DNA of 64,000 nt, taken from Clostridium rhizosphaerae (GTDB lineage: Bacteria > Bacillota > Clostridia > Clostridiales > Clostridiaceae). The stretch lies in the NCBI RefSeq assembly GCF_016765585.1, contig NZ_JAESWC010000002.1:930001-994000 (forward strand), given 5' to 3'. The notes below the pieces were generated by a model that saw nothing but the letters and a program-made list of their open reading frames with translations, was not told the DNA's origin and did no database searches. Below are positions 1 through 64,000 of the stretch, piece after piece; position 1 is the stretch's first letter; each line of letters starts with the position of its first letter. Made by a program: the position numbers and the translations under genes.

Positions 1-201
1 GTAATAAAGCTATTAAAAAGCAAACCTTATGATGCTTCCACAGAAATCGGCAAAAATGAAATAGATCAAACTCAAATAATATACTCCTATTTAAACAGTA
101 AACAAAAAAGCTGCAATTATTTTTCAATCCCTGAAGCATGTATAGAAAATAATGATGAAATTAATCTCCAAATATCTATTGATAATATTATAAAAAGGTA
201 A
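1..201 (+). CDS. C-terminal fragment of an unidentified protein
   Basis: An open frame enters from the left edge and ends at TAA 199-201, giving 66 residues ending in NIIKR. The fragment is hydrophilic and I recognise no domain. It is followed at once by a GC-rich hairpin, which supports it being the real 3' end of a plus-strand gene whose start lies outside the window. Confidence 0.5.
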   Translation, partial: VIKLLKSKPYDASTEIGKNEIDQTQIIYSYLNSKQKSCNYFSIPEACIENNDEINLQISIDNIIKR

Positions 202-226
202 AGGGCTGCACTTAAAAACAGCCCTT
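201..226. terminator. Hairpin terminator between convergent genes
   Basis: Arms AAGGGCTG (201-208) and CAGCCCTT (219-226) form an 8-bp stem. It lies between the plus-strand gene fragment and msrB on the minus strand and could serve both. Confidence 0.6.
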
Positions 227-240
227 CATTGTTAGTATAT

Positions 241-690
241 TTATTCAACTAAAGAAATAAATTCCTCATAGCCTTCTTCCCTCATCTTATCAAGAGGAAC
301 AAATCTTAAAGCAGCAGAATTGATGCAGTATCTTAACCCGCCTTCCTCGATAGGTCCGTCATTAAAAACGTGTCCAAGATGAGAATCTCCAAACTTGCTT
401 CTAACTTCGATTCTATGCATGTTGTGGCCAAAATCGGCTTTTTCCTTAATAAATTCTCTGCTTATAGGCTTTGTAAATGCCGGCCACCCACATCCAGAAT
501 TATATTTGCTGCTTGAAGCAAACAGCGGCTCTCCTGATACAACATCAACATATATGCCCTTTTCAAAATGCTCGTCATAGGAGTTTCTAAAGGGCGGCTC
601 TGTAGCATTTTCCTGTGTGACTTTATACTGAAGGTCGTTTAACTTTTCTTTAAGTTCCTTTGGATCTGGCTTGTTATAATTTTTAGGCAC
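241..690 (-). CDS. msrB: Peptide-methionine (R)-S-oxide reductase MsrB
   Basis: Reduces methionine-R-sulfoxide in damaged proteins, in the cytosol. The 149-residue protein is the usual length for a stand-alone MsrB. The motif [11 protein letters not shown] near the C-terminus carries the catalytic cysteine (Cys122), and SGCGWPAF carries a second cysteine (Cys67) at the position of the recycling cysteine in two-cysteine MsrBs. The two CxxC zinc-binding pairs of many MsrBs are absent, so this is the zinc-free form. An AGGAG-type site precedes the ATG. The matching S-specific enzyme msrA lies separately at 14.9 kb. Confidence 0.95.
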
Positions 691-715
691 ATTATCACTC
701 CTTTTTTGTGTTAAA

Positions 716-752
716 TAAACCTAGAGGATACTTTCATATTCCCCTAGGTTTA
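716..752 (-). terminator. Terminator after the monooxygenase-fold gene
   Basis: Arms AAACCTAG (717-724) and CTAGGTTT (744-751) lie just past the stop of the 759-1040 gene and before msrB, so the two minus-strand genes are probably separate transcripts or only partly read through. Confidence 0.45.
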
Positions 753-758
753 ACGTTT

Positions 759-1040
759 TTAAACTCTTACGTATAAATTTAATTCCTTATCTTCTCTAAG
801 TTCACCAAGCTTAGGAACAATTGATGTAAAATGAGTGCTTTTATTATGCTTTTCTATTGCCTCTTTATCCTTCCATTCCTCAATGAAAGTTAATATATTG
901 CTGTTATTTATATCTTGATTTAAATTATAGGATATGCAGCCCGCTTCTTTTCTACTTTCCTCTATAAGCTCTTTTGCAAGGTTTTTAAATTCTTCCGCTT
1001 TGCCTTCTTTTACAATATTTTTAGAGACTATAGTTATCAT
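759..1040 (-). CDS. Antibiotic biosynthesis monooxygenase (ABM) domain protein
   Basis: A 93-residue single-domain protein with the ABM/YgiN-like pattern: N-terminal strand MITIVSKNIVKEGK, a helix rich in Glu/Lys, GCISYNL, and LTFIEEWKDKEAIEKHNKSTHF. Family members are small dimeric ferredoxin-like folds that oxidise quinols or similar aromatics without a bound cofactor, but many have no known substrate. The W and H of the EEW...H segment, typical of the family, are present. A clear site (AGAAGG) precedes the ATG. The specific substrate cannot be told from sequence. Confidence 0.8.
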   Translation of the reverse strand: MITIVSKNIVKEGKAEEFKNLAKELIEESRKEAGCISYNLNQDINNSNILTFIEEWKDKEAIEKHNKSTHFTSIVPKLGELREDKELNLYVRV

Positions 1041-1199
1041 TTTATTACCTTCTTTCTATGTGTATTATATCATATTTTTCCATTATCACTTTTTATTTTG
1101 AAACTTTTCGCCATAAAGTGTGAAAAACTTGTGAATTTTATGTTAAAATATTAAAGGCAAGTCGTATATTGTTAAAATTAGACGAAAGAAGGCTTTATT

Positions 1200-2834
1200 T
1201 TGATTAGGGATTTTGTTTATGATTTAAAAAAAGAATTTAAAGGCTACAACAGTTCTTCTTTAGTGAAGGACATGCTTTCCGGTCTTACAGTTACAGCTGT
1301 TGCTCTTCCTCTGGCTTTGGCTTTTGGGGTAAGCAGCGGTGCAACTGGTGCTTCTGGAATAATTACAGCTATTTTTGCCGGTATAGTCATTGCACTTTTA
1401 GGTGGCGCTTCTTATCAAATTTCAGGTCCAACCGGTGCTATGACTGCAGTTTTAGTGCCTATTGCAATGAAGTATGGAATGAAGGGAATTTTTATTGCAG
1501 GATTTTTATCCGGTGTTATTTTATTAATTGCAGGAATTTTTAAGATTGGTCATATTGTACATTATATTCCTGTGCCTGTAATAACAGGCTTTACGTCAGG
1601 TATTGCTGTTATTATTGCACTAGGTCAGATAGATAATTTATTTGGAACTGTTAGCAAGGGAGATAATGCTGTTAAAAAGCTTTTATCTTATTCTTATCTT
1701 GGCTTTAAGCCTAATTATACAGCACTTACTATTGGTTTGTTAGTTATTGCGATTATGATAGCCTGGCCAAAAAAATTTAATATGATTTTTCCATCTTCTC
1801 TTGCAGCTATAATAGCCGCAGTACTTGTATCTATATTATTTAAGTTAAATGTAGCTGTTGTTGGTGATATACCACGTAAGCTTATATTAGACGAAAGACT
1901 GCGTTTTTCATATCTTTCATTAGGTAATATTAAGGATTTTATTATACCTTCAATAAGCATTGCTGCACTTGGTCTTATTGAGACTCTTCTTTGCGGTTCC
2001 TCTGCAGGGAGAATGAAAGGCGAGAAAATAAATGCTGACAGAGAGCTTGTAGCCCAAGGTATCGGAAATATGCTTATTCCTTTATTTGGAGGCGTACCAG
2101 CAACTGCAGCTATCGCCAGAACCAGTGTTGCTATAAAATCCGGTTCAAAGACAAGGCTTACTTCAGTAATTCATTCTATTGGTCTTATAATATCTATGTT
2201 TTTGCTTTCTCCTGTAATGTCAAAGATTCCTCTTTCAGCTCTTGCTGGAGTGCTTATGATAACTGCATGGAGAATGAATGAGTGGGAAGGCATTAAGAAT
2301 ATCTTCAGTAAAAGATTTAAAGGAGCAATATGGAAGTTTATACTTACTATGACCGCTACTATTGTATTTGACTTGACTATTGCTATTATTGTTGGAATAA
2401 TATTTTCACTTATTTTGTTTATGGTTAGAATTTCAGATATTGATATAGTTGTCAGCGATGTTTATCCTGAAAAGCTTTCATCAAAAAACTTAGACTTAGC
2501 TTTGCTTCAAAGCACAAAAGTTATATATTTTACTGGTCCTTTATTCTTTGGAACAGCAGAAAAACTCTCTTCTATACTTTCTGAGCTTGAGGGTGTGGAG
2601 CTTATAATTTTATCAATGAGGGGTATGCCAATGATTGATATTTCTGGTTCTATGGTACTTCACGAATGTCTTATGGATTTACAAAATAAAGGTATTCAAG
2701 TTGCATTTTCAGCGGTTAACCCCAAAGTCTCAGAAATGCTGAAAAGAACAGATACTTCAAATATTATAAGCGATGAAAATATATTTTGGAGCACAGATGA
2801 AGCAATTTCTGCAATGGTTGAAAAATGTGCATAA
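1200..2834 (+). CDS. SulP-family inorganic anion transporter with STAS domain
   Basis: A 544-residue membrane protein. Residues ~20-400 are a run of hydrophobic segments with the SulP hallmarks near the N-terminus (GLTVTAVALPLALAFG and QISGPTGAMT). Residues ~435-540 form a cytosolic STAS domain, with the conserved MRGMPMIDISGSMVL stretch that in related proteins is the regulatory phosphorylation or ligand site. SulP carriers move sulfate, bicarbonate or dicarboxylates, and the substrate here is not predictable. The start is TTG at 1200-1202, preceded by GAAAGAAGG; no ATG fits better. The gene appears monocistronic, with a separate promoter for the next gene. Confidence 0.9.
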   Translation: MIRDFVYDLKKEFKGYNSSSLVKDMLSGLTVTAVALPLALAFGVSSGATGASGIITAIFAGIVIALLGGASYQISGPTGAMTAVLVPIAMKYGMKGIFIAGFLSGVILLIAGIFKIGHIVHYIPVPVITGFTSGIAVIIALGQIDNLFGTVSKGDNAVKKLLSYSYLGFKPNYTALTIGLLVIAIMIAWPKKFNMIFPSSLAAIIAAVLVSILFKLNVAVVGDIPRKLILDERLRFSYLSLGNIKDFIIPSISIAALGLIETLLCGSSAGRMKGEKINADRELVAQGIGNMLIPLFGGVPATAAIARTSVAIKSGSKTRLTSVIHSIGLIISMFLLSPVMSKIPLSALAGVLMITAWRMNEWEGIKNIFSKRFKGAIWKFILTMTATIVFDLTIAIIVGIIFSLILFMVRISDIDIVVSDVYPEKLSSKNLDLALLQSTKVIYFTGPLFFGTAEKLSSILSELEGVELIILSMRGMPMIDISGSMVLHECLMDLQNKGIQVAFSAVNPKVSEMLKRTDTSNIISDENIFWSTDEAISAMVEKCA

Positions 2835-2862
2835 ATATTTAATAATTTTAATAAGAATTCAC

Positions 2863-2889
2863 TAAAGTAAAGTGTACAATGTACGATAT
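2863..2889 (+). promoter_or_regulatory. Putative sigma-D (motility sigma factor) promoter
   Basis: TAAA at 2863-2866, a 15-base spacer, and TACGATAT at 2882-2889 match the Gram-positive sigma-D/FliA consensus TAAA-N15-GCCGATAT in all but two positions. It is directly upstream of a chemoreceptor gene, the expected kind of target. Confidence 0.6.
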
Positions 2890-2932
2890 ATATAATAAAA
2901 TCATGTCGAATAATAGTGAGGAGTGTCGTACA

Positions 2933-4933
2933 TTGAAGAAAAAAACAATTAATTTAAGAAGTATTCGAGTAAAGTTATTAGTTATATTAATTGCTGTTTC
3001 TTTATTACCCGCTGGAATATTAGGCTTTTTTGCCTATACAACAGCAAACAATTCAATGACTAATGAGTTTCACAGATCAACTTCAGAAACACTAAGAGAG
3101 GTTAACAGGGGAATTGATAACTATTTCTCAGGAATATCTGGAAATCTTAACATGCTGTCTAATAACATCGATTTCAAAGAAATAACACTTCATCCTGAAT
3201 ATGAACCTTTTGCTCTTGGTTTACTTCAAAATATGCAGTCGTCTCGAAGTGATATTGCTTCTATTTATATTGCTACTCCTAACAAACATATGACTGTATT
3301 CCCCGCTACAAATTTTCCAGCTGACTATGACCCTACAACAAGAGATTGGTATAACAATGCATTTAATAATAAAGGGAAAATTGTTTTTACTGATCCTTAT
3401 AAGGATGCTACATCTGGCAAAATGATGATATCACTTTCAAAAACTGTAGAAAATAATGGTCAATTTGTTGGTGTTTTGTCTATGGATGTAAATCTTGATG
3501 AAGTATCAAAGGTTCTTTCCGGTGTTACAATTGGCTCAAAAGGCTACGTATTTATATCTGATTCAAAGGGTATTATGATAGCTCATCCAGACAGCTCTCT
3601 TCTTGGAGGCAATGTTGCTACTACACTAGAATACTGGAGCAATGCACAAAAGAATGAAAGCGGTTATCAATCCTTTGTATATAAGGGAGAAAATAAATTT
3701 ATTAATTACACAACTAACAAGCTAACAGGCTGGAGAATAATGGCTTCACTACCCGTGACTGAACTTACATCAAAGACTAATGCAATATTAAAGGTTACAT
3801 TAGTAGTAATTTCTGTTGTAGCTGTTTTGGCAGTTATTGTTTCCATCATTGTAAGTTCTGGAATGGCATCAAAGCTTAAACAGCTTAAAGAAACCTTTGA
3901 AAAGGCTGCTGAAGGAGATTTGACTGTTGGAGTTAATATTCATTCCAAAGACGAGTTCGAAGAAGTCGGAAATCACTTTAACATGATGATGAGAAAGATT
4001 GGAGAGCTTATTCTTAATGTAAAAGCATCTTCTGAAGTTATTGCTTCTACTTCTAACAGTATAGGCAATATGGCAAGTGAAACAAATAATGCTATTAACG
4101 AAGTAGCTTTAACCATTGATCAGGTTGCTCAAGGAGCTTCCGAAACCTCACAGGATATTCAAACTGGAGTTGATGCAGTCAATGTTTTAGCTGGCCAGAT
4201 TGATACAATAGATGCTCTTGCAGAAGATATGATAAATGTATCTGAGAAATCAAATAAGCTTGGTAGAGATGGTTTAAATATTGTAAATAAGCTTACAGAA
4301 ACGACAGAAAAGAGCAACGCAGCTTCTTTAGAAGTTGGTGAAGTTGTAAGCGAAATGAATGCGTCAACCGGGCAGATAGGTATGATAACGGATACTATTA
4401 ATAATATTGCATCTCAGACTAACTTATTAGCTTTAAATGCAGCTATAGAAGCAGCCAGAGCTGGGGAAGCTGGAAAAGGTTTCTCAGTAGTGGCTGATGA
4501 GATAAGAAAGCTTGCGGAGCAATCTACTTCTGCTACCAATCAAATTCAAGGTTTGATTGAAGCCATTAAAGTTAAGTCCAATAAAGCAGTACAGTCAATG
4601 GAAGAGGCTAATCGTATTGCAGCTCTTCAAAACCAGGCTGTTGCAGATACAAAACACATATTTAATAAGATACTTGAGGCTGTTACTGATATATTAAACG
4701 GCTTTAACCAAATACAAGCTTCTGTTGTTGAAACTAATAAAGGAAAGCAGGAGATAGTTTCAAGGATGCAGAATATTTCAGCTGTATCTGAAGAGTCTTC
4801 CGCAAGTGCTGAAGAGGTTTCTGCTACTACAGAAGAAGTTACTGCGGCAATGAATGAATTTACAAACTCTGCGCTAGAGTTAAAAGAGCTTTCAAGCAAG
4901 CTTGAAGAGCAGATAAACAAGTTTAAAATTTAG
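2933..4933 (+). CDS. Methyl-accepting chemotaxis protein (dCache sensor)
   Basis: A transmembrane chemoreceptor. Residues ~1-35 hold the first membrane segment, ~36-280 a periplasm-facing Cache-type ligand domain ([27 protein letters not shown] and [10 protein letters not shown] motifs), and ~285-310 the second membrane segment. A HAMP domain follows, then a long helical signalling domain with the hairpin tip [20 protein letters not shown], which contacts CheA/CheW. An in-frame ATG at 2879 lies inside the sigma-D-like promoter; TTG at 2933 with GAGGAG at 2918-2923 (9-base spacing) is the better start, giving 666 residues. The ligand is unknown, though dCache receptors often bind amino acids or organic acids. 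Confidence 0.93.
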
Positions 4934-4946
4934 TTTAAATAAAAGG

Positions 4947-4983
4947 AAGAAGCTAAACTTGAGCCGTTCAAGTTTAGCTTCTT
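4947..4983. terminator. Strong bidirectional terminator
   Basis: A perfect 16-bp stem (4947-4962 with 4968-4983) with loop GCCGT is followed by a T-run on the plus strand. It separates the convergent chemoreceptor and threonine aldolase genes. Confidence 0.9.
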
Positions 4984-4994
4984 TTTTATAATAC

Positions 4995-6014
4995 TTAGCA
5001 TTTTAAATCTTTAATAAATTCTAACACCTTTTCTTCCTTTGTTGCCCAGGAAGTTACAAGTCGGATAACAGAGGTATTATAATTATTTTTCTGCCAAATA
5101 ATAAACAAATATTTCTCCTGAAGCTTTTCGATTATATTATCAGGCAGTATGGGAAAAATTTGATTTGAAGGTGAGTCAATCAAAAATGAATATCCTTCTT
5201 CACTAATTCCTTTTTTCAAAAGCTGCGCCATGGAATTAGCATGTTTTGCGAGTTCAAAATATAAGTTATCTCTAAAGAGCTCTAAGAACTGTATTCCTAG
5301 AAGTCTCCCTTTTGCAAGAAGGGCTCCCTTTTGTTTTATAAAAAATCTAAAATCTTCTTTTAGAGAGTTATTACAAATCACAAGTGCCTCTCCTAAAAGT
5401 GCTCCATTTTTCGTGCCTCCTATGTAAAAAGCATCAACAAGACTGCCAAAATCAGAAAGCTCAAGATCATTTTCCTCTGAGCATAATGCTGAACCTAATC
5501 TTGCACCATCAACATATAAGTATAATTTGTTTTCTCTGCAGAATCTGCTTAATTCAATAAGCTCAGCTTTTTTATAAATAGACCCGATTTCTGTAGAGTT
5601 TGATATGTAAACAAGCTTCGGCTTTACCATATGCTCATCAGTATGAGCCTCCAAAGCTTCTTTTATATGTTCTGGAGTAAGTTTTCCATCTTTTGCCTCA
5701 ATAGATATAACCTTATGGCCTGTAGCTTCAATAGCTCCGGTTTCATGTACGAGTATATGTCCTGTACTCACTGCCACAGCAGCCTCATGTGGTCTCAAAA
5801 ATGCTGATATTGCCGTTAAATTTGTTTGAGTACCTCCTGGAAAAAGATGAATATCTATATCGTTTCTTCCTATCTTCTCTTTTAGCAGCTTAACAGCTTC
5901 TTCAGTATATTTGTCTTCTCCGTAGCCTTCACCTTGCTCAAGGTTAGTTTCTAAAAGTGCATTCAATATTCTAGGATGTGCACCTTCGCTGTAATCATTT
6001 TTAAAGCTGTACAT
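4995..6014 (-). CDS. ltaE: Low-specificity L-threonine aldolase (PLP-dependent)
   Basis: Cleaves threonine or allo-threonine to glycine and acetaldehyde; fold-type I PLP enzyme. Length 339 fits the family. Visible hallmarks are NDYSEGAHP at the N-terminus, FPGGTQTNLTA (PLP phosphate region), YVDGARLGSAL (Asp that pairs with the pyridine nitrogen), and FYIGGTKNGAL, whose lysine is the Schiff-base residue. The GGGG-type site upstream fits the ATG. The broader beta-eliminating lyase family also contains tyrosine phenol-lyase and tryptophanase, but length and motifs favour the aldolase. Confidence 0.9.
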   Translation of the reverse strand: MYSFKNDYSEGAHPRILNALLETNLEQGEGYGEDKYTEEAVKLLKEKIGRNDIDIHLFPGGTQTNLTAISAFLRPHEAAVAVSTGHILVHETGAIEATGHKVISIEAKDGKLTPEHIKEALEAHTDEHMVKPKLVYISNSTEIGSIYKKAELIELSRFCRENKLYLYVDGARLGSALCSEENDLELSDFGSLVDAFYIGGTKNGALLGEALVICNNSLKEDFRFFIKQKGALLAKGRLLGIQFLELFRDNLYFELAKHANSMAQLLKKGISEEGYSFLIDSPSNQIFPILPDNIIEKLQEKYLFIIWQKNNYNTSVIRLVTSWATKEEKVLEFIKDLKC

Positions 6015-6043
6015 AACTAATCCCCCCGACTTAAAACTTTATT

Positions 6044-7078
6044 TTAATCTTCCTCATTACTGTCAATTATATCATATCTGTCAACATTTTTAGGCATTTC
6101 TTCGTACCAGCCTCTCTCTGTCATTATGTCTGATGCATCTTTAATAAGTAATAGCACTTCACCGCTTAAATGTGTAAGTGCCAGCATCAAGTCCTTTCTT
6201 ACCACATTTATCTTTGATATGGCATAGGTTCCTAGTAAGTCACCCATTAATGTATATGCATAGTACAATGAAAGTCTGTCTGAAAATGGGGATTCTGTTG
6301 AGTTTAATATTTCACTATTTAAATTAGATGGTGTTAAAAGATTTTCATTTTGAAGCTTAACATTAAGGTCTTCTGTATGTTCTTTTAAGGTTCTAACTAT
6401 TTTTTCATAAAGATCTCTGATCTTATCGTCCTTCATAGTTTGAGCAAGACCCATTATATTTGCTTTTGTTATACAGTTTGATAAAGAAGCGTTAAACATA
6501 CTAGCTGCTTCCAATGCTGTCATAGGCCTTTTATGTCCTATAAATTTCCCCATTATGCTCTTATTTTCTGCGAATTCAACTTGATTTGGAATCGGTATAT
6601 TAGGTGTTCTCATAAAAATACCCTTATTTAAAGCAACATTGTCAATTTTATTTAGTAGATTTAAACTATCCTGCATGCTTTCATAAAAAAATGCTTTAAT
6701 ATCTTTTCTTGCTGCTAAGCCCAAAGCAAACCCGTATTGAGAAATACCTACAGTTAAATACAGTTTTAAGGTTTGCAGCATTAGCTTATCACTATATAGT
6801 TTCCCACTTTTCAGTTTAATGTCAAACTCGGAAAAACCATAGGGTACTGGATGAGAAACACTTTGAAAAATTTCTTTTGAAACCTCTGTATTTTTGTTTG
6901 ATAAGTTAACTGATTCCTGCATTATTTCTTTTATATTTTCATCTTCGCTTGTTTCTACAGCATAAGTAATAATCTGCTTTGCTTTTGAGTTAAGAAGATA
7001 AGTGAGCCACAGATAACCTATTTCCGCTGAAGTAAGAGGTATACTTTTATAATCATGTACTATTTCCACTTTTATCAC
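6044..7078 (-). CDS. DUF3231 family protein
   Basis: A 344-residue protein made of two similar all-helical halves, each beginning with an LTSAEIGYLW / MTALEAASMF type segment. This is the DUF3231 arrangement common in Bacillus and Clostridium. Members resemble ferritin-like four-helix bundles and are often linked with sporulation, but no biochemical role is established. There is no signal peptide or membrane segment. The conserved phrase PVPYGFSEFD between helices and ERGWYEEMP at the C-terminus are visible. It stands only 29 bases from the threonine aldolase start and may be cotranscribed with it. Confidence 0.85.
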   Translation of the reverse strand: MIKVEIVHDYKSIPLTSAEIGYLWLTYLLNSKAKQIITYAVETSEDENIKEIMQESVNLSNKNTEVSKEIFQSVSHPVPYGFSEFDIKLKSGKLYSDKLMLQTLKLYLTVGISQYGFALGLAARKDIKAFFYESMQDSLNLLNKIDNVALNKGIFMRTPNIPIPNQVEFAENKSIMGKFIGHKRPMTALEAASMFNASLSNCITKANIMGLAQTMKDDKIRDLYEKIVRTLKEHTEDLNVKLQNENLLTPSNLNSEILNSTESPFSDRLSLYYAYTLMGDLLGTYAISKINVVRKDLMLALTHLSGEVLLLIKDASDIMTERGWYEEMPKNVDRYDIIDSNEED

Positions 7079-7132
7079 TCCTTCAATGATAGTTTTTCCA
7101 AAGCTCTAAAAAACTATTATTAAAGTTTATTT

Positions 7133-8040
7133 TTACCCCCTATCTTTATTCAATTCATGTATAATTTCATGATTTCTAACTATTACAGCTCTTCCTCTCC
7201 AGCTGAAAGCTCTGTCTTTATATCTTCTTAAAAACTCCTTGTTTGAAATTTGCTTATTTCTTCATACTCAATTGTATACTTTAAGTCTTTTCTAAACTCT
7301 TCTATTGGTGTCTTTTCAACCTTTTTATTATGAGGACATACATCTTGACAAACATCGCAGCCCCATACAAGCTTATGTTTTTTTAAGGTTTCTATATCCT
7401 CTTCTGAAAGCTCACCTTTCTTTTGTGTTATGTATGACTTGCATTTTAATGGATTTATTGTAAAGTCTCCTAGTATGCACTGACCCGGACACTTTCTAAC
7501 ACAGTTAAAGCACTGATAGCAGGTTCTTTCCTGTGGTTTATCCGGTTCAAAAGAATAGTTATTTAAAATATATCCTATAAAAAAATAAGAACCATACTTA
7601 TCTGTAATAAGATGATTATTTATTCCCCAAAAGCCAAGCCCTGCTTTGTGAGCCATGTATCTGTCGCTTAACGGACCTGTATCTACGAAAGCCTTATAGT
7701 CAAAGTCATCTATAGTTTCCTTTAGAAAGCTTCCTATAGTTTCAAGCTTTTCCTTTGCTATAATATGATAATCTTTGCTGAAGCAGTATTTGGACATATT
7801 TGCTTCTTCCACATTCCCTATATAATATGGAAACAGACATACTATAACTGATTTTGTACCTTCAAAAGTTAAATCAGGATAAATCCTCCTATTAAAATCC
7901 TTTTCCTCAAAACCAGTTATATATCCTCTTTCAATCTGTTTTCTCCACTTTTCCCCGAAGTCATAATAAGGCCCTGGAGGCGCTATTCCTACGCAGTCTA
8001 TATTTATAGAATTGCAAAATTCTATTAATTTTTCTTTCAT
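7133..8040 (-). pseudogene. queG: Epoxyqueuosine reductase QueG, frameshifted near its C-terminus
   Basis: QueG reduces epoxyqueuosine to queuosine in tRNA using cobalamin and two [4Fe-4S] clusters. The open frame (stop at 7228) contains VGIAPPGPY, the substrate-site region FVDTGPLSDR, and two cluster motifs, CYQCFNCVRKCPG and CDVCQDVCPHNK. It ends abruptly in KFQTRSF. In another frame the DNA immediately continues with NKEFLRRYKDRAFSWRGR and then AVIVRN, the family's normal ending, to a stop at 7133-7135. One missing A in the A-run at about 7242-7244 explains this: adding one base to 7133-8040 gives exactly 303 codons. ATG 8040 is preferred over 8103 because GGAAG precedes it. The gene may be broken, or the base may be a sequencing error. 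Confidence 0.85.
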
Positions 8041-8229
8041 CTCAACACTTCCAATCAATAGCATAACTATTTTTAGTATTGCCGCATTTAAAAAATTAAG
8101 CACTTGATGATCTTAAATTTCATAATTTTATTATACTTAATTTCAATATAAAAAAAGCATTGGACTCAAAAACTTTTTTCCATTAATTTTCTTGTGACAA
8201 TTTTCTAAAAATAATGTAAAATATAAATA

Positions 8230-8241
8230 GAACGTATGTTC
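8230..8241. promoter_or_regulatory. LexA (SOS) box
   Basis: GAACGTATGTTC matches the Firmicute LexA operator GAAC-N4-GTTC exactly, flanked by A and T to give AGAAC/GTTCT half-sites. A -10-like TAAAAT (8217-8222) and a -35-like TTGTGA (8192-8197) sit just upstream, so bound LexA would cover the start of transcription of the next gene. Confidence 0.8.
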
Positions 8242-8266
8242 TAAATTATATTTAGGAGGTCTTTCT

Positions 8267-8722
8267 ATGAAGTTTAAATCGCTTGAAGCCTCGGTAAAAA
8301 AACAGATAAAAGCATCTATGCGAAGAATTGCTCAAAAGCTCATTAAGCTAAATCCTGAAAAGGTGGAAGTTTTAGAATATGCAACTGCATTTAATATTTG
8401 GAAAAGAAGATATATAAGCACTAACCAAGGAAAGAAATATTATGATCTTTTATTGATTGATGAGGAGCTTTATAAAGATTTGCTTTCTACAATGGAAGAT
8501 ATTTTCTTAAAGGAGGCTTATAATATTGCTGAAAAGGAAGAAGCTTCTGAAGTAAAACCTTCAATAAGTTATATGGATAAGCCAGCTACTCAAAAGCAGA
8601 TATTTTATGCAAGATACCTTATGGATATGGTTAAAAACGAAACCCTTCCTAATAAAAAATACAGTATGCATGAAATTAGCCTTCTAATCAATGACTTAAA
8701 AAGTCACAAGAAATCTGTATAA
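8267..8722 (+). CDS. Small SOS-regulated protein of unknown function
   Basis: A 151-residue, lysine-rich basic protein with AGGAGG seven bases before the ATG. I do not recognise a named family. The N-terminal ~100 residues are helical, with aromatic WKRRYISTNQGKKYYDLLL; after an acidic linker the C-terminal ~45 residues read ATQKQIFYARYLMDMV then LPNKKYSMHEISLLINDL. The T-x-K-Q-x-x-Y-A motif with a following compact helix resembles a short C-terminal module in some phage and DNA-repair proteins (inference). The perfect LexA box upstream suggests a role in the DNA-damage response. The gene is monocistronic, closed by a strong terminator. Confidence 0.75.
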   Translation: MKFKSLEASVKKQIKASMRRIAQKLIKLNPEKVEVLEYATAFNIWKRRYISTNQGKKYYDLLLIDEELYKDLLSTMEDIFLKEAYNIAEKEEASEVKPSISYMDKPATQKQIFYARYLMDMVKNETLPNKKYSMHEISLLINDLKSHKKSV

Positions 8723-8740
8723 ACCGGAGCTTTAATTAAT

Positions 8741-8782
8741 AAAGGCCAGAAATTATACTAAATTGTATAATTTCTGGCCTTT
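8741..8782. terminator. Strong bidirectional terminator
   Basis: An 18-bp perfect stem (8741-8758 with 8765-8782), AAAGGCC at the base, six-base loop, T-rich on both sides. It separates the SOS gene from the convergent KimA-like gene. Confidence 0.9.
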
Positions 8783-8791
8783 AGTTAAATA

Positions 8792-10717
8792 TTACATCTC
8801 CCAAGGTTTTTCATGGGTTGGATTATACTTTGGAGATCTTATTACATCATCATCATCATTCATTTGAAGAGGTATTGTAGACACAACTATATGCTTATGC
8901 TTCATAAGTTCTCTTTCAATAAATATTCTTGTACCGTTATGAAGCAGTTTCTGCCACCACTTTTTAACAGCAAATTGAGGAAGAATTACTGTAATAATAT
9001 CACCGGGTTTATAGTCGTATTCTTCAGATTTTATAAATTCAAGAAGAGGTTCAATAACCTTTCTATAAGGTGAATACTTTACTATAAGCGGAATATCAGT
9101 TTTTATCTTTCCATAATTATTTTTCAGCTTCTGTTCAGCTTCATCATCTATGGCAACACTAAAAGCTGTTACATTATCCGAAATAGTTTTCGCATATCTA
9201 AGAGCACGCACACTTGACTTATTGATGCTTGCAATTGGAACTATGACTCTATTTCTATAATGATCTCTTGATATATCTATTGATTCGTATTCCTCTTGAT
9301 TTATTCGAAGCTGCTTTGCAAGAGCAACATAATGTTTTTTAACCTTTAACATTAGAGTCATTAGAATAGGTATAACAATAACTACTATCCAGGCTCCCTC
9401 ATTAAATTTTGTTACAGCTATTATTATGACTGCAATACCCGTAACTAATGCTCCTGCTCCATTTATCAAAGCTTTTATGTGCCAATGATTACCTTTATTT
9501 CTAAACCATCTAAAAAGCATGCCTGTTTGTGATAGCGTAAAGGAAATAAATACTCCTACAGCATATAATCCCATAAGGGAAGAAACTTTTGCATCAAATA
9601 TAATTATTAATAATGCTGCAGCGACTGAGAGTATGATTATCCCATTGGAATAGCTTAATCTGTCTCCACGCATTTTAAGCTGCCTTGGAACAAAGCCTTC
9701 GCTTGCCATTACTGATACCAGCATAGGGAAACCGGAAAACGCTGTGTTTGCAGCCAGTACTAATATCAAAAACAGCATTGTAGTAATAAAGTAGAACATC
9801 GCTGAATTTAAAAATGTAGCACGTCCAAATATTTGATCTGCCATCTGAACAAGTACTGTTTGATGTCCTGCACCAGGTGTAGCATGATATATATTAGCAA
9901 GTATTGAAGTTCCTCCAAATAAAACGAGTATAATAGCTGACAATAATAGAAGAACCATTTTAGCATTTTTAGTTGAAGGTTCCTTAAAGTTTGGAACCGC
10001 ATTGCTTACTGCTTCAACTCCTGTCAAAGCTGTGCAGCCATTTGAAAAAGCACGCAGAATCAGTATTATTGAAACGGATGCAGTAGTTCCATAGTAATTA
10101 CTTGAAACCTTTGGTTCAACAATTGGAACTCCAGTGAAATATTTGTAAAATCCAACTACAAGCATACTTAATACCGCAAATATAAACAAATATGCAGGCA
10201 GTCCAAAAATCTTAGAAGATTCTCTAATTCCTCTAAGATTGCCTAACATGAGTAAAATAACAAGAATTACACTTATAGGTACTACATAGGGTCTTAAAAC
10301 TTCAAAAGCTGAGGCAATCTGAGCAACTCCAGAGGATACACTAACTGCCACAGTCATAATATAGTCAATGGAAAGCGCAGCACCTGCTGTAACTCCTGCA
10401 AATACTCCTAAGTTTTCTTTTGCAACAATATAAGCTCCTCCGCCGTTTGGATAATTATCGATTGTTTGTCTATAAGAAAGCATAAGAAGCGTTAGTAAGC
10501 CTATGATAGCTAACGATATATAAAACACATACTTATAAGACATAAGACCAATAACCGGTATCATTACAAGAAGCATTTCCTCCCCAGCATAGGCAACGGA
10601 CGAAATAGCATCACTTGAAAGTATTGGAAGACCCCAACGAACATTGTACTTTTCATCCTTTAAATCAACATTATTTAAAGGTTCTCCAATGAGAAACTGT
10701 TTTAATTCTCTAACCAT
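8792..10717 (-). CDS. kimA: KimA-like APC-family potassium transporter
   Basis: A 641-residue protein with twelve APC-fold membrane segments (~30-470) and a cytosolic C-terminal domain (~480-641). It follows B. subtilis KimA (YdaO) along its length: LSSDAISSVAYAGEE, SYRQTIDNYPNGGGAYIVAKENLG, LRAFSNGCTALTGVEAVSNA, and the C-terminal HNGTRIFIERELMKHK. KimA is a high-affinity K+/H+ symporter shut off by cyclic di-AMP binding the C-terminal domain, so the same job is likely here. An older label, amino-acid permease, is less likely. B. subtilis kimA is behind a ydaO riboswitch, but the leader here is only ~40 bases and has none. The site AGGGGG precedes the ATG. Confidence 0.85.
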   Translation of the reverse strand: MVRELKQFLIGEPLNNVDLKDEKYNVRWGLPILSSDAISSVAYAGEEMLLVMIPVIGLMSYKYVFYISLAIIGLLTLLMLSYRQTIDNYPNGGGAYIVAKENLGVFAGVTAGAALSIDYIMTVAVSVSSGVAQIASAFEVLRPYVVPISVILVILLMLGNLRGIRESSKIFGLPAYLFIFAVLSMLVVGFYKYFTGVPIVEPKVSSNYYGTTASVSIILILRAFSNGCTALTGVEAVSNAVPNFKEPSTKNAKMVLLLLSAIILVLFGGTSILANIYHATPGAGHQTVLVQMADQIFGRATFLNSAMFYFITTMLFLILVLAANTAFSGFPMLVSVMASEGFVPRQLKMRGDRLSYSNGIIILSVAAALLIIIFDAKVSSLMGLYAVGVFISFTLSQTGMLFRWFRNKGNHWHIKALINGAGALVTGIAVIIIAVTKFNEGAWIVVIVIPILMTLMLKVKKHYVALAKQLRINQEEYESIDISRDHYRNRVIVPIASINKSSVRALRYAKTISDNVTAFSVAIDDEAEQKLKNNYGKIKTDIPLIVKYSPYRKVIEPLLEFIKSEEYDYKPGDIITVILPQFAVKKWWQKLLHNGTRIFIERELMKHKHIVVSTIPLQMNDDDDVIRSPKYNPTHEKPWEM

Positions 10718-10764
10718 AAATTATTCCCCCTGATAAAATTAACCAAAACCAATATAATATAACA

Positions 10765-10793
10765 ATTATAGTACCATAAGCGTTTATATTCAA
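10765..10793 (-). promoter_or_regulatory. Sigma-A promoter of the KimA-like gene
   Basis: On the minus strand, -35 TTGAAT (10788-10793), 17-base spacer, -10 TATAAT (10765-10770). Transcription should start near 10758, about 40 bases before the ATG. Confidence 0.75.
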
Positions 10794-10923
10794 TACAGCA
10801 AATTCATTCCAAACAGCTGTAATTCCTTTGTTTTCATAGGTTAAAGCATTTCACTTGATGTTTACTCTTTAATGCTCGCTTAAGATTAGTTTTCCAAACC
10901 TTAGGACATATTTATATACAAAT

Positions 10924-11952
10924 TTATGATTTTTCATCTAAAACGTCATGAGGCAGAAGCTCTAGAGCCTTATTAAGTATTTTACTGCCATTCATACCTT
11001 TTTCATAAGGAGGTGTTATAAGCTGCTTAAATAGTCTGCTTCCTTTTTTCTCATAAAAGAGATTAATGGTATGTCTTAAAAGAGAATTAGTTGAGTTTCC
11101 CTTTCTCTCTTCCTCTTCAACATAAGGTATGAATTTTTCTATAATCTGTCTCCTTGTAAGTCCCTCTGAAGTTTTCCCGGGAAAGAAGTTGTCAAAACAG
11201 GTTAGAAAATAAGGATTTTCATAGGCTGCACGGCCAATCATAGCCCCGTCTACAAGTTTAAGGTGCCTTTTGATATCCTCTTTTGTTTTTATTCCTCCAT
11301 TTATTATTATATTTAAACTTGGATTTTCGTTTTTAAGTCTATATACATCCTCATATCTCATTGGAGGTATTTCTCTGTTTTCCTTTGGACTTAATCCCTC
11401 AAGAATTGCAATTCTTGCATGAACTATAAAGGTATCTGCCCCTGCCTTGGAAACTATTCTTATAAAACTTTCCATATCTTCATATCTATCTAGCAAAGTT
11501 CTTCCATAACTTTCAGGCAGCACATTTTTTCCTTCTATTCCTATTCTGTTTTTTACTGTAACGGGCTTATTTGTAGCCTTTTTCATAGCCTCTATCATTT
11601 CTGCTACAAGATGCGGGTATGCCATTAAAACAGCACCCATTTCATTGCCGGCAACTCTGTCTGAAGGACAACCTGCATTTAAATTTATTTCATCATAATC
11701 CCAATCCTCAGCTATTTTTATCGCTTCATAAATATCTTTTGGATTGCACCCTGCTATCTGAAGAGCTAAAGGCTTTTCAACAGGATTAAAGTCCAAAATT
11801 TTATTTCTGTCGCCATTTAATATAGCTTGCGCAGTTATCATTTCCGTATATAAAAGAGATTCTTTTGTCATTATTCTTGAAAAATATCTAAAGTGTCTAT
11901 CTGTTTTATCTACCATTGGAGCTATGCTTATTTTCGCGTTCATTCTTTTCAC
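10924..11952 (-). CDS. dusA: tRNA-dihydrouridine synthase, DusA type
   Basis: FMN enzyme reducing uridines in the tRNA D-loop with NADPH. Visible marks are the N-terminal ISIAPMVDKTDRHFRYF, LNAGCPSDRV with the catalytic cysteine, VKNRIGI, the HAR motif followed by GLSPKENREIPPMRYEDVY, INGGIKT and MIGRAAYENPYF. The GLSPKENREIPP phrase is diagnostic of the DusA subgroup rather than the DusB common in Firmicutes. Length 342 is typical. The 2-hydroxyacid dehydrogenase gene ends 19 bases upstream, so the two are probably one transcript with this gene second. Confidence 0.9.
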   Translation of the reverse strand: MKRMNAKISIAPMVDKTDRHFRYFSRIMTKESLLYTEMITAQAILNGDRNKILDFNPVEKPLALQIAGCNPKDIYEAIKIAEDWDYDEINLNAGCPSDRVAGNEMGAVLMAYPHLVAEMIEAMKKATNKPVTVKNRIGIEGKNVLPESYGRTLLDRYEDMESFIRIVSKAGADTFIVHARIAILEGLSPKENREIPPMRYEDVYRLKNENPSLNIIINGGIKTKEDIKRHLKLVDGAMIGRAAYENPYFLTCFDNFFPGKTSEGLTRRQIIEKFIPYVEEEERKGNSTNSLLRHTINLFYEKKGSRLFKQLITPPYEKGMNGSKILNKALELLPHDVLDEKS

Positions 11953-11971
11953 CTTCCTGAAACACTTGGCA

Positions 11972-12952
11972 TTATATTAGATCCTCTAATTCCGGCACAA
12001 CGTACTTAGGCTTTTCTCCAAGTACCCCCTTAACAAGGTTTTCAGCTGCAGTCATAGCCATATCAAATCGCGTTCTAGCTGTAGCTGAACCTATGTGAGG
12101 AAGAGTAACAACATTATCCATCTTTAAAAGAGGATTATCTTTATTAATAGGTTCAGTTTCATATACATCAAGACCTGCAGCGAGTATCTTCTTATTTTCC
12201 AAAGCTTCAATTAAAGCCTTCTCGTTAACGGTCTGCCCTCTAGATGCATTTATGAAAATAGCTGTCCTTTTCATTTTGCTAAACTCCTCAGCATCGATTA
12301 AATGATAGGTATCTTTTGTAAGTGGAGTCATAAGAACTATGAAATCTGATTTCTCAAGGAGATTATCCATATCGGAATACTTTACTCCTAGACTTTTCTC
12401 AGTCTCCACTTTTCTGCTTCTATTATAGTAAAGCACTTCCATTTCAAATCCAAGTTTAGCTCTCTTAGCTACTGCTTCCCCTATTCTCCCCATTCCTATA
12501 ATACCCAAGGTTGTACGATGCACATCAGTTCCGTAAAGATTTTTATCATCACTTGCCTTCCACTGACCTTTTTTAACGTAGCTATCTAGCTCTGTAATCC
12601 TTCTTGAAGTCGATAAAATTAGTCCAAAGATTAAATCGGCTACTGCTCCATCCAATACATATGGAGTATTTGTGCCTATAACCTTTCTTTTTTTCATTGC
12701 TTCTATATCAAAATTATTATACCCGACAGCTATGTTGCTTACTACCTTTAGGCTAGGTGCATACTGCAGCAAGTCCTCATCAATTTTTATGCCTGTAAGC
12801 ATGACACCAGCTTTATCTTTTAGATTTAGCTTAAGCTCTTCTCTTTGGATATTTTCTTCATTATCCCATATTTCATAATCGCAGTGCTTGCCAATATAAT
12901 CTAAAACTTCCTTAGGAATACTATTTGTTATATATACTTTAGGTTTATTCAT
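11972..12952 (-). CDS. D-isomer-specific 2-hydroxyacid dehydrogenase (glyoxylate/hydroxypyruvate reductase type)
   Basis: NAD(P)-dependent reductase of 2-oxoacids. The 326-residue protein has the NAD-binding GMGRIGEAVAKRA at ~155-167 in the middle of the chain. The catalytic triad is visible as Arg in NASRGQTVNE, Glu in YETEP and His in LPHIGSAT. The N-terminal and C-terminal segments form the substrate lobe, with SNIAVGYNNFD. This pattern fits the GhrB/GyaR glyoxylate or hydroxypyruvate reductases better than phosphoglycerate dehydrogenase, as there is no ACT domain. It is the first gene of a probable two-gene unit with dusA. Confidence 0.9.
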   Translation of the reverse strand: MNKPKVYITNSIPKEVLDYIGKHCDYEIWDNEENIQREELKLNLKDKAGVMLTGIKIDEDLLQYAPSLKVVSNIAVGYNNFDIEAMKKRKVIGTNTPYVLDGAVADLIFGLILSTSRRITELDSYVKKGQWKASDDKNLYGTDVHRTTLGIIGMGRIGEAVAKRAKLGFEMEVLYYNRSRKVETEKSLGVKYSDMDNLLEKSDFIVLMTPLTKDTYHLIDAEEFSKMKRTAIFINASRGQTVNEKALIEALENKKILAAGLDVYETEPINKDNPLLKMDNVVTLPHIGSATARTRFDMAMTAAENLVKGVLGEKPKYVVPELEDLI

Positions 12953-13131
12953 TTTAATACCTCATTTCTTGTTAATATTACATTATAAACATGATATCAG
13001 TAAAATACATCCACATCAAATATGAATACCCTATTTATTGCCAAGGTATGTAAAATTAGTGTTACGTATTTAAGTTATCCAATTATAATTTATGCTTTAT
13101 TAGACATCCTAAGTTTATGGAGGTGATTAAC

Positions 13132-13287
13132 ATGGCTGACAGATCACAATTAATAAATAACTATACAGAAACATCCACTTCAATACCCGAACGTACAAGG
13201 CCAAACAATAAGCAAATGGGTCTTGGTACTCAGGAGATCAATACTTCTAAAGGTAAAAAGACTTCCAAGCAAAATTCAAACACATAG
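13132..13287 (+). CDS. Small hydrophilic protein (51 residues), function unknown
   Basis: A 51-residue frame with an excellent ribosome-binding site (GGAGGTGAT) six bases before the ATG. The protein is polar, rich in Asn, Thr, Lys and Ser, with no membrane segment and no cysteine; it begins MADRSQLINN and includes NKQMGLGTQE. I recognise no family. Size and composition resemble small sporulation or stress proteins, which is only inference. Its TAG lies inside a perfect hairpin shared with a convergent small gene. Confidence 0.65.
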   Translation: MADRSQLINNYTETSTSIPERTRPNNKQMGLGTQEINTSKGKKTSKQNSNT

Positions 13288-13304
13288 GCTGCTGCCTATG
13301 TGTT
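13279..13304. terminator. Palindrome holding both stop codons of two convergent small genes
   Basis: An 11-bp perfect stem (13279-13289 with 13294-13304), loop TGCT. The plus-strand TAG is 13285-13287 and the minus-strand TAG is 13296-13298, so each gene ends within one arm and both proteins end in Asn-Thr. It is probably a bidirectional terminator. Confidence 0.75.
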
Positions 13305-13469
13305 TTCTTTCTCTACATAATCTTTATCATTAATATCTGCCTTAAGAAGCTCCTTATCTCCTCCTGCAGTTTCTCTTGAGGTTGTTTCTTCATCTAAGTC
13401 CGACATTCTGTTAAAGCTTTCAACCTGAGAGTAGTTTCTAAGTTTTTCATTGTCTTTTATTATTTTCAT
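13296..13469 (-). CDS. Small acidic protein (57 residues), function unknown
   Basis: A 57-residue frame preceded by CGGAGGATATTCT before the ATG at 13469. The product is hydrophilic and acidic, starts MKIIKDNEKLRNYSQVESF and contains a DLDEETTSRET segment; there is no membrane segment or cysteine. I know no family. It converges on the 51-residue gene and shares its terminator. Strong ribosome-binding sites on both genes argue that they are real. Confidence 0.6.
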   Translation of the reverse strand: MKIIKDNEKLRNYSQVESFNRMSDLDEETTSRETAGGDKELLKADINDKDYVEKENT

Positions 13470-13540
13470 AGAATATCCTCCGTGTTTTACAAAGTGTGTT
13501 AAAATAATATATATTCTAGCTAAAAAAGGAGATTTTATTT

Positions 13541-14182
13541 ATGCAGCAGATAAAAATTTTTGACAACCTTTATATGTTTAATACTTACAATCCTCAGATA
13601 AATTTATCCTTTAATCAGTTTCTGCTTCTAGGCGAAGAGCCTATGCTTATACATACAGGTAGCTTCCAAATGACTGAAGCACTTATTCCTATTCTAAAAG
13701 AGATACTAGGTGATAAAAGTCTATCCTATATTTTTGTTTCCCATTTTGAAAGCGATGAATGTGGAGGATTAAGTCTTTTATTAGAACATTTTCCTGATGC
13801 AAAAACCATTTGCTCGGCAGTTACAGCTCGTCAGCTTATGGGCTTTGGCATTACTAAAAATGCTGTAAGTAAAGTACCTGAGGAAACTCTTGTTTTAAAT
13901 GACTTAAGTTTTAAATTCATAACTTATCCCTCAGAAATGCATCTTTGGGAGGGACTTTTGGCCTTTGAAACTACCAATGGACTTTTATTCAGTAGTGATT
14001 TGTTTATACGCATGGGAGAGGTTACTGAACCAATAGTTGATTCCAGCTTAAAAGACGAAGTTATTAGAATTGCACCTCATCAGATTCCTGACCCTAGTGC
14101 ACATAAAGCAGTTCAAGGAATCCTTTCTGAGCTTTCTCTTAATTACATTATTCCCGGACACGGTCCAGTGTTAAAGTTATAA
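13541..14182 (+). CDS. Metallo-beta-lactamase-fold protein resembling the flavodiiron diiron domain
   Basis: A 213-residue cytosolic protein. The metal motif is SHFESDECGG, that is HxExD as in the diiron domain of flavodiiron (FprA/ODP) proteins rather than the HxHxDH of hydrolases. Further ligand candidates follow in order: His in EMHLWEG, Asp in FSSDLF and His in PGHGP. The flavodoxin domain of true flavodiiron proteins is missing. The set suggests a small oxygen- or redox-linked diiron protein, though a hydrolase role cannot be excluded. The gene is monocistronic with its own terminator. Confidence 0.8.
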   Translation: MQQIKIFDNLYMFNTYNPQINLSFNQFLLLGEEPMLIHTGSFQMTEALIPILKEILGDKSLSYIFVSHFESDECGGLSLLLEHFPDAKTICSAVTARQLMGFGITKNAVSKVPEETLVLNDLSFKFITYPSEMHLWEGLLAFETTNGLLFSSDLFIRMGEVTEPIVDSSLKDEVIRIAPHQIPDPSAHKAVQGILSELSLNYIIPGHGPVLKL

Positions 14183-14230
14183 AAAAACAAGCTGAAGCAG
14201 TTCAACATACCTTGCTTCAGCTTGTTTTTT
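14183..14230. terminator. Bidirectional terminator
   Basis: Arms containing ACAAGCTGAAGCA (14187-14199) and TGCTTCAGCTTGT (14213-14225) with A/T tracts at both ends lie between the metallo-beta-lactamase-fold gene and yjdF. Confidence 0.85.
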
Positions 14231-14284
14231 ATATTTCTTTAATTATAAGTTTCTTAAAGGCTCCTTCAATGCTCGCTGCCCTCA

Positions 14285-14701
14285 TTAATGCCCTCTGTGT
14301 TTTTCTTTTTTCTTCTGCTGTCTCAAATCAAACTTTCTTTTTAACTGCTCTTCCTTTTCTTCCTTTGAAAGCATTTTACGCTGAAGCTTTAATTGTTCAT
14401 ACTGCTCTTTTACAGCAAGCTGAGCCTTTGTTGAAGCTCCAGAGTTTTCAACCTCTTTCTTAACTTCTCTTTGAAGTCTTTTAGGATTTATTCTCTTCTC
14501 TTCAAAAACCTCAAGCTCTGTAGAACTTATAAAGTTTATTCTATTGAAATTCTTAAGAATAAAGTCATAAACTTCATAATCCTTGGGCTCTGAGCCAAAA
14601 ACTACTCTTGCTGCTTCGTATCTTTCCTCAGAAATCTTTTCAAAAACTCCTACCCAAAAAATGCCTTCAAAAAATACAGTTAATTTGATTTGTGTTTTCA
14701 T
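14285..14701 (-). CDS. yjdF: YjdF family protein (DUF2992)
   Basis: A 138-residue protein of the YjdF family. The N-terminal half is a beta-rich domain (LTVFFEGIFWVGVFEK, ARVVFGSEPKDYEVYDFIL), and the C-terminal half is a long, highly charged helix ending in a basic tail, as in other YjdF proteins. The family has no proven activity; its expression in Firmicutes is controlled by the yjdF RNA, which senses azaaromatic compounds, suggesting a role in handling toxic heterocycles. A structured leader is present upstream here. AGGAGG precedes the ATG. Confidence 0.9.
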   Translation of the reverse strand: MKTQIKLTVFFEGIFWVGVFEKISEERYEAARVVFGSEPKDYEVYDFILKNFNRINFISSTELEVFEEKRINPKRLQREVKKEVENSGASTKAQLAVKEQYEQLKLQRKMLSKEEKEEQLKRKFDLRQQKKKEKHRGH

Positions 14702-14717
14702 TTTATTTTCCTCCTGA

Positions 14718-14838
14718 TTAATTAATGAATCATAGAGAACGGACGACCCCAGGAGGGAAGGTTACTTCTATATAACTATATAAATATTTATATAGTTATA
14801 TAGGTCCGGACTACCAACCGGATCTGTGTTTTTATCTC
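14718..14838 (-). ncRNA. Leader RNA of yjdF, probably the yjdF riboswitch
   Basis: Between the promoter and yjdF lies a ~120-base region unlike ordinary spacer. On the minus strand it has GATCCGGTTGGTAGTCCGG, then a perfect 36-base palindrome (14768-14803), then CCTTCCCTCCTGGGG. The position before a yjdF gene and the GC-rich conserved-looking blocks flanking a variable AT-rich hairpin fit the yjdF motif RNA. I could not check the consensus base by base. Aromatic-ligand sensing is known for the class and inferred here. Confidence 0.75.
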
Positions 14839-14845
14839 TATATAA

Positions 14846-14874
14846 AATATATATTAAAACTTTATATTTTTCAA
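14846..14874 (-). promoter_or_regulatory. Promoter of yjdF
   Basis: Minus strand: -35 TTGAAA (14869-14874), 17-base spacer, -10 TATATT (14846-14851). Its start point falls right before the structured leader. Confidence 0.65.
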
Positions 14875-14882
14875 TAACTTGC

Positions 14883-15356
14883 TTAATCCAGTTTTATATG
14901 ACAGTAGCCGCCTGGATTTTTCTTTAAATATCTTTGATGATATTCTTCTGCCTTATAGTAGTTTTCAAGGAGCTTAATTTCTGTAACAACTTTTTTTTCA
15001 TAATTATGCTGTATCCTTTCCTTACTTTCTACTATTGCACGTAAATCCTCTTCATTTAAATAATAAATTCCTGTTCTATATTGACTGCCTACATCATTTC
15101 CTTGTCTGTTTAAAGCAGTAGGATTTATTATGCTCCAATATTTATCTAAAAGTTCTTCAAGAGACAGTTTTGTTTCATCATATTGAATATAAACCGCCTC
15201 TGCAAAGCCTGTATTTTCATAACAAACCTGCTCATAGGTAGGATTTTCAATTCTGCCGTTTGCATAGCCTGCATCGGTTTCTATAACTCCATCTATTCTT
15301 GCAAAGAATTCTTCAACTCCCCAAAAGCAGCCTCCTGCTAAAACTATCTCTTTCAT
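14883..15356 (-). CDS. msrA: Peptide-methionine (S)-S-oxide reductase MsrA
   Basis: Repairs methionine-S-sulfoxide in proteins. The 157-residue protein has the [11 protein letters not shown] signature with catalytic Cys10, then [17 protein letters not shown], and the Glu/Tyr active-site residues in [12 protein letters not shown]. The short C-terminus ends GYCHIKLD, whose cysteine is a candidate recycling residue. It complements MsrB at 241-690 but is not linked to it. A possible two-gene unit with the 116-residue upstream gene (32-base gap) is suggested by spacing. Confidence 0.95.
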
Positions 15357-15388
15357 AGTTCACACACTCCTTTCTTTATGTTCTGCTA

Positions 15389-15739
15389 TTAAAGCCCTTT
15401 TTCTTCTATTTCAAAAGCAAGGCTGTCATCAACAAATAGTATAAAATCAGTTATAGTTTCAAATTCCCTTCTTCCTAAGTTTTTAAAGTTGTTTGTAAGA
15501 TAAAACACTATAATTTTCTTAAAAGTCTGACCTTCAATAAAGTTTAAATCTAAAAGGAAATTATTTTTTTCTAAGCTTTCGTTATGTAAAGAGCTTACTT
15601 TGTTTTTTATATTATCTACAGCAGTTATTTCCTGTTCTCCGTAAAATACAGACCATATTCCATACTCTGCCGCTTCATTTACAATATTATTTAAAAGCTC
15701 CAGATTTTCTTTTGTTACACCAAACTTAATATTTATCAT
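15389..15739 (-). CDS. Conserved-looking small protein of unknown function
   Basis: A 116-residue cytosolic protein starting MINIKFGVTKENLELLNN. The longer frame to 15808 is less likely because GAGAGG stands seven bases before the ATG at 15739. The sequence is mixed alpha/beta, with a hydrophobic strand KKIIVFYLTN and an acidic C-terminus. I recognise no family. It lies immediately upstream of msrA on the same strand and may share its transcript. Confidence 0.55.
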   Translation of the reverse strand: MINIKFGVTKENLELLNNIVNEAAEYGIWSVFYGEQEITAVDNIKNKVSSLHNESLEKNNFLLDLNFIEGQTFKKIIVFYLTNNFKNLGRREFETITDFILFVDDSLAFEIEEKGL

Positions 15740-15880
15740 ATGGAAATCCTCTCCCTTAATAGTTACTCTTAATAACATTATATCACTTAATGATAAATTT
15801 TTATTCATTTTTTTAAATTGCCATGTTAATGTTACTTGTCCAGCATATAATATAGTAAAAATAGAAAAGGAGTTGGCAGC

Positions 15881-16327
15881 ATGTTAGAAACCACACCTGA
15901 TCTAGATTTAAATAAATATAGAAAACTAAGTGAAAAATTTATTTGTGGAGTTCCAGGTACTTTTAAATTAAATTTTTTTTATGATATATTTTATAGCTTT
16001 CTCCCTTACCCTTTTTTTAATTACTTTCCACCTAGCATTTATACTGTGAGCATTGATTGTATTTTTGCTGTTACTGATAAACGAATTATTGTATTTGAAA
16101 AAGATAATGCTGATAACATTGATAAAAATTATATTCATTCTTTTGACTATGACGAGGTAAAGGTGGAATATAAGAAAAAGCTTGGCACTAGGATATTTGT
16201 TGTTGAGAAGCTAAAGAAAAACTACTTTAGCATGGAGGACAATATGTTCAGGATTGAAATTTCGAGCAAGTTTATCACTCAAGCAGAAAATATAAATACA
16301 CAGCTTTTAAAGCACAAAATCCACTGA
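15881..16327 (+). CDS. Protein with a bacterial PH-like domain
   Basis: A 148-residue protein. After an aromatic, proline-rich stretch (FYSFLPYPFFNYFPPS, ~45-60) the sequence IFAVTDKRIIVFEKD is typical of the bacterial PH/GRAM-like beta fold, followed by strands and a final helix. The hydrophobic N-terminal segment may bind or dip into a membrane but is too polar to be a clear transmembrane helix. The role is unknown. GGAGTTGG stands before the ATG, and a hairpin closes the gene. Confidence 0.55.
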   Translation: MLETTPDLDLNKYRKLSEKFICGVPGTFKLNFFYDIFYSFLPYPFFNYFPPSIYTVSIDCIFAVTDKRIIVFEKDNADNIDKNYIHSFDYDEVKVEYKKKLGTRIFVVEKLKKNYFSMEDNMFRIEISSKFITQAENINTQLLKHKIH

Positions 16328-16331
16328 TTAC

Positions 16332-16357
16332 AAAGGCGCTGTTTTACACAGCACCTT
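16332..16357. terminator. Terminator between convergent genes
   Basis: Arms AAAGGCGCTGT and ACAGCACCTTT pair with one mismatch, followed by T-runs. It sits between the PH-like gene and nadE. Confidence 0.7.
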
Positions 16358-16366
16358 TTTACACTG

Positions 16367-17098
16367 TTATTCTATTATATACTTTGGAGGAAATATTCCT
16401 TTATGCTTATTATATTCGTGCTTTAATCGTATTTTTTCATCTATTTCTTTGTTCCCACAGGTGCCATTTTCTATATAAGCATTGATTTGTGTGTACGTAA
16501 AACCTAGTTTCTCTTCATCAGACTGCCCTGTGAGACCATCACTTGGAGTTTTATGGACTAACTCATAGGGCAGGCCTAGGAAATCACCTACAGCAACAAC
16601 CTCTTCTGTAGTCAAATCTCCTATAGGATTAAAATCATAGGCATTATCTCCCCATTTTGTGGTGTAGCCTACAAAGCCTTCAGATTTATTTCCCGTACCA
16701 CATACTCTGTAGTGAAGATTAGCGCTTACAGCATATAAAACAGTCATTCTTAATCTTGGAGGAATATTTATTTTTGAATCAACAGACAAGTCTTCTGAAA
16801 TGCCTTCTAAAAGACCATTATAGGCCTTTTCTATATTAACTATTTTATAATTAATTCCAAGCAAACTTACAACTCTTAGGCTGTCCGATATATCCTTTTG
16901 CTCACCATTTGGCATTAGAACTCCAAATACTCTTTCTTTTCCTAAAGCTTCTACTAACAGCTTTGCTGTTATAGTGCTGTCTTTTCCGCCGCTTATACCT
17001 ATAACAGCACCCTTTGCGTTAGGCTGATTATTGAAATAATCTTTAATCCAATTTATTATATTTTTACTTACCTCTGCTGAATCGAATGCTATTCTCAT
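16367..17098 (-). CDS. nadE: NAD synthase, ammonia-dependent
   Basis: Amidates nicotinate adenine dinucleotide to NAD with ATP and ammonia. The 243-residue protein has the PP-loop VIGISGGKDSTITAKLL and the substrate motifs CGTGNKSEGFVGYTTKWGDN, and lacks the N-terminal glutaminase domain of the larger NadE form. The start at 17098 is chosen because GGAGGTGG stands six bases before it; the longer frame to 17122 would overlap the upstream gene. It is the last gene of the NAD-salvage operon, 20 bases after nadV. Confidence 0.93.
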   Translation of the reverse strand: MRIAFDSAEVSKNIINWIKDYFNNQPNAKGAVIGISGGKDSTITAKLLVEALGKERVFGVLMPNGEQKDISDSLRVVSLLGINYKIVNIEKAYNGLLEGISEDLSVDSKINIPPRLRMTVLYAVSANLHYRVCGTGNKSEGFVGYTTKWGDNAYDFNPIGDLTTEEVVAVGDFLGLPYELVHKTPSDGLTGQSDEEKLGFTYTQINAYIENGTCGNKEIDEKIRLKHEYNKHKGIFPPKYIIE

Positions 17099-17118
17099 AC
17101 TTTTCCACCTCCAACAAA

Positions 17119-18588
17119 TCAAAATTTACAATGAAGTCTGTTTCTTATTTCTGACAAAGAATAATCCTTTATTAGGTTTCCATCTTTAAATACGAGCTCC
17201 AAAAGATTATCTCTCAGTTCTTCCTGTTCCTTTATAGTCAGTTCATCCTTATATAAAATATCCTCACCAGCTTTGTATACATAGCACATCCCCTTTTGAG
17301 ATTTTTTAAAGTTTCCATCATCTGTTTTGGGATCTTTGAAGATAAACTTTTCCTCACCATTGATAATTGCATGGGTAGCCTTAAGGGCAAAGCCAAAGGT
17401 ATCTCTTGTATTGTATTGATAGGTATAAGAGCCTATGCCAAATACGCAGTTATTAGCTGCAAAGCCTTTTTCCATAAGTCCACTACAAATTTCTTCGCAG
17501 CGTTCTATAGTTATGCTGTCTCCGTAGATTGTGCCTATTTTGCTGTTTAATACCTTATAGCCTTTTGAATTAATTTCTCCTCCAAATATATCCCATAAGA
17601 GTTCAACTGTCCCCTTATAAGCAGGGCTGTCTTTAGGCGAATTTTTATTTCCGCATATAATTTTCACAGGGTCTCCACTATCCCCTCTTATAACTATTTT
17701 TCCATCTCTATTTAGGATATCTTCCTTTAATTGAGGAAGTATATTTGTTACCACATTCCAATAATCATAGGTGTCTGAAACTATGCTTAATACTCCGCTT
17801 GGGAATACTTCCATTATCAATCTTTTATAGGCAGTAAGTTCATCCTGTCCATAGCTGCACATCACACTGTGTTCTGTAGATGGTGTTCCAAGTCCAATAA
17901 GTTCTTCTTCTACATTGCAGTTATAGTATTCTTCCAGATAGCTTATAGCAGGTATGGTTGCAGTTCCTAAAAATGATAATAGATGAGCCGCTCCACTTAA
18001 CTCTGCGCTTTCAACAGAGCTGAAGCCTCTCATACTGAAATCTCCACAGGCCCTTCTTACATCACCATTATCTACAGTAAGACCAAAATATTTTTCAACT
18101 ATTTCTCTATATCTATAAGCAATAGTGGCACTTGTCATTGGCTGCCATATATTGCAGCTCATAAAGGTTTCAAGGTAATTTACAAGCCACGCAAAATCCT
18201 CATGAGTATTTGTGATTTCAATCATTGGCGTTTTTATATTTACTCTTGTACCTTCAGCAACAGCTTTTATTTGTATAGGAAGATAGCCTAAATCATGAAG
18301 TGCTTCTATATGCTTTGTATCAGCTGCTCTTTCTCCTAAGGTCTTAGAAATAATCCTTTTATATTCTGAAATCACTTCTTCTTTATCTCTTTTAAAGAAA
18401 TATACATTAAAATACTCTATTAAATACTTCTTTATAAAGGGTTGAAGCCCAAACATTACAACCTTATTCATATCTTCTTTTCTAGACATTCTTGGAGTCC
18501 AGTAGCTTACAAGCTTTGTCATTCCTGGAGCGTAACACATATGATGAATTGTTTTATAAAAATCAGTGAGCAAAAGCGGATTAAGCAT
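17119..18588 (-). CDS. nadV: Nicotinamide phosphoribosyltransferase (NAMPT/NadV type)
   Basis: Joins nicotinamide to PRPP to make NMN. The 489-residue length and the motifs LTDFYKTIHH at the start, GDFSMRGFSS, GTPSTEHSVM, VSDTYDYWNV and VIRGDSGDP fit NAMPT rather than nicotinate phosphoribosyltransferase PncB. NMN would need an adenylyltransferase, which is not in this window. The PRPP-synthetase homologue in the same operon could supply the cosubstrate. A phage-type relative of this family (Namat of the NARP1 pathway) uses ADP-ribose pyrophosphate instead, and that alternative cannot be excluded. AGGGGG precedes the ATG. Confidence 0.9.
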   Translation of the reverse strand: MLNPLLLTDFYKTIHHMCYAPGMTKLVSYWTPRMSRKEDMNKVVMFGLQPFIKKYLIEYFNVYFFKRDKEEVISEYKRIISKTLGERAADTKHIEALHDLGYLPIQIKAVAEGTRVNIKTPMIEITNTHEDFAWLVNYLETFMSCNIWQPMTSATIAYRYREIVEKYFGLTVDNGDVRRACGDFSMRGFSSVESAELSGAAHLLSFLGTATIPAISYLEEYYNCNVEEELIGLGTPSTEHSVMCSYGQDELTAYKRLIMEVFPSGVLSIVSDTYDYWNVVTNILPQLKEDILNRDGKIVIRGDSGDPVKIICGNKNSPKDSPAYKGTVELLWDIFGGEINSKGYKVLNSKIGTIYGDSITIERCEEICSGLMEKGFAANNCVFGIGSYTYQYNTRDTFGFALKATHAIINGEEKFIFKDPKTDDGNFKKSQKGMCYVYKAGEDILYKDELTIKEQEELRDNLLELVFKDGNLIKDYSLSEIRNRLHCKF

Positions 18589-18611
18589 AATTAATTCCCC
18601 CTACAGCCATA

Positions 18612-19157
18612 TTACTTCCTGTTAATTACTTTTCCTTGAAGGCCTTCAACTACATCCAGTGTTTTTTCATGCAGCAAATCATCAAAGCTTGCACATAGGC
18701 TTGCATCTACTATTACATCTGCATCTCTAAATTGTGATTGAAACATTACCATATTGCTTATTACACATATATTTGTAACAACCCCAACAAGTTCAATTTC
18801 TTCAATATCTTCTCCCAATTCTTCTGCTATTTTAAGCATATCCTCAGGAGCTATTCCAAAGCCTCTTTTCTCATAATGAAGAGTATTTTCCGCATTTGCA
18901 AAATCAACAAGTTTTCCAAAAAGCTTATGCCCTTCAGAATCCTTGATACAGTGCATTACAGGTAGATTTCTACCCTCTCTAGTAGACAGATAATTTTCAT
19001 AATGAGTATCATAAGTGAATAAAACTTTATCGCCATTTTCTAAATATTTATTAACCTTATCGTAAATACCTTGTTCTAGTGTAACAGCTTTAGGGAAACC
19101 TAAGGTTCCATCCACAAAATCCTTTTGATAATCTATAACTACCAATAACTTTTTCAT
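18612..19157 (-). CDS. pncA: Nicotinamidase / isochorismatase-family cysteine hydrolase
   Basis: Expected to deamidate nicotinamide to nicotinate. The 181-residue protein carries the complete nicotinamidase set: Asp9 in VIDYQKDF, metal ligands in YDTH (Asp50, His52) and His69 in PVMHC, Lys97 in HYEKRGFG, and the nucleophile Cys131 in VVTNICVISN. The metal ligands favour nicotinamidase over isochorismatase. ATG at 19157 follows AGGAGGG; an upstream extension is less likely. It follows the prs homologue across a spacer that holds two near-identical palindrome-plus-ribosome-site units. Confidence 0.85.
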   Translation of the reverse strand: MKKLLVVIDYQKDFVDGTLGFPKAVTLEQGIYDKVNKYLENGDKVLFTYDTHYENYLSTREGRNLPVMHCIKDSEGHKLFGKLVDFANAENTLHYEKRGFGIAPEDMLKIAEELGEDIEEIELVGVVTNICVISNMVMFQSQFRDADVIVDASLCASFDDLLHEKTLDVVEGLQGKVINRK

Positions 19158-19163
19158 TTTTAC

Positions 19164-19253
19164 CCTCCTGTATTCCTTATATATCCATGACAATTATTAA
19201 TTGTCATGCCTCCTGTATTCCTTATAGGCACATAACAATTATTAATTGTTATG
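19164..19253 (-). repeat. Tandem 45-bp units, each a 23-bp palindrome plus a ribosome-binding site
   Basis: Two copies with period 45 bases. Each contains a perfect palindrome (19186-19208 and 19231-19253, AATTATTAATT core) and, downstream on the minus strand, TATAAGGAATACAGGAGG. The palindromes differ at symmetric positions (CATGAC/GTCATG against CATAAC/GTTATG), so symmetry was kept while the sequence changed. Only the gene-proximal AGGAGG can serve pncA; the other is orphaned. Confidence 0.85.
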
Positions 19254-19258
19254 CTACA

Positions 19259-20056
19259 TTAAATTTCATATATCTTAATTTTTTCATGCTCTTTACTTAA
19301 AATGCTGTTAGTTGTATATATTTCATTTATTAAATCTGTAGTCAACAACTCACCTTCAAAAATTGTATCTTCACAATGAGTAACAACTAAATACACTTCT
19401 GATGCACCCATAGACTTAAGCTTTGAGGCCGTCAGTACAAAGGTACCTCCTTTTGAACATAAATCATCAACTATTATAGCTTTGAAGCTTTTGCCATTTG
19501 TATCTCCATCAATCTCTAAACTCTTTATGCGTCCTGTTTTAAAATCTCTATCCTTGCTTGCAGTCAGAATTTTGTCATAGTTTATTTGTTTTCCATACCT
19601 CTTTGCAGCACCTGCATCCGGATAAACTAGATATACCTCTTCTTCTGAAGCTTTCAGTTTTTCCAGAAGTTCCTCTGCCAGTGTTTTCGACATATCTATT
19701 ACCTTAACTCTGTCAAGCAAAGCAACAGTTACATCTGAGTGAGGCTCATAAATTGTTACGCTTTCAAAGTTTAAGTTGTTAATTACTTTACATAGATGCT
19801 TTAAGGTAAATACTGTTATACCCTCTGTTCTGTCCATTCTGCTGTAGGGCATATAGGGTAGCTCTAAGCTGCTTTTTACTCCTAGTTCATCTAAATTGCA
19901 TTTTAAAAATATTAAATGAGTTATATCTTCATCACTTTCAAACTTAACTCTAATTTCATTTTTTTCTTCTTTAATATTTAGAGTCTTGCTTTGCATCAAA
20001 GCTTCCCCATTTGGAAACTTCTTAATCTCTACTTTTTCACCATTAAAATAAATCAT
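19259..20056 (-). CDS. Ribose-phosphate pyrophosphokinase homologue (Prs-like)
   Basis: A 265-residue homologue of PRPP synthetase. The PRPP loop AIIVDDLCSKGGTF (~205-218) is intact, as are LPYMPYSRMDRTEG (ATP-site region) and VYPDAGAAKRYG. It is ~45 residues shorter than housekeeping Prs, lacking the N-terminal FSGNA-type start, so it is a specialised paralogue. In this operon it could supply PRPP to NadV; phage NAD-rebuilding clusters have a similar pair in which the Prs-like enzyme acts on ADP-ribose (Adps). AGGAGG six bases before the ATG is the last of four in the repeat array upstream. Confidence 0.85.
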   Translation of the reverse strand: MIYFNGEKVEIKKFPNGEALMQSKTLNIKEEKNEIRVKFESDEDITHLIFLKCNLDELGVKSSLELPYMPYSRMDRTEGITVFTLKHLCKVINNLNFESVTIYEPHSDVTVALLDRVKVIDMSKTLAEELLEKLKASEEEVYLVYPDAGAAKRYGKQINYDKILTASKDRDFKTGRIKSLEIDGDTNGKSFKAIIVDDLCSKGGTFVLTASKLKSMGASEVYLVVTHCEDTIFEGELLTTDLINEIYTTNSILSKEHEKIKIYEI

Positions 20057-20062
20057 CTTTAT

Positions 20063-20393
20063 CCTCCTTTTTGTCGGATCACTGGGTAATTTATGAGTGC
20101 TCGTTCCACTCGCAAATTACCCGCCAAAGTCCATTTAGGACTTTAGCCTCCTTTTTGTCGGATCACTGGGTAATTTATGAGTGCTCGTTCCACTCGCAAA
20201 TTACCCGCCAAAGTCCATTTAGGACTTTAGCCTCCTTTTTGTCGGATCACTGGGTAATTTATGAGCGCTCGTTCCCTTTGGGCACTGGGTAACTTAAAAT
20301 ATTCGCTTTCGCTCACAAGTTACCCGCTAAAGTCTATTTAAGACTTCAGCCTCGCAAATCACCCGCTAAAGTCCATTTAGGACTTTACCTCCT
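20063..20393 (-). repeat. Array of hairpin elements bounded by Shine-Dalgarno sequences
   Basis: AGGAGG occurs (minus strand) at 20388-20393, 20231-20236, 20147-20152 and 20063-20068. Units 20063-20146 and 20147-20230 are identical 84-mers. Each unit reads downstream as AGGAGG, a small hairpin (AAAGTCC/GGACTTT, loop TAAAT), GGCGGG, a long hairpin (GGGTAATTT with AAATTACCC plus inner GAGTG/CACTC), then AGTGATCCGACAAAA and the next AGGAGG. The third interval, 157 bp, looks like one element nested in the loop of another, and its inner stem is GGGTAACTT/AAGTTACCC. Joining the outermost AGGAGG copies would leave a normal spacer. Related copies lie at 28971-29134. Confidence 0.9.
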
Positions 20394-20400
20394 TGTCATA

Positions 20401-21288
20401 TTAAAAATTATGCTCCCAATTCTCATTAAACTTGAACACTGCAGCTGGCCTAAAGGGTTTTCCCTCTATCTTTTCATCCGTTTCTATAATCATGTCTCCC
20501 ATTTTTCTTCTGAAATTTAATATTTCTCTTCCCATAATTGCTTCATACACATTCTGCAATTCCTTTACAGTGAACAGCCTTGGCAGAAGATTAAAGGCAA
20601 TAGGAGTGTACTCTACTTTATTTCTCAACCTGTCAATTCCATAGTCTAATATTTTATAGTGATCAAAAGCCAGTTCCTCTGTAGAGCTATTCAGCAATTT
20701 ATATACTATATTTTTTCTTCTAAAAACATCTCTTCCGGTTACTTCAGTTATTTCATAGTTTATTATGACAGTTTCATCAATAGATTTCAGCGATAATAGA
20801 TACTTGTTTTCTATGTTTTTTTCATTCTCAATTGAACTTATAAGAGTTTTATTTATCCAAAACCATGTACTTTTCTTAGAATCAGACTCATCATGCTTTA
20901 TGCTGCTCTTTTCCACAAGTGCCATATTTCCCACACTAATTACCCTTGTTCTTTTGTCTCTATCAACATCACCAAAGGTATAAAGCTGTTCCATATATAC
21001 ATTATCTATACCTGTCTTTTCTTTTAACTTTCGTTTTGCTCCTTCTTGAAGGCTTTCATTTATATCTACGAAACCTCCTGGAAGTGCCCACTTGTTAATG
21101 TATGGATAATCATCTCTTTTAATTAATATAACTTGCATTCCTTTTTTAGGAACCTTTCGCTGGTTATCCTCTTCTATATCAGCGGTTGTAAATATGATTA
21201 TGTCGTTTGTAACACTTGGCCTTTTATATTTACTCTCGTCATAGTTTTTCAAAAATTCTTTTTCGTTATTTATAAGATGTTCTTCCAT
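20401..21288 (-). CDS. nrtR: NrtR-like regulator: degenerate Nudix domain with winged helix
   Basis: Likely transcriptional regulator of NAD metabolism. Residues ~25-190 are a Nudix domain and ~200-295 a C-terminal winged-helix region (LLPRLFTVKELQNVYEAIMG, NFRRKMGDMI), the NrtR architecture. The Nudix box GGFVDINESLQEGAKRKL then KEKTGI has Lys where two catalytic Glu of REUXEE should be, so it probably binds an ADP-ribose-type ligand without hydrolysing it. As first gene of the NAD-salvage operon it is likely autoregulated. An active hydrolase is a less likely alternative. Confidence 0.85.
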   Translation of the reverse strand: MEEHLINNEKEFLKNYDESKYKRPSVTNDIIIFTTADIEEDNQRKVPKKGMQVILIKRDDYPYINKWALPGGFVDINESLQEGAKRKLKEKTGIDNVYMEQLYTFGDVDRDKRTRVISVGNMALVEKSSIKHDESDSKKSTWFWINKTLISSIENEKNIENKYLLSLKSIDETVIINYEITEVTGRDVFRRKNIVYKLLNSSTEELAFDHYKILDYGIDRLRNKVEYTPIAFNLLPRLFTVKELQNVYEAIMGREILNFRRKMGDMIIETDEKIEGKPFRPAAVFKFNENWEHNF

Positions 21289-21313
21289 TTTATCACCGCC
21301 TTAGTCTCAACTA

Positions 21314-21364
21314 GATATTATCAAACTGATATTATGTAATTATAGTACCTCTTATTCCACTATA
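21314..21364 (-). promoter_or_regulatory. Promoter and possible operator of the NAD-salvage operon
   Basis: Minus strand has TTGACA near 21370, 17 bases, TACTAT, with a further TATAAT three bases on. Just downstream are two direct copies of GATATTAT (21314-21321 and 21328-21335, plus-strand reading), spaced 14 bases, around ATCAAACTGAT. This is a plausible NrtR operator placed over the transcription start. Confidence 0.5.
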
Positions 21365-21409
21365 TGTCAATACTTCTTTGTAATTTTCTCATAATTTATT
21401 TTTACAAAC

Positions 21410-21438
21410 AAAAGGACCCATTTCTTATGGATCCTTTT
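21410..21438 (-). terminator. Terminator of the ascorbate-type PTS operon
   Basis: Arms AAAAGGACCCA and TGGATCCTTTT pair with one mismatch, with T-run on the minus strand. It follows the PRD regulator gene. Confidence 0.75.
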
Positions 21439-21446
21439 TAATAGCT

Positions 21447-23558
21447 TTATATAACTTTTTCAAGTAGAAGTTCAATTAGTCCTTGTTTATTCTCCGCCTT
21501 TGAAATATGTTCAATAAAACCCTCTTTATCAATAATTTCAACTAATTCCGATAATACAGTCATATGGCTTGAGTGATCCGTGGAACATATACACGCAACA
21601 ACTTTAACAGGGTCATTATCTTCATTTCCAAAACATATAGGAGTTCTTAATGTTAAAATACTAAGTCCTACACTAAATACGCCGTCTTCTGGTCTTGCAT
21701 GTGCTATTGCTACACCTGGCGCCATTACAATATATGGTCCTATATTTTTAACTATATTTATCATAGATGATATATAGCTGCTAGTTATACATCCATTTCT
21801 AAGCAATATTTCGCCGCTCTTTTGTATTGCTTCCTCCCAGCTATAAGCTTCTGAATTAGCTTCGACAAATTTATCATTAACAAAATTTACAAGTCTTGGT
21901 TTATAATTAGAATTTTCGTTCCCGTTTTGTATGCCAAAATACTCTGACAGTTCAATTCTTAGTTTATTGAAATCATTAATATTGCAGTTCTCGTTAATGA
22001 CTTTTATCAGCTTGTCTATATCTAACTTTTTATTATTTTTTACTTGCTTTGCCTTACTTAATATAATACTTAACTCAGTTATATTTTCGTCTGTTAGAAA
22101 TGGGCTAACCTTAACGCATTTAATATTTTTTATATTTAAAGGAACTGTCGTAACAATTAAGTCTACATTATGCTTTTTAAGCGCTTTATCTACTCCATGA
22201 TAAGATATGCTATCCACAATATTTACATCAAATAGTGAGTTCAATCTCGATGAAACAAGTCTAGCCGTGCCTATACCTGTAGCACATACCACAAGCACAT
22301 CGAGTATTTTAGCTTCTCTAGAATTATTTCTTTCTAGAGAAGCACCAAAATGCAGAACAATATATCCTATTTCTTCATCACTTATTTTTATGTGTAACTC
22401 ATCTTCTAAAAAAGCTGTGCTTTTTCTGACCTGATTAAATAATTCATTATAAGTACATTTAATTTCACCTATTAAAGGATTTTTTATATCAAGTTCATGT
22501 TTAAATCTATACATTGCGGGTCTTATGTGCTGTAAAAGTCCTTCAAATAACTGCCTATCATTTAGAAGATTTAATCCAGTAAGTCTTTCCATATTTTCTA
22601 TTATCTCTGTGGTAACTATACTATGTCTTATCCAATTATCTTTATCCATATCGTCAGTATAAGTTACATTGCTGCCTAATAAATGAATAGTAATATAACC
22701 TATTTCGTCATTAGGAATAGTTATTTTAAATTTATCTTCTAGAAGTTTTGCAACGGAAGCAGCAATAACAAATTCTTTTGATTTTTCTAGCCTTTTCAAT
22801 TCCTTTAAATCCATAACTATATCTTTTCTAAGCTGAATTCTCTTTATTGCAATTGCTATATGAATTACTAAAGCATTAAAGGCATCATCGGAAAACGTTG
22901 TTTCCAGCTGTTCTTCTGCAATATTTAAGCAATGTTCAATATATGCTATATCAATATCTTCAAATAACCTATTAACTTGATACTTTAACTTAACTTCATC
23001 ATTTTTGTATATTCTGTCTTTTATTATATCTATCTCTTTGTTTGTATCTATATTTTCTGCCATAAGAAGAGCTGCTGCTTTCCTAAAATACTTTTCTTCT
23101 CCAACTGCTTTTATACCTCGGCTTTTATAAGTAATTAGTTTTATCTTATTGTTATTAAGCCAGTCTTTTACTTGGGGTATATCCTTTAAAATAGTTCCTC
23201 TGCTCACATAAAGCTTGTCTGCTAAATTATTAATCGTTGTAAATTCCCTTTCTTGTATAAGTTCAAAGAGAATTGCTTTTACTCTTTCCTCTTGAGAAAG
23301 TACATACACATCGATTCCTACCTCATCGCCTATAATTTCTTTTTTCTGATCTTCTGTAAATACTATTTCAATACCAAAATTAGGTTTCCTAGATAGCAAA
23401 GGGAGCTTTTTTTCTCTAAGGTAGTCATCAATTTTATCTAAATCATATCTTATAGTTCTGTTACTTATGTTAAAAGTTTTTGCCAATTCATCTATAATTA
23501 CAGGCTTATTTGATTTTAAGAGAGTACTTAATATACTAAGACACCTTTTATTCAGCAT
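21447..23558 (-). CDS. PRD-domain transcriptional regulator with EIIB-like and EIIA domains
   Basis: A 703-residue MtlR/LicR-type activator. Order: two N-terminal helix-turn-helix units (~1-110; NISNRTIRYDLDKID and LADKLYVSRGTILKDI), PRD1 (~190-290), PRD2 (~305-405) with the IGYIVLHFGASLER histidine region, an EIIB-like domain around DVLVVCATGIGTARLVSSRL (~415-500), and an EIIA domain (~560-703) with IVMAPGVAIAHARPE. PTS phosphorylation of the PRD, EIIB and EIIA sites sets its activity. The EIIA part closely resembles the operon's own EIIA gene. As last gene of this ascorbate-type PTS operon it most likely controls that operon. Confidence 0.9.
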   Translation of the reverse strand: MLNKRCLSILSTLLKSNKPVIIDELAKTFNISNRTIRYDLDKIDDYLREKKLPLLSRKPNFGIEIVFTEDQKKEIIGDEVGIDVYVLSQEERVKAILFELIQEREFTTINNLADKLYVSRGTILKDIPQVKDWLNNNKIKLITYKSRGIKAVGEEKYFRKAAALLMAENIDTNKEIDIIKDRIYKNDEVKLKYQVNRLFEDIDIAYIEHCLNIAEEQLETTFSDDAFNALVIHIAIAIKRIQLRKDIVMDLKELKRLEKSKEFVIAASVAKLLEDKFKITIPNDEIGYITIHLLGSNVTYTDDMDKDNWIRHSIVTTEIIENMERLTGLNLLNDRQLFEGLLQHIRPAMYRFKHELDIKNPLIGEIKCTYNELFNQVRKSTAFLEDELHIKISDEEIGYIVLHFGASLERNNSREAKILDVLVVCATGIGTARLVSSRLNSLFDVNIVDSISYHGVDKALKKHNVDLIVTTVPLNIKNIKCVKVSPFLTDENITELSIILSKAKQVKNNKKLDIDKLIKVINENCNINDFNKLRIELSEYFGIQNGNENSNYKPRLVNFVNDKFVEANSEAYSWEEAIQKSGEILLRNGCITSSYISSMINIVKNIGPYIVMAPGVAIAHARPEDGVFSVGLSILTLRTPICFGNEDNDPVKVVACICSTDHSSHMTVLSELVEIIDKEGFIEHISKAENKQGLIELLLEKVI

Positions 23559-23590
23559 TAAATCACCTTCTTTACAACTTAATACCTGAT

Positions 23591-23623
23591 GTTAATAAAT
23601 GAACTAACTGTATATTTATTAAC
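23591..23623 (-). promoter_or_regulatory. 10-bp inverted repeat before the PRD regulator gene
   Basis: GTTAATAAAT (23591-23600) and ATTTATTAAC (23614-23623) face each other between the EIIC terminator and the regulator start. It may be an operator or RNA structure; no test is possible from sequence. Confidence 0.4.
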
Positions 23624-23655
23624 ATGCTGCTGCTTAGACAAATAACATTAAATTA

Positions 23656-23681
23656 TAGGGAACTGACTTAACAGTTCCCTA
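23656..23681 (-). terminator. Intra-operon terminator after the EIIC gene
   Basis: A 10-bp stem TAGGGAACTG / CAGTTCCCTA followed on the minus strand by TAATTTAA. It is likely a partial terminator lowering regulator expression relative to the transporter. Confidence 0.65.
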
Positions 23682-23686
23682 ATGTT

Positions 23687-25057
23687 TTAAGCTTCTATAT
23701 TGTTATTTAAGGTATTTGATTTTGTTTTTATAAAACTAGGAACAATTAAAGCCACAAGCAGTAAAGCTACAAGCAATATAACTCCACCTTTTCCTGCAAT
23801 ATTAGACGCCTTTCCAAATAAGATTCCTAATACTCCAAAGTCAAAGTCTCCGAAGGTTGTATTTTGGAAACCTAAAGTTCCCAATACTGGTAGAAGAAGC
23901 GCTGGCGCAAATGTTATTAAAAGCCCATTAACGAAAGATCCAACAATAGCGCCCTTTCTTCCTCCTGTAGCATTACCAAATATACCAGCAGTAGCTCCAC
24001 AGAAGAAGTGTGGGACAAGGCCAGGTATAATTAATACTCCGCCTAACGCTCCTAGCGCAATCATTCCAATTACTCCACCTATAAAACTGCTTACAAATCC
24101 TATTACTACTGCTGTTGGAGCATATGTAAAGAATACAGCGCAGTCAACAGCCGGTATAGCATTTGGAATAACTTTAGTTGCAATACCTTGAAATGCAGGA
24201 ATTAAATCTCCAAGGATCATTCTTACACCATTATAAACAATAGTTACTCCTACTGCAAACTTTAGTCCTGCCATTAATGCAAACAGAATTGGAGCTGTGC
24301 CATCAGAAATTGTAGAAACATAAGCTGGGCCAGCAACTAAAGCTACAACTACATAAAATATCATCATTGTTACTGCTGTTGCAATCGTACTGTCTCTTAA
24401 GAATCCCCATTGTTCAGGAATTTGCATCTTTTCTGTACTTTCCTCAGGCTTTCCAACCTTTGAACCTACCCAAGCTGAAATATAGTACGCTAAACTTCCA
24501 AAATGGCCCATAGCAATTTCATCACCATCTGTAACTTTTAAAGTATATTTTTGTCCAATAGCTGGTGATATTGCACTCCACGCTCCTAATATGAATCCTC
24601 CAAATAATATAAGTTCAGTTCCCTTCATTCCAGAGGTTCCAAGTACTGCTGAAAGCAGACATGCCATGAAAAAGCTATGATGTCCAGTTAGAAAAACATA
24701 TTTATATTTTGTAAAACGTGCGATAATTAAGTTAATTATAAGACCTGTAACAAGAATTGACATAGTTTCTACTCCTAATAGCTTTTGAGCTACTGAAACT
24801 ATAGCTTCGTTGTTTGGAACAACTCCTGTTATATGAAAACCCTTTTGAATCATCTTACCCAACGGATCAAGATTTGCAACGATAAAGTCTGCTCCAGCAC
24901 CGAGCATTATATATCCTAAAATTGGCTTAAGTGTTCCTGTCATAACCTTATGTGCAGGCTTTCTAAGTGCCACAAGGCCAACAAATGCCATTATCCCCAT
25001 TAATAATGCCGGCTGTTTAAGAATGTCCCTTAAAGTTTGTAAAATACCTACTAACAT
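23687..25057 (-). CDS. ulaA: PTS ascorbate-family transporter, EIIC component
   Basis: A 456-residue membrane permease of the SgaT/UlaA family with about eleven hydrophobic segments. Typical stretches are LKPILGYIMLGAGADFIVANLDPLG near the N-terminus, FLTGHHSFFMACLL, and GLVPHFFCGATAGIFGNATGGRKG. It imports its sugar with phosphorylation by EIIB and EIIA encoded upstream (12 and ~300 bases). L-ascorbate is the best-known substrate of the family, but the transaldolase-type first gene suggests a ketose or pentitol-like sugar is possible. Family sure, substrate unsure. Confidence 0.9.
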   Translation of the reverse strand: MLVGILQTLRDILKQPALLMGIMAFVGLVALRKPAHKVMTGTLKPILGYIMLGAGADFIVANLDPLGKMIQKGFHITGVVPNNEAIVSVAQKLLGVETMSILVTGLIINLIIARFTKYKYVFLTGHHSFFMACLLSAVLGTSGMKGTELILFGGFILGAWSAISPAIGQKYTLKVTDGDEIAMGHFGSLAYYISAWVGSKVGKPEESTEKMQIPEQWGFLRDSTIATAVTMMIFYVVVALVAGPAYVSTISDGTAPILFALMAGLKFAVGVTIVYNGVRMILGDLIPAFQGIATKVIPNAIPAVDCAVFFTYAPTAVVIGFVSSFIGGVIGMIALGALGGVLIIPGLVPHFFCGATAGIFGNATGGRKGAIVGSFVNGLLITFAPALLLPVLGTLGFQNTTFGDFDFGVLGILFGKASNIAGKGGVILLVALLLVALIVPSFIKTKSNTLNNNIEA

Positions 25058-25068
25058 ATTCTTACCCC

Positions 25069-25350
25069 CTATTTTAGTTGTTCATATTTTTTACTTATTA
25101 TGTCTAAAACATCTTCAGCTATTTTCTTTTTATTTATATAACTTCTTACTATTCCAACCTCCTTTCCTTCAAACTGTACGGCTAGCTCTTTTACCGTAAT
25201 AATTAAGTCTGCATTTTTTCCATGTGCTGAGTTAAAATCGCAAGACTCAACATCAGCCTTTATGCCATTCTCACGGCAAAGTTCTTCTATTTTCATTGCC
25301 AGCATAAGGCTGCTTCCGATGCCATTTCCACAAACTGTTACTATCTTCAT
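25069..25350 (-). CDS. ulaB: PTS ascorbate-family EIIB component
   Basis: A 93-residue soluble phosphocarrier starting MKIVTVCGNGIGSSLM, where Cys7 is the phosphorylated residue and the following loop forms the phosphate cradle. Length and motif fit UlaB/SgaB. It transfers phosphate from EIIA (gene just upstream) to the sugar during transport by EIIC (gene just downstream). Confidence 0.92.
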   Translation of the reverse strand: MKIVTVCGNGIGSSLMLAMKIEELCRENGIKADVESCDFNSAHGKNADLIITVKELAVQFEGKEVGIVRSYINKKKIAEDVLDIISKKYEQLK

Positions 25351-25367
25351 AATTTCATCCCTCCTTT

Positions 25368-25814
25368 TTACGCAATGTTATTAATATAATTTACTAGTTC
25401 ATCTTTACTTTCTGCTTTCTTAGCTAGTTCAATAAATTTTTCATCTTCAATAAGATTCATTAAATTTGATAGAATATTAAGATGTGAATCATTATCGAAT
25501 GCACATAAAGATATAACGATATTTACAGGGTCATATTCATCATTTCCAAATGCAACTGGCTTTTTTAAAGTTATTAAACTCATACCAACCTTATTAACCC
25601 CTGCTTCAGGTCTTGCATGAGGCATAGCTACACCTGGAGCAATAACTATATATGGTCCAATGTTTTTTACAGTATCAACCATGGCATTAGTATAGGAGCT
25701 TTGCGCAGCACCACACTTTTCCAAAATCATACCTCCATAAATCACTGCCTGCTCCCAATTCTCCACTTCCACATTTGCTTCGATAGTATCTTCATTAAGT
25801 AGTTCTTTAAGCAT
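25368..25814 (-). CDS. ulaC: PTS ascorbate/mannitol-family EIIA component
   Basis: A 148-residue EIIA of the fructose-mannitol-ascorbate fold. His66 in IVIAPGVAMPHARPEAG is the phospho-acceptor from HPr. It shares much of its sequence with the EIIA domain at the end of the PRD regulator in the same operon, suggesting one arose by copying the other. It is second in the operon, after the transaldolase-like gene. Confidence 0.92.
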   Translation of the reverse strand: MLKELLNEDTIEANVEVENWEQAVIYGGMILEKCGAAQSSYTNAMVDTVKNIGPYIVIAPGVAMPHARPEAGVNKVGMSLITLKKPVAFGNDEYDPVNIVISLCAFDNDSHLNILSNLMNLIEDEKFIELAKKAESKDELVNYINNIA

Positions 25815-25836
25815 ATTTATACCGCCTCTCTTTTGT

Positions 25837-26553
25837 CTAGATTATTGAGTAACCTAAACCTAAAGCATCTTTATAAAAACCTTTTACAGTTTCTAGAGAA
25901 TACTCTTCAAGATTTTTCCCATAGTTACTCACTTTATTTAAAATCTCATTTTGAACTGTAATTATATCACAATTACTTTGCTCAGCTTGTATTATATTAT
26001 AGAATTCTCTACAGCTTGCCCACAATAACTCTACGCCCTCTACTGAGCTGCATATTACTTTAGCTTCTTTCATAAGCTCAACTGGATCAGCTCCTGTATC
26101 TGCTATCCTTCCTGCGAAAACTGAAATTATATTTTTCACTCCAGGTTTTAATACATCTACTACTGCTTTTACTTGACTTATAGTAAAAATAGCAGTTATA
26201 TTGAGTTGAAATCCTTCTGCTGAAAGTTTTTTAATTAGTTCTACTGAGGACTCTCCCTTTGTATTAGTTACTGGTATCTTTATATAAACATTTTTACCCC
26301 ATGAAGCAATTTCTCTAGCTTCTTTTTCCATTGTTTTAAAGTCATCTGAAAACACCTCGAAGGATACAGGCATATCTGTTATTTTGCTAAGTACTTCTTT
26401 CGAAAAGCTTTTATAATCCTTGATACCTGCCTTTTTCATTAATGATGGATTAGTAGTAAACCCTTTTATGAAATCTTTTTGCCTAATCTCAAGCATGTCT
26501 TTAATGTCTGCACCATCGGCATATATTTTAACCTTCAAATCCTTAATATTCAT
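25837..26553 (-). CDS. Transaldolase-family protein (TalC/FSA-like)
   Basis: A 238-residue protein of the short transaldolase/fructose-6-phosphate aldolase group. Marks are GFTTNPSLMKKAG at the N-terminus, the Schiff-base lysine in VYIKIPVTNTKG, LNITAIFTISQ and FAGRIADTG, giving a TIM barrel. It would act on a phosphorylated ketose produced by the PTS. ATG at 26553 follows AAAGGAGG; the extension to 26628 is not supported. As first gene of the operon it may name the pathway: a three-carbon transfer or cleavage of the imported sugar phosphate. Confidence 0.88.
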   Translation of the reverse strand: MNIKDLKVKIYADGADIKDMLEIRQKDFIKGFTTNPSLMKKAGIKDYKSFSKEVLSKITDMPVSFEVFSDDFKTMEKEAREIASWGKNVYIKIPVTNTKGESSVELIKKLSAEGFQLNITAIFTISQVKAVVDVLKPGVKNIISVFAGRIADTGADPVELMKEAKVICSSVEGVELLWASCREFYNIIQAEQSNCDIITVQNEILNKVSNYGKNLEEYSLETVKGFYKDALGLGYSII

Positions 26554-26613
26554 ATTAATCCTCCTTTTATTACTCTGAGTTACTTTATGGGTTTGTTTCA
26601 TCTTTAAAAATAC

Positions 26614-26663
26614 TGTAATCATTTTCACAACTTAATTATATTAACTTTTACATGCTGTATAAA
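26614..26663 (-). promoter_or_regulatory. Promoter of the ascorbate-type PTS operon with a cre-like site
   Basis: Minus strand: weak -35 TTTATA (26658-26663), 17 bases, -10 TATAAT (26635-26640). TGAAAATGATTACA at 26614-26627 differs from the CcpA cre core at one central base and lies just after the start point. A poor -35 fits dependence on the PRD activator, and a cre fits glucose repression. Confidence 0.5.
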
Positions 26664-26784
26664 GTTCAAAATACTTCAAAAAAATTACGGCAAAAATGTA
26701 TTTAACAAATATGCTTTTTAAATATAAAAAATCAGCCTACATCATTGATATAGACTGATTAATTGTAGATTATTTTCTTCGCGT

Positions 26785-28260
26785 TTATTTATCTGTATAA
26801 TTATTTTCAAACAATTTTTGGACTTTTCTCCTGCTAAAATTAAATTCACCAAGGTTCTTATGTCTTGCCAGCTCTTCTTTTTTATATTTCAAGCCTTCAT
26901 TTATAGTATTTTGCATACTGATATCCTTAATATTTTTCATGTCCAATATGAGCGGTACAGCCTCATAGGAAAGAGACGTTAAATACTGTGCGTCCAGTTT
27001 TCCTGTTGAATAATATCTTTCTATATTTTTCTTTGCAATGAAGACATCAATATTTAAATAATTAGCTATGGTATAAGCAATAACTGTTGTTATGATAATA
27101 CTCTTCATTACAGGTATTTTTCTGTTCCAAATGCCTGCAAAAGTTATAATACAAAGAATAAATAAAAGTATCATAAAGAGATGTACAAATACTCTTTGAT
27201 AAGTATATCCAAAACTGCTCTCATATAAAGAAAGCTTGAAATTGGCTGAGTAAAGCATATTTACAGTAAACAATATTAAAACACTTAGCAAAACATCCAA
27301 TATTTTAAGCAGCACTTCATTTTCCTTCTTAGCATATTTGAGACAGCCTAATATGATGACAAAGTTTATTATAGTTACTGCTACAAGCTCAAAGAAACCT
27401 CTTCTTGCATATTCTGCATAAGTAAAGTTTGATGGAAGCACCATACCTTCTCCTCCATACAAATAGGAGAACTGAATAAGTGTAAAAATTAAATACAACA
27501 CATTCATTACAGTTAAGACTGTTATAAACACCAAAGTCTCAAGATTAACTGCCTCAAGTTCTTCTTTATCCTCCTGCTGTTTTCTTTCAATTTTAAAACT
27601 CCATACATAACCTAAAAGATAAAAAGTTACAATACCTATCATAATGATGTGCGGTACAACATTTGATAAATCTATATTGTCAAAAATTCTTGTTATGTTA
27701 TTTAAATAATAGTTAAATATCATGTCTGCTGAGCTTAAAAGCATAATTACTATTGCTATTATAGGAATTGAAATTACTAAACCGATTATTATTTGATTTC
27801 TAGTTCTACTTTCTTCCTTTTTTTCAATTCTCCTAAAACCCTTACCTGCAGTATTGAATGCACTTCCTATGCCTTCTAGCACATCAACAATACCTTTTTT
27901 CACTAAATAGAAAACAAAACTAATTTTATCCCATTTTATTTTAGGATTATAAATAAGTACGGAACTTATAATCATCAGTGCCGGCACAGCCAAAAAATTC
28001 AGGACCATAAAAACCGGATTGGTGTAAACTGTATAGCTTAAGGCCAGAAGTGCTATAGGTATCATTAAAAACCATCCTATATTTTTTTCTAATTTAATCT
28101 CACTTTTTGCTGACCATAGGAAAAATGTTATACATAAGGCAATAAAAATAAAGTATGAAACACCTAAATTTCCATTAAAAAAGAATTTATCAAAAATTAT
28201 TCCGAGAGTTAAAGAAATTATTATGCAGTATAGCGCATTTAAACTATTTTTTTGTTCCAT
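26785..28260 (-). CDS. DUF4173 membrane protein
   Basis: A 491-residue integral membrane protein with roughly twelve hydrophobic segments and the diagnostic FTYAEYARRGFFELVAVTIINF stretch (~275-297) of DUF4173. A charged cytosolic loop (~150-160, FRRIEKKEESRTRNQ) follows the fourth segment, and a soluble C-terminal tail of ~90 residues ends the protein. The function of the family is unknown. It is divergent from the ECF sigma gene across a ~235-base spacer with a long hairpin, so it may be part of the same regulon (inference). Confidence 0.85.
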   Translation of the reverse strand: MEQKNSLNALYCIIISLTLGIIFDKFFFNGNLGVSYFIFIALCITFFLWSAKSEIKLEKNIGWFLMIPIALLALSYTVYTNPVFMVLNFLAVPALMIISSVLIYNPKIKWDKISFVFYLVKKGIVDVLEGIGSAFNTAGKGFRRIEKKEESRTRNQIIIGLVISIPIIAIVIMLLSSADMIFNYYLNNITRIFDNIDLSNVVPHIIMIGIVTFYLLGYVWSFKIERKQQEDKEELEAVNLETLVFITVLTVMNVLYLIFTLIQFSYLYGGEGMVLPSNFTYAEYARRGFFELVAVTIINFVIILGCLKYAKKENEVLLKILDVLLSVLILFTVNMLYSANFKLSLYESSFGYTYQRVFVHLFMILLFILCIITFAGIWNRKIPVMKSIIITTVIAYTIANYLNIDVFIAKKNIERYYSTGKLDAQYLTSLSYEAVPLILDMKNIKDISMQNTINEGLKYKKEELARHKNLGEFNFSRRKVQKLFENNYTDK

Positions 28261-28349
28261 TTTAAAAACCTCCTCAAACCTTAAATCTTTTGAACTTCCC
28301 TAGGCGAAAATCATTAATTCCATCTTTATAATACTACAGTTTTTAAATT

Positions 28350-28394
28350 AATTCAATAATTATTTATTGTTTTTCAATAAATAATTATTGAATT
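28350..28394. repeat. 20-bp perfect inverted repeat between divergent genes
   Basis: Arms 28350-28369 and 28375-28394 are perfectly complementary, almost all A/T, with a five-T loop. It lies between the DUF4173 gene and the ECF sigma gene and could be an operator, a transcription roadblock, or a hairpin of an untranslated leader. Confidence 0.8.
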
Positions 28395-28445
28395 CTTATC
28401 TTAGATTAGGCTACTATATTTTTTAACATTACTTTATAATATAAG

Positions 28446-28473
28446 TGTAACCTTTTGTATTTTTTACCGTTAT
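28446..28473 (+). promoter_or_regulatory. ECF-type promoter, probable autoregulation
   Basis: TGTAAC (28446-28451), a 16-base spacer and CGTTAT (28468-28473) have the AAC -35 and CGT -10 of ECF sigma promoters. It stands right before the ECF sigma gene, whose mRNA would start about 16 bases before the GTG. Confidence 0.6.
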
Positions 28474-28495
28474 ATAGTTGAAAGGTGGTGAGAGT

Positions 28496-28990
28496 GTGCT
28501 GGATATAGAGAGGCTTTATAGTGATATAAGCAAGGAACTTTATATATACATCTATAAGCTTTCTGGAAACAAGGATATATCAGAAGAAATTGTTCAGGAG
28601 ACTTTTTTCAGAGCCATGGAGCAAATACTTCTCGGAAACGAAGTACTTAATAAAGCTTGGTTTTATACGGTAGGACGAAACCTTTTCTTTGACTATGTCA
28701 GGAGACAGCACCGGCAGGAGCCCTCTGATAAAATAGAAGAGCTTATTGATAAGTCCAGCACGCCCTCTGACTCTGAGCTTTCAAAATCTATTGATAGGAA
28801 AGATATAGAGGTTGTCCTAAACTCTATGAAGGAGAGCTATAAAAATATTTTAATCCTTAGAGAATTTAAAGAGCTTTCCTACGAAGAAATCGCCAAGTTT
28901 ATGAATATAAGCGTAGGGCAAGTTAAGATAACACTTTTTAGAGCCAGAAAGAATTTTAAAAAAATGTATGAAAGGAGGTTAAAGTCCTAA
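28496..28990 (+). CDS. ECF-family RNA polymerase sigma factor
   Basis: A 164-residue sigma-70 factor with region 2 (~5-75; DISEEIVQETFFRAM, WFYTVGRNLFFDYVRR) and region 4 (~105-160; LILREFKELSYEEIAKFMNISVGQVKITLFRARK). The GTG at 28496 follows AAAGGTGG seven bases upstream and is preferred over TTG 28478. The gene ends inside a hairpin repeat: its last codons and TAA (28988-28990) come from the repeat, giving the tail RRLKS. Without the repeat it would end RRNK with TAA overlapping the ATG of the anti-sigma gene. Confidence 0.93.
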   Translation: MLDIERLYSDISKELYIYIYKLSGNKDISEEIVQETFFRAMEQILLGNEVLNKAWFYTVGRNLFFDYVRRQHRQEPSDKIEELIDKSSTPSDSELSKSIDRKDIEVVLNSMKESYKNILILREFKELSYEEIAKFMNISVGQVKITLFRARKNFKKMYERRLKS

Positions 28991-29134
28991 ATGGACTTTT
29001 ACGGGCAGTCTACGAGCGTGAGCGAGTGAGATTAGACTGCCCCGTGGCGGAGCAAAGCTCTAAATGGACTTTAGCGGGAATCTTGCGAATGGTAGTGAGC
29101 ACTCTAAGATTCCCAGTATTTCGAGTGAAAGGAG
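28971..29134 (+). repeat. Two-unit hairpin element inserted between sigma and anti-sigma genes
   Basis: AAAGGAG occurs at 28971-28977 and 29128-29134, 157 bases apart. Between them are two units of the element seen at 20063-20393: AAAGTCC/GGACTTT small hairpin at 28981, then a long hairpin GGGCAGTCTA/TAGACTGCCC; a second, decayed small hairpin at 29054, then GGGAATCTT/AAGATTCCC. The long stems differ completely from those in the NAD operon but still pair, and orientation relative to transcription is the same. Confidence 0.9.
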
Positions 29135-29143
29135 AAATAAATA

Positions 29144-30274
29144 ATGAAGTGCAGTGATGTTAAAGAAAGCCTCAGTAAATATATTTCCGGAACGTGCAGC
29201 AATGAAGAAAGAGATAAAATATCGAGACACTTGAGCGAATGCCCAGAGTGTATGAAAGAAATGACCGCCTTAGATGAAAACAACCTCAACAACAATGCTA
29301 TAGTACCTAACGATAAAGAAGTAGAAAAAGCTCTAATCAAAGCTAGAAAAAAACTTATAGCTAAAATTTCAATAAAAGTTACAGGAGTTATACTAGCTGC
29401 AGCTTGTATATTATTTTTAGTTGTACCTGGAATATTAAATATGACTAGAATGCTTAACCTTAGCAAATACAGCAGAGCCTTGGTGGATTTAGCCCAATTT
29501 TCACAGCCGGTTAATGTGGGAGGTTACGGAAACTCCTTCAAAGGACTTCAGTTTTATTCTACTACCTTGTCTGCCTTCACATATGAGGAGATAGGCACTA
29601 AGAAAAAACCTTCTGCTCCTATTGAAGCAAAGCTAAGCCTGATAACCGGAAATATGATATATAAGGATTTTAAAGGTCCATCTTTTATTCACCCGAAGGT
29701 TTCTCCAGAAAGTAGTTATCTAGATGAAGCTTCTCCAGAAAATACAAAAATAATATTGACTAAAAATGGCGATAATACTGTAGCTAAGATTAACCTATCG
29801 CTAAGTAAGACTATAGACTTAAATGAAATTGAAAAGCTTCTAAACGGTTATGATGTTAAGATAACCTGGATGGCTGTTGAGTGTGGAGAAGAAAGCTTTA
29901 AGCCTAAAAATATGTCCATGGGACAGAATCAATATATTCAATGGGGCATACCCGGAACACTTTTTATAAGAGAGCCTGATATGCATAGCATTGAGCTTAA
30001 CAAAAAGAATATAAAAGAATATAGTGAAAAAATTATAGAAGAAATGAAGTGGTTAGAAAATAATAAGAAGTATGTTAAAAACGATACAGAACTTATGAAG
30101 GATAACTCTATAAACAACGGAGTAGGCTCAAAGGCAGCCTATGTTGTAAAAAACGGTTTAAAAATTTACGGACTTCAACTCACAGGGCCAACAAAAGAAC
30201 TTTTAAAACTTCAGGATAGTCTTGCTATACGTTTTGAAAATGTTACTGATATAGATTTTTGGTTTTGGAACTAA
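29144..30274 (+). CDS. Anti-sigma factor with zinc-finger and membrane segment
   Basis: A 376-residue partner of the upstream ECF factor. The N-terminus (~1-45) has the anti-sigma zinc motif with Cys3 and HLSECPEC, i.e. the HxxxCxxC element. Residues ~73-98 form one transmembrane helix (VILAAACILFLVVPGIL), and the ~275-residue C-terminal part is outside the membrane as sensor, resembling the Sigma_reg N/C arrangement of B. subtilis YhdM-type regulators. The release signal is unknown. ATG 29144 has AAAGGAG ten bases upstream, from the downstream end of the hairpin element. Confidence 0.85.
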   Translation: MKCSDVKESLSKYISGTCSNEERDKISRHLSECPECMKEMTALDENNLNNNAIVPNDKEVEKALIKARKKLIAKISIKVTGVILAAACILFLVVPGILNMTRMLNLSKYSRALVDLAQFSQPVNVGGYGNSFKGLQFYSTTLSAFTYEEIGTKKKPSAPIEAKLSLITGNMIYKDFKGPSFIHPKVSPESSYLDEASPENTKIILTKNGDNTVAKINLSLSKTIDLNEIEKLLNGYDVKITWMAVECGEESFKPKNMSMGQNQYIQWGIPGTLFIREPDMHSIELNKKNIKEYSEKIIEEMKWLENNKKYVKNDTELMKDNSINNGVGSKAAYVVKNGLKIYGLQLTGPTKELLKLQDSLAIRFENVTDIDFWFWN

Positions 30275-30283
30275 ACTTATAAA

Positions 30284-30328
30284 AAATACTGGAAGAGCTC
30301 TGATATGTCTCCTCCAGTATTTTTTATT
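30284..30328. terminator. Bidirectional terminator
   Basis: Arms AAAAAATACTGGA and TCCAGTATTTTTT flank a ~20-base interior between the anti-sigma gene and the convergent MFS gene. Confidence 0.85.
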
Positions 30329-30329
30329 T

Positions 30330-31583
30330 TTATGCTATACTTTCCTCATTTACTTTTGAGGTTTTAGACCTTTTAAATAAAAATACAAATATGATCCATG
30401 CAAATATAGTTGCTCCTGCTGCAAACAGTGTTGGCAGATTTAAGCTTACTGAAGTTACAAAACCTGCAATTATAGGCGGAATAGCTTGAGCCACTGATAA
30501 AATTGACTGATTTATTCCAAGTATTTCCCCCTGCTTATCTTTGTCGCTTAAATTTGAAATTATAGCTGTACTGTTTGGCTGAGTTAGTCCTTGAAAAATT
30601 GATATAAAAGGTACAATGAAATATAGCCACTTAGCTTTATCAGGCAATAAAAGTATTGGGAAAGTCGCTGCCAATAAGATTATAGAATACTTTAAAATTG
30701 CAGATGGCTTATATTTTTTAGATAAAGGTCTTAAAACAGCCCCTTGTGCAACTGCTATCCAAAGTCCCATATAGGCAAAGAAGTCGCCTATTTGAGATTG
30801 TGTAAATCTGAATTTGCCTATTAAAAATACTTGAAAGAATTGTGTGAAAAAATTGAAGCCAACAGTTAAAAGGAATACTACTAAAAACATTACTCTTAAG
30901 TTTTCATATTTAAAGGCTTTACCTATATTTTTTATTCCTGTTAATGCACTTACTTTTACCTTTCTTCCACTAGGCAGTGTCTCTGGAAAATTCCATATGA
31001 CTAAAGCAATATTTATCGTTGTTAATATAACCGAAAGCCAAAATGGAGTCGAATAAGTAAACCAGCTTACTACTGAAGCATCTGAAAGCTTTCCTCCTAT
31101 ATAAGGCCCTATTATAAATCCTAGACCAAAAGCCATTCCTATAAGACCGAAGTTTTTTGATTTTGTCTTTTCATCACTTACATCTGCGATAGCTGATTGT
31201 GCAATAGAAATATTACCGCCAGTAAAACCATCTAAAATTCTACCTGCAAATAGTAAATATATATCCTTTTGAATTATTCCTATGGCAAAAATAATATAAC
31301 CTGCCAAAGTACCTATAAGCGATACTATAAGAAGTTTCTTTCTCCCCTTTTGATCTGCAAGCGTACCTAGTATAGGTGCTCCAAAAAACTGAGCAAGAGG
31401 ATAAGCAGCAATCATAAATCCATACAGCATGGTTCTGGTTGAAAAACTGTAGCTAAATGGAAGAACCCCTCCTCTTGGATCAAGGAGTACAGCCGGCAGT
31501 ATTGGTATAATAATACCTAGGCCTAATAAATCTAAAAATACAGTAAAAAATATTGTTAATATTGGTGATTTCTTCTTTTTCAT
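30330..31583 (-). CDS. MFS drug-type exporter (DHA1-like)
   Basis: A 417-residue, twelve-segment major facilitator. The loop 2-3 signature appears as GAPILGTLADQKGRKKLL, and motif C, typical of antiporters/exporters, as GLGFIIGPYIGGKLSD at ~150-165. It resembles TetA/MFS efflux proteins, with substrate unknown. AGGAGTG precedes the ATG. A palindromic operator lies between its -35 and -10, but no TetR-like gene is adjacent. Confidence 0.88.
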   Translation of the reverse strand: MKKKKSPILTIFFTVFLDLLGLGIIIPILPAVLLDPRGGVLPFSYSFSTRTMLYGFMIAAYPLAQFFGAPILGTLADQKGRKKLLIVSLIGTLAGYIIFAIGIIQKDIYLLFAGRILDGFTGGNISIAQSAIADVSDEKTKSKNFGLIGMAFGLGFIIGPYIGGKLSDASVVSWFTYSTPFWLSVILTTINIALVIWNFPETLPSGRKVKVSALTGIKNIGKAFKYENLRVMFLVVFLLTVGFNFFTQFFQVFLIGKFRFTQSQIGDFFAYMGLWIAVAQGAVLRPLSKKYKPSAILKYSIILLAATFPILLLPDKAKWLYFIVPFISIFQGLTQPNSTAIISNLSDKDKQGEILGINQSILSVAQAIPPIIAGFVTSVSLNLPTLFAAGATIFAWIIFVFLFKRSKTSKVNEESIA

Positions 31584-31636
31584 AAAAATGTCACTCCTAA
31601 ACTTATTTCTAAATAATAGTAATTATCCATACTTAT

Positions 31637-31665
31637 ATTATAGTGAACGCTGTTCATTTTTGCAA
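31637..31665 (-). promoter_or_regulatory. Promoter of the MFS gene with an operator inside the spacer
   Basis: Minus strand: -35 TTGCAA (31660-31665), exactly 17 bases, -10 TATAAT (31637-31642). The spacer holds the palindrome TGAAC-N3-GTTCA (31644-31656), placed where a TetR-type repressor would block polymerase. Confidence 0.75.
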
Positions 31666-31690
31666 CTGTTTTTTAATGTTTTTAAACAAA

Positions 31691-31722
31691 TAAAAAGCTT
31701 GAGAATTAACTCAAGCTTTTTG
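31691..31722. terminator. Terminator after the DUF2249 gene
   Basis: Arms AAAAAGCTTGAG and CTCAAGCTTTTT with a short loop sit just past the DUF2249 stop on the minus strand. Confidence 0.85.
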
Positions 31723-31736
31723 GGCTAGTAGAATAT

Positions 31737-31970
31737 TTATTTTTTCCCTATTGAAACTCTCCAAACTTCTGGGCCTTCCTCTAGGTACTGCCATTCAAAT
31801 TGTCCAGCAAATTCGGCTGAAAATTGATAGTAAAGCGGCTTTGGATCATGATCATTTATAAGTTCCATTTTTTCTCCGCTCTTTAGATTTCCATATGTAT
31901 CAAAGATAACTGCATGTTTGTCTCTTGGCGGATATTGTCTTGCATCTACTGTTGCTGAAAAATTACTCAT
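31737..31970 (-). CDS. DUF2249 domain protein
   Basis: A 77-residue protein that is almost entirely one DUF2249 domain: DARQYPPRDKHAVIFDTYGN, the invariant NDHDPKPLYYQF, and the ending WQYLEEGPEVWRVSI. The family is common in anaerobes and denitrifiers, sometimes next to hemerythrin or nitric-oxide genes; no activity is proven. It is monocistronic, with AGGGAGG upstream of the ATG. Confidence 0.9.
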   Translation of the reverse strand: MSNFSATVDARQYPPRDKHAVIFDTYGNLKSGEKMELINDHDPKPLYYQFSAEFAGQFEWQYLEEGPEVWRVSIGKK

Positions 31971-32044
31971 CTTATTAGCCTCCCTAGGTTAAATTGTTAT
32001 ATACAGATTATAACCTTAGTATTAGTAATAAGCTGTGATTTAAA

Positions 32045-33880
32045 TCAAATTTCTTCAACTCCCAAGTTTTTAAATTGGCTAAAGTACATATCATGATATT
32101 TACCCTGATTTTTTATAAGTTCTTCATGGTTTCCTCTTTCCATTATCTGTCCATTGTCAATCACCATTATAGTATCTGCATCGCGAATAGTACTTAATCT
32201 GTGAGCTATAATAAAACTTGTTCTTCCCTCCATAAGCTTAAGCATAGCTTCCTGTATATGAAGTTCTGTACGAGTATCAACGCTGCTTGTAGCCTCATCA
32301 AGTATTAGTATTGGAGGATCACTAAGTATTGCCCTGGCAATAGCCAAAAGCTGTCTTTGCCCCTGACTTAGATTACTTCCGCTCTCAGTAAGAATCGTAT
32401 CATAACCCTTTGGAAGACGTCTAATGAATATATCTGCATTTGCCATTGCAGCTGCCTTTTCCATTTCTTCATCTGTTGCATCAAGCCTTCCATACTTTAT
32501 ATTTTCCCTTACTGTTCCAGAGAATAAGTAAGTATCCTGAAGAACTATGCCAAAGCATCTTCTTAGACTGTCTCTTGTATAGTTTCTTATATCCTGCCCA
32601 TCAATTAATATTTTTCCGCCTGTTACATCATAAAATCTTGTTAGGAGGTTTACTACAGTAGTCTTTCCTGCACCTGTAGGACCAACTAAAGCAATATTTG
32701 TTCCTGGCTTTGCCTCAAAACTTATATTTTTGAGTATTGGCACATCCTCTCTGTATCCAAAATCAACATTATCAAATACAACATGCCCCTTTAGTTTATC
32801 CATTGCCTCTGCGCCTTCTACATCCTTATCTTCTTCTTTCTCATCCAGTATCTCAAAAACTCTTTCAGCACCTGCAATTGCTGATTGGAGCGTATTGAAT
32901 ATACTTGCAACTTCGTTTAAAGGTCTTGAAAATTGTCTCGAGTAGCTTAAAAAGCTTGCGATTACCCCTATAGTAATCATATTCCTAACAGCTAAAGCTC
33001 CACCAACAGCAGCAACTGCTGCAAAACCTATATTATTTATCACATTCATTAAGGGCATAATATACCCTGATAAAATTTGTGCTCTTATACCAACCTTTCG
33101 AAGCTGTGAGTTAGTTTCTTCAAATTCCTCTATAACTTTTGCTTCATGATTAAAAGCCTTTACAACTTGAATTCCTGAAATAGTTTCCTCAATTTGGCCA
33201 TTTAACTTTCCAAGAGCAACCTGCTGCTCTTTAAATAAAGGCTTTGTCTTCTTTGCAATTGTCTTTGTAAGTCCAAAAACCATAGGGATAGTTATTACAC
33301 TTGCCAGAGTTAAAAGAGGACTTCTTACAAGCATCATCACAAGAGAACCTGTTATCATAATTACATTTGACATAAGCTGTGTTGTTGATTGAGAAATTGT
33401 GGAGCTGACATTGTCTATATCATTTGACAGTCTGCTCATTAAATCACCATGAGTTCTCATATCAAAAAATGATACAGGAAGCTTTTGAAGTTTTTCAAAT
33501 AATGTGCTCCTAAGATTTTTTACTATCCTTTGAGATACTCCTGCCATAAGCCATCCTTGAACAAGGTTTATAAAGGAATCTGCGATATATGCTATAACAA
33601 GAGTTATTACAACTATTTTTAAACTCACAAAATCAACGCCTATTTTTTCTAAAGACATCGCATCCACTGCTTTTCCTATGAGGTAAGGTACAATAAGTCC
33701 TATTATCGTACTTATAAATAAAAGCACAAATATTATTGTAAACATTGAACGTTCTCTTCCAAAGTATTTCCAAAGCCTCCTCATAGTACCCTTAAGATCC
33801 TTTGGTTTTACAACAGGAGCAAATCTTCCAATTCCTCCTGGAGTTCTTCCGCCGCCAGGGCCAAATCTTCTATTTTCCAT
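32045..33880 (-). CDS. ABC exporter half-transporter, catalytically complete subunit
   Basis: A 611-residue TMD-NBD fusion; six membrane helices (~50-340) and an ATPase domain (~370-600). Walker A GPTGAGKTTV, Walker B ILILDEATSSVD and the switch IIAHRLST are canonical; the signature is LSQGQ instead of LSGGQ. A glycine-rich tail precedes the first helix. The gene overlaps the upstream half-transporter by 11 bases, so the two are translated together and should form a heterodimer like TM287/288 or BmrCD, most likely a drug or lipid exporter. Confidence 0.92.
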   Translation of the reverse strand: MENRRFGPGGGRTPGGIGRFAPVVKPKDLKGTMRRLWKYFGRERSMFTIIFVLLFISTIIGLIVPYLIGKAVDAMSLEKIGVDFVSLKIVVITLVIAYIADSFINLVQGWLMAGVSQRIVKNLRSTLFEKLQKLPVSFFDMRTHGDLMSRLSNDIDNVSSTISQSTTQLMSNVIMITGSLVMMLVRSPLLTLASVITIPMVFGLTKTIAKKTKPLFKEQQVALGKLNGQIEETISGIQVVKAFNHEAKVIEEFEETNSQLRKVGIRAQILSGYIMPLMNVINNIGFAAVAAVGGALAVRNMITIGVIASFLSYSRQFSRPLNEVASIFNTLQSAIAGAERVFEILDEKEEDKDVEGAEAMDKLKGHVVFDNVDFGYREDVPILKNISFEAKPGTNIALVGPTGAGKTTVVNLLTRFYDVTGGKILIDGQDIRNYTRDSLRRCFGIVLQDTYLFSGTVRENIKYGRLDATDEEMEKAAAMANADIFIRRLPKGYDTILTESGSNLSQGQRQLLAIARAILSDPPILILDEATSSVDTRTELHIQEAMLKLMEGRTSFIIAHRLSTIRDADTIMVIDNGQIMERGNHEELIKNQGKYHDMYFSQFKNLGVEEI

Positions 33881-35609
33881 TTTGCATCAACTCCTTGCCT
33901 ATTTGAGAACGGAATATATCCTGATAAACCTTGCAGCTTTCCATAAGTTTTTCATGGGTTCCAAGTCCTGCTATGCTTCCATTATCTAAAACCACTATCT
34001 TGTCTGCTCCCATTACTGAAGTTATTCTTTGAGCTATTATTATTGTTGTAAGATTTTTAGAATAATCCTTTAAGGCCTCTCTGATTTTTGCTTCTGTAGT
34101 AACATCTACTGCACTTGTACTGTCATCAAGTATAAGTATCTCAGGTTTTTTAATTAAAGCACGAGCTATAGATACACGCTGCTTTTGTCCGCCGGATAGA
34201 TTAACTCCCCCTTGGCCAAGCTGAGTATTATATCCTTCTGGCATGGTTTGTATAAAGCTATGTGCTTCTGAAACCTTTGCAGCTTCAATAACCTCTTCTT
34301 CCGAAGCATCTTCCTTTCCCCATTTTATATTCTCTATTAAGCTTCCAGTAAAAAGAATACTCTTTTGAGGAACCAAAGCTATTTTTTCTCTTAGGTTATT
34401 TAGAGTATATTGCTTTACATCTATCCCATCTACTAAGACTCTTCCAAAATTGCAATCATAAAATCTAGGGATTAAGCTTACAAGCGTACTTTTTCCCGAA
34501 CCTGTAGAACCTATAATTCCAACAGTTTCTCCTTTAAGAAAACTTAGATTAATATTTGTAAGAACTGGTTCGCCAGAATTCTTATTATAAGAAAAACTTA
34601 CATTTTCAAAATCAACTCTTCCCTTTATTTCTGAAGACTCCATACTACTCTCTGCAAATATAAGATTATTTTCTTCTAAAAACACTTCACCGATTCTTTC
34701 AGCAGAAGCTCTGGCTCTAATAAACATCATAAAAACATTTGAAATCATCATCAGAGAAAACAAAATTTGAGTCATGTAATTTGTAAACGCAATAATCTGG
34801 CCAACCTTTATTTGTCCTTGACTAACTCTTAGTCCTCCAAGCCAAAGTACAACTACTATACCCATATTTACAGTAAAAGTTATAAAAGGATTAAACATAG
34901 CCATTACTCTCATAGCTTTAATATTTTGAGAAGCAAGTAAATCATTAGCTTCATTAAAACGTTCAGTTTCATAGTTAAATCTATTAAAAGCTTTTACTAC
35001 TCTTACTCCTGAAAGGTACTCTCTCATAACACTGTTTACTTTATCTAGAGCTCTTTGAACCTTTACAAAATAAGGGTATCCTGTTTTCATACTCAAATAG
35101 ATTATTAATCCAACCACAGGTACTACTATAAGCAAAATTATTGCCATTTTAGGATTTAGTACATAGGCCATAATAAGACTTCCAATACACACTATGGGAG
35201 CTTTTACGAAGATTCTCATTGTTCCATGAACAAAACCCTGTACTTGAGTAACATCGTTTGTAAGTCTTGTAATCAGAGAAGCTGTCTGCAGCTTGTCTAT
35301 ATTTTCAAAGGAAAAGCTTTGTACTTTCTTATATAGGTCAGAGCGTAAATCTGCTCCAAAGCTTTGTGATACATTGCTTGAAACAATATTTCTCACCACT
35401 GCGCCTACAGCGCCTATCGCTGTTACAAGGAGCATTAATCCTCCATAAGAAAGCACATAATCCATTTTACCGCCAGCTACTCCCCTATCTATAATTTTTG
35501 ACATTATCGTTGGCTGAAGCAAATCACAAATTGCCTCCACCATTAAAAAACATATTGCAAGCATAAAAAGCTTCCAGTATTTTTGTATGTATTTCTTATA
35601 CGGCTTCAC
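33870..35609 (-). CDS. ABC exporter half-transporter, degenerate-site subunit
   Basis: A 579-residue TMD-NBD protein. Walker A GSTGSGKSTL and signature LSGGQKQR are normal, but Walker B is ILILDDSTSAVD (Asp in place of the catalytic Glu) and the switch is IIIAQRITS (Gln in place of His). This is the TM287-like pattern: its own Walker B site pairs with LSQGQ of the partner to make a non-hydrolysing site, while the other site remains active. The frame ends within the partner's start, indicating obligate coexpression. A -10 TATAAT lies at 35653-35658. Confidence 0.92.
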   Translation of the reverse strand: MKPYKKYIQKYWKLFMLAICFLMVEAICDLLQPTIMSKIIDRGVAGGKMDYVLSYGGLMLLVTAIGAVGAVVRNIVSSNVSQSFGADLRSDLYKKVQSFSFENIDKLQTASLITRLTNDVTQVQGFVHGTMRIFVKAPIVCIGSLIMAYVLNPKMAIILLIVVPVVGLIIYLSMKTGYPYFVKVQRALDKVNSVMREYLSGVRVVKAFNRFNYETERFNEANDLLASQNIKAMRVMAMFNPFITFTVNMGIVVVLWLGGLRVSQGQIKVGQIIAFTNYMTQILFSLMMISNVFMMFIRARASAERIGEVFLEENNLIFAESSMESSEIKGRVDFENVSFSYNKNSGEPVLTNINLSFLKGETVGIIGSTGSGKSTLVSLIPRFYDCNFGRVLVDGIDVKQYTLNNLREKIALVPQKSILFTGSLIENIKWGKEDASEEEVIEAAKVSEAHSFIQTMPEGYNTQLGQGGVNLSGGQKQRVSIARALIKKPEILILDDSTSAVDVTTEAKIREALKDYSKNLTTIIIAQRITSVMGADKIVVLDNGSIAGLGTHEKLMESCKVYQDIFRSQIGKELMQNGK

Positions 35610-35963
35610 TAGACCATCCCCTTAAATACTTGTATTTGCAACTAATAAAAATATTATAACACAATTTACTATTTGAATTCATCTTGCCATCAAAGCTAAT
35701 TGAAAGTTTTCCATCTAATTCTTGCACTTATTTTGTTGTCTTATGCTTCATATAACAAATATATTATATTTTTATATTATTTATATTTTTTGTTCATATA
35801 AATTTTGCAATTTAAATATTTAAAAATTCATTTTTAGCATTGACTATAACCATAAATAAAGCATATAATAATTATTATGAAGGATGAATAATTCATTTTT
35901 GCATACTTCATCATTTTACATCAAACTATGACATTTTATATTAATCTGATATAAATATAAGCT
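35610..35963. promoter_or_regulatory. Divergent promoter region
   Basis: About 350 very AT-rich bases between the ABC exporter genes and the DnaA-N-like gene. Plus strand: -35 TTGACT (35840-35845), 18 bases, -10 TATAAT (35864-35869), giving a ~105-base leader. Minus strand: -10 TATAAT (35653-35658) with no good -35. I see no gene here. Confidence 0.55.
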
Positions 35964-35980
35964 TGAAAGGAGATTTTTGT

Positions 35981-36340
35981 ATGAAAAATTTATCATTAAT
36001 CAGTCAAAATATCTGTGATTTACTTAAAGGAGAATACAATGAGGTTATATATAAGGCATGGCTTTTCTTTACTGAAAAAGCTTTTATTGAAGAAGAAAAT
36101 ATTATAATTACTGTTCCTAATCAATATATTAAAGAAACCTTAGGAGAAAGGTACCTCTCTCATATTGAGGAGCTTTACAGACGAGAACTTCAATTTTCAA
36201 AGCTAATAATAAAAACAGATGGAGAAAATGATATTGATAAAAAGCACAATAATTTTGAAGAATATCTACAAGATGAAAATCCTTCAATCTTCATGGAAAA
36301 AATAATGCTTTCTTCAAAGAAATTTTTTGTTTCCTTTTAG
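35981..36340 (+). CDS. Stand-alone DnaA domain-I-like protein
   Basis: A 119-residue protein whose first ~75 residues look like the N-terminal domain of DnaA: the pattern AWLFFTEKAFIEEENIIITVPNQYI then GERYLSHIEEL matches the helix, two strands and PN-x-Y/F-x-x-x-x-x-x-x-R-Y signature of that domain. The AAA+ ATPase and the DNA-binding domain IV are absent; instead a short acidic tail follows (~80-119). DnaA domain I self-associates and binds helicase and regulators, so a free copy could modulate initiation (inference). AAAGGAG precedes ATG 35981; TTG 35963 is less likely. Confidence 0.65.
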   Translation: MKNLSLISQNICDLLKGEYNEVIYKAWLFFTEKAFIEEENIIITVPNQYIKETLGERYLSHIEELYRRELQFSKLIIKTDGENDIDKKHNNFEEYLQDENPSIFMEKIMLSSKKFFVSF

Positions 36341-36451
36341 TATCAATTACTATAGCCCTCTAATTAAATATATAATATAATCAATATGAAATGCAATGTA
36401 TCCTTAAAGTGATATTTTTCATTTCATATTATTTTTTAGGGAGATTTTATA

Positions 36452-37192
36452 ATGAATAAAAGAAAATTTTTAAGATTCATCCCTCTTCTATTAATCGTCT
36501 TAATAATCAGTTACTCTGCTTTCTGGGTATTAAGTTATTCCCGCCCTACCGAAGATGCTATTACAGCATTTAATAGCAATAGTAATATTGAAGTATTAAA
36601 TGATAAGTTTATAACTTTTACACCAAAAGATAAGAAAACTGAAACCGGATTTATATTTTATCCAGGCGGCAAGGTAGCTCCTGAAGCCTACGCTCCTATA
36701 TGCAGCAAAATAGCTTCACAAGGCTATAAGGTTATAATAGTACCTATGCCTTTAAATCTTGCAGTCTTAAATGGCGATAAAGCTCAAGAGGTAATAAAAG
36801 CTTATCCCGAAATTAAAAATTGGGTTATAGGTGGACATTCTTTAGGGGGTGTTATTGCAGCAAGCTTTGCTAAAAAGCATACTGATGAAATAAAAGGACT
36901 TGTTATGTTTGCAGCTTATCCTCAAGCAAAAGACGATATGTCTAAAGATGATCTAAAAGTTTTATCATTATGGGGAAGTGAAGATGGTTGTGCGGACATT
37001 TCTAAAGTTACTGGAGCTAAAGCTATAGTTCCTAAAGATGCTGAGTTTATGCCTATTGAAGGCGGAAATCATGCTCAATTTGGAAGCTATGGTGCTCAAA
37101 AGGGTGATAATCCCGCTAAAATTCCTGCAGTTCAGCAGCAAAGTATTGCAGTACAGTACACCGTCAGCTTATTAAGTGAAGTTTCAAAATGA
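36452..37192 (+). CDS. Membrane-anchored alpha/beta hydrolase
   Basis: A 246-residue protein. Residues ~6-27 form one hydrophobic helix, a signal anchor, so the rest faces outside. The fold fits the Abhydrolase_5-like group: the oxyanion region FIFYPGGKV, nucleophile elbow VIGGHSLGGVIAA, Asp in LSLWGSEDG and His in IEGGNHAQFG complete the triad. The natural ester or other substrate is unknown. AGGGAG precedes the ATG. It is closed by the long hairpin at 37243-37285. Confidence 0.88.
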   Translation: MNKRKFLRFIPLLLIVLIISYSAFWVLSYSRPTEDAITAFNSNSNIEVLNDKFITFTPKDKKTETGFIFYPGGKVAPEAYAPICSKIASQGYKVIIVPMPLNLAVLNGDKAQEVIKAYPEIKNWVIGGHSLGGVIAASFAKKHTDEIKGLVMFAAYPQAKDDMSKDDLKVLSLWGSEDGCADISKVTGAKAIVPKDAEFMPIEGGNHAQFGSYGAQKGDNPAKIPAVQQQSIAVQYTVSLLSEVSK

Positions 37193-37242
37193 TAAAAAGA
37201 GGGATCTTGCCACTGCTGAGTATACCGAAGATAGCACAAAAG

Positions 37243-37285
37243 CCGGCTTAAGCAATGTATAAAATACAATGTTTAAGCCGGCTTT
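37243..37285. terminator. Bidirectional terminator
   Basis: Arms GCCGGCTTAA and TTAAGCCGGC with inner ACAATGT-type pairing form a long hairpin between the hydrolase and infC. It closes both, so infC has no downstream partner. Confidence 0.85.
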
Positions 37286-37308
37286 AAAATATTCATCAAA
37301 ATATTATA

Positions 37309-37815
37309 TTACTGCTTTTTAGGTGCCATAATCATTATCATATTATTTCCTTCAAGCTTTGCAGGCTTCTCAACTACTCCTGCTTCACCAATTCTATCAA
37401 CAAAATCCTGCATTACTTTATATCCAACATTAGTATTAGCATTTTGTCTTCCTCTAAATCTAATAGTTACCTTAACTTTATCTTCATTTTCTAAAAATCT
37501 TTTAGCATTATTAGCCTTAACATCTATATCATGATCTTCGATAGTCGGGCTTAATCTTATTTCTTTAAGATCAACAATCTTCTGATTTTTCTTCATTTCT
37601 TTTTGTTTCTTAGATTGTTCATAAAGAAATTTATTATAGTCCATAATTCTGCATACAGGCGGATTAGCTCCAGGCGAAATCATAACTAAGTCCATGTCCT
37701 TCTCTATCGCCATATCCAATGCTGCTCTTGTACTAATTATTTCACTACCTTCATCAGAAACTAATCTAATTTCCTTTTCTCTTATTCCTTCGTTTAAATT
37801 TGCATTTTTATTAAT
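37309..37815 (-). CDS. infC: Translation initiation factor IF-3 with ATT start codon
   Basis: IF-3 binds the 30S subunit and checks initiator tRNA pairing. The first ATG (37719) is internal; the coding frame continues upstream through NEGIREKEIRLVSDEG, the normal IF-3 beginning, to ATT at 37815 (or 37818) behind GGAGGTG. This gives 168 residues, the normal size. AUU starts are the known basis of IF-3 self-repression. The C-domain has IRLSPTIEDHD and KVTIRFRGRQNANTNVG; the QNAN stretch departs from the usual EMAHT. rpmI and rplT, its usual partners, do not follow, so it may be a second copy or a moved gene. Confidence 0.88.
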   Translation of the reverse strand: MNKNANLNEGIREKEIRLVSDEGSEIISTRAALDMAIEKDMDLVMISPGANPPVCRIMDYNKFLYEQSKKQKEMKKNQKIVDLKEIRLSPTIEDHDIDVKANNAKRFLENEDKVKVTIRFRGRQNANTNVGYKVMQDFVDRIGEAGVVEKPAKLEGNNMIMIMAPKKQ

Positions 37816-37903
37816 AATAACACCTCCATTATTTTACCTTTTAGTTTAACACAAATTTATTTTATTATTATAGTATATGTAACAAATTAGCTTATGTTAT
37901 AAA

Positions 37904-37942
37904 ATAAATGCTATCAATACCTTAAGCACTGATAGCATTTAT
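37904..37942 (-). terminator. Terminator after the micro-ORF, before infC
   Basis: A 13-bp stem ATAAATGCTATCA / TGATAGCATTTAT just past the 24-residue ORF, followed on the minus strand by TTTATAAC. It could also act as an attenuator for infC. Confidence 0.65.
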
Positions 37943-37946
37943 ACTA

Positions 37947-38021
37947 TTAGTCAGCTAAAGATTCAGCCAAACATTCTTCAATAACATCTTCTGTTATTAC
38001 AAATATTCTTTCTTCGTTCAT
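37947..38021 (-). CDS. 24-residue micro-ORF upstream of infC
   Basis: ATG 38021 follows AGGAGGTAAAA, the best possible site, and the frame encodes an acidic peptide starting MNEERIFVITEDVIEE with one cysteine, ending LAESLAD. It is preceded by a promoter and ~290-base untranslated leader and followed by a hairpin. There is no signal peptide. It could be a regulatory leader peptide or a small functional protein. Confidence 0.5.
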   Translation of the reverse strand: MNEERIFVITEDVIEECLAESLAD

Positions 38022-38347
38022 TTTTACCTCCTAATTTCCTAGAGACCTTGAATTTCAACATAAATTCTGTAGTCTGCGTCTTCTTATAGAATCGCTGCAA
38101 TATACTAGTATACTTATAAGAAGTATCATTTAGTACAAAACACAAACAGAATTTTAATAATCAGGAATTAAATTAGAAGGAAAAGAAGGGCAATATTGAT
38201 TGTAACAGACCTGTCAATTCTAATTATCTATATTTCTAATATTTAAAACAAAGTCAATTTTGCAAATTTTAACTTGCAACTATTCTATAATTTAATTGAT
38301 TTTTTTATCAACTTAATAAGTATAATATATTCAGCCATAAAACACAA
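38022..38347 (-). promoter_or_regulatory. Promoter and long leader of the micro-ORF
   Basis: Minus strand: -35 TTGTGT (38342-38347), 17 bases, -10 TATACT (38319-38324). The following ~290 bases contain no gene but have pairing potential, including CTTCTTATA/TATAAGAAG around an AGTATACTAGTAT palindrome (near 38085-38130). No known riboswitch or T-box signature is visible. Confidence 0.45.
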
Positions 38348-38379
38348 GTTATTTCTTTTGGAAAACTTTTTACTAATAG

Positions 38380-38425
38380 AAACAGCTGAGGCAGGATTTT
38401 ATTATTCTTGCTTCAGCTGTTTTTT
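38380..38425 (-). terminator. Terminator of the purine permease gene
   Basis: Arms AACAGCTGA and TCAGCTGTT with T-run on both strands, just past the permease stop on the minus strand. Confidence 0.85.
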
Positions 38426-38433
38426 AACTATAA

Positions 38434-39726
38434 TTATATAAAAAACTTTAACACAAATAATATTCCTATTATAAAAGTTGCAATTGATATATCTTTAGCC
38501 TTTCCAGTAGCTAGTTTAATAACTACATAGGATATCATTCCAAATGCAATACCATCAGCTATGCTGTAGGATAAAGGCATTATTATAAGTGTAATAAAGG
38601 CTGGTATAGCCTCTGAAAAATCAGTAAGGTCTATTTCTTTTATTGGCTCAAGCATAAACAATCCAACTAATATTAATGCTGGTGCTGTTGCTGGTGCAGG
38701 TATCATTAAAAATAGTGGTGATAGAAATAATGCTATTATAAACATAACAGCAGTAGAAACAGCGGTAAGTCCAGTTCTTCCACCTTCCGCTACTCCTGAT
38801 GCACTTTCAACATAAGCAGTTAAGGCACTTGTTCCAAGCATAGCACCTAAAGTTGTTCCAATTGCATCAGCAAGCAGTGCATGTTTAGCTCTTGGCACAT
38901 TTCCCTTTTCATCAATCATATTTGCCTTTGTGGCAACTCCTACTAAGGTACCTATAGTATCAAACATATCCATAAATAAGAATGTAAATAAGACAACAAG
39001 CATATCTAAACTAAATACATGATTCCATTCAAAATGCATAAAAGTTGGTCTTAAGGATGGTGGAGCACTTATAAAGCTTGTAGGTATTTTTGTTATTCCC
39101 ATTGGAATTCCTATAAGAGTTGTTGCCAGTATTCCAATAAGAAATGCTCCTTTAACCTTTCTTGCTACTAATATTGCTGTTATTAATATTCCTATTATAG
39201 CAAGAAGAGTAAACGGATCTCCTAAGTTTCCAAGCTGTACTATTGTACTGCCCTCTTTATGAATTACAATTTTAGCATTATCAAAACCTAGAAACGCTAT
39301 AAAAAGTCCTATTCCAACGGAAATTGCTCTTTTTATATTAAGTGGAATACAGTTAACTATAGCTTCACGAACATTAAATACAGTTAAGAGTATAAATATA
39401 ATTCCTTCAAGCAGAACTGCAGTTAATGCAAACTGCCAGGAGTACCCCATACCTTTGACTACTGTAAAGGCAAAGAAGGCGTTAAGTCCCATACCTGGTG
39501 CCGCAGCAAAAGGTAGTTTTGCATAAATTCCTATAAATAGCGTAGTTATTATTGTAGCTATAGCAGTTGCAGTAAAGACAGCACCAAAATCCATTCCAGA
39601 CTGGGATAGTATACTTGGATTAACAATTAGTATGTACGCCATGGTCATAAAGGTAGTTATACCTGCCACAATTTCAGTTTTAACTGTTGTCTTGTTCTCC
39701 TTTAATTTAAAAAATGTTTGTAACAT
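38434..39726 (-). CDS. pbuG: NCS2/AzgA-family guanine-hypoxanthine (adenine) permease
   Basis: Proton-coupled nucleobase uptake. The 430-residue protein has the AzgA/PbuG hallmarks MAYILIVNPSIL, the helix-1 region PFAAAPGMGLNAFFAFT, LFMDMFDTIGTLVGVA and the conserved GTSALTAYVESASGVAEG in the substrate region. Twelve to fourteen membrane segments are apparent. Start ATG 39726 follows GGGAGATGAT; 39759 is less likely. A promoter TTGATT-N17-TAATAT lies upstream, with direct CAATATAGTTT repeats and ACGAAC motifs further out. No purine riboswitch is seen. Confidence 0.9.
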   Translation of the reverse strand: MLQTFFKLKENKTTVKTEIVAGITTFMTMAYILIVNPSILSQSGMDFGAVFTATAIATIITTLFIGIYAKLPFAAAPGMGLNAFFAFTVVKGMGYSWQFALTAVLLEGIIFILLTVFNVREAIVNCIPLNIKRAISVGIGLFIAFLGFDNAKIVIHKEGSTIVQLGNLGDPFTLLAIIGILITAILVARKVKGAFLIGILATTLIGIPMGITKIPTSFISAPPSLRPTFMHFEWNHVFSLDMLVVLFTFLFMDMFDTIGTLVGVATKANMIDEKGNVPRAKHALLADAIGTTLGAMLGTSALTAYVESASGVAEGGRTGLTAVSTAVMFIIALFLSPLFLMIPAPATAPALILVGLFMLEPIKEIDLTDFSEAIPAFITLIIMPLSYSIADGIAFGMISYVVIKLATGKAKDISIATFIIGILFVLKFFI

Positions 39727-39790
39727 TTTATCATCTCCCGAGTTATTTCTTTTAAGCACTTGTCCATATTATCAGTTTTACTTTAAAAAA

Positions 39791-39884
39791 TCAATATAGT
39801 TTACGAACAATTTATTAAAAATATCCAATATAGTTTGCATTTAACGAATTTATTAATTTATTTTCAAGCCTAGTGTTCGTATAT
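39791..39884. promoter_or_regulatory. Repeated motifs upstream of the purine permease
   Basis: CAATATAGTTT occurs at 39792-39802 and 39826-39836. ACGAAC follows the first copy, and the inverted GTTCG occurs near 39873. They resemble PurR boxes only loosely (CCGAAC expected) and the spacing is not that of known paired boxes. Confidence 0.25.
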
Positions 39885-39944
39885 ATTTTTCGTGTAAATT
39901 TCAATCTATATTTTATGCTTTCAGTAGCAAAGTTATTCTTAAAT

Positions 39945-39952
39945 CATATACT
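39945..39952 (+). promoter_or_regulatory. Possible sigma-E -10 element of cotJ
   Basis: CATATACT resembles the mother-cell sigma-E -10 consensus CATACA-T, ~45 bases before cotJA. No convincing -35 is seen. Confidence 0.35.
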
Positions 39953-39996
39953 GATATTGTGTTAGCAACTTTAGAAACCTTTAAGGAGGAGAAAAA

Positions 39997-40248
39997 ATGG
40001 CTTATATAGCAAAACCAGATGGAGAAATGTACGATGCAAATTGTATGCCTATGATGAATTGTATCCCCCAAGAGACTGTGATTAAAAATGTAAGACTTGC
40101 AGCTGCCTATGTTCCATATCAGTTTATGTGCGAGCTCTTTAGACCAATAGAGGCATTAAAGAGGGGCACAGCCTTTCCTGAGCTCTATAGTCCTTATGAA
40201 CCAAGAGATAAAAAATACAAATCACCAAAGTCATATGAATGCGATTAA
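39997..40248 (+). CDS. cotJA: Spore coat protein CotJA
   Basis: An 83-residue CotJA-family protein. The conserved part is VRLAAAYVPYQFMCELFRP then IEALKRGTAFPELYSPY. CotJA is needed for CotJC assembly in the spore coat, made in the mother cell. AAGGAGG precedes the ATG. It is the first of three genes in the classic cotJABC order, 15 bases before cotJB. Confidence 0.95.
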   Translation: MAYIAKPDGEMYDANCMPMMNCIPQETVIKNVRLAAAYVPYQFMCELFRPIEALKRGTAFPELYSPYEPRDKKYKSPKSYECD

Positions 40249-40263
40249 GAAGGAGGCATTATT

Positions 40264-40536
40264 ATGAAAGAAAATATGAGTAAAATGGATCTAAAAAGAC
40301 AAATAGCAGCAGTTCATATGATGCTTGAAGATCTTCAATTATATCTTAATACCCATCCCACAGATAAAGAAGCTTTAGCAAAGCGAAATACTTTTGTTAA
40401 AGAATTTAAAATGTTAAGAGACGAGTATAACAAGTGTTTTGGCATGATATCTCAGGACGATTCACTCAGCCCATACCCATGGCATTGGATTAATGAACCT
40501 TGGCCTTGGGAATACGAAGCAAATTATAAGCTTTAA
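40264..40536 (+). CDS. cotJB: Spore coat protein CotJB
   Basis: A 90-residue CotJB protein: DLKRQIAAVHMMLEDLQLYLNTHP, then the Trp-rich C-terminal YPWHWINEPWPWEYEANY typical of the family. It is an inner coat-associated protein of unknown chemistry. It sits between cotJA (15 bases) and cotJC (18 bases) with AAGGAGG before the ATG. Confidence 0.95.
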   Translation: MKENMSKMDLKRQIAAVHMMLEDLQLYLNTHPTDKEALAKRNTFVKEFKMLRDEYNKCFGMISQDDSLSPYPWHWINEPWPWEYEANYKL

Positions 40537-40554
40537 GGAAAGGAGATTTAGTAT

Positions 40555-41154
40555 ATGTGGACATACGACAAGATACTTGAATTCCCAGTTAAAATAAAAA
40601 ATCCTAATCCAGCTATGGCAAAACTTATAATAACTCAATACGGGGGACCAGATGGAGAACTTGCCGCTTCATTGAGATACCTAAGCCAAAGATTTTCAAT
40701 GATTACCCCTCAAGCTATTGCAACTTTAAACGACATAGGAACAGAAGAATTAGCTCACCTTGAAATTGTTGGAGCTATTGTTAATCAGCTAGTTAAAGGT
40801 GCTAGTCTCGAGGAAATAAAAAAGGCAGGATTAGACACCTATTATGTGGATCACGATAGAGGAATTTATCCTGTAAGTGCGGCAGGAGTTCCTTTTAACG
40901 CTGCATATATTCAAGTAAAAGGCGACCCAATAGTTGACCTGACAGAGGACCTTGCCGCTGAACAAAAAGCAAGAGCTACCTACGAATACTTAATTAATAT
41001 GGCTGATGACCCTGACGTTATAGAACCATTAAAGTTCCTTCGAGAAAGAGAAGTTGTTCATTTTCAAAGATTTGGAGAAGCTTTACGAATAGTTCAGGAT
41101 CATTTACAGGAGCCTCACTTATTCATGATGCCTAAACCAGACTTTTTAAAATAA
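40555..41154 (+). CDS. cotJC: Spore coat protein CotJC, manganese-catalase family
   Basis: A 199-residue ferritin-like protein of the Mn-catalase family. Metal-binding Glu/His residues are visible in DIGTEELAHLEIVGAIV and REREVVHFQRFGEAL, and the early YGGPDGELAASLRYLSQRF is typical of CotJC. It is a coat constituent that may scavenge peroxide. A hairpin terminator follows. Confidence 0.95.
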   Translation: MWTYDKILEFPVKIKNPNPAMAKLIITQYGGPDGELAASLRYLSQRFSMITPQAIATLNDIGTEELAHLEIVGAIVNQLVKGASLEEIKKAGLDTYYVDHDRGIYPVSAAGVPFNAAYIQVKGDPIVDLTEDLAAEQKARATYEYLINMADDPDVIEPLKFLREREVVHFQRFGEALRIVQDHLQEPHLFMMPKPDFLK

Positions 41155-41171
41155 AATACTTAGCTTTCCAT

Positions 41172-41203
41172 AAAAACTGTTGAAGCTTAATTCAGCAGTT
41201 TTT
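41172..41203 (+). terminator. Terminator of cotJABC
   Basis: A 13-bp stem (AAAAACTGTTGAA with TTCAGCAGTTTTT, one G-T pair) followed by T-rich sequence. Confidence 0.8.
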
Positions 41204-41305
41204 ATATTTACGTTAACTTTACTTAAATGTAGTGAAATTAAGAAGAATTTATGTTATAATTTGAACTTGTGTGTCAAAATTATAAATAAAGGATGGATGT
41301 AAACT

Positions 41306-42895
41306 TTGATTACAGTAACTAATGTTAGTTTAAGATACGGTGATAGAAAACTTTTTGATGATGTAAATATAAAATTCACTCCTGGAAACTGTTATGGAGT
41401 TATAGGAGCAAACGGTGCCGGCAAAAGTACTTTTTTGAAAATTTTATCTGGTGAAATAGAAGCAAACACTGGAGAAGTAAGCATTGCCCCTGGTGTTAGA
41501 ATGTCTGTTTTAAAGCAGGACCATTATCAATATGATGAATATGAAGTTTTAGAAACAGTTATAATGGGAAATGCCAGACTTTATGAGATAATGAAGGAAA
41601 AAGATGAGCTTTATGCTAAAGCTGATTTTACTGATGAAGATGGAATTAAAGCATCAGAGCTTGAGGGAGAATTTGCTGAACTTAACGGTTGGGAAGCAGA
41701 ATCAGAGGCTTCAACTCTTCTTCAGGGGCTTGGAATAGGAATAGATATTCATACTAAAAGAATGTCTGAGCTTTCCGGTTCTGAAAAGGTTAAGGTACTC
41801 TTAGCTCAAGCAATATTTGGAAACCCTGGCGTTCTTATACTAGATGAGCCTACTAACCACCTTGACATAAAGTCTATTAATTGGCTTGAAGAGTTTTTAA
41901 TAAACTTTCAAGGTACAATTATCGTTGTATCCCATGACAGACACTTTTTAAATAATGTATGTACTCATATGGCTGACGTTGACTTTGGAAAGATTAAGCT
42001 TTATGTCGGTAACTATGACTTCTGGTATGAGTCAAGCCAATTAGCAACTCAAATGGCTAAAGACCAGAATAAGAAAAAAGAAGAAAAAATTAAACAGCTC
42101 CAAGAGTTTGTTGCTAGATTTAGCGCTAATGCTTCTAAATCAAAGCAGGCTACGTCCCGTAAGAAGCTTTTAGATAAAATTTCTTTAGATGATATTCAAC
42201 CTTCAAGCAGAAGATATCCATTTGTCGGCTTTAAACCTGAAAGAGAAGTTGGAAATGATATATTAACTGTAGATAGAATTTCTAAAACTATCGATGGGGT
42301 TAAAGTTTTAGATAATGTAAGCTTTACTATTTCTAAAGATGATAAAATAGCTTTTGTTGGAGAAAACGAAATAGCTACTACTACTTTATTTAAGATTTTA
42401 ACTGGAGAGCTTGAGCCAGACAGCGGTGAGTTTAAATGGGGAATAACAATAACTAAGGCATACTTCCCTAAGGATAACTCTGAGTTCTTCAATGATGTAG
42501 ATTTAAGCTTAGTTGATTGGATGAGACAGTTCTCTGATGAAAAAGCTGAAAGCTATTTAAGAGGCTTCTTGGGCAGAATGCTTTTCTCTGGAGAAGAAGC
42601 GTTAAAGCAGGCAAAGGTACTTTCCGGAGGCGAAAGAGTAAGATGTATGCTTTCTAGAATGATGTTATCAAGTGCTAATGTTTTAATACTAGACCAACCT
42701 ACAAACCACTTAGATCTTGAATCAATTACTGCAGTAAATAACGGACTTATAGACTACAAGAGCGTTGTGTTATTTGCTTCACACGACCATCAGTTTATTC
42801 AAACTATAGCTAATAGAATTATAGAAATAACTGAAACTGGTGTTATTGACAAAAGAGTAACTTATGATGAGTATCTTCAAAGTAAAGGTAACTAA
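41306..42895 (+). CDS. ABC-F family ATPase (YkpA/YbiT group) with degenerate second site
   Basis: A 529-residue soluble protein with two ATPase domains and a ~50-residue charged linker; ABC-F proteins act on ribosomes rather than in transport. Domain 1 has GANGAGKST, LSGSEKVK and LILDEPTNHLD. In domain 2 the Walker A reads GENEIATTT with no lysine, and Walker B reads LILDQPTNHLD with Gln for the catalytic Glu; the signature LSGGERVR and switch ASHDHQF remain. The missing lysine may be common to this subgroup. The start is TTG at 41306 with AAAGGATGG upstream. Confidence 0.9.
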   Translation: MITVTNVSLRYGDRKLFDDVNIKFTPGNCYGVIGANGAGKSTFLKILSGEIEANTGEVSIAPGVRMSVLKQDHYQYDEYEVLETVIMGNARLYEIMKEKDELYAKADFTDEDGIKASELEGEFAELNGWEAESEASTLLQGLGIGIDIHTKRMSELSGSEKVKVLLAQAIFGNPGVLILDEPTNHLDIKSINWLEEFLINFQGTIIVVSHDRHFLNNVCTHMADVDFGKIKLYVGNYDFWYESSQLATQMAKDQNKKKEEKIKQLQEFVARFSANASKSKQATSRKKLLDKISLDDIQPSSRRYPFVGFKPEREVGNDILTVDRISKTIDGVKVLDNVSFTISKDDKIAFVGENEIATTTLFKILTGELEPDSGEFKWGITITKAYFPKDNSEFFNDVDLSLVDWMRQFSDEKAESYLRGFLGRMLFSGEEALKQAKVLSGGERVRCMLSRMMLSSANVLILDQPTNHLDLESITAVNNGLIDYKSVVLFASHDHQFIQTIANRIIEITETGVIDKRVTYDEYLQSKGN

Positions 42896-42908
42896 TTTAT
42901 AGATAAAT

Positions 42909-42945
42909 AATAAAGGCAGATTTTGAATTCAAAATCTGCCTTTAC
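42909..42945. terminator. Bidirectional terminator
   Basis: Arms AAAGGCAGATTTTGAA and TTCAAAATCTGCCTTT are perfectly paired with almost no loop; shared by the ABC-F gene and the convergent permease. Confidence 0.9.
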
Positions 42946-42957
42946 TATTTATCTTTT

Positions 42958-44301
42958 TTATTTGTATACTTTTTTAATTAACATATATACTGGAAGACCT
43001 ATTAAAGTAACTGCTAATCCGTATATTGCATAAGTTGTATCAGTTATAAGAGTACTTATCAATATATAGATACCGCCAACAATTCCAATTATAGGAACAA
43101 TCGGATATAATGGAACCTTGTATGGCCTTTCAAGATGTTTGTGCTTTGATCTTAATATAAATATTCCCGCAACAGTCATTACAAAGAATATCCACATAAC
43201 AAATACAGCAAGATTTGTAAGTGTATCAAAAGAACCGCTCAGAACATATAAAGCCGCTAAAACAACCTCAAACACAAAAACATTTATCGGTGTTCCAAAC
43301 TTTTCATTTACCATTCCAAAGAATTTAGCAAATGGAAACAGATTATCAGAAGCCATAGCAAATGGAACTCTAACACCTGTCATTAAATAACCGTTTAAAG
43401 CACCAAAAATAGATATCATTATACCTGCTGCGACAAGGCCGGCACCAGATTTTCCAAACAATATAACCGCAGCATCAGAAGCAGGTTTTGATGAGTTAAT
43501 AACCTCTGAAACAGGCATAATCTTTACGATTGCAATATTAATAAGTATATAAACTCCTATTGTAACTGCTAGTCCAACTATTATAGATCTTGGAAGATCC
43601 TTCTTAGGATTTTTAAGTTCTCCGGCCATATTTCCTACTCCAACCCAGCCATCATAAGCCCATAGAGTACCAAGTATTGCGGCTCCAAAGCCAGCTATGC
43701 CCGTTGAAACTGCTGGCTGAGCAGCTGAGAAGCTGTTTACCTGACCTTTTATAAGTCCAAAAACTATTATGACAAATATAGGTATCAGTTTCCCTATAGT
43801 TGCAAATAACTGTACTTTACTGCCAAGCTTTGTTGAAATAATATTAACCCCAGTTATGAAAAACAGCATAAAAATAGCAAGCATCTTTTGCTGAACTTCA
43901 GTCATTGGAATAAAATAAGTAGCCTGTGTAACAAATACAATTGACAGCGCTGCTGCAACCCCTGGAACATATACTAAAGCTTGAACCCAACCAAATAAAA
44001 AGGCCCATCTTTCACTATAAAGTTCCTTTAAGTATGCAAATACTCCTCCTGTCTTGGGAATAGCCGCTGCAATCTCTGCTACAGTAAGAGCTGAGGCCAT
44101 TGTTATAACGCCGCCGATTACCCAGGCTAAAATTCCAAGCATAGGAGTGCCGGCATTTTTAAAAACTGAAGAGGCTTTAAAAAATATTCCCGAACCGATA
44201 ACTACTCCAATAACTACAGTAATAGCTTCTGAGAGTCCTATTTCTTTCTTAAGGGTCTTTTTTGAATCTTCTACATGATCATCAAGCTTACGAGCTTCCA
44301 T
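42958..44301 (-). CDS. APC-family amino-acid permease/exchanger (SteT-like)
   Basis: A 447-residue, twelve-segment APC transporter. It begins LKKEIGLSEAITVVIGVVIG with the helix-1 unwound region GSGIF, continues MASALTVAEIAAAIPKTGG, and ends with PLYPIVPIIGI. This follows B. subtilis SteT, a serine/threonine exchanger, and eukaryotic LAT proteins. The exact amino acids are not predictable. Its promoter is TTGACT-N17-TAAAAT at 44368-44396 on the minus strand. Confidence 0.88.
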   Translation of the reverse strand: MEARKLDDHVEDSKKTLKKEIGLSEAITVVIGVVIGSGIFFKASSVFKNAGTPMLGILAWVIGGVITMASALTVAEIAAAIPKTGGVFAYLKELYSERWAFLFGWVQALVYVPGVAAALSIVFVTQATYFIPMTEVQQKMLAIFMLFFITGVNIISTKLGSKVQLFATIGKLIPIFVIIVFGLIKGQVNSFSAAQPAVSTGIAGFGAAILGTLWAYDGWVGVGNMAGELKNPKKDLPRSIIVGLAVTIGVYILINIAIVKIMPVSEVINSSKPASDAAVILFGKSGAGLVAAGIMISIFGALNGYLMTGVRVPFAMASDNLFPFAKFFGMVNEKFGTPINVFVFEVVLAALYVLSGSFDTLTNLAVFVMWIFFVMTVAGIFILRSKHKHLERPYKVPLYPIVPIIGIVGGIYILISTLITDTTYAIYGLAVTLIGLPVYMLIKKVYK

Positions 44302-44367
44302 AAATTAAATTCCTTTCTTGTGTTATTTGTTGTAAATACTTTTTATGATATTTTTAATTATATTCAT

Positions 44368-44396
44368 ATTTTATTAAAAAAATCTCAACGAGTCAA
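44368..44396 (-). promoter_or_regulatory. Promoter of the SteT-like permease gene
   Basis: Minus strand: -35 TTGACT (44391-44396), 17 bases, -10 TAAAAT (44368-44373). Confidence 0.65.
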
Positions 44397-44509
44397 TGAA
44401 AATAACTTTCAATTCGATTTTTTATTTTATTATATGACATAATAATTTATTATCACTTTTATCTACTTATGCATAGTATAATTAAGAGCATAATTATTAG
44501 GAGGATATA

Positions 44510-44587
44510 ATGTACTTTTATCCTTAGGCTGAAGAAAAGTTAAGAGCACCTCGATATTCAATTTCAATTAACACTCATATTTTATAA
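44510..44587 (+). pseudogene. Decayed 5' end of an L,D-transpeptidase gene
   Basis: Behind an intact TATAAT and GGAGG, the reading frame gives MYFYP, a TAG, then AEEKLRAPRYSISINT and a TAA. The second piece matches the start of the intact L,D-transpeptidase at 57295, whose frame reads DYEELYRAPRYSITVNT. The catalytic part is gone. It is therefore the stub of a lost paralogue, with its promoter and ribosome site still recognisable. Confidence 0.75.
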
Positions 44588-44596
44588 AATCTAAAA

Positions 44597-44641
44597 TATA
44601 AAAAGACTCTACTTCTAGCTTGGTACTAGATGCAGAGTCTT
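44597..44641. terminator. Hairpin terminator between gene relics
   Basis: AAAGACTCT and AGAGTCTTT arms enclose a partly paired interior with T-runs both sides. No intact gene ends here on either strand, so it is probably left from lost genes. Confidence 0.6.
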
Positions 44642-44654
44642 TCAAAACTAATAT

Positions 44655-44703
44655 TTACTTTAGCTTTTCTGTAAGAACCATTGGAGGTATTCCATAGTTT
44701 CTA
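44655..44703 (-). pseudogene. Possible 3' remnant of a lost gene
   Basis: On the minus strand a frame reads RNYGIPPMVLTEKLK and stops at 44655-44657, right before the terminator at 44597-44641. It has the look of a protein C-terminus but no start or body. I do not recognise the family. Confidence 0.25.
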
Positions 44704-44769
44704 TAATATTATATTTCTATTTCAGACTAAATTCTTACTTTAACACAAAGTTTATAAGACTATTTAGTA

Positions 44770-45327
44770 TTAAATCTTTATGATATCCATATTAATTAAG
44801 GCATGAAATAAAGATGAAACGTGTAGTGCTTGTAAAAAATCATTATTTTTAAGATTTTCGAGCACTTCATTCAATGGTTTTAATATTACTCTTATTTGTT
44901 CTGTTTCATCAAGACTAGCATCTTTAGTTAATTCAACATTCAATGCGAGAAAACAATAAGTTAAATTATTATGATTTGCTGGATTGGCAGAAATAGTACA
45001 TGTATGAATAAACTCTTCTCCTGTATAGCCTGTCTCCTCTGCCAATTCTCTCTTTATTGCTTCAACAGGAGACTTATCTGTTGGCTCCATCCCACCCGAT
45101 GGTAATTCTAAAAGTGTCTTTTGACACCCATGACGATATTGTTCCACTAAAACAACTTCCTTTTGTGTAGTTATTGCTACAACATTTACCCATGTTGGAT
45201 ATTCATATACATAATACGGAGCAATAATCCTGCCATTTGGCATTCTACATGTATCTACCCTCAAAGAAATCCATCTGTCCCTGACAATATGTTCAGATTT
45301 CAATAATTGCCAATCAAAGTTTTGCAT
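44770..45327 (-). CDS. Nudix hydrolase, ADP-ribose pyrophosphatase-like
   Basis: A 185-residue Nudix protein. The catalytic REUXEE part is intact as KRELAEETGYTG; upstream ELPSGGMEPTDKSPVEA has Lys where the first Glu of the box usually stands. VEQYRHGCQKTLLELPSGG is typical of ADP-ribose/GDP-mannose pyrophosphatases of the NudF type, but the substrate is not certain. ATG 45327 follows AAGGGGTG; GTG 45336 is the alternative. It stands alone, on the opposite side of the gene relics. Confidence 0.85.
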   Translation of the reverse strand: MQNFDWQLLKSEHIVRDRWISLRVDTCRMPNGRIIAPYYVYEYPTWVNVVAITTQKEVVLVEQYRHGCQKTLLELPSGGMEPTDKSPVEAIKRELAEETGYTGEEFIHTCTISANPANHNNLTYCFLALNVELTKDASLDETEQIRVILKPLNEVLENLKNNDFLQALHVSSLFHALINMDIIKI

Positions 45328-45435
45328 ATATCTCACCCCTTACTTGTGCTTACCACGCTTAACCTGTTGCAGTTCACTGCTTACATTACAATTTGTAAAC
45401 CGAGCTACCCATATCAACCATTTATGCTGTAAAAT

Positions 45436-45494
45436 CAAACCTGCCTCAGGGACAAAGCAGAAACTAAAGCTTTTTTCCTGAGGCTGGTTTATAT
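45436..45494 (-). terminator. Terminator of the alpha-mannosidase operon
   Basis: AACCAGCCTCAGG and CCTGAGGCAGGTT arms pair (one mismatch) ~55 bases past the mannosidase stop. Confidence 0.7.
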
Positions 45495-45546
45495 AGGATT
45501 AGATTATTTAGAAAATTATCTAATCTTTTTCATCAAATGTACTCTA

Positions 45547-48500
45547 TTAGTTTGACCACTTAGCTATAAGAGCCTTTGCATCAAGGTTTAATACTTCTTT
45601 TGCCTTATCTGATACTCGGCTGTCCATTGGAGCATTGTTAAGGTGCTTAACAAAGTCCTCTAAGTGTTGTACAGCCTGAGAAGCTTTGCTGCTGTCACTA
45701 AAGAATTTTGCCTGACGAAGACTGTTCGATAACTGAGGTACTAGTGGTCCAACTACCTCTTTGTCAGCAATATATCCGTTAAGTAGCTTTTCTACGGAAA
45801 TTATGCTTGTATCCACAGTTACTGCAATCCTATTGCTTTCTACCGTTATTCCATCAAGTGTTACTTTTGCATAAATTTCTGCAATACCAACATTTCCTGC
45901 TGTGATAACTCCTGTATTACTATTTACTGCGGCAACAGCTGAATTTGTTGTGAGGAATTCCACCTTTGCTTCCTTTAAGTCAACAGCATCTCCATTATCA
46001 AGCTTTGCTGTAACGGTCGCACTGGAAGTATTATTTCTCTCAAGCTGCACATTATTAACTGTTAGAGCTGCACTGCCAAGCATAACCTTGAAGTTAACCT
46101 TATAAGTTGCTCTTGTTAATCCATCTTCTGCAACTACATTTATAGTGGAGCTTCCTGGGAACCTTCCTGCCTGAGTTACAAATGCGAAAGCATTTGGATC
46201 CTCTGTTGTTACAGTAACCTTTGCTGCAACCTTTGTTGCAGCTGGAAGAGGTACATTGTACTCAAAGGTATTTTTGTCGAAGCTTGCAATCAGAGTATCC
46301 CCTGCTTTAATTGAGCTTAAGCTTGCATTATGAGATAAAGTATCAGGGTCTGCCAGGCTAACAAGTGATATTGCAAATATCTTAGCACCACTCTTATTTG
46401 GTAGCGTTATGCTTAAAATCTTTTTTGAGCTATCTACAGTTACAGGCTGACTAAACAGGTTCGTCGCAGGCCCAACTATACCAGAATTATTCGATATTCT
46501 ATGGTCAATGGAGTAAGCTACCTTCTCATTGGTACCAGGTCCCTGACACCAGTCTGTAAAGGTAAGATTTTTGCTGTCGCTTGTTCCATCTGCATAGTTA
46601 ACCTTTATAGTTCCAGTATGAGTACCATTAGCACCAGCTTCAAGCAGGTAAATTGTTTGAGCTGAAGCTTCCTGAGGAAGAGTAATTGTTTGACCTAAGC
46701 TAGAAACTATATTTTTATCAGTTCCGGTCATGGAACCAAGCTTGAATCTAATATTACCATATTCTATTATTGATGGTATTGCATTACCATCATAGGCCCA
46801 GCCCACTCCGTCAAACATACCTTCTTTTGGTTTGTCAGGTGTGCTTGCACCATCAAGATCGAAGTAAGCAGAAAGATCCACTGAAGAAGATTTGCTCTGC
46901 AGCATCTTATAGGAAATCTCTTCTGAAGCTTTTCCTTCTCCAAGTATGTTGCGAGGAACAACACTGAAGTAATAAGCTTTTCCTATGATTAGATTATCAA
47001 TAGTAACAGTGTTTTTCTTAATCGCTGTAATTGTACTTCCATATACACCTGGTTCTGTGCCATATTTCACGTCCACGCTTTCAGTGTCTTTAGCAAAATT
47101 CAGGTTTAATGTAACAGAAGTATTATTTTGAACTATGCTCTCTATCTGTGGTGCCTCCGGCACAGCCTTCGGGAAGTCTGCATCATCTCCATAAACTTGG
47201 AATTCATAAATTCTGGCAGCCACGTCATTGGAATTTGTAGGTTTTGTAACCTCAAGCTTTACATATCTTCCTTTCACAGGAGCTGAAAGTATATCTTCAG
47301 TAATACTGTCCTTGTTTCCAGTACGTGTTACCACCTCTGTCCAGCTATTATTATCACTGCTGACTAATATCTTATAATCCCTTGTATTCCACTCCGCTGA
47401 CTCTCCACCAGCGCCTGCGTGATAAAGCTTGAAGCCATCTATTGTTCTCTCGGTCTCTAGGTCTATAACGTTCCAGTGAACATCAGCGCGACCATTGTTA
47501 TAGCACCATTTTGTAGCCGTATTACCATCATTAATTAGGTTAGCTGCCTCGTTTGAATTCATCTCTCCATCAGCTTTAGTCGGCTTAAGTAATGCTATAT
47601 TTGCTCCAGCAAAGGCTGAAACCTTCTCTGATAAAGCACCTATATTGCCTGAATTATCTTGAGCACACACAGCGTAATAATACTTGCTTATACCTGTAAA
47701 ATCTGTATCTGTATAATTAGTGTCAGTAGTACTTACAAGAAGCTTGGCATCAGAGAAATCTTCCTTGGTGGCTCTGTAAATAAAGTAGTTCGAAACTCCA
47801 GTATTATCGCTGGCTGCCTCCCAGGACAAATTAATTGCAGTGTTGTAATACTGCTTTGCTCCAGATGCAGTAAGGTTATTTACCTTGGATGGAGCCTGTT
47901 GATCAGTAGATATTAAAACATTACCATCAACCAGAGTTATAGCAGCAAGCTTTATAGCCTTTACATCCGGTAAGGTTATGCTCTTTACTGTCTTCTCAGC
48001 ATCAAGCGCCATCTTATAAACATACATATTATTATCTATATCAAAGGTGTTTCCATCCGGCATATGTGTATGTGTAAGGTGAAGGCCTATAGTATCCTTA
48101 ATATAGGTATTTTGAGCGTAGCCTACAATATCCTTCCAGCCTGCGAAGCTGAAGGTTCTCATAGCTGAGGTTCCATCTGTATAATTAACCTTGAACTCTC
48201 CGATTCCAATACCTGAAGTAGAGCTGCCAAGCATAAATAGATATTGATGCTTTCCTGCATTAGCTACCTCTATTGTCTGACCCGCTGCCTGAACTATATT
48301 GTTCTTTCCATCCGCCTTAGGTCCTAAATTAAATGTTACATCCTCATTTACAACCTTATCTGGCATTAAGTCTGCTGAGTAAGTTTCTCCGTTTCCGTTA
48401 TAATTTCCATCTTTTCTATTTGCATCATAAGACATGCCGTCAATATTGTAATAAGATGCAAGGTCTACAGGTTTCGATTGCGGCTTTGCTTCCTTAAACA

Positions 48501-51096
48501 TTGCGGAATTGTCAAGATTAACAAGGAATGTCTTAATTTCATACTTGTTTAAGCTGGTTGTAAAGCTGTTTCCGCTTATCTCTGGAGAAGCTGTGCCAGT
48601 AATTACGTCCTCGATAAGGTTAACTTCCTTAGCCTCAGTAATTGACGCTGGGAGAGTTACCTTAACGCTTGAATTGTCTTTCCCTTCAGTTTCAACTAAT
48701 CTTACTATATAGCTTCTTGATCTGTCTTCGCCATTCTTTTGGTCTATTCCTCTTACTTCTGCCTTCTTCAGGGTTGGCATTACAACGTTATTATCTGCAG
48801 AGCTTACCTTTGCAAAGGAAGCTGAAGAAGGAAGGTCACCTTCATGATTTGAAGCAGCGAAAGCTGTTATTGGATAATTATACTGGTAGCCCTTTAAAGC
48901 AACCTCAGCTTCTTTCCAATCTCCGCTGTGAGGGTAGAAGGAGTATTTAATATCTCTGTTTCCTATGTCTGATGCTCCACCTCTGTTATCCGTAGGAGAT
49001 CTCAGCAATGACAGACGGAGAACTCCTTCAGGACAGTCCCAACCGCTCTTGCTGTCGCTTAGTACTGATACCCCATAGCCATCCTTTGACATATCCGCAA
49101 ACTTATAGCCTACTACCTCAAATTGGCTCTGTGTATCTACTGCAGGCCTGCTTATTGTAGCATAAGCTATATCGTAGGTAACATTTTCAGGATGTACGCT
49201 CATTGGGAAGGCCGCCTTAAGCATCTTCTGCTTTTCCTGCCAATTTATTTTAAGCTGTACATCTATTCTGTCGGTATTGTTATAGATAGTTATATACTGA
49301 TCAATTGTAGAAAGTCCTGATGGAGAAACCTTTGATACCTTAAAGGTTGCCTTTGTAGGGCCATTCTCAACTAGCGCTACAGGTTTTTTTACAGTATTAG
49401 CCACCTTAGGTGTTGCTGTCATATCATCATAATCTACATTCCAGGCTTCCCACTCTCTTGGAGTGTCTTCCAGAAATTGAAGTTCGTTAAACTGCTTTCC
49501 GGCTTCAACAACTTCTCTGTTATTCTTCTTGTCATATATGCTTGATATATTTCCTGTTTCTTTGTCTATAGTTACCTTAAAGAATTGGTTTTCAAAACTT
49601 CCGCTGCTTTCGTCTACCTTAATAGTAGTAGCTAGCCCAGCAGCATCTTTTTCTACTGCTCTGTAAACTGAATAGCCCATAGCAGGAACAGCTACTTCAA
49701 AGGCCACTACAGCCCTGCTTCCACTTCTGCTTAAAATTTGGCTTGGGACTTCCTTGCCGCTGGCATCCAGTATTGCAACCGGCTTCCCTGCAGAAGTTAA
49801 TGCAACATCTGCCTGTACAACTTCTGTTCTTTCCCATGCTAATGAGTTGTAAAGTACTATTGGCTGTCCTTCGCCCTGTGTTTTTATTCTGCTTGCTATA
49901 CCGTTTAAGGCAGTGTTCTTTGCACTGTTTAGCTTATTCAAAGCAATTTCAGCATCATTGAAAGCATCATTATATACAGGAGCTATTGCTGAACCTGGAA
50001 GCACATCGTGGAATTGATTTAAAAGCGTTCTCTGCCATGCTTCATTAATCTTTTGCTGAGGATAGCTTACTGCTCCTAATAATTCGCCTACAGAGCTATA
50101 TATTTCAGCCTGCTCAGCAGCTTCTTCAGAGTATCGATTATACTTTTTTATAGGATCTGAGGTTGTGCTGACACCCCTGTGATTCTCAAAATATAATTCG
50201 TTATCAACATTTGGTACCTTGATATTCTTATCCTTTACCTGCTGTTCTAAATCCTTAAAAACATTGATGGTAGTGTTCATTTTTACATTTGGATTAGCAG
50301 GGTTGCTATCGAACTGATTAATCCTGCTTATCTCCGTCTGATTAGGCCCGCCGCCGTGGTCACCACTACCATAGAGAACAAGACTTGAAGTAAGTCCCTG
50401 GCTTATTGGATAAGCTAAGGTGTTTAAAACTCTGTCCTGAGTTACATCACCAAATACGTAATCATTGGTTGGCTTGTAACTTGTAACAGTGCTGCCGTCA
50501 GGTGCTGTCCAATTAAAATACTCGTAGGGCCATCTGTTCGTGTCGTTCCAGTTAAGCTTAGTAGTTACAAAGTAGTCCATGCCGCTCTTTTTAAAGAACT
50601 GAGGCATGTTGTAGCCAAAACCAAATACGTCTGGCACATAAGCTACCTTAGGCATAGTACCATAAGTGTCTCTAAAGTAGTTCTGTGCAAGCAAAGACTG
50701 CCTTACCATGGATTCACCATCGGTATTGTTCAAATCCGGCTCAACAACTTGTCCACCTACTATCTCCCACTGTCCGTTCTTTACTTTTTCTGCAATCTTT
50801 GCAGCCATATCAGGGTAATATTCCTGTGCCCATTGATAAAGCTGAGATGAAGAAGCTGTAAAACGATAATTGGGATTCGCATCCATTAAGCTAAGCGCTC
50901 TGTTGAAGGTATCAGGAATTATATCCTTTATAGTCTCTGAATATCTCCAGTTCCAAGCAGCATCAATATGGGCATTTCCTATCATATTGACGGTAGATGT
51001 CTTATCATAGGCTTGAACGGTTCCCGCAGGCAGTACAGTCAATATCATAGATGCCGTCATACCCGCGCCTATAAATTTTTTTAATGCTTTTCTCAT
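45547..51096 (-). CDS. Secreted multidomain GH38 alpha-mannosidase
   Basis: A 1849-residue secreted glycosidase. A signal peptide occupies ~1-29. The GH38 catalytic region (~33-330) has zinc ligands His43 and Asp45 in NAHIDAAWNW and the nucleophile Asp156 in YVPDVFGFG, plus QFHDVLPGS; the GH38 beta domains run to ~870. Then follow a carbohydrate-binding-like domain (~880-1070), Fn3 (~1080-1160), an F5/8-type domain (~1165-1300), Fn3, a second copy of the ~180-residue binding domain, a cadherin-like beta sandwich (~1590-1680), a Big2-like domain and a helical end. No LPXTG anchor is present. It would release mannose from extracellular glycans for the PTS upstream. Confidence 0.92.
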   Translation of the reverse strand: MRKALKKFIGAGMTASMILTVLPAGTVQAYDKTSTVNMIGNAHIDAAWNWRYSETIKDIIPDTFNRALSLMDANPNYRFTASSSQLYQWAQEYYPDMAAKIAEKVKNGQWEIVGGQVVEPDLNNTDGESMVRQSLLAQNYFRDTYGTMPKVAYVPDVFGFGYNMPQFFKKSGMDYFVTTKLNWNDTNRWPYEYFNWTAPDGSTVTSYKPTNDYVFGDVTQDRVLNTLAYPISQGLTSSLVLYGSGDHGGGPNQTEISRINQFDSNPANPNVKMNTTINVFKDLEQQVKDKNIKVPNVDNELYFENHRGVSTTSDPIKKYNRYSEEAAEQAEIYSSVGELLGAVSYPQQKINEAWQRTLLNQFHDVLPGSAIAPVYNDAFNDAEIALNKLNSAKNTALNGIASRIKTQGEGQPIVLYNSLAWERTEVVQADVALTSAGKPVAILDASGKEVPSQILSRSGSRAVVAFEVAVPAMGYSVYRAVEKDAAGLATTIKVDESSGSFENQFFKVTIDKETGNISSIYDKKNNREVVEAGKQFNELQFLEDTPREWEAWNVDYDDMTATPKVANTVKKPVALVENGPTKATFKVSKVSPSGLSTIDQYITIYNNTDRIDVQLKINWQEKQKMLKAAFPMSVHPENVTYDIAYATISRPAVDTQSQFEVVGYKFADMSKDGYGVSVLSDSKSGWDCPEGVLRLSLLRSPTDNRGGASDIGNRDIKYSFYPHSGDWKEAEVALKGYQYNYPITAFAASNHEGDLPSSASFAKVSSADNNVVMPTLKKAEVRGIDQKNGEDRSRSYIVRLVETEGKDNSSVKVTLPASITEAKEVNLIEDVITGTASPEISGNSFTTSLNKYEIKTFLVNLDNSAMFKEAKPQSKPVDLASYYNIDGMSYDANRKDGNYNGNGETYSADLMPDKVVNEDVTFNLGPKADGKNNIVQAAGQTIEVANAGKHQYLFMLGSSTSGIGIGEFKVNYTDGTSAMRTFSFAGWKDIVGYAQNTYIKDTIGLHLTHTHMPDGNTFDIDNNMYVYKMALDAEKTVKSITLPDVKAIKLAAITLVDGNVLISTDQQAPSKVNNLTASGAKQYYNTAINLSWEAASDNTGVSNYFIYRATKEDFSDAKLLVSTTDTNYTDTDFTGISKYYYAVCAQDNSGNIGALSEKVSAFAGANIALLKPTKADGEMNSNEAANLINDGNTATKWCYNNGRADVHWNVIDLETERTIDGFKLYHAGAGGESAEWNTRDYKILVSSDNNSWTEVVTRTGNKDSITEDILSAPVKGRYVKLEVTKPTNSNDVAARIYEFQVYGDDADFPKAVPEAPQIESIVQNNTSVTLNLNFAKDTESVDVKYGTEPGVYGSTITAIKKNTVTIDNLIIGKAYYFSVVPRNILGEGKASEEISYKMLQSKSSSVDLSAYFDLDGASTPDKPKEGMFDGVGWAYDGNAIPSIIEYGNIRFKLGSMTGTDKNIVSSLGQTITLPQEASAQTIYLLEAGANGTHTGTIKVNYADGTSDSKNLTFTDWCQGPGTNEKVAYSIDHRISNNSGIVGPATNLFSQPVTVDSSKKILSITLPNKSGAKIFAISLVSLADPDTLSHNASLSSIKAGDTLIASFDKNTFEYNVPLPAATKVAAKVTVTTEDPNAFAFVTQAGRFPGSSTINVVAEDGLTRATYKVNFKVMLGSAALTVNNVQLERNNTSSATVTAKLDNGDAVDLKEAKVEFLTTNSAVAAVNSNTGVITAGNVGIAEIYAKVTLDGITVESNRIAVTVDTSIISVEKLLNGYIADKEVVGPLVPQLSNSLRQAKFFSDSSKASQAVQHLEDFVKHLNNAPMDSRVSDKAKEVLNLDAKALIAKWSN

Positions 51097-51187
51097 ATTC
51101 TCCCCCCATTTATTTGTTTACCATAGTTGAAATAATAAATTATTCAGCAGCACCCTATTCTGCTTTTTTTATCCAGCTGTCAGTTGA

Positions 51188-52984
51188 TTACTTTAAACCC
51201 TTTTTAAAGCTATCCCATTTGCTTAGGTTGCTCTGGCTTGCCAGGAGCTTTTCTCTTAAGGAGGCATCATTGTATTCTACAGAACACACCTTTGCTCTAA
51301 GTGCATGGCTCTTTAAAAGCTTATACAATACAGGCGAAGTGTTTTTCGCCAATTCCTCGGTTGTTTCATCTGAAAACTGGACTTTTTCTCGTTCTGCTTC
51401 CTCATAAAGCTTCTCAATATCTTTTGCATCTGCAAGATCATATTTGTATAGAAGATTTTCTTGGGAAAACCAGGTGTAAAGTTCCATTTCGTAATTGTTT
51501 AGCCTCTTTACTACTTCTTCATCCTTTTCAAGCTTTCCAGCATAGGTATTCCAAAGCGGCAAAAGCTCACTTCCTCTTAAATATTTAGAAACAAAATCCT
51601 TTGAAGCCTTTCCTAAGAGTTTATCGGCAATCTTTTCCACAGTCACATTATTATCGCCGCTATTTTTAAGAATGTAGTTTAGGATATTATCCTTCCTGCC
51701 CGTGTCATGATTTATTAACTCTTCCATATAAGCCACAGTTAAAGGCATCTGAGTATAGTGAAGGAATTCTATTCTTGAAGGTGAATTCTGAAGCTGTGCC
51801 TCGTTAAGAGGAATAAGCGCTAAACTTTTAGGGTCTTTCAATCTCATGTAGGCGTAGCGTTCAAATAGATATTGAAGCTCTTTATCATAGGAAAGGTTTA
51901 GGCTGCCCCTTATGTTCTCTGGCAAGCTGACAAGAGACAGGTTTTCATAGTAGGTAGCAAGACCTTCATAAAATTCAAGGAGAGGTGCTTTGAGATATCT
52001 TTCTTCTGGCAGTTTTGCTTCAAAGAAGGAATGGAACATCCTGTGTGATAGAAGCTGCCAGTCCCGTTTATTATCAGGATCAAAGGTGCTTGCTAAATTC
52101 TGTGAGCTTACTCCGCCTATGATATAGTTCTGTTTTTCCCTGCTTTTTCTAAGAATTATCATCGAGTAATTATCCAGCTTGTGGTCAAACAAAACTGAAT
52201 AATAATTATATAGGCTATCTATGCCTTTTTCGGCTTCTGAATCATAGTACTGCTTAGCCTCTGAATCCAGATACACTGTATAACCTTTGCCCTTGGAATC
52301 TGTATGTATATGCTTTTCAAACCTTCCAAAGGTGAAGGTTGCTTGCCTAAGCTCGTACAACTGCATCCAATTTGGGTTTTCTAATTCAGATTCGGCTATG
52401 GTACCTTGTTTGGGATAGGGTATAATAGCCTCCCAGGTATCCGGCACTGCAGACTTTACTGTGATTTTCCTAATGATATCTTCCTTGGGATTATCGTAAT
52501 TAAGAGCCCTCATTGGCAGAGCCAAAACAGACTCTCCTGCAAAGGTCATCATATCCTGATAAATTTGTCCATTGTCGCCGTGTTTTCCAGAGCCTCCAAT
52601 TTGAACATTGTAGGAGTAGTTTATATATTCAGCACCTTCGCTTAATTTATCTATAACTATAATCCCGTTTTGCTCCTTAAAATTCACCTTTCTGTTGAGA
52701 TTGTCCGTACACTTCTCTTCACTGGTATTCATTGCACCCTTTACCAATATAAAAGTTTTTTCTTCTGCTGCCTTTAGAGGCTTTATTCTTACATTCACAT
52801 TAAGCATTTTTTCTTCTACTGAGAAAGGCTTTATTGTGTACTCCAACTCAATTTTTCTCGGATAGCTGTAAACTGCATATATGCCTATAAAGATCAGCAA
52901 AACGGCTAAAAATATGACAGGTTTAATCCACCGATTCTTATTGAACCCTTTTTTCTTAGATTGCTTCTTCTTAATTTTTCCCAT
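51188..52984 (-). CDS. Membrane-anchored M1/M61-like pseudo-metallopeptidase
   Basis: A 598-residue protein with a lysine-rich start, one membrane helix (~21-40) and a large external part. The chain resembles M1/M61 gluzincins: a beta domain, then the zinc-site region QLLSHRMFHSFFEAK followed by LLEFYEGLATYYENL. The HExxH motif is HRMFH (His314-His318), with Arg replacing the catalytic Glu, while both His and Glu340 remain. It can probably bind zinc but not cleave peptides by the usual mechanism. ATG 52984 with GGGGGAG is chosen. It lies between the PTS genes and the mannosidase and may help bind or present glycoprotein. Confidence 0.7.
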   Translation of the reverse strand: MGKIKKKQSKKKGFNKNRWIKPVIFLAVLLIFIGIYAVYSYPRKIELEYTIKPFSVEEKMLNVNVRIKPLKAAEEKTFILVKGAMNTSEEKCTDNLNRKVNFKEQNGIIVIDKLSEGAEYINYSYNVQIGGSGKHGDNGQIYQDMMTFAGESVLALPMRALNYDNPKEDIIRKITVKSAVPDTWEAIIPYPKQGTIAESELENPNWMQLYELRQATFTFGRFEKHIHTDSKGKGYTVYLDSEAKQYYDSEAEKGIDSLYNYYSVLFDHKLDNYSMIILRKSREKQNYIIGGVSSQNLASTFDPDNKRDWQLLSHRMFHSFFEAKLPEERYLKAPLLEFYEGLATYYENLSLVSLPENIRGSLNLSYDKELQYLFERYAYMRLKDPKSLALIPLNEAQLQNSPSRIEFLHYTQMPLTVAYMEELINHDTGRKDNILNYILKNSGDNNVTVEKIADKLLGKASKDFVSKYLRGSELLPLWNTYAGKLEKDEEVVKRLNNYEMELYTWFSQENLLYKYDLADAKDIEKLYEEAEREKVQFSDETTEELAKNTSPVLYKLLKSHALRAKVCSVEYNDASLREKLLASQSNLSKWDSFKKGLK

Positions 52985-53089
52985 TTTCTCCCCCAACAAA
53001 CCAAAGCTTATCCTCTTAAAACTACAGGGCAAGAATCAGCTATAGCTTTACTTCTTGCCCTGCACATGCTCAAGCTATATTTGATTAAT

Positions 53090-53401
53090 TTATAGGTTTA
53101 CTATTTTTACTGCTTCCTCTACAATAGCCTTGGCATTTTTTATTGCCTTTTGTGCCTCAACTCTGTAGATTGGCTTGTTCTTAAACCTCTTTTCTTCCTT
53201 AACAGCCACATCAGCTGCGAAGATAACCAAATCAGCATTATCAGCTTCCTTTTGTGAAATTTTATTCTCTATTCCTATAGATCCCTGGGTCTCCACCTTT
53301 ATTTGGTGTCCCAGAGTCTTAGCAGCTTTTTCAAGAGCTTCGGCTGCCATGTAGGTATGTGCAATGCCTGTTGGGCATGCAGTAACTGCAACTATTTTCA
53401 T
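53090..53401 (-). CDS. PTS fructose-family EIIB component
   Basis: A 103-residue EIIB of the fructose type, starting MKIVAVTACPTGIAHTYMAA, where Cys9 is phosphorylated. It matches single-domain FruA-B/FrvB-B proteins in length. It passes phosphate from the EIIA at 54588-55037 to the sugar imported by the EIIC just upstream. Confidence 0.93.
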   Translation of the reverse strand: MKIVAVTACPTGIAHTYMAAEALEKAAKTLGHQIKVETQGSIGIENKISQKEADNADLVIFAADVAVKEEKRFKNKPIYRVEAQKAIKNAKAIVEEAVKIVNL

Positions 53402-53458
53402 TTTATCCCTCTTCCCATTTAAGCTTTATTTAAAGTAATTGATAAGGCTGTGCAAAGG

Positions 53459-54505
53459 CTACATTCCTAATCCCTGGTCTTCTTCAACTTCCTGAGAAAC
53501 AGGTTTCTTCAAGGCATTTACCATGGTAGCTGTAACGGCAATACCTACAAGAACGGCTATTATGAACATAAGCTTGTTATCCACAACCGGAAGCACTATT
53601 GGCCCCCCGTGTGGAGCATGGTCCGCAACTTTTCCTAAAGCAGCTACAGCTGCACCAACTGATGAGCCTATCATTATTGATGGTATTACTCTAAGAGGGT
53701 CTGCAGCTGCAAAAGGTATAGCTCCTTCTGTAATTCCTATAAGTCCCATTGCCAGCGCACCTTTTCCTGCTTCCTTCTCAGTTTCGGAATATTTTCTTGG
53801 TGCTAAAAGAGTTGCAACTCCCATTCCAAGCGGAGGAATACAAATAGCTGCCGCAACTGGTCCCATTACTGTTGACAAGCCTTCTGCTATCATTGCTGAA
53901 CCGAACATGAAAGCAACCTTATTTACCGGTCCGCCCATATCAAAAGCAATCATAGCTCCCATAATAAGTGCTAGGAATACTGAACTTCCCTGGCTCATGC
54001 TCTTTAAGCCATTTGTCATGCTTGCCATTAATGAGCTTATAGGATTTCCCAAAACATATATCATAAGTCCGCCAACGATTAATGAAGTTAAAAGTGGAAT
54101 AACAAATATTGGCATTATTGGTCTTAAGTTTTTATGAACCTTCCATCCTTTTATCCATCTTGCAATATATCCTGCTAATAAACCTGCTATGATACCGCCT
54201 AAAAATCCAGCCTTAATGTTGTTTGCCAGAACACCGGCAACCATACCAGGAGCAATACCAGGCCTGTCAGCTATACCATAAGCTATAAAACCAGCTAATA
54301 TTGGAACCATCAGCGAGAAAGCTGCTGAACCGATATCCATCATGTTCTTTAAGATTGGAGCTGTAACAACTGCACCTTTTCCTTCCTGAACTCCACTAAG
54401 CGCGATTGAAAAAGCAATAAGTACTCCACCTATAACAACTATAGGTATCATGTAGGAAACCCCCGTCATCAGATACTCACGCAGTCTTTTTAGTTCTTGT
54501 TTCAT
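53459..54505 (-). CDS. PTS fructose-family EIIC permease
   Basis: A 348-residue permease with about nine membrane segments; typical fructose-EIIC stretches are YMIPIVVIGGVLIAFSIAL, RPGIAPGMVAG, GFLGGIIAGLLAGY, AFDMGGPVNKVA and GAIPFAAADP. ATG 54505 with GGGGGTA upstream is the start. With split EIIA and EIIB next to a GH38 mannosidase, the set resembles the E. coli mngAB pairing for 2-O-alpha-mannosylglycerate, so mannose or a mannoside is a reasonable substrate guess. Confidence 0.92.
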   Translation of the reverse strand: MKQELKRLREYLMTGVSYMIPIVVIGGVLIAFSIALSGVQEGKGAVVTAPILKNMMDIGSAAFSLMVPILAGFIAYGIADRPGIAPGMVAGVLANNIKAGFLGGIIAGLLAGYIARWIKGWKVHKNLRPIMPIFVIPLLTSLIVGGLMIYVLGNPISSLMASMTNGLKSMSQGSSVFLALIMGAMIAFDMGGPVNKVAFMFGSAMIAEGLSTVMGPVAAAICIPPLGMGVATLLAPRKYSETEKEAGKGALAMGLIGITEGAIPFAAADPLRVIPSIMIGSSVGAAVAALGKVADHAPHGGPIVLPVVDNKLMFIIAVLVGIAVTATMVNALKKPVSQEVEEDQGLGM

Positions 54506-54587
54506 TTTTAATACCCCCAATAATTAAAATAATTTATTATTTCAAATCCTTTAAAAATTATCTCTTAAAGGATTATCAATCAGTTAA

Positions 54588-55037
54588 CTAGCCTACCTCA
54601 ATATCGCTCAAGGCATCAAACACTTCTTGCTCCGTGCGCGCCTCTCTAAGCACCTTGACAAATTCTTCATCCATAAGCTTTCTAGAAAGCTGTGCAAGTA
54701 TCTTTAGATGAAGATTTTCCGTATTCTTTTCAGGCACACCCAGGAGAAATATCAGATCAACCAGTTCGTCATCGACAGAATTCCAATCTATCCTGTTGTT
54801 TAATTTTGCAAATGCAACTAATGCCTCGTTTACCGTTTCTGATCTGCCGTGAGGAATTGCAATTCCATTTCCCACTCCCGTGCTGAATTCCTTTTCCCTA
54901 TGCAGTACACAGTCTAAAAATTTCTCTTCAGAGGCTATCTTGTTTTCCCTCTTCACTAGGGCTATCAGCTCTCTTAGTGCCTCATTCTTATCTTTTGCCT
55001 CCATGTTCAGTGCTATCAGATTCCTGTTAATCAACAT
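54588..55037 (-). CDS. PTS fructose-family EIIA component
   Basis: A 149-residue EIIA with the phospho-acceptor His63 in VGNGIAIPHGRSE. It overlaps the end of the PRD regulator gene by 11 bases, so translation of the two is coupled. It hands phosphate from HPr to EIIB and probably also signals to the regulator, which has its own EIIA domain. Confidence 0.93.
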   Translation of the reverse strand: MLINRNLIALNMEAKDKNEALRELIALVKRENKIASEEKFLDCVLHREKEFSTGVGNGIAIPHGRSETVNEALVAFAKLNNRIDWNSVDDELVDLIFLLGVPEKNTENLHLKILAQLSRKLMDEEFVKVLREARTEQEVFDALSDIEVG

Positions 55038-57003
55038 ACATAAATTCCTCCATAATCCTATAAACTTCCTCGCTGTCCTTCGAATTTTTCAGAAGGGCTC
55101 TATTCTCACTGGATTCTATAAAGTTATATAAGCCTCTAACCCATTTTGTTGACCTTTTAATATTATCCGGGCTTATACATAGCAGAAACACTATATCCGT
55201 TTTTTCGCTTCCCCAATCTATCGGCTTCTTTAATATGCTTATGGTAAGGCAGGAAGTCTTAACCAACCTAGGTTCTCCATGGGGAAGTGAAATCCCCCAG
55301 CCCAAGGCGGTAGAATAAACCTTTTCTCTCCCTAAAACACTATCAATAAATCCCTTCTCAACATATCCTCTTTTCACAAGACCTTCACACATCTCTCTGA
55401 GCAAATCTTCCTTGCTGAATTGTTCCTTTCTTATGAAAATCATGCTTTTGTCAATAAATTCATGTACTGTACTTTTGTCTGCACCTCTGCTTGTTAAGTG
55501 GTCTATATACAGATCAATCCTTCTGATATCATTCTGGCTCAGAAGCGGGCTTATCATAAGCACAGGCTTTGCAGCCGTAACAGGCACCGTGGATATCACT
55601 ATGTCCACATCCTCAAGCTTCCTATGTTTGAGTTCAATTGCAGATATTACATCAACTATTTCTACTTCCTTAAAGCTTCTCTCAATTCTGGCAGATATTA
55701 TCTGAGAGGTGCCAATTCCGCTGGCACATACAACAAGAGCCCTTAGAGGATTTTTATTTCTCTCTACAGCTGCTGCTAAATGAAGACATATATAGCCTAT
55801 TTCCTCCTCCGGCATAGTAACACCAATGTATCTCTCAAATATGGTATTGGTCATGCAAGCTGCTCCAAAAATTTCCATGTAGTTTTCTTTTATTTCTTTT
55901 AAAATAGTATTTCTTAGGGTTAAGCCGTATTTTAGTCTGTTAATTGTAGGCCTCAGATGAAGAATTAATCCATTCATCAGCTGTTTGTCCTTGCTTAAAC
56001 TGATATTCAGGGCTCGCTCAGCTACAGAAACTATTTCCTTCGCCATAATCACTGCAAGTTCATTTTCACTTTGTTCTTCAAAGCTGACCTTAATATCACA
56101 GCTTTTTCCCTCCAGAATCTTTGTGCCCAGTATGTGCAGCAGTATGTATCCTATTTCAGCCTCAGGCAGTTTTACCTTAAAGGAGCTTTCAATATCAGCT
56201 GCAATCTGCCTGGCAATCTCATATTCTTCATTTTCTCTAAGGCCTTTAAGAGTTTCCTCCGAAAGCTTAATGTCCTTCTTTTCCTCAAGCCTCTTGATTG
56301 CTATTGCTATATGCATTATTAGACTTATAAAAGCCTCATCTGAGAACTTAAATTGTAGCTTGTCCTCAGCCTTGTTAACTATTTTCTCTAATAGACTATA
56401 ATCAATATTAACTAAGTCTTTTAATTTGGAAATTGAGTTATGATCTATCTTGCCCTCGTAGTCTTCAGAAATAAGTTCATTTAGTTCAACATATCCTTTA
56501 TTACTGACTAATAAGGAAGCAACAGCTTTTCTCCAATCCTCTTCACTGCCAACTACTTCTATACCGTGATTTGGCTTTTTCAAAAGACCCAGATTAAATT
56601 TAGACAGCCATTCTTCTACCCTTTCCAAGTCCTTCTGAAGAGTTACACGGCTTACATATAAGCTTTCAGAAAGCTCTCTGGCAGTAGTTGAAGTCTTGCA
56701 CATAAATAAAACCTTCAAGATATGATTCAACCTATCCTCCGGAGAATATGGTTCCACATAGTTTGCACTATCCTTAATTTTATTTATAAGCTCCAGTTTC
56801 TTTTCTTCAGGGCCTTCAATGGTTATGCCCACACCTGGTTTTTTACTCAGTTTCAAATCTGCTTTTAAAACAAGGCTCTCGAGTTTGGCAAAATCATTTC
56901 TGATAGTTTTATTGGATACCTTTAATTGCTCAGCAATATAATCCACTGATACAGGTGTGTGGTTTTTCAAAACCAGCTCCAGTATCTTTTGCAGCCTATC
57001 CAT
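55027..57003 (-). CDS. PRD-domain transcriptional regulator with EIIB-like and EIIA domains
   Basis: A 658-residue MtlR/ManR-type activator: N-terminal HTH pair (~5-60 EQLKVSNKTIRNDFAKLE and ~100-125 SESLYVSRVTLQKDLERVE), two PRDs (~180-385) with ISLIMHIAIAIKR and IGYICLHLAAAVER, an EIIB-like domain at ~410-490 (ALVVCASGIGTSQIIS), and a C-terminal EIIA (~515-655) with GWGISLPHGEP. It heads the PTS-mannosidase operon and likely activates it when the sugar is present. The same architecture occurs at 21447-23558 with different sequence. Confidence 0.9.
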   Translation of the reverse strand: MDRLQKILELVLKNHTPVSVDYIAEQLKVSNKTIRNDFAKLESLVLKADLKLSKKPGVGITIEGPEEKKLELINKIKDSANYVEPYSPEDRLNHILKVLFMCKTSTTARELSESLYVSRVTLQKDLERVEEWLSKFNLGLLKKPNHGIEVVGSEEDWRKAVASLLVSNKGYVELNELISEDYEGKIDHNSISKLKDLVNIDYSLLEKIVNKAEDKLQFKFSDEAFISLIMHIAIAIKRLEEKKDIKLSEETLKGLRENEEYEIARQIAADIESSFKVKLPEAEIGYILLHILGTKILEGKSCDIKVSFEEQSENELAVIMAKEIVSVAERALNISLSKDKQLMNGLILHLRPTINRLKYGLTLRNTILKEIKENYMEIFGAACMTNTIFERYIGVTMPEEEIGYICLHLAAAVERNKNPLRALVVCASGIGTSQIISARIERSFKEVEIVDVISAIELKHRKLEDVDIVISTVPVTAAKPVLMISPLLSQNDIRRIDLYIDHLTSRGADKSTVHEFIDKSMIFIRKEQFSKEDLLREMCEGLVKRGYVEKGFIDSVLGREKVYSTALGWGISLPHGEPRLVKTSCLTISILKKPIDWGSEKTDIVFLLCISPDNIKRSTKWVRGLYNFIESSENRALLKNSKDSEEVYRIMEEFMYVD

Positions 57004-57042
57004 AATTTTACCTCCCTTACATTAATTTCAACTTACAATTTT

Positions 57043-57071
57043 ATTATAACGTTTTCATATGCTGCCTTCAA
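57043..57071 (-). promoter_or_regulatory. Promoter of the mannosidase-PTS operon overlapped by a cre site
   Basis: Minus strand: -35 TTGAAG (57066-57071), 17 bases, -10 TATAAT (57043-57048). ATGAAAACGTTATAA (57044-57058) matches the CcpA cre consensus with one mismatch and covers the -10, so glucose repression is expected. Confidence 0.7.
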
Positions 57072-57294
57072 TATGTCAAGCGGCCCTATTTCCTTCCTCA
57101 TCGATGTGGTAAAAGCTTACTAATTTAAACACTTATATGTAGAAACTTTTAATTTTATATAATACCTATGTTACGCCACCTGTTTATCACATAAGGAAAT
57201 AGTTATCTCGCAGGCCATAGATATTTCTCATGGTCACACTCCTTATTCCTCCCTCATATTATAATCATGAATTGATTTATTATTGGAGGAATAT

Positions 57295-57675
57295 ATGTTC
57301 ATTAGTTATCCGGATTACGAAGAACTTTATCGTGCTCCCAGATACAGTATAACTGTCAATACCGCTGAAAAAAGAATGACCTTGTATAGAGACGGAAAAG
57401 TGTTTAAAACATATCCTATAGCTATAGGTAAGCCTTCAACACCAACCCCGAAAGGAACTTTTAAGATAATTAATAAAGCAGTAAACCCAGGCGGTCCCTT
57501 TGGTGCAAGATGGATGGGCTTAAATGCTCCAAATGGCGACTATGGGATCCATGGCACAAATAATCCCTCTTCTATTGGAAAAGCTGTATCAAACGGATGC
57601 ATCAGAACGTATAACAATAATGTTATAGAAATATTTAACCTGGTTCCCATAGGCACAATAGTAACAATCGTATAG
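57295..57675 (+). CDS. L,D-transpeptidase (YkuD domain)
   Basis: A 126-residue, single YkuD-domain protein. The catalytic motif is YGIHGTNNPSSIG then AVSNGCIRTYN, with His and the nucleophile Cys in the normal places. It lacks a signal peptide or LysM domain, unlike many cell-wall transpeptidases, so it may act on spore cortex or be released otherwise. GGAGG precedes ATG 57295. A decayed relative of its 5' end lies at 44510-44587. Confidence 0.9.
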   Translation: MFISYPDYEELYRAPRYSITVNTAEKRMTLYRDGKVFKTYPIAIGKPSTPTPKGTFKIINKAVNPGGPFGARWMGLNAPNGDYGIHGTNNPSSIGKAVSNGCIRTYNNNVIEIFNLVPIGTIVTIV

Positions 57676-57689
57676 AGTAAATAAATTTT

Positions 57690-57741
57690 ACAAAACAAAA
57701 AAGTATGGGTCTTTAATCCATACTTTTTTGTTTTGTAAAAT
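57690..57741. terminator. Bidirectional terminator
   Basis: AAACAAAAAAGTATGG and CCATACTTTTTTGTTT arms form a long hairpin between the transpeptidase gene and convergent citX. Confidence 0.85.
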
Positions 57742-58261
57742 AATCAAGCGCCATTTTTTCTATTCTATCAGTCAAATCGCTAATTTTATGCCTTCTGCTT
57801 CTTCCGCACTCAAAAGCATTATTGCCGCATAAAAAACATCTTCTTGATGCTATTCCAAGTTCTTTTCTTGAAATTTGTTTTCCTTCTTTACTTATGACAT
57901 CAAAATCAAACAATCTTCCTAAAGCATGCTTTTCTTCAATGTCAGTTGTGAGTTTTTTAATCTTATGCTCAGATTCATTAAATACAGCAAAGTATTCAGG
58001 ACCGCTGTCTTTATAGATTATTTTTTCACTAATCTTATTTATTGAGAGTTCATCTAATTTCTTATTAAATATTGAAAGTCCCTCATCAAAAATCTGCTTT
58101 ATAAGCAAGTTATATTTTCTGTTTCCAGGTATATTAAGTTTATATGATATAATTGTACATTTGTACTCAATAAGCAAATGTTCCTGATACCTAACTCTTT
58201 CTTCTCTTGCATCAAGTATATCCATAAGGCTCTGCTCTACACCTTCAAAAGATAAACTCAC
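57713..58261 (-). CDS. citX: CitX-like apo-citrate lyase phosphoribosyl-dephospho-CoA transferase, orphan
   Basis: A 182-residue CitX-family protein: ILDAREERVRYQEHLL, LNIPGNRKYN, EKHALGRLFDFDVI and RRCFLCGNNAFECGRSRRH are the family's landmarks. CitX attaches the 2'-(5''-phosphoribosyl)-3'-dephospho-CoA group to the acyl carrier CitD of citrate lyase. Neither citDEF nor citG is in this window, so the partner is elsewhere or the protein acts on another carrier. The start is GTG at 58261 behind GAGG. The stop overlaps the terminator arm shared with the transpeptidase gene. Confidence 0.88.
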   Translation of the reverse strand: MSLSFEGVEQSLMDILDAREERVRYQEHLLIEYKCTIISYKLNIPGNRKYNLLIKQIFDEGLSIFNKKLDELSINKISEKIIYKDSGPEYFAVFNESEHKIKKLTTDIEEKHALGRLFDFDVISKEGKQISRKELGIASRRCFLCGNNAFECGRSRRHKISDLTDRIEKMALDYFTKQKSMD

Positions 58262-58286
58262 TTTAAAACCTCATTTCGTATAAATA

Positions 58287-59117
58287 CTATTTAGCTGAAG
58301 CTTTTTCCTTTTCACTTAAAACTTCATTCATACTTCCTGTTCTGTAACCAAGCATATCTAAAGTTACATATTTAAATCCTATTTTTTTAAATTCACTTCC
58401 AACCTTGTCCATAACTTCAACATCAAAAAACTTAACTCTGTCCTCTGGAGCAACTTCAATTCTTGCTATATCTCCATGATGTCTTACTCTTAATTGATTA
58501 AAGCCCATATCCATTAAAAACTGCTCAGCTTTATCAACCATAGTTAACTTTTGAACAGTTATTTCATTTCCATATGGGAATCTTGAAGAAAGACAAGCAA
58601 ATGAAGGTTTATTCCAGGTAGGTATGTTAAGCATTTTGGAAAGTTCACGAATGTCATTTTTAGTAAGCTCTGCTTCCTTTAAAGGACTTCTTACTCCCTG
58701 CTCCTTAGCAGCCTTCATACCTGGTCTGTAATCGCCTATATCGTCAAAGTTAGAGCCATCAAGCACATGCTTTAAGCCGTATTTATCCGCTTCTTGTCTT
58801 ACCTTACCAAATAATTCTGTTTTGCAGAAGTAACATCTATTTACTGGATTTTTTGCAAATCCTTCTATTTCTAATTCCTCTGAAACTATTGTAATATGTT
58901 TTGCACCAAACTGTGCTATGTACTTTTGAGCTTCTTTATATTCTCTTTCTGGATAGGTAGAGGACTTTGCTGTTACAGCTACTATTTTCTCTCCTAATTC
59001 ATCATGAGCTACCTTTAATAAAAATGTGCTGTCAACACCGCCTGAATAAGCAATTGCAGCACTGCCTATTTCCTTAAGAATATCTTTAAGCTTTTGAAAT
59101 TTTTGCTGTAAATCCAT
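58287..59117 (-). CDS. larE: Sacrificial sulfur transferase LarE
   Basis: Makes the nickel-pincer cofactor of lactate racemase and related enzymes by donating sulfur. The 277-residue protein has the ATP-pyrophosphatase loop AIAYSGGVDSTFLL, GFAKNPVNRCYFCKTELF and PSFACLSSRFPYG. Cys95, Cys98 and Cys175 form the three-cysteine set that in some LarE proteins binds a [4Fe-4S] cluster, so this may be the catalytic rather than sacrificial type. larA, larB and larC are not nearby. ATG 59117 follows AGGGGG; 59141 is less likely. Confidence 0.9.
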   Translation of the reverse strand: MDLQQKFQKLKDILKEIGSAAIAYSGGVDSTFLLKVAHDELGEKIVAVTAKSSTYPEREYKEAQKYIAQFGAKHITIVSEELEIEGFAKNPVNRCYFCKTELFGKVRQEADKYGLKHVLDGSNFDDIGDYRPGMKAAKEQGVRSPLKEAELTKNDIRELSKMLNIPTWNKPSFACLSSRFPYGNEITVQKLTMVDKAEQFLMDMGFNQLRVRHHGDIARIEVAPEDRVKFFDVEVMDKVGSEFKKIGFKYVTLDMLGYRTGSMNEVLSEKEKASAK

Positions 59118-59155
59118 AGTATACCCCCTAATGTGTTTCATATTGTGTTATAACA

Positions 59156-59695
59156 CTAATATTCTACTACACTAATAGGTATACTGCAAAGTTTTTTATA
59201 GTATAGCCTGTCGCGCTTTAAATTCCTCCAGCTAAAAAGTATAAAAGTAACAGGTTCCCATAATGCAACCCAGCCTATTATAATGAGCCCCTCTTTTATA
59301 ATCTTCATAAAATTTATATGCTGAAAAGCCTCTAGAACTTGTACTAAAACAAGGCACAGCACTAAAAATAATATACCGATTGTCATGTTAATCTTCCATT
59401 CCTTAAACTGTTGTTTTAAGTTGAGTTCAATATCTGAAAGCTTATTGGAAAAATGCTTATGTATGTAGTTATCTAAATTATCTAATTCTCTTTGGTCCTT
59501 TTTTTGTATATGTATTATAAGCTTTAACTTTTCCTCTAACGGATAATTCTTTATGGAATTTAGTATATATTCCTCAAAGTCCTTGCTTATTGTATTTTCA
59601 CTTATAGAGCTGTAACCAAATTGCTGAAAAATTTCTTCAGTGTTTTTTACCGCTATATTTAACTCTATAATATCCTCATCCATAGCATTGATCAT
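59156..59695 (-). CDS. Membrane protein of unknown function
   Basis: A 179-residue protein; residues ~1-100 are soluble and strongly helical and charged, then two membrane helices (~105-125 and ~135-155), ending in the conserved-looking WEPVTFILFSWRNLKRDRLYYKKL. That ending recurs in unannotated membrane proteins of anaerobes as I remember them, but I can give no function. GGGGGG precedes the ATG. Confidence 0.6.
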   Translation of the reverse strand: MINAMDEDIIELNIAVKNTEEIFQQFGYSSISENTISKDFEEYILNSIKNYPLEEKLKLIIHIQKKDQRELDNLDNYIHKHFSNKLSDIELNLKQQFKEWKINMTIGILFLVLCLVLVQVLEAFQHINFMKIIKEGLIIIGWVALWEPVTFILFSWRNLKRDRLYYKKLCSIPISVVEY

Positions 59696-59777
59696 ATTCT
59701 AAGCCCCCCAAATACAAATTCTTTTTAAACAGGCTAATTTATTATATTATTTTAAGCTTTTTTATATACTTATATTT

Positions 59778-59812
59778 TATAAACTGCCTCAAAAACTTGA
59801 GACAGTTTATAA
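59778..59812 (-). terminator. Terminator of the MFS gene
   Basis: TTATAAACTGCCTCAA pairs with TTGAGACAGTTTATAA, one mismatch, just past the MFS stop on the minus strand. Confidence 0.75.
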
Positions 59813-59814
59813 CC

Positions 59815-61038
59815 TTACTGCTGATCTTCATTACTCATTGGTGCCTTAGGCTCTGTCGCACAGCCTCCGCCTAAAACTTCCTTTAACTGTCTTAAGAAAA
59901 AACCTGAAACTATAGGAGCAAGACCTATGAATATTAAATATAGCTTTAATATTGAAGATTTTTTAAATATACTTAAAAGTATTATTAGTATAACTGCACT
60001 AATTATTCTTCCGATATTTAAAACTATATCTTTATTAATCATATATTCTACTCTCATATCCTCATCATGCGCTCTATTTATAACGTTAAATGAAGAAGAG
60101 CTTAGTTGTATCAAGAAAAATGGCAGGAAAAATGCATCTAATAATACATAAAGCATTAAGGTACTATATATTACCTTATAAGCTATTATGAGCACTGCTG
60201 CATAGGAACCTATTGTACCAACATATACTGCAAGGCTTCTTTTAGGCGGTTTAATTATTTTTTGAACCAGCACATAAGAAGCTGAAGATAAAAGTGAAGC
60301 TATAAAAGTAAGCTTTCCAAGCGATAATTCACTTCCTGTAGCCTGAATTATCAATATGTTGACAGTAAAAGCAATAATAACATCTCTAAACCCCCAAAGC
60401 AAAGTAGCTTTTCTAATAATACCCCACTCCCTGCAATTTCTTCCAAAGGCTAGTTTATAATTTATTCTGCTTCCATAATTTTTGCATTTTAAAGTTAAAC
60501 TCACTAATATTAGAACTACAAACAAAGCAAGCGTTGTAGAAAACACTATACTATATCCCTTATTACTCGTAAACCTGCTTATTATAAAGGCTGAAGTTAT
60601 AGGAGCCACCGCTGCTGCTATACCTGCACAACTGCCATTAAACCCATTAAAAGTATCTCTATTATTTATACAAGTAAAATCAAAGCTTAAGGTATTAAAG
60701 GCAAGCCAATAAAAACCTGTAGCCATTCCATATATAATTCCTAGAAGATATATGTATAATATCCCTCTTCCTCCTATTAAAAGCATTAATCCGTAAAATA
60801 TTGCAAAAATCGCCAGTCCAATTCTAAGAGCCCATATTCCGTTTTTCTTTTTAGCTACTATGCCAGCTAATATAAAACCAATTGGAGTAGAAATGTAATG
60901 CATTAAATTATAAATTACTATCACAATGAATTCACTGGTCTGCCTCCAGAAAAATACATTTACAAATATCCCTGATAGTCCCATAGCAAAAGTAAATATC
61001 GCGCTGATGATTAAAAGAATTTTAGCTTCTTTACACAT
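59815..61038 (-). CDS. MFS-like transporter
   Basis: A 407-residue protein with about eleven hydrophobic segments and MFS features such as FIVIVIYNLMHYISTPIGFI, GIIYGMATGFYWLAF and an acidic, cysteine-containing soluble tail. The substrate is unknown; the similarity is to MFS_1-type permeases of Clostridium rather than to a named exporter. ATG 61038 with GGAGGG upstream is preferred over 61149. A terminator separates it from the upstream SLATT-like gene. Confidence 0.75.
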   Translation of the reverse strand: MCKEAKILLIISAIFTFAMGLSGIFVNVFFWRQTSEFIVIVIYNLMHYISTPIGFILAGIVAKKKNGIWALRIGLAIFAIFYGLMLLIGGRGILYIYLLGIIYGMATGFYWLAFNTLSFDFTCINNRDTFNGFNGSCAGIAAAVAPITSAFIISRFTSNKGYSIVFSTTLALFVVLILVSLTLKCKNYGSRINYKLAFGRNCREWGIIRKATLLWGFRDVIIAFTVNILIIQATGSELSLGKLTFIASLLSSASYVLVQKIIKPPKRSLAVYVGTIGSYAAVLIIAYKVIYSTLMLYVLLDAFFLPFFLIQLSSSSFNVINRAHDEDMRVEYMINKDIVLNIGRIISAVILIILLSIFKKSSILKLYLIFIGLAPIVSGFFLRQLKEVLGGGCATEPKAPMSNEDQQ

Positions 61039-61119
61039 AACACCCTCCAACATATCGTAGTCAATTTTATTATGTGTAAAATAAATCTTATGTATTTTAT
61101 TATATTTTTTCCAAAACAA

Positions 61120-61147
61120 AAGGCTGCATCCAAAAATGGATATAGCC
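61120..61147 (-). terminator. Terminator of the SLATT-like gene
   Basis: Minus strand GGCTATATCCA / TGGATGCAGCC stem followed by TTTTGTTTT. Confidence 0.75.
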
Positions 61148-61161
61148 ACTTGTACAATATA

Positions 61162-61728
61162 TTAATTATTTTCTTCACTTTTAGATATATCCGTTTTTTC
61201 GCTTCTAAATTTATCTACGCCCTTATCTTGTATAATTGCAGTAGAACCTCCAATTAAATTTTCCTTAACATCTTCCATCCTGCCTACCCTTTCTCTTATT
61301 CTAAGCCATTCTTTCATGTCTTCTCTAAGTATTTTTTGAAATTCTCCAATAAATTCATTAATCTTTTTTTCTGACAGATCAGAGTCCTGGCATCCTGCTA
61401 AGTACATTTCAGACTTTATTTTTAATTCCCTAAGCTTTGATAAAGTAACTGTATTTTTAATCCAAAGAGCTCCATAATTATAAAATGCATCCACAGCATT
61501 TATTATCGTTACCGCAGCTCCTAAAACAAGTGCTATATCTTTAAATAAAACAAGTAAATTTTCGCTTACACTTAACCCTAATATAACTGTAATAAGAGCA
61601 CTAAAGCATACAGAAGTTATTTTTATCCCATAGGCTCTATTTTTTGTTCTTTTATGTTTATCTTCAAAAAAACCTATTGAACAATTCAGTTCCTCCTGAA
61701 ATGTATTAAACTTAGCCTTTAGATTCAA
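61162..61728 (-). CDS. SLATT-like two-helix membrane protein
   Basis: A 188-residue protein: an N-terminal amphipathic helix (~1-30), two membrane helices (~36-55, ~64-82), then a cytosolic helical region with WIKNTVTLSKLRELKIKSEMYL and a charged tail. This layout is that of SLATT/DUF4231 proteins, which in other bacteria are pore-forming effectors of nucleotide-signalled defence systems. No nucleotidyltransferase or SLOG partner is adjacent, so a defence role is only a possibility. Confidence 0.55.
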   Translation of the reverse strand: MNLKAKFNTFQEELNCSIGFFEDKHKRTKNRAYGIKITSVCFSALITVILGLSVSENLLVLFKDIALVLGAAVTIINAVDAFYNYGALWIKNTVTLSKLRELKIKSEMYLAGCQDSDLSEKKINEFIGEFQKILREDMKEWLRIRERVGRMEDVKENLIGGSTAIIQDKGVDKFRSEKTDISKSEENN

Positions 61729-61868
61729 ACTTTCCGCACCTCCCGTAAATCTATAATATCATCATATGAAAACCTGCATTTAAAGGCTACATTCAATAAT
61801 CAGCACAAGTAATAAATAATTCTGCTTTTGAATAAATTTAACTATATACATTTGTTAGGAGATTTAAA

Positions 61869-62489
61869 ATGATTGTTGAAGGTTTATTATTAGTAAGTGT
61901 TTGTGCAGCAGGAATATATTCCTTACTTCCCAGAACAGATTCCTTTCGAAAAAATAAAATAAAGAAAGATTGGTATAAGATAATGGAGGTTACCAAAACC
62001 AAAAACAGTCTTGAAGAAACCTTTGAAGTTAAATCAATAGATGTATACAGATATGGCAGCTTCGATTTAAAAGCAAAGATACCTGCTGGTTTGACTCCAG
62101 ACAACCTTTATAAAATAGAAAAGGCATTAGAATACAGCTTTGGAGGAGATATATCTATAAGTTGGGATAAATATAAAGGCTATATTGTTGTTAAAGTAAA
62201 CAAAGATCCCATAGTACTTACAGAAACAATAAAAAAAAGATGGCAGAATACTTTATCTAGTAAAGAAATCAGAAACAAGTATAAACAATATTTTGATATA
62301 AAAGATATTACATTAAGCAGCAATTCCAGTTATATACTTGAAATAACTACACCAATCAGCCTTTCAAAAGAGTCTATGGAATCTTTTAAAGCACTTGTTG
62401 AGGAAAATTTAAGAGGTGACATCTTAGAAAGCTTTCATAATGAAGGAAACAATATTTTTATAACTATTTCTCATAGAATAGGATTATAA
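61869..62489 (+). CDS. Protein resembling the N-terminal part of ICE FtsK-like coupling proteins
   Basis: A 206-residue protein with an N-terminal membrane helix (~2-18), a basic stretch, then two similar alpha/beta modules: ~60-112 (FDLKAKIPAGLTPDNLYKIE, GGDISISWDKYKGYIVVKV) and ~140-206 (ILEITTPISLSKESMESFKA, RGDILESFHNEGNNIFITI). The first module matches the segment before the ATPase in FtsK/SpoIIIE-type conjugation proteins of Firmicute ICEs. No ATPase follows and the frame ends cleanly with a terminator. It could be a small independent family rather than a truncation. Confidence 0.5.
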   Translation: MIVEGLLLVSVCAAGIYSLLPRTDSFRKNKIKKDWYKIMEVTKTKNSLEETFEVKSIDVYRYGSFDLKAKIPAGLTPDNLYKIEKALEYSFGGDISISWDKYKGYIVVKVNKDPIVLTETIKKRWQNTLSSKEIRNKYKQYFDIKDITLSSNSSYILEITTPISLSKESMESFKALVEENLRGDILESFHNEGNNIFITISHRIGL

Positions 62490-62511
62490 GTTTATTAAAG
62501 TTTTTTATATT

Positions 62512-62546
62512 AAAATACTAAGCAAAGAAAACTCGCTTAGTATTTT
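62512..62546. terminator. Bidirectional terminator
   Basis: AAAATACTAAGC (62512-62523) pairs with GCTTAGTATTTT (62535-62546) between the convergent genes. Confidence 0.85.
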
Positions 62547-62547
62547 A

Positions 62548-63417
62548 TTAAATATTCGTTTGAATTTCAAAAGTAAGAAAGGTTTTTAAGCTTTCTTTAG
62601 GATTAATATAAACAAGCCCTTCTTTTGAGTTTAGTGCTCCATTTCTTGACATCCAAGGTTCTACACATATAAATTCCTTTTCTTTTACAGTCCAAAGTAC
62701 AATATATTTAAATTCTTTTCCATAACTTAAAGTTATTTTTCGTTTTAAATCTTTGAGCTCAAAACTGATATTATTCTTCTTTTCATCAATAAAAGCGGCC
62801 GATTCATTCATATTTTCCAAATCAATATTTCCTGTATACCTTTTTATCTTCATATCATTATAGTCAAGATAATTCTCTGCATCTGTGTCATAACTGATGT
62901 CTTTACCCTTAGCTTTGAAATATGGATGAAAACCTGCGTAAATTGGCATTATTTCATTTGAATTATTAATATACTCTTGATCTATAGTAAGCTTGCCATC
63001 TTTTAATGTGTATGTAAAAATTAGTTCAAAATCAAAAGGAAATTCTTCCTTAGTTATTTCACTGCTTTTTAAGCTTAACTTAACAGCTGCCATATTATTA
63101 TTTTTAGTATCAATAACTCCCCAAGCATTAGTTCTGGCAACTCCATGATTTTTCATTCTATACACTTTTTTATTAAGCTCATACTTGCCTTGTTCAAGTT
63201 GTCCACATATTGGAAAAAGTATTGGATTCCCACCTCTTATATTTGACTTTTCATCATAAAAAGTTTCTTTATCTAGATAAAAAACTTCCTCTCCATTGAC
63301 TATATAACTTGTTATTATTCCACCTCTTTCTGGACAAATAACAACAGAAGAGTTTGTACTCGCTTCATAAAGTTTATACATTAGAAACTTGTCTTCAAAA
63401 ACTTCAACTTTATACAC
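62548..63417 (-). CDS. Aldose-1-epimerase-family protein (YeaD/LacX-like)
   Basis: A 289-residue galactose-mutarotase-fold protein. VICPERGGIITSYIVNGEEVFYL, GGNPILFPICGQL, His in MKNHGVAR, His in YAGFHPYFKA and the C-terminal CVEPWMSRNGAL are the family's landmarks. Members of this LacX/YeaD branch interconvert sugar anomers, sometimes sugar-6-phosphates. There is no signal peptide. The gene stands alone and no neighbour hints at the sugar. Confidence 0.85.
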   Translation of the reverse strand: MYKVEVFEDKFLMYKLYEASTNSSVVICPERGGIITSYIVNGEEVFYLDKETFYDEKSNIRGGNPILFPICGQLEQGKYELNKKVYRMKNHGVARTNAWGVIDTKNNNMAAVKLSLKSSEITKEEFPFDFELIFTYTLKDGKLTIDQEYINNSNEIMPIYAGFHPYFKAKGKDISYDTDAENYLDYNDMKIKRYTGNIDLENMNESAAFIDEKKNNISFELKDLKRKITLSYGKEFKYIVLWTVKEKEFICVEPWMSRNGALNSKEGLVYINPKESLKTFLTFEIQTNI

Positions 63418-63642
63418 CTTTAATCACCTTGCCTTTGATATTATAATTTAATATTATATACTAAAGCATACCTTAATCCTAACAAATTTCAAATTATATT
63501 TTTTCGAATAATTATTATTAAATATTATAAATTATTATTGACAAGCTATTACTTATACTTGTATAATATATTCAAGGAAGAAAATTTTAACCAAATTCAT
63601 CATCCCCCAAATTAAATAATTCCCTAATCCCCAACACCCATA

Positions 63643-63673
63643 AAAAGGTCAGGCACAGCGCCTGACCTTTTCT
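63643..63673 (-). terminator. Terminator after the SASP gene
   Basis: AAAGGTCAGGC and GCCTGACCTTT arms with five-base loop, T-rich on both sides, just past the SASP stop. Confidence 0.85.
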
Positions 63674-63677
63674 TGTA

Positions 63678-63875
63678 CTATAGATTTTTTTCGTAAGCTT
63701 CAACCATTTTTTTAACCATATAACCGCCTACATATCCATTATCTCTTGAAGGAAGATTTCCTTTGTCTATTGAAGCATAATTTGGTATTCCTATTTCACT
63801 TGCTACTTCTTCTTTAAATCTATCTAAACCTGCTCTAGCTTGTGGTACTAACACTCTATTATTTCTTCTTGACAT
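63678..63875 (-). CDS. Alpha/beta-type small acid-soluble spore protein
   Basis: A 65-residue SASP that coats spore DNA. The family's two conserved regions are visible: FKEEVASEIGI, containing the GPR protease cleavage motif E-V-A-S, and LPSRDNGYVGGYMVKKMVEA near the C-terminus. AGGAGG precedes the ATG by seven bases. Such genes are usually transcribed in the forespore by sigma-G, but I could not identify the promoter with confidence. Strong evidence that the organism sporulates. Confidence 0.95.
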   Translation of the reverse strand: MSRRNNRVLVPQARAGLDRFKEEVASEIGIPNYASIDKGNLPSRDNGYVGGYMVKKMVEAYEKNL

Positions 63876-64000
63876 AGTTAACTCCTCCTTTTAATTTAAA
63901 TAATTATTTTTATTTAGGTTTGTAGTATAAGTTTGCTCAAAATACAAGTATATATCCTATGAAAATGTACGAAGACTATGAAGTTTAAACCAAGGTAAAA

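Follow-up and report, generated by a model that had tools for sequence, protein, structure and literature searches.

Two-hairpin units of about 80 nucleotides in sense orientation at Shine-Dalgarno sites of Clostridium rhizosphaerae and its relatives, with a tail complementary to the host flank

Four copies of the Shine-Dalgarno (SD) motif AGGAGG, separated by hairpins, precede a phosphoribosyl-synthetase-like gene of Clostridium rhizosphaerae, and the locus raises the question of what kind of sequence lies between them and how it came to occupy a ribosome-binding site. The gene (265 aa, PF14572, positions 19259..20056, minus strand) uses the last SD of the array and lies within an NAD-salvage run with the neighbours NUDIX/NrtR_WHD, Isochorismatase, NAPRTase/NAMPT_N and NAD_synthase. 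The window, i.e. the whole stretch of DNA analysed, comprises 64,000 nucleotides (C12:930001-994000) of the 4.85 Mb genome, here designated G000. The initial annotation of the locus had proposed a mobile or amplifying element whose ends coincide with the ribosome site and which leaves the operon working. Here we present the architecture, genomic placement and insertion sites of the units, together with an assessment of how they may be targeted and moved.

On the minus strand the AGGAGG copies are located at 20063-20068, 20147-20152, 20231-20236 and 20388-20393, with spacings of 84, 84 and 157 nt, which bears out the register with hairpin units first described. Starting from the left AGGAGG, the upstream SD copy (20388..20393), and including the flanking AGGAGG copies, the array consists on this strand of unit A (20231..20393), the outer unit that is interrupted by a nested one, unit B (20147..20236) and unit C (20063..20152), whose 3' AGGAGG serves the gene as its SD. 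The 157-bp member is, as had been noted, an 84-type unit with a second unit nested in the loop of its long hairpin, after GCGAG; this inner unit is placed on the same strand at about 20275..20350, with approximate ends, and was matched by a covariance model at 20273-20355. The two 84-mers formerly called identical were recovered as 84-nt direct repeats with 99% identity in the frame of the repeat search, the sole mismatch being in the spacer. Joining the outermost AGGAGG copies gives AGGAGG-ATAAAG-ATG, the normal spacer that had been expected. The pattern AAAGTCC-N(0-12)-GGACTTT occurs at four sites of the window (20126, 20210, 20368 and 28981) versus 0.00 expected from 100 shuffles, and the 351-nt array region has a folding z of -11.95 relative to 100 dinucleotide shuffles.

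A second array of two units (28973-29135, plus strand) is situated ahead of an anti-sigma-factor-like gene (29144..30274, plus strand, 376 aa, PF13791 and PF13490). Its first unit with the left AGGAGG covers 28973..29052 and its last unit 29048..29135, both on the plus strand, the latter with the tail TTTC at 29119-29122 and the junction GAAA at 29134-29137. Scanning of the whole window with Rfam at the gathering threshold returned only an azaaromatic (yjdF) riboswitch outside the array and no intron family within it. The riboswitch (14723-14845, minus strand, 79.5 bits) is located just upstream of an open reading frame ending at about 14883.

The general layout is GGAG^[G-hairpin 1-long hairpin-tail 4-mer-GACTAAAA-GGAG]^host spacer-ATG, in which ^ marks the junctions. 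Read on the coding strand, the left GGAG is followed by G-yt-AAAGTCC-TAAAT-GGACTTT-ar-C, the long hairpin, AGTG, the tail 4-mer, GACTAAAA or a similar sequence, and GGAG. Units are about 76-90 bp in size; the left motif is GGAG or a variant thereof, and AGGAGG is the commonest left 6-mer (45/91 units). Hairpin 1 has 10 bp and the loop UAAAU. Its constancy had been overstated: the stem varies with compensation (AAAGGTC/GACCTTT, AAAGTGC/GCACTTT, GAAGTCC/GGACTTC), and only the loop UAAAU and the closing C-G pair are nearly invariant. TAAAT is the loop of 69 perfect hairpins with a 7-bp stem and a 5-nt loop in the 1.26 Mb sampled, versus 8 for the next loop type.

The units form a large family in G000. 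The 19-nt hairpin with up to two mismatches has 180 matches in this genome, versus none for a reversed-pattern control, and a covariance model built on 48 simple units (36 from G000, 8 from the congeneric genome G001 and 4 from one further genus) yields at least 151 unit matches. Both hairpins covary. Compensatory changes occur at 13 of the 23 predicted pairs of the 48-unit alignment, and both-side changes affect 122 cells versus a shuffled mean of 36.6, the observed number being reached in 0/500 shuffles; sliding the pairing partners abolishes the signal. Because hairpin 1 and a left end resembling GGAG served to pick the units of the alignment, those columns are biased, but the long hairpin, which shows both-side changes at 7 of 9 pairs, was not used in finding units. 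A pseudoknot between the loop of the long hairpin and the tail was rejected, as 12 of 47 units are fully complementary versus a permutation mean of 14.4.

Several peculiarities of the units were recorded in addition. In L030 and other units the loop of hairpin 1 holds TAA-ATG, which provides a stop for the upstream frame and begins a mini-frame (MDFSG and a stop) about 12 nt past the left SD. In the nested units L062:719-776 and L064:5420-5477 the loop of hairpin 1 reads ATTTA, as if the stem-loop had been flipped and the rest had not. At L059, L064, L069 and L070 (G000) tandem units of 73-75 bp are joined without GGAG, and their tails, GTC-GAA-GAC or GGC-GAA-GCC, are self-complementary over the join.

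Sense insertion of the units at SD sites is close to certain. The discovery stretches comprised C12:1-800000 as a whole and others selected for holding hairpin matches; there 44 of 46 arrays end in sense orientation in an SD, a spacer and an open frame of at least 40 aa or running off the stretch. The 46 arrays are 49 rows minus three non-arrays, namely L046, a hairpin without following CGGG, and L062_719 and L064_5420, opposite-strand readings of ATTTA loops in arrays that the count already includes; the genuine exceptions are L029_5649 and L063_807. A held-out set of 40 further G000 stretches was drawn from model matches without use of start codons, and all 42 array ends with a recognised tail run in sense into an open frame. 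The same holds for G162, a genome of another genus, in which 17/17 array ends precede an open frame. The expectation that further copies would be tied to SD sites was supported by these counts. In C12:1-800000 the heptamers GGAGGAA and GGAGAAA occur 66 times at SDs versus 49 times elsewhere in intergenic DNA, a rough count owing to crude gene calls and uncalled small genes; because these target heptamers are so common outside SDs, the bias of the units goes beyond gene avoidance alone.

Relatives provide the empty sites that had been called for. In G001 single-SD alleles are present at sites that are filled in G000, and vice versa, and the window's own gene is among them: its G001 allele (L202) is an empty single-SD site, ...GTGAGGGGATTATA-ATG, also read as AATTAGTGAGGGGATTATA-ATG. 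Clostridium sp. OS1-26, which belongs to a different genus from G000, is filled where relatives are empty. Its locus L163 reads CAACTTTAGGAG[unit]GAAGCT-ATG, and the empty counterpart in C. magnum (L279, genome G146) reads CAACTTTAGGAG^GAAGCT-ATG; L154/L248, L175/L261 and L173/L259 are filled/empty pairs of the same kind, with an identical whole spacer in L154 and L248. The possibility that the element brings the host flank along was rejected at several TTCC loci, where the empty alleles hold the flank (L163/L279, L154/L248, L175/L261 and L054/L107). SD placement and single-SD empty alleles together support, at the level of sequence comparison, the proposal of a mobile element that enters the ribosome site and would leave the operon working. 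At L030 the unit entered where two genes overlap; the upstream frame closes with ...TTRRHNNE before its stop in the empty G001 allele and with ...TTRRLKS in G000, where the stop is the TAA of the hairpin-1 loop.

Of 55 G000 units, 53 have G next to the left GGAG, and the first G of the unit forms a G-C pair with the hairpin-1 3' arm in 81/91 units; the unit therefore starts with that G, or its ends are positioned further left within GGAG. Next to the right GGAG the base is mostly G where the tail is TTCC and A where it is TTTC. GGAG stands on both sides of the unit, the right copy being either carried by the unit or a duplication of the target. The ends thus fall on the ribosome site as proposed, but the junction is within GGAG and does not take in the whole AGGAGG.

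At the right junction the units show a new feature: the tail, i.e. the 4 nt before GA...AAGGAG, is complementary to the last G of the right GGAG and exactly three host bases. The main pairs are TTCC-GGAA and TTTC-GAAA; ATCC-GGAT (2 cases), CTCC-GGAG (1 in G000, 1 in G162) and CTTC-GAAG (1 in G162) are rare, and CTTC and CTCC tails were also seen at non-matching flanks. In the window array the last unit has the tail ATCC (20076..20079, minus strand), the proposed guide, and the complementary GGAT extends across the right junction at 20061..20064 (minus strand).

This rule was first seen in the G000 discovery set and was then fixed before held-out testing. Perfect matches were found in 31 of the 42 held-out G000 ends versus a permutation mean of 17.1, a value not reached in 10,000 permutations, and in 13/17 ends of G162 versus a mean of 5.0 (0/10,000). 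The discovery set re-scored in the same way gave 29/41 versus 11.8 (0/10,000), and G001 gave 6/9 versus 2.1 (24/10,000). All these counts include tails that the search pattern misreads, such as the window's ATCC taken as CAGT, which were kept and count against the rule. Among the held-out ends TTCC tails stand at GAA in 17/23 cases and TTTC tails at AAA in 14/17, compared with 73 GAA and 28 AAA among 543 background SDs of G000. In OS1-26 permutation is uninformative because a single tail type is present; here 9 of 14 ends are at GAA versus 15/85 in the background. About one quarter of all ends match imperfectly. Extension of the match to a fifth base was rejected, the observed versus expected numbers being 6/6.0, 2/1.9, 1/1.4 and 0/1.3.

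Judged on the sequence evidence, a non-autonomous mobile element that inserts in sense only and picks SD sites by means of a 4-nt tail guide is a somewhat favoured reading. A unit would enter in sense orientation at the GGAG of an SD, with GGAG left on either side. Because GGAG stays on both sides of the unit, the downstream gene retains an SD and its spacer. The tail would pair with G and three host bases and so select GGAG^GAA, GGAG^AAA, GGAG^GAT and similar sites, and an enzyme supplied in trans would recognise the hairpins as its signal. New copies would also target the GGAG of older copies, giving tandem arrays, and may enter the long-hairpin loops of older units, giving nested copies.

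A guide role of the tail 4-mer is probable, with mixed evidence at the TTTC loci, and it has to be weighed against a different origin of the complementarity. Insertion might occur at any GGAG, with the pairing of tail and flank selected later since a third hairpin, composed of the tail 4-mer, a loop with AAAAGGA, and GNNN, would matter in the mRNA, e.g. for access to the SD; copies without a match would be lost or adapt. Such an origin is possible, if rather doubtful. It agrees with L188/L030, where the flank is GC when empty and AA when filled, a shift towards the match beside the unit, with L157, L155 and L193/L067, where GAA is found in the filled and GAG or GAT in the empty allele, and with the prediction that the last unit of the window array pairs its tail with the right-junction bases. 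At TTTC-type loci empty alleles match the tail in only 1 of 8 cases (1/7 without L061_17658, p = 0.27). The TTCC loci of OS1-26 speak against it, as GAA is already present in 7 of 14 empty alleles versus 15/85 in the background (p = 0.006), although loss of non-matching copies would likewise enrich GAA in empties. At L171 and L162 the empty alleles have GAA and the filled allele GAT or GAG, and the G150 and G145 copies at the L163 site (L254 and L271) have tails decayed to TTCA while GGAG^GAAGCT was retained. These three observations favour matching at insertion. At the TTCC loci of G000 and G001 the empties with GAA amount to 3/11 in a strict count (p = 0.046) or 5/11 with two ambiguous G-runs included; the empty-allele counts for these two genomes were made by eye with one allele per locus. 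Target choice is thus considered appreciably likelier than later selection, and we infer that the pairing acts during insertion.

With the model at E <= 0.001 units were detected in 38 of 206 genomes of the family and 19 of its 46 genera, some of them near the limit, and at 1e-4 in 38 of 225 genomes of the order, five of these in a second family; copy numbers per genome from these multi-genome searches are lower bounds. Carriers include C. magnum, C. carboxidivorans, C. drakei, C. thailandense, C. muellerianum, C. lacusfryxellense, Clostridium sp. DSM 17811, Clostridium sp. OS1-26 and one MAG. Viral contigs, plasmids and phages delivered no match by the queries used.

Variants that lack the GGAG tail occur in 5S-like sequence (L144 and L149), in tRNA-Ala-like sequence (L150) and in a repeat of genome G034. 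The tie to AGGAGG is thus not universal, these tail-less variants being located elsewhere. The tail-less units of L149 (G157) and L144 (G018) lie within 5S-like sequence or at its end; the cmscan 5S score of L149 is below the gathering cut-off, and L144 has a truncated 5S start with a whole 5S, found by cmscan, downstream of it, the 5S readings being partly by eye. L150, at the start of G158:C96, has a unit in the variable loop of a sequence that by eye resembles tRNA-Ala(TGC), for which cmscan reported no tRNA; its anticodon arm is found once in its own assembly and is absent from G157. L146 (G212:C707) is a dense array of related units in both orientations, in surroundings that are 5S-like by eye and gave no 5S in cmscan, with a group II intron domain match at 1973-2050. 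In G034 about 20 variant units (AAAGGCC-TAAAT-GGCCTTT, L076-L089) are inside larger dispersed repeats, of which L080 contains a copy without an inserted unit, and at L141 (G034:C13) a unit adjoins a CRISPR repeat array (17 repeat matches, E up to 0.1).

No autonomous copy or unit with an internal gene was present among 101 tails from 1.26 Mb of G000, 0.4 Mb of G001 and 32 named loci. Hairpin 1 lies within 200 nt of the tail in 95 of them; in the other 6, for which 100 nt upstream were inspected, it is degraded or unrecognisable, and that space showed no gene. Tentatively, the structured unit of about 80 nt may represent a new kind of mobile element that combines three properties: sense-only entry into translation-initiation sites with a 4-nt guide that differs by subfamily together with the target, entry of tail-less variants into sequences like 5S rRNA and tRNA genes, and landing in transcribed, unpaired places, by a route through RNA or single-stranded DNA and an enzyme of unrecognised type.

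The units could instead be end derivatives of IS200/IS605 or REP type that are moved by a host Y1 (HUH) transposase on single-stranded DNA, which we regard as unlikely. Subterminal hairpins, the lack of inverted ends, a 4-nt guide and the tetranucleotide GGAG at the left flank resemble IS200/IS605 as characterised in the available part of PMC6006769; G000 has a Y1 protein, as do 47 of 58 relatives, and Y1 genes occur in many carriers. Yet there is no guide 5' of hairpin 1, which begins at the junction, and the guide covaries with G and three host bases instead of the last tetranucleotide of the unit. C. drakei (G007), moreover, has at least 6 units and no Y1 match. PF01797 matches in G000 a single intact Y1 gene of 322 aa and a single fragment; neither the 3.3-kb locus of the former nor the 3.1-kb locus of the latter contains a matching hairpin. 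The intact gene is flanked by GGGACGGTTAACAA inverted repeats, an arrangement like that of the TIR-flanked subclass 2.1 in the same available part of PMC6006769. As an obvious partner it is not supported, with no unit adjoining and inverted repeats of its own.

Insertion via RNA, with the folded RNA being linked to unpaired sites of mRNA or structural RNA and later converted into DNA again, is improbable. The sense-only occurrence in transcribed, unpaired places (SDs, loops of older units, 5S-like and tRNA-like sequence) would suit it, as would the heptamer count, by which gene avoidance alone is insufficient; but no catalytic RNA family was found in the Rfam scan of the window, and a GGAG target combined with selection could yield the sense bias. 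An ordinary cis-regulatory RNA, a riboswitch or leader retained by common descent, is hardly tenable: the conserved structure and loop and the position in 5' leaders would fit, but a copy number of at least 150, the precise empty sites, the nesting of units, a patchy distribution (38/206 genomes) and the lack of an Rfam match at the gathering threshold in the array oppose it.

An element that targets the ribosome-binding site and keeps it usable would be a neat case of low-harm spread, and reading of the target by a 4-nt guide would, if true, constitute a minimal programmable insertion system; the occurrence of guide subfamilies inside one genome makes this idea directly testable. Strong hairpins ahead of scores of clostridial genes, among others in C. 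magnum, C. drakei and C. carboxidivorans, also bear on expression and annotation.

The open-access literature, to which the survey was confined, with subscription papers and preprints outside its scope, delivered no description of the units. Group I and group II introns and IStrons are structured inserts that spare the host gene and involve base pairing with the target. The units share these three traits, but measure only about 80 nt with no catalytic core found, and the gene is spared by keeping its SD. MITEs and other small repeats are, in the available part of PMC2229807, likewise short, non-autonomous, present in many copies and transcribed with host genes; the units differ by an exact SD target, sense-only orientation and the lack of terminal inverted repeats, and the repeat list of the window contains no inverted pair that would link one end of a unit to the other. 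With the ends of IS200/IS605 and their non-autonomous derivatives (PMC6006769, in the part available) the units have in common hairpins close to their ends, a lack of inverted ends, a left tetranucleotide and the logic of a 4-nt guide. They differ in that the guide belongs to the 3' tail and matches G together with three host bases, no guide exists 5' of hairpin 1, and no transposase gene is within or linked to the units; a TTCC tail can pair with GGAG, but the covariation is with G and three flank bases, and the comparison hinges on the position assigned to the right end. REP sequences and BIMEs with their RAYT (TnpA_REP) are, in the available parts of PMC2817692 and PMC6006769, similar as high-copy, gene-free extragenic hairpins with compensated stems, modular arrays and a short conserved motif 5' of the hairpin, and many extragenic copies are found for the units as well (at least 151 in G000). 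On the same partial basis the differences are a GGAG head versus the REP head GT(A/G)G (GTAG), a single orientation, location at SDs and a tail that matches the host; no rayt gene flanked by inverted unit copies is present at the two Y1 loci of G000 (3.3 kb and 3.1 kb). REP sequences, MITEs and IS200/IS605 elements each fail at least one of the defining features that were tested on the units.
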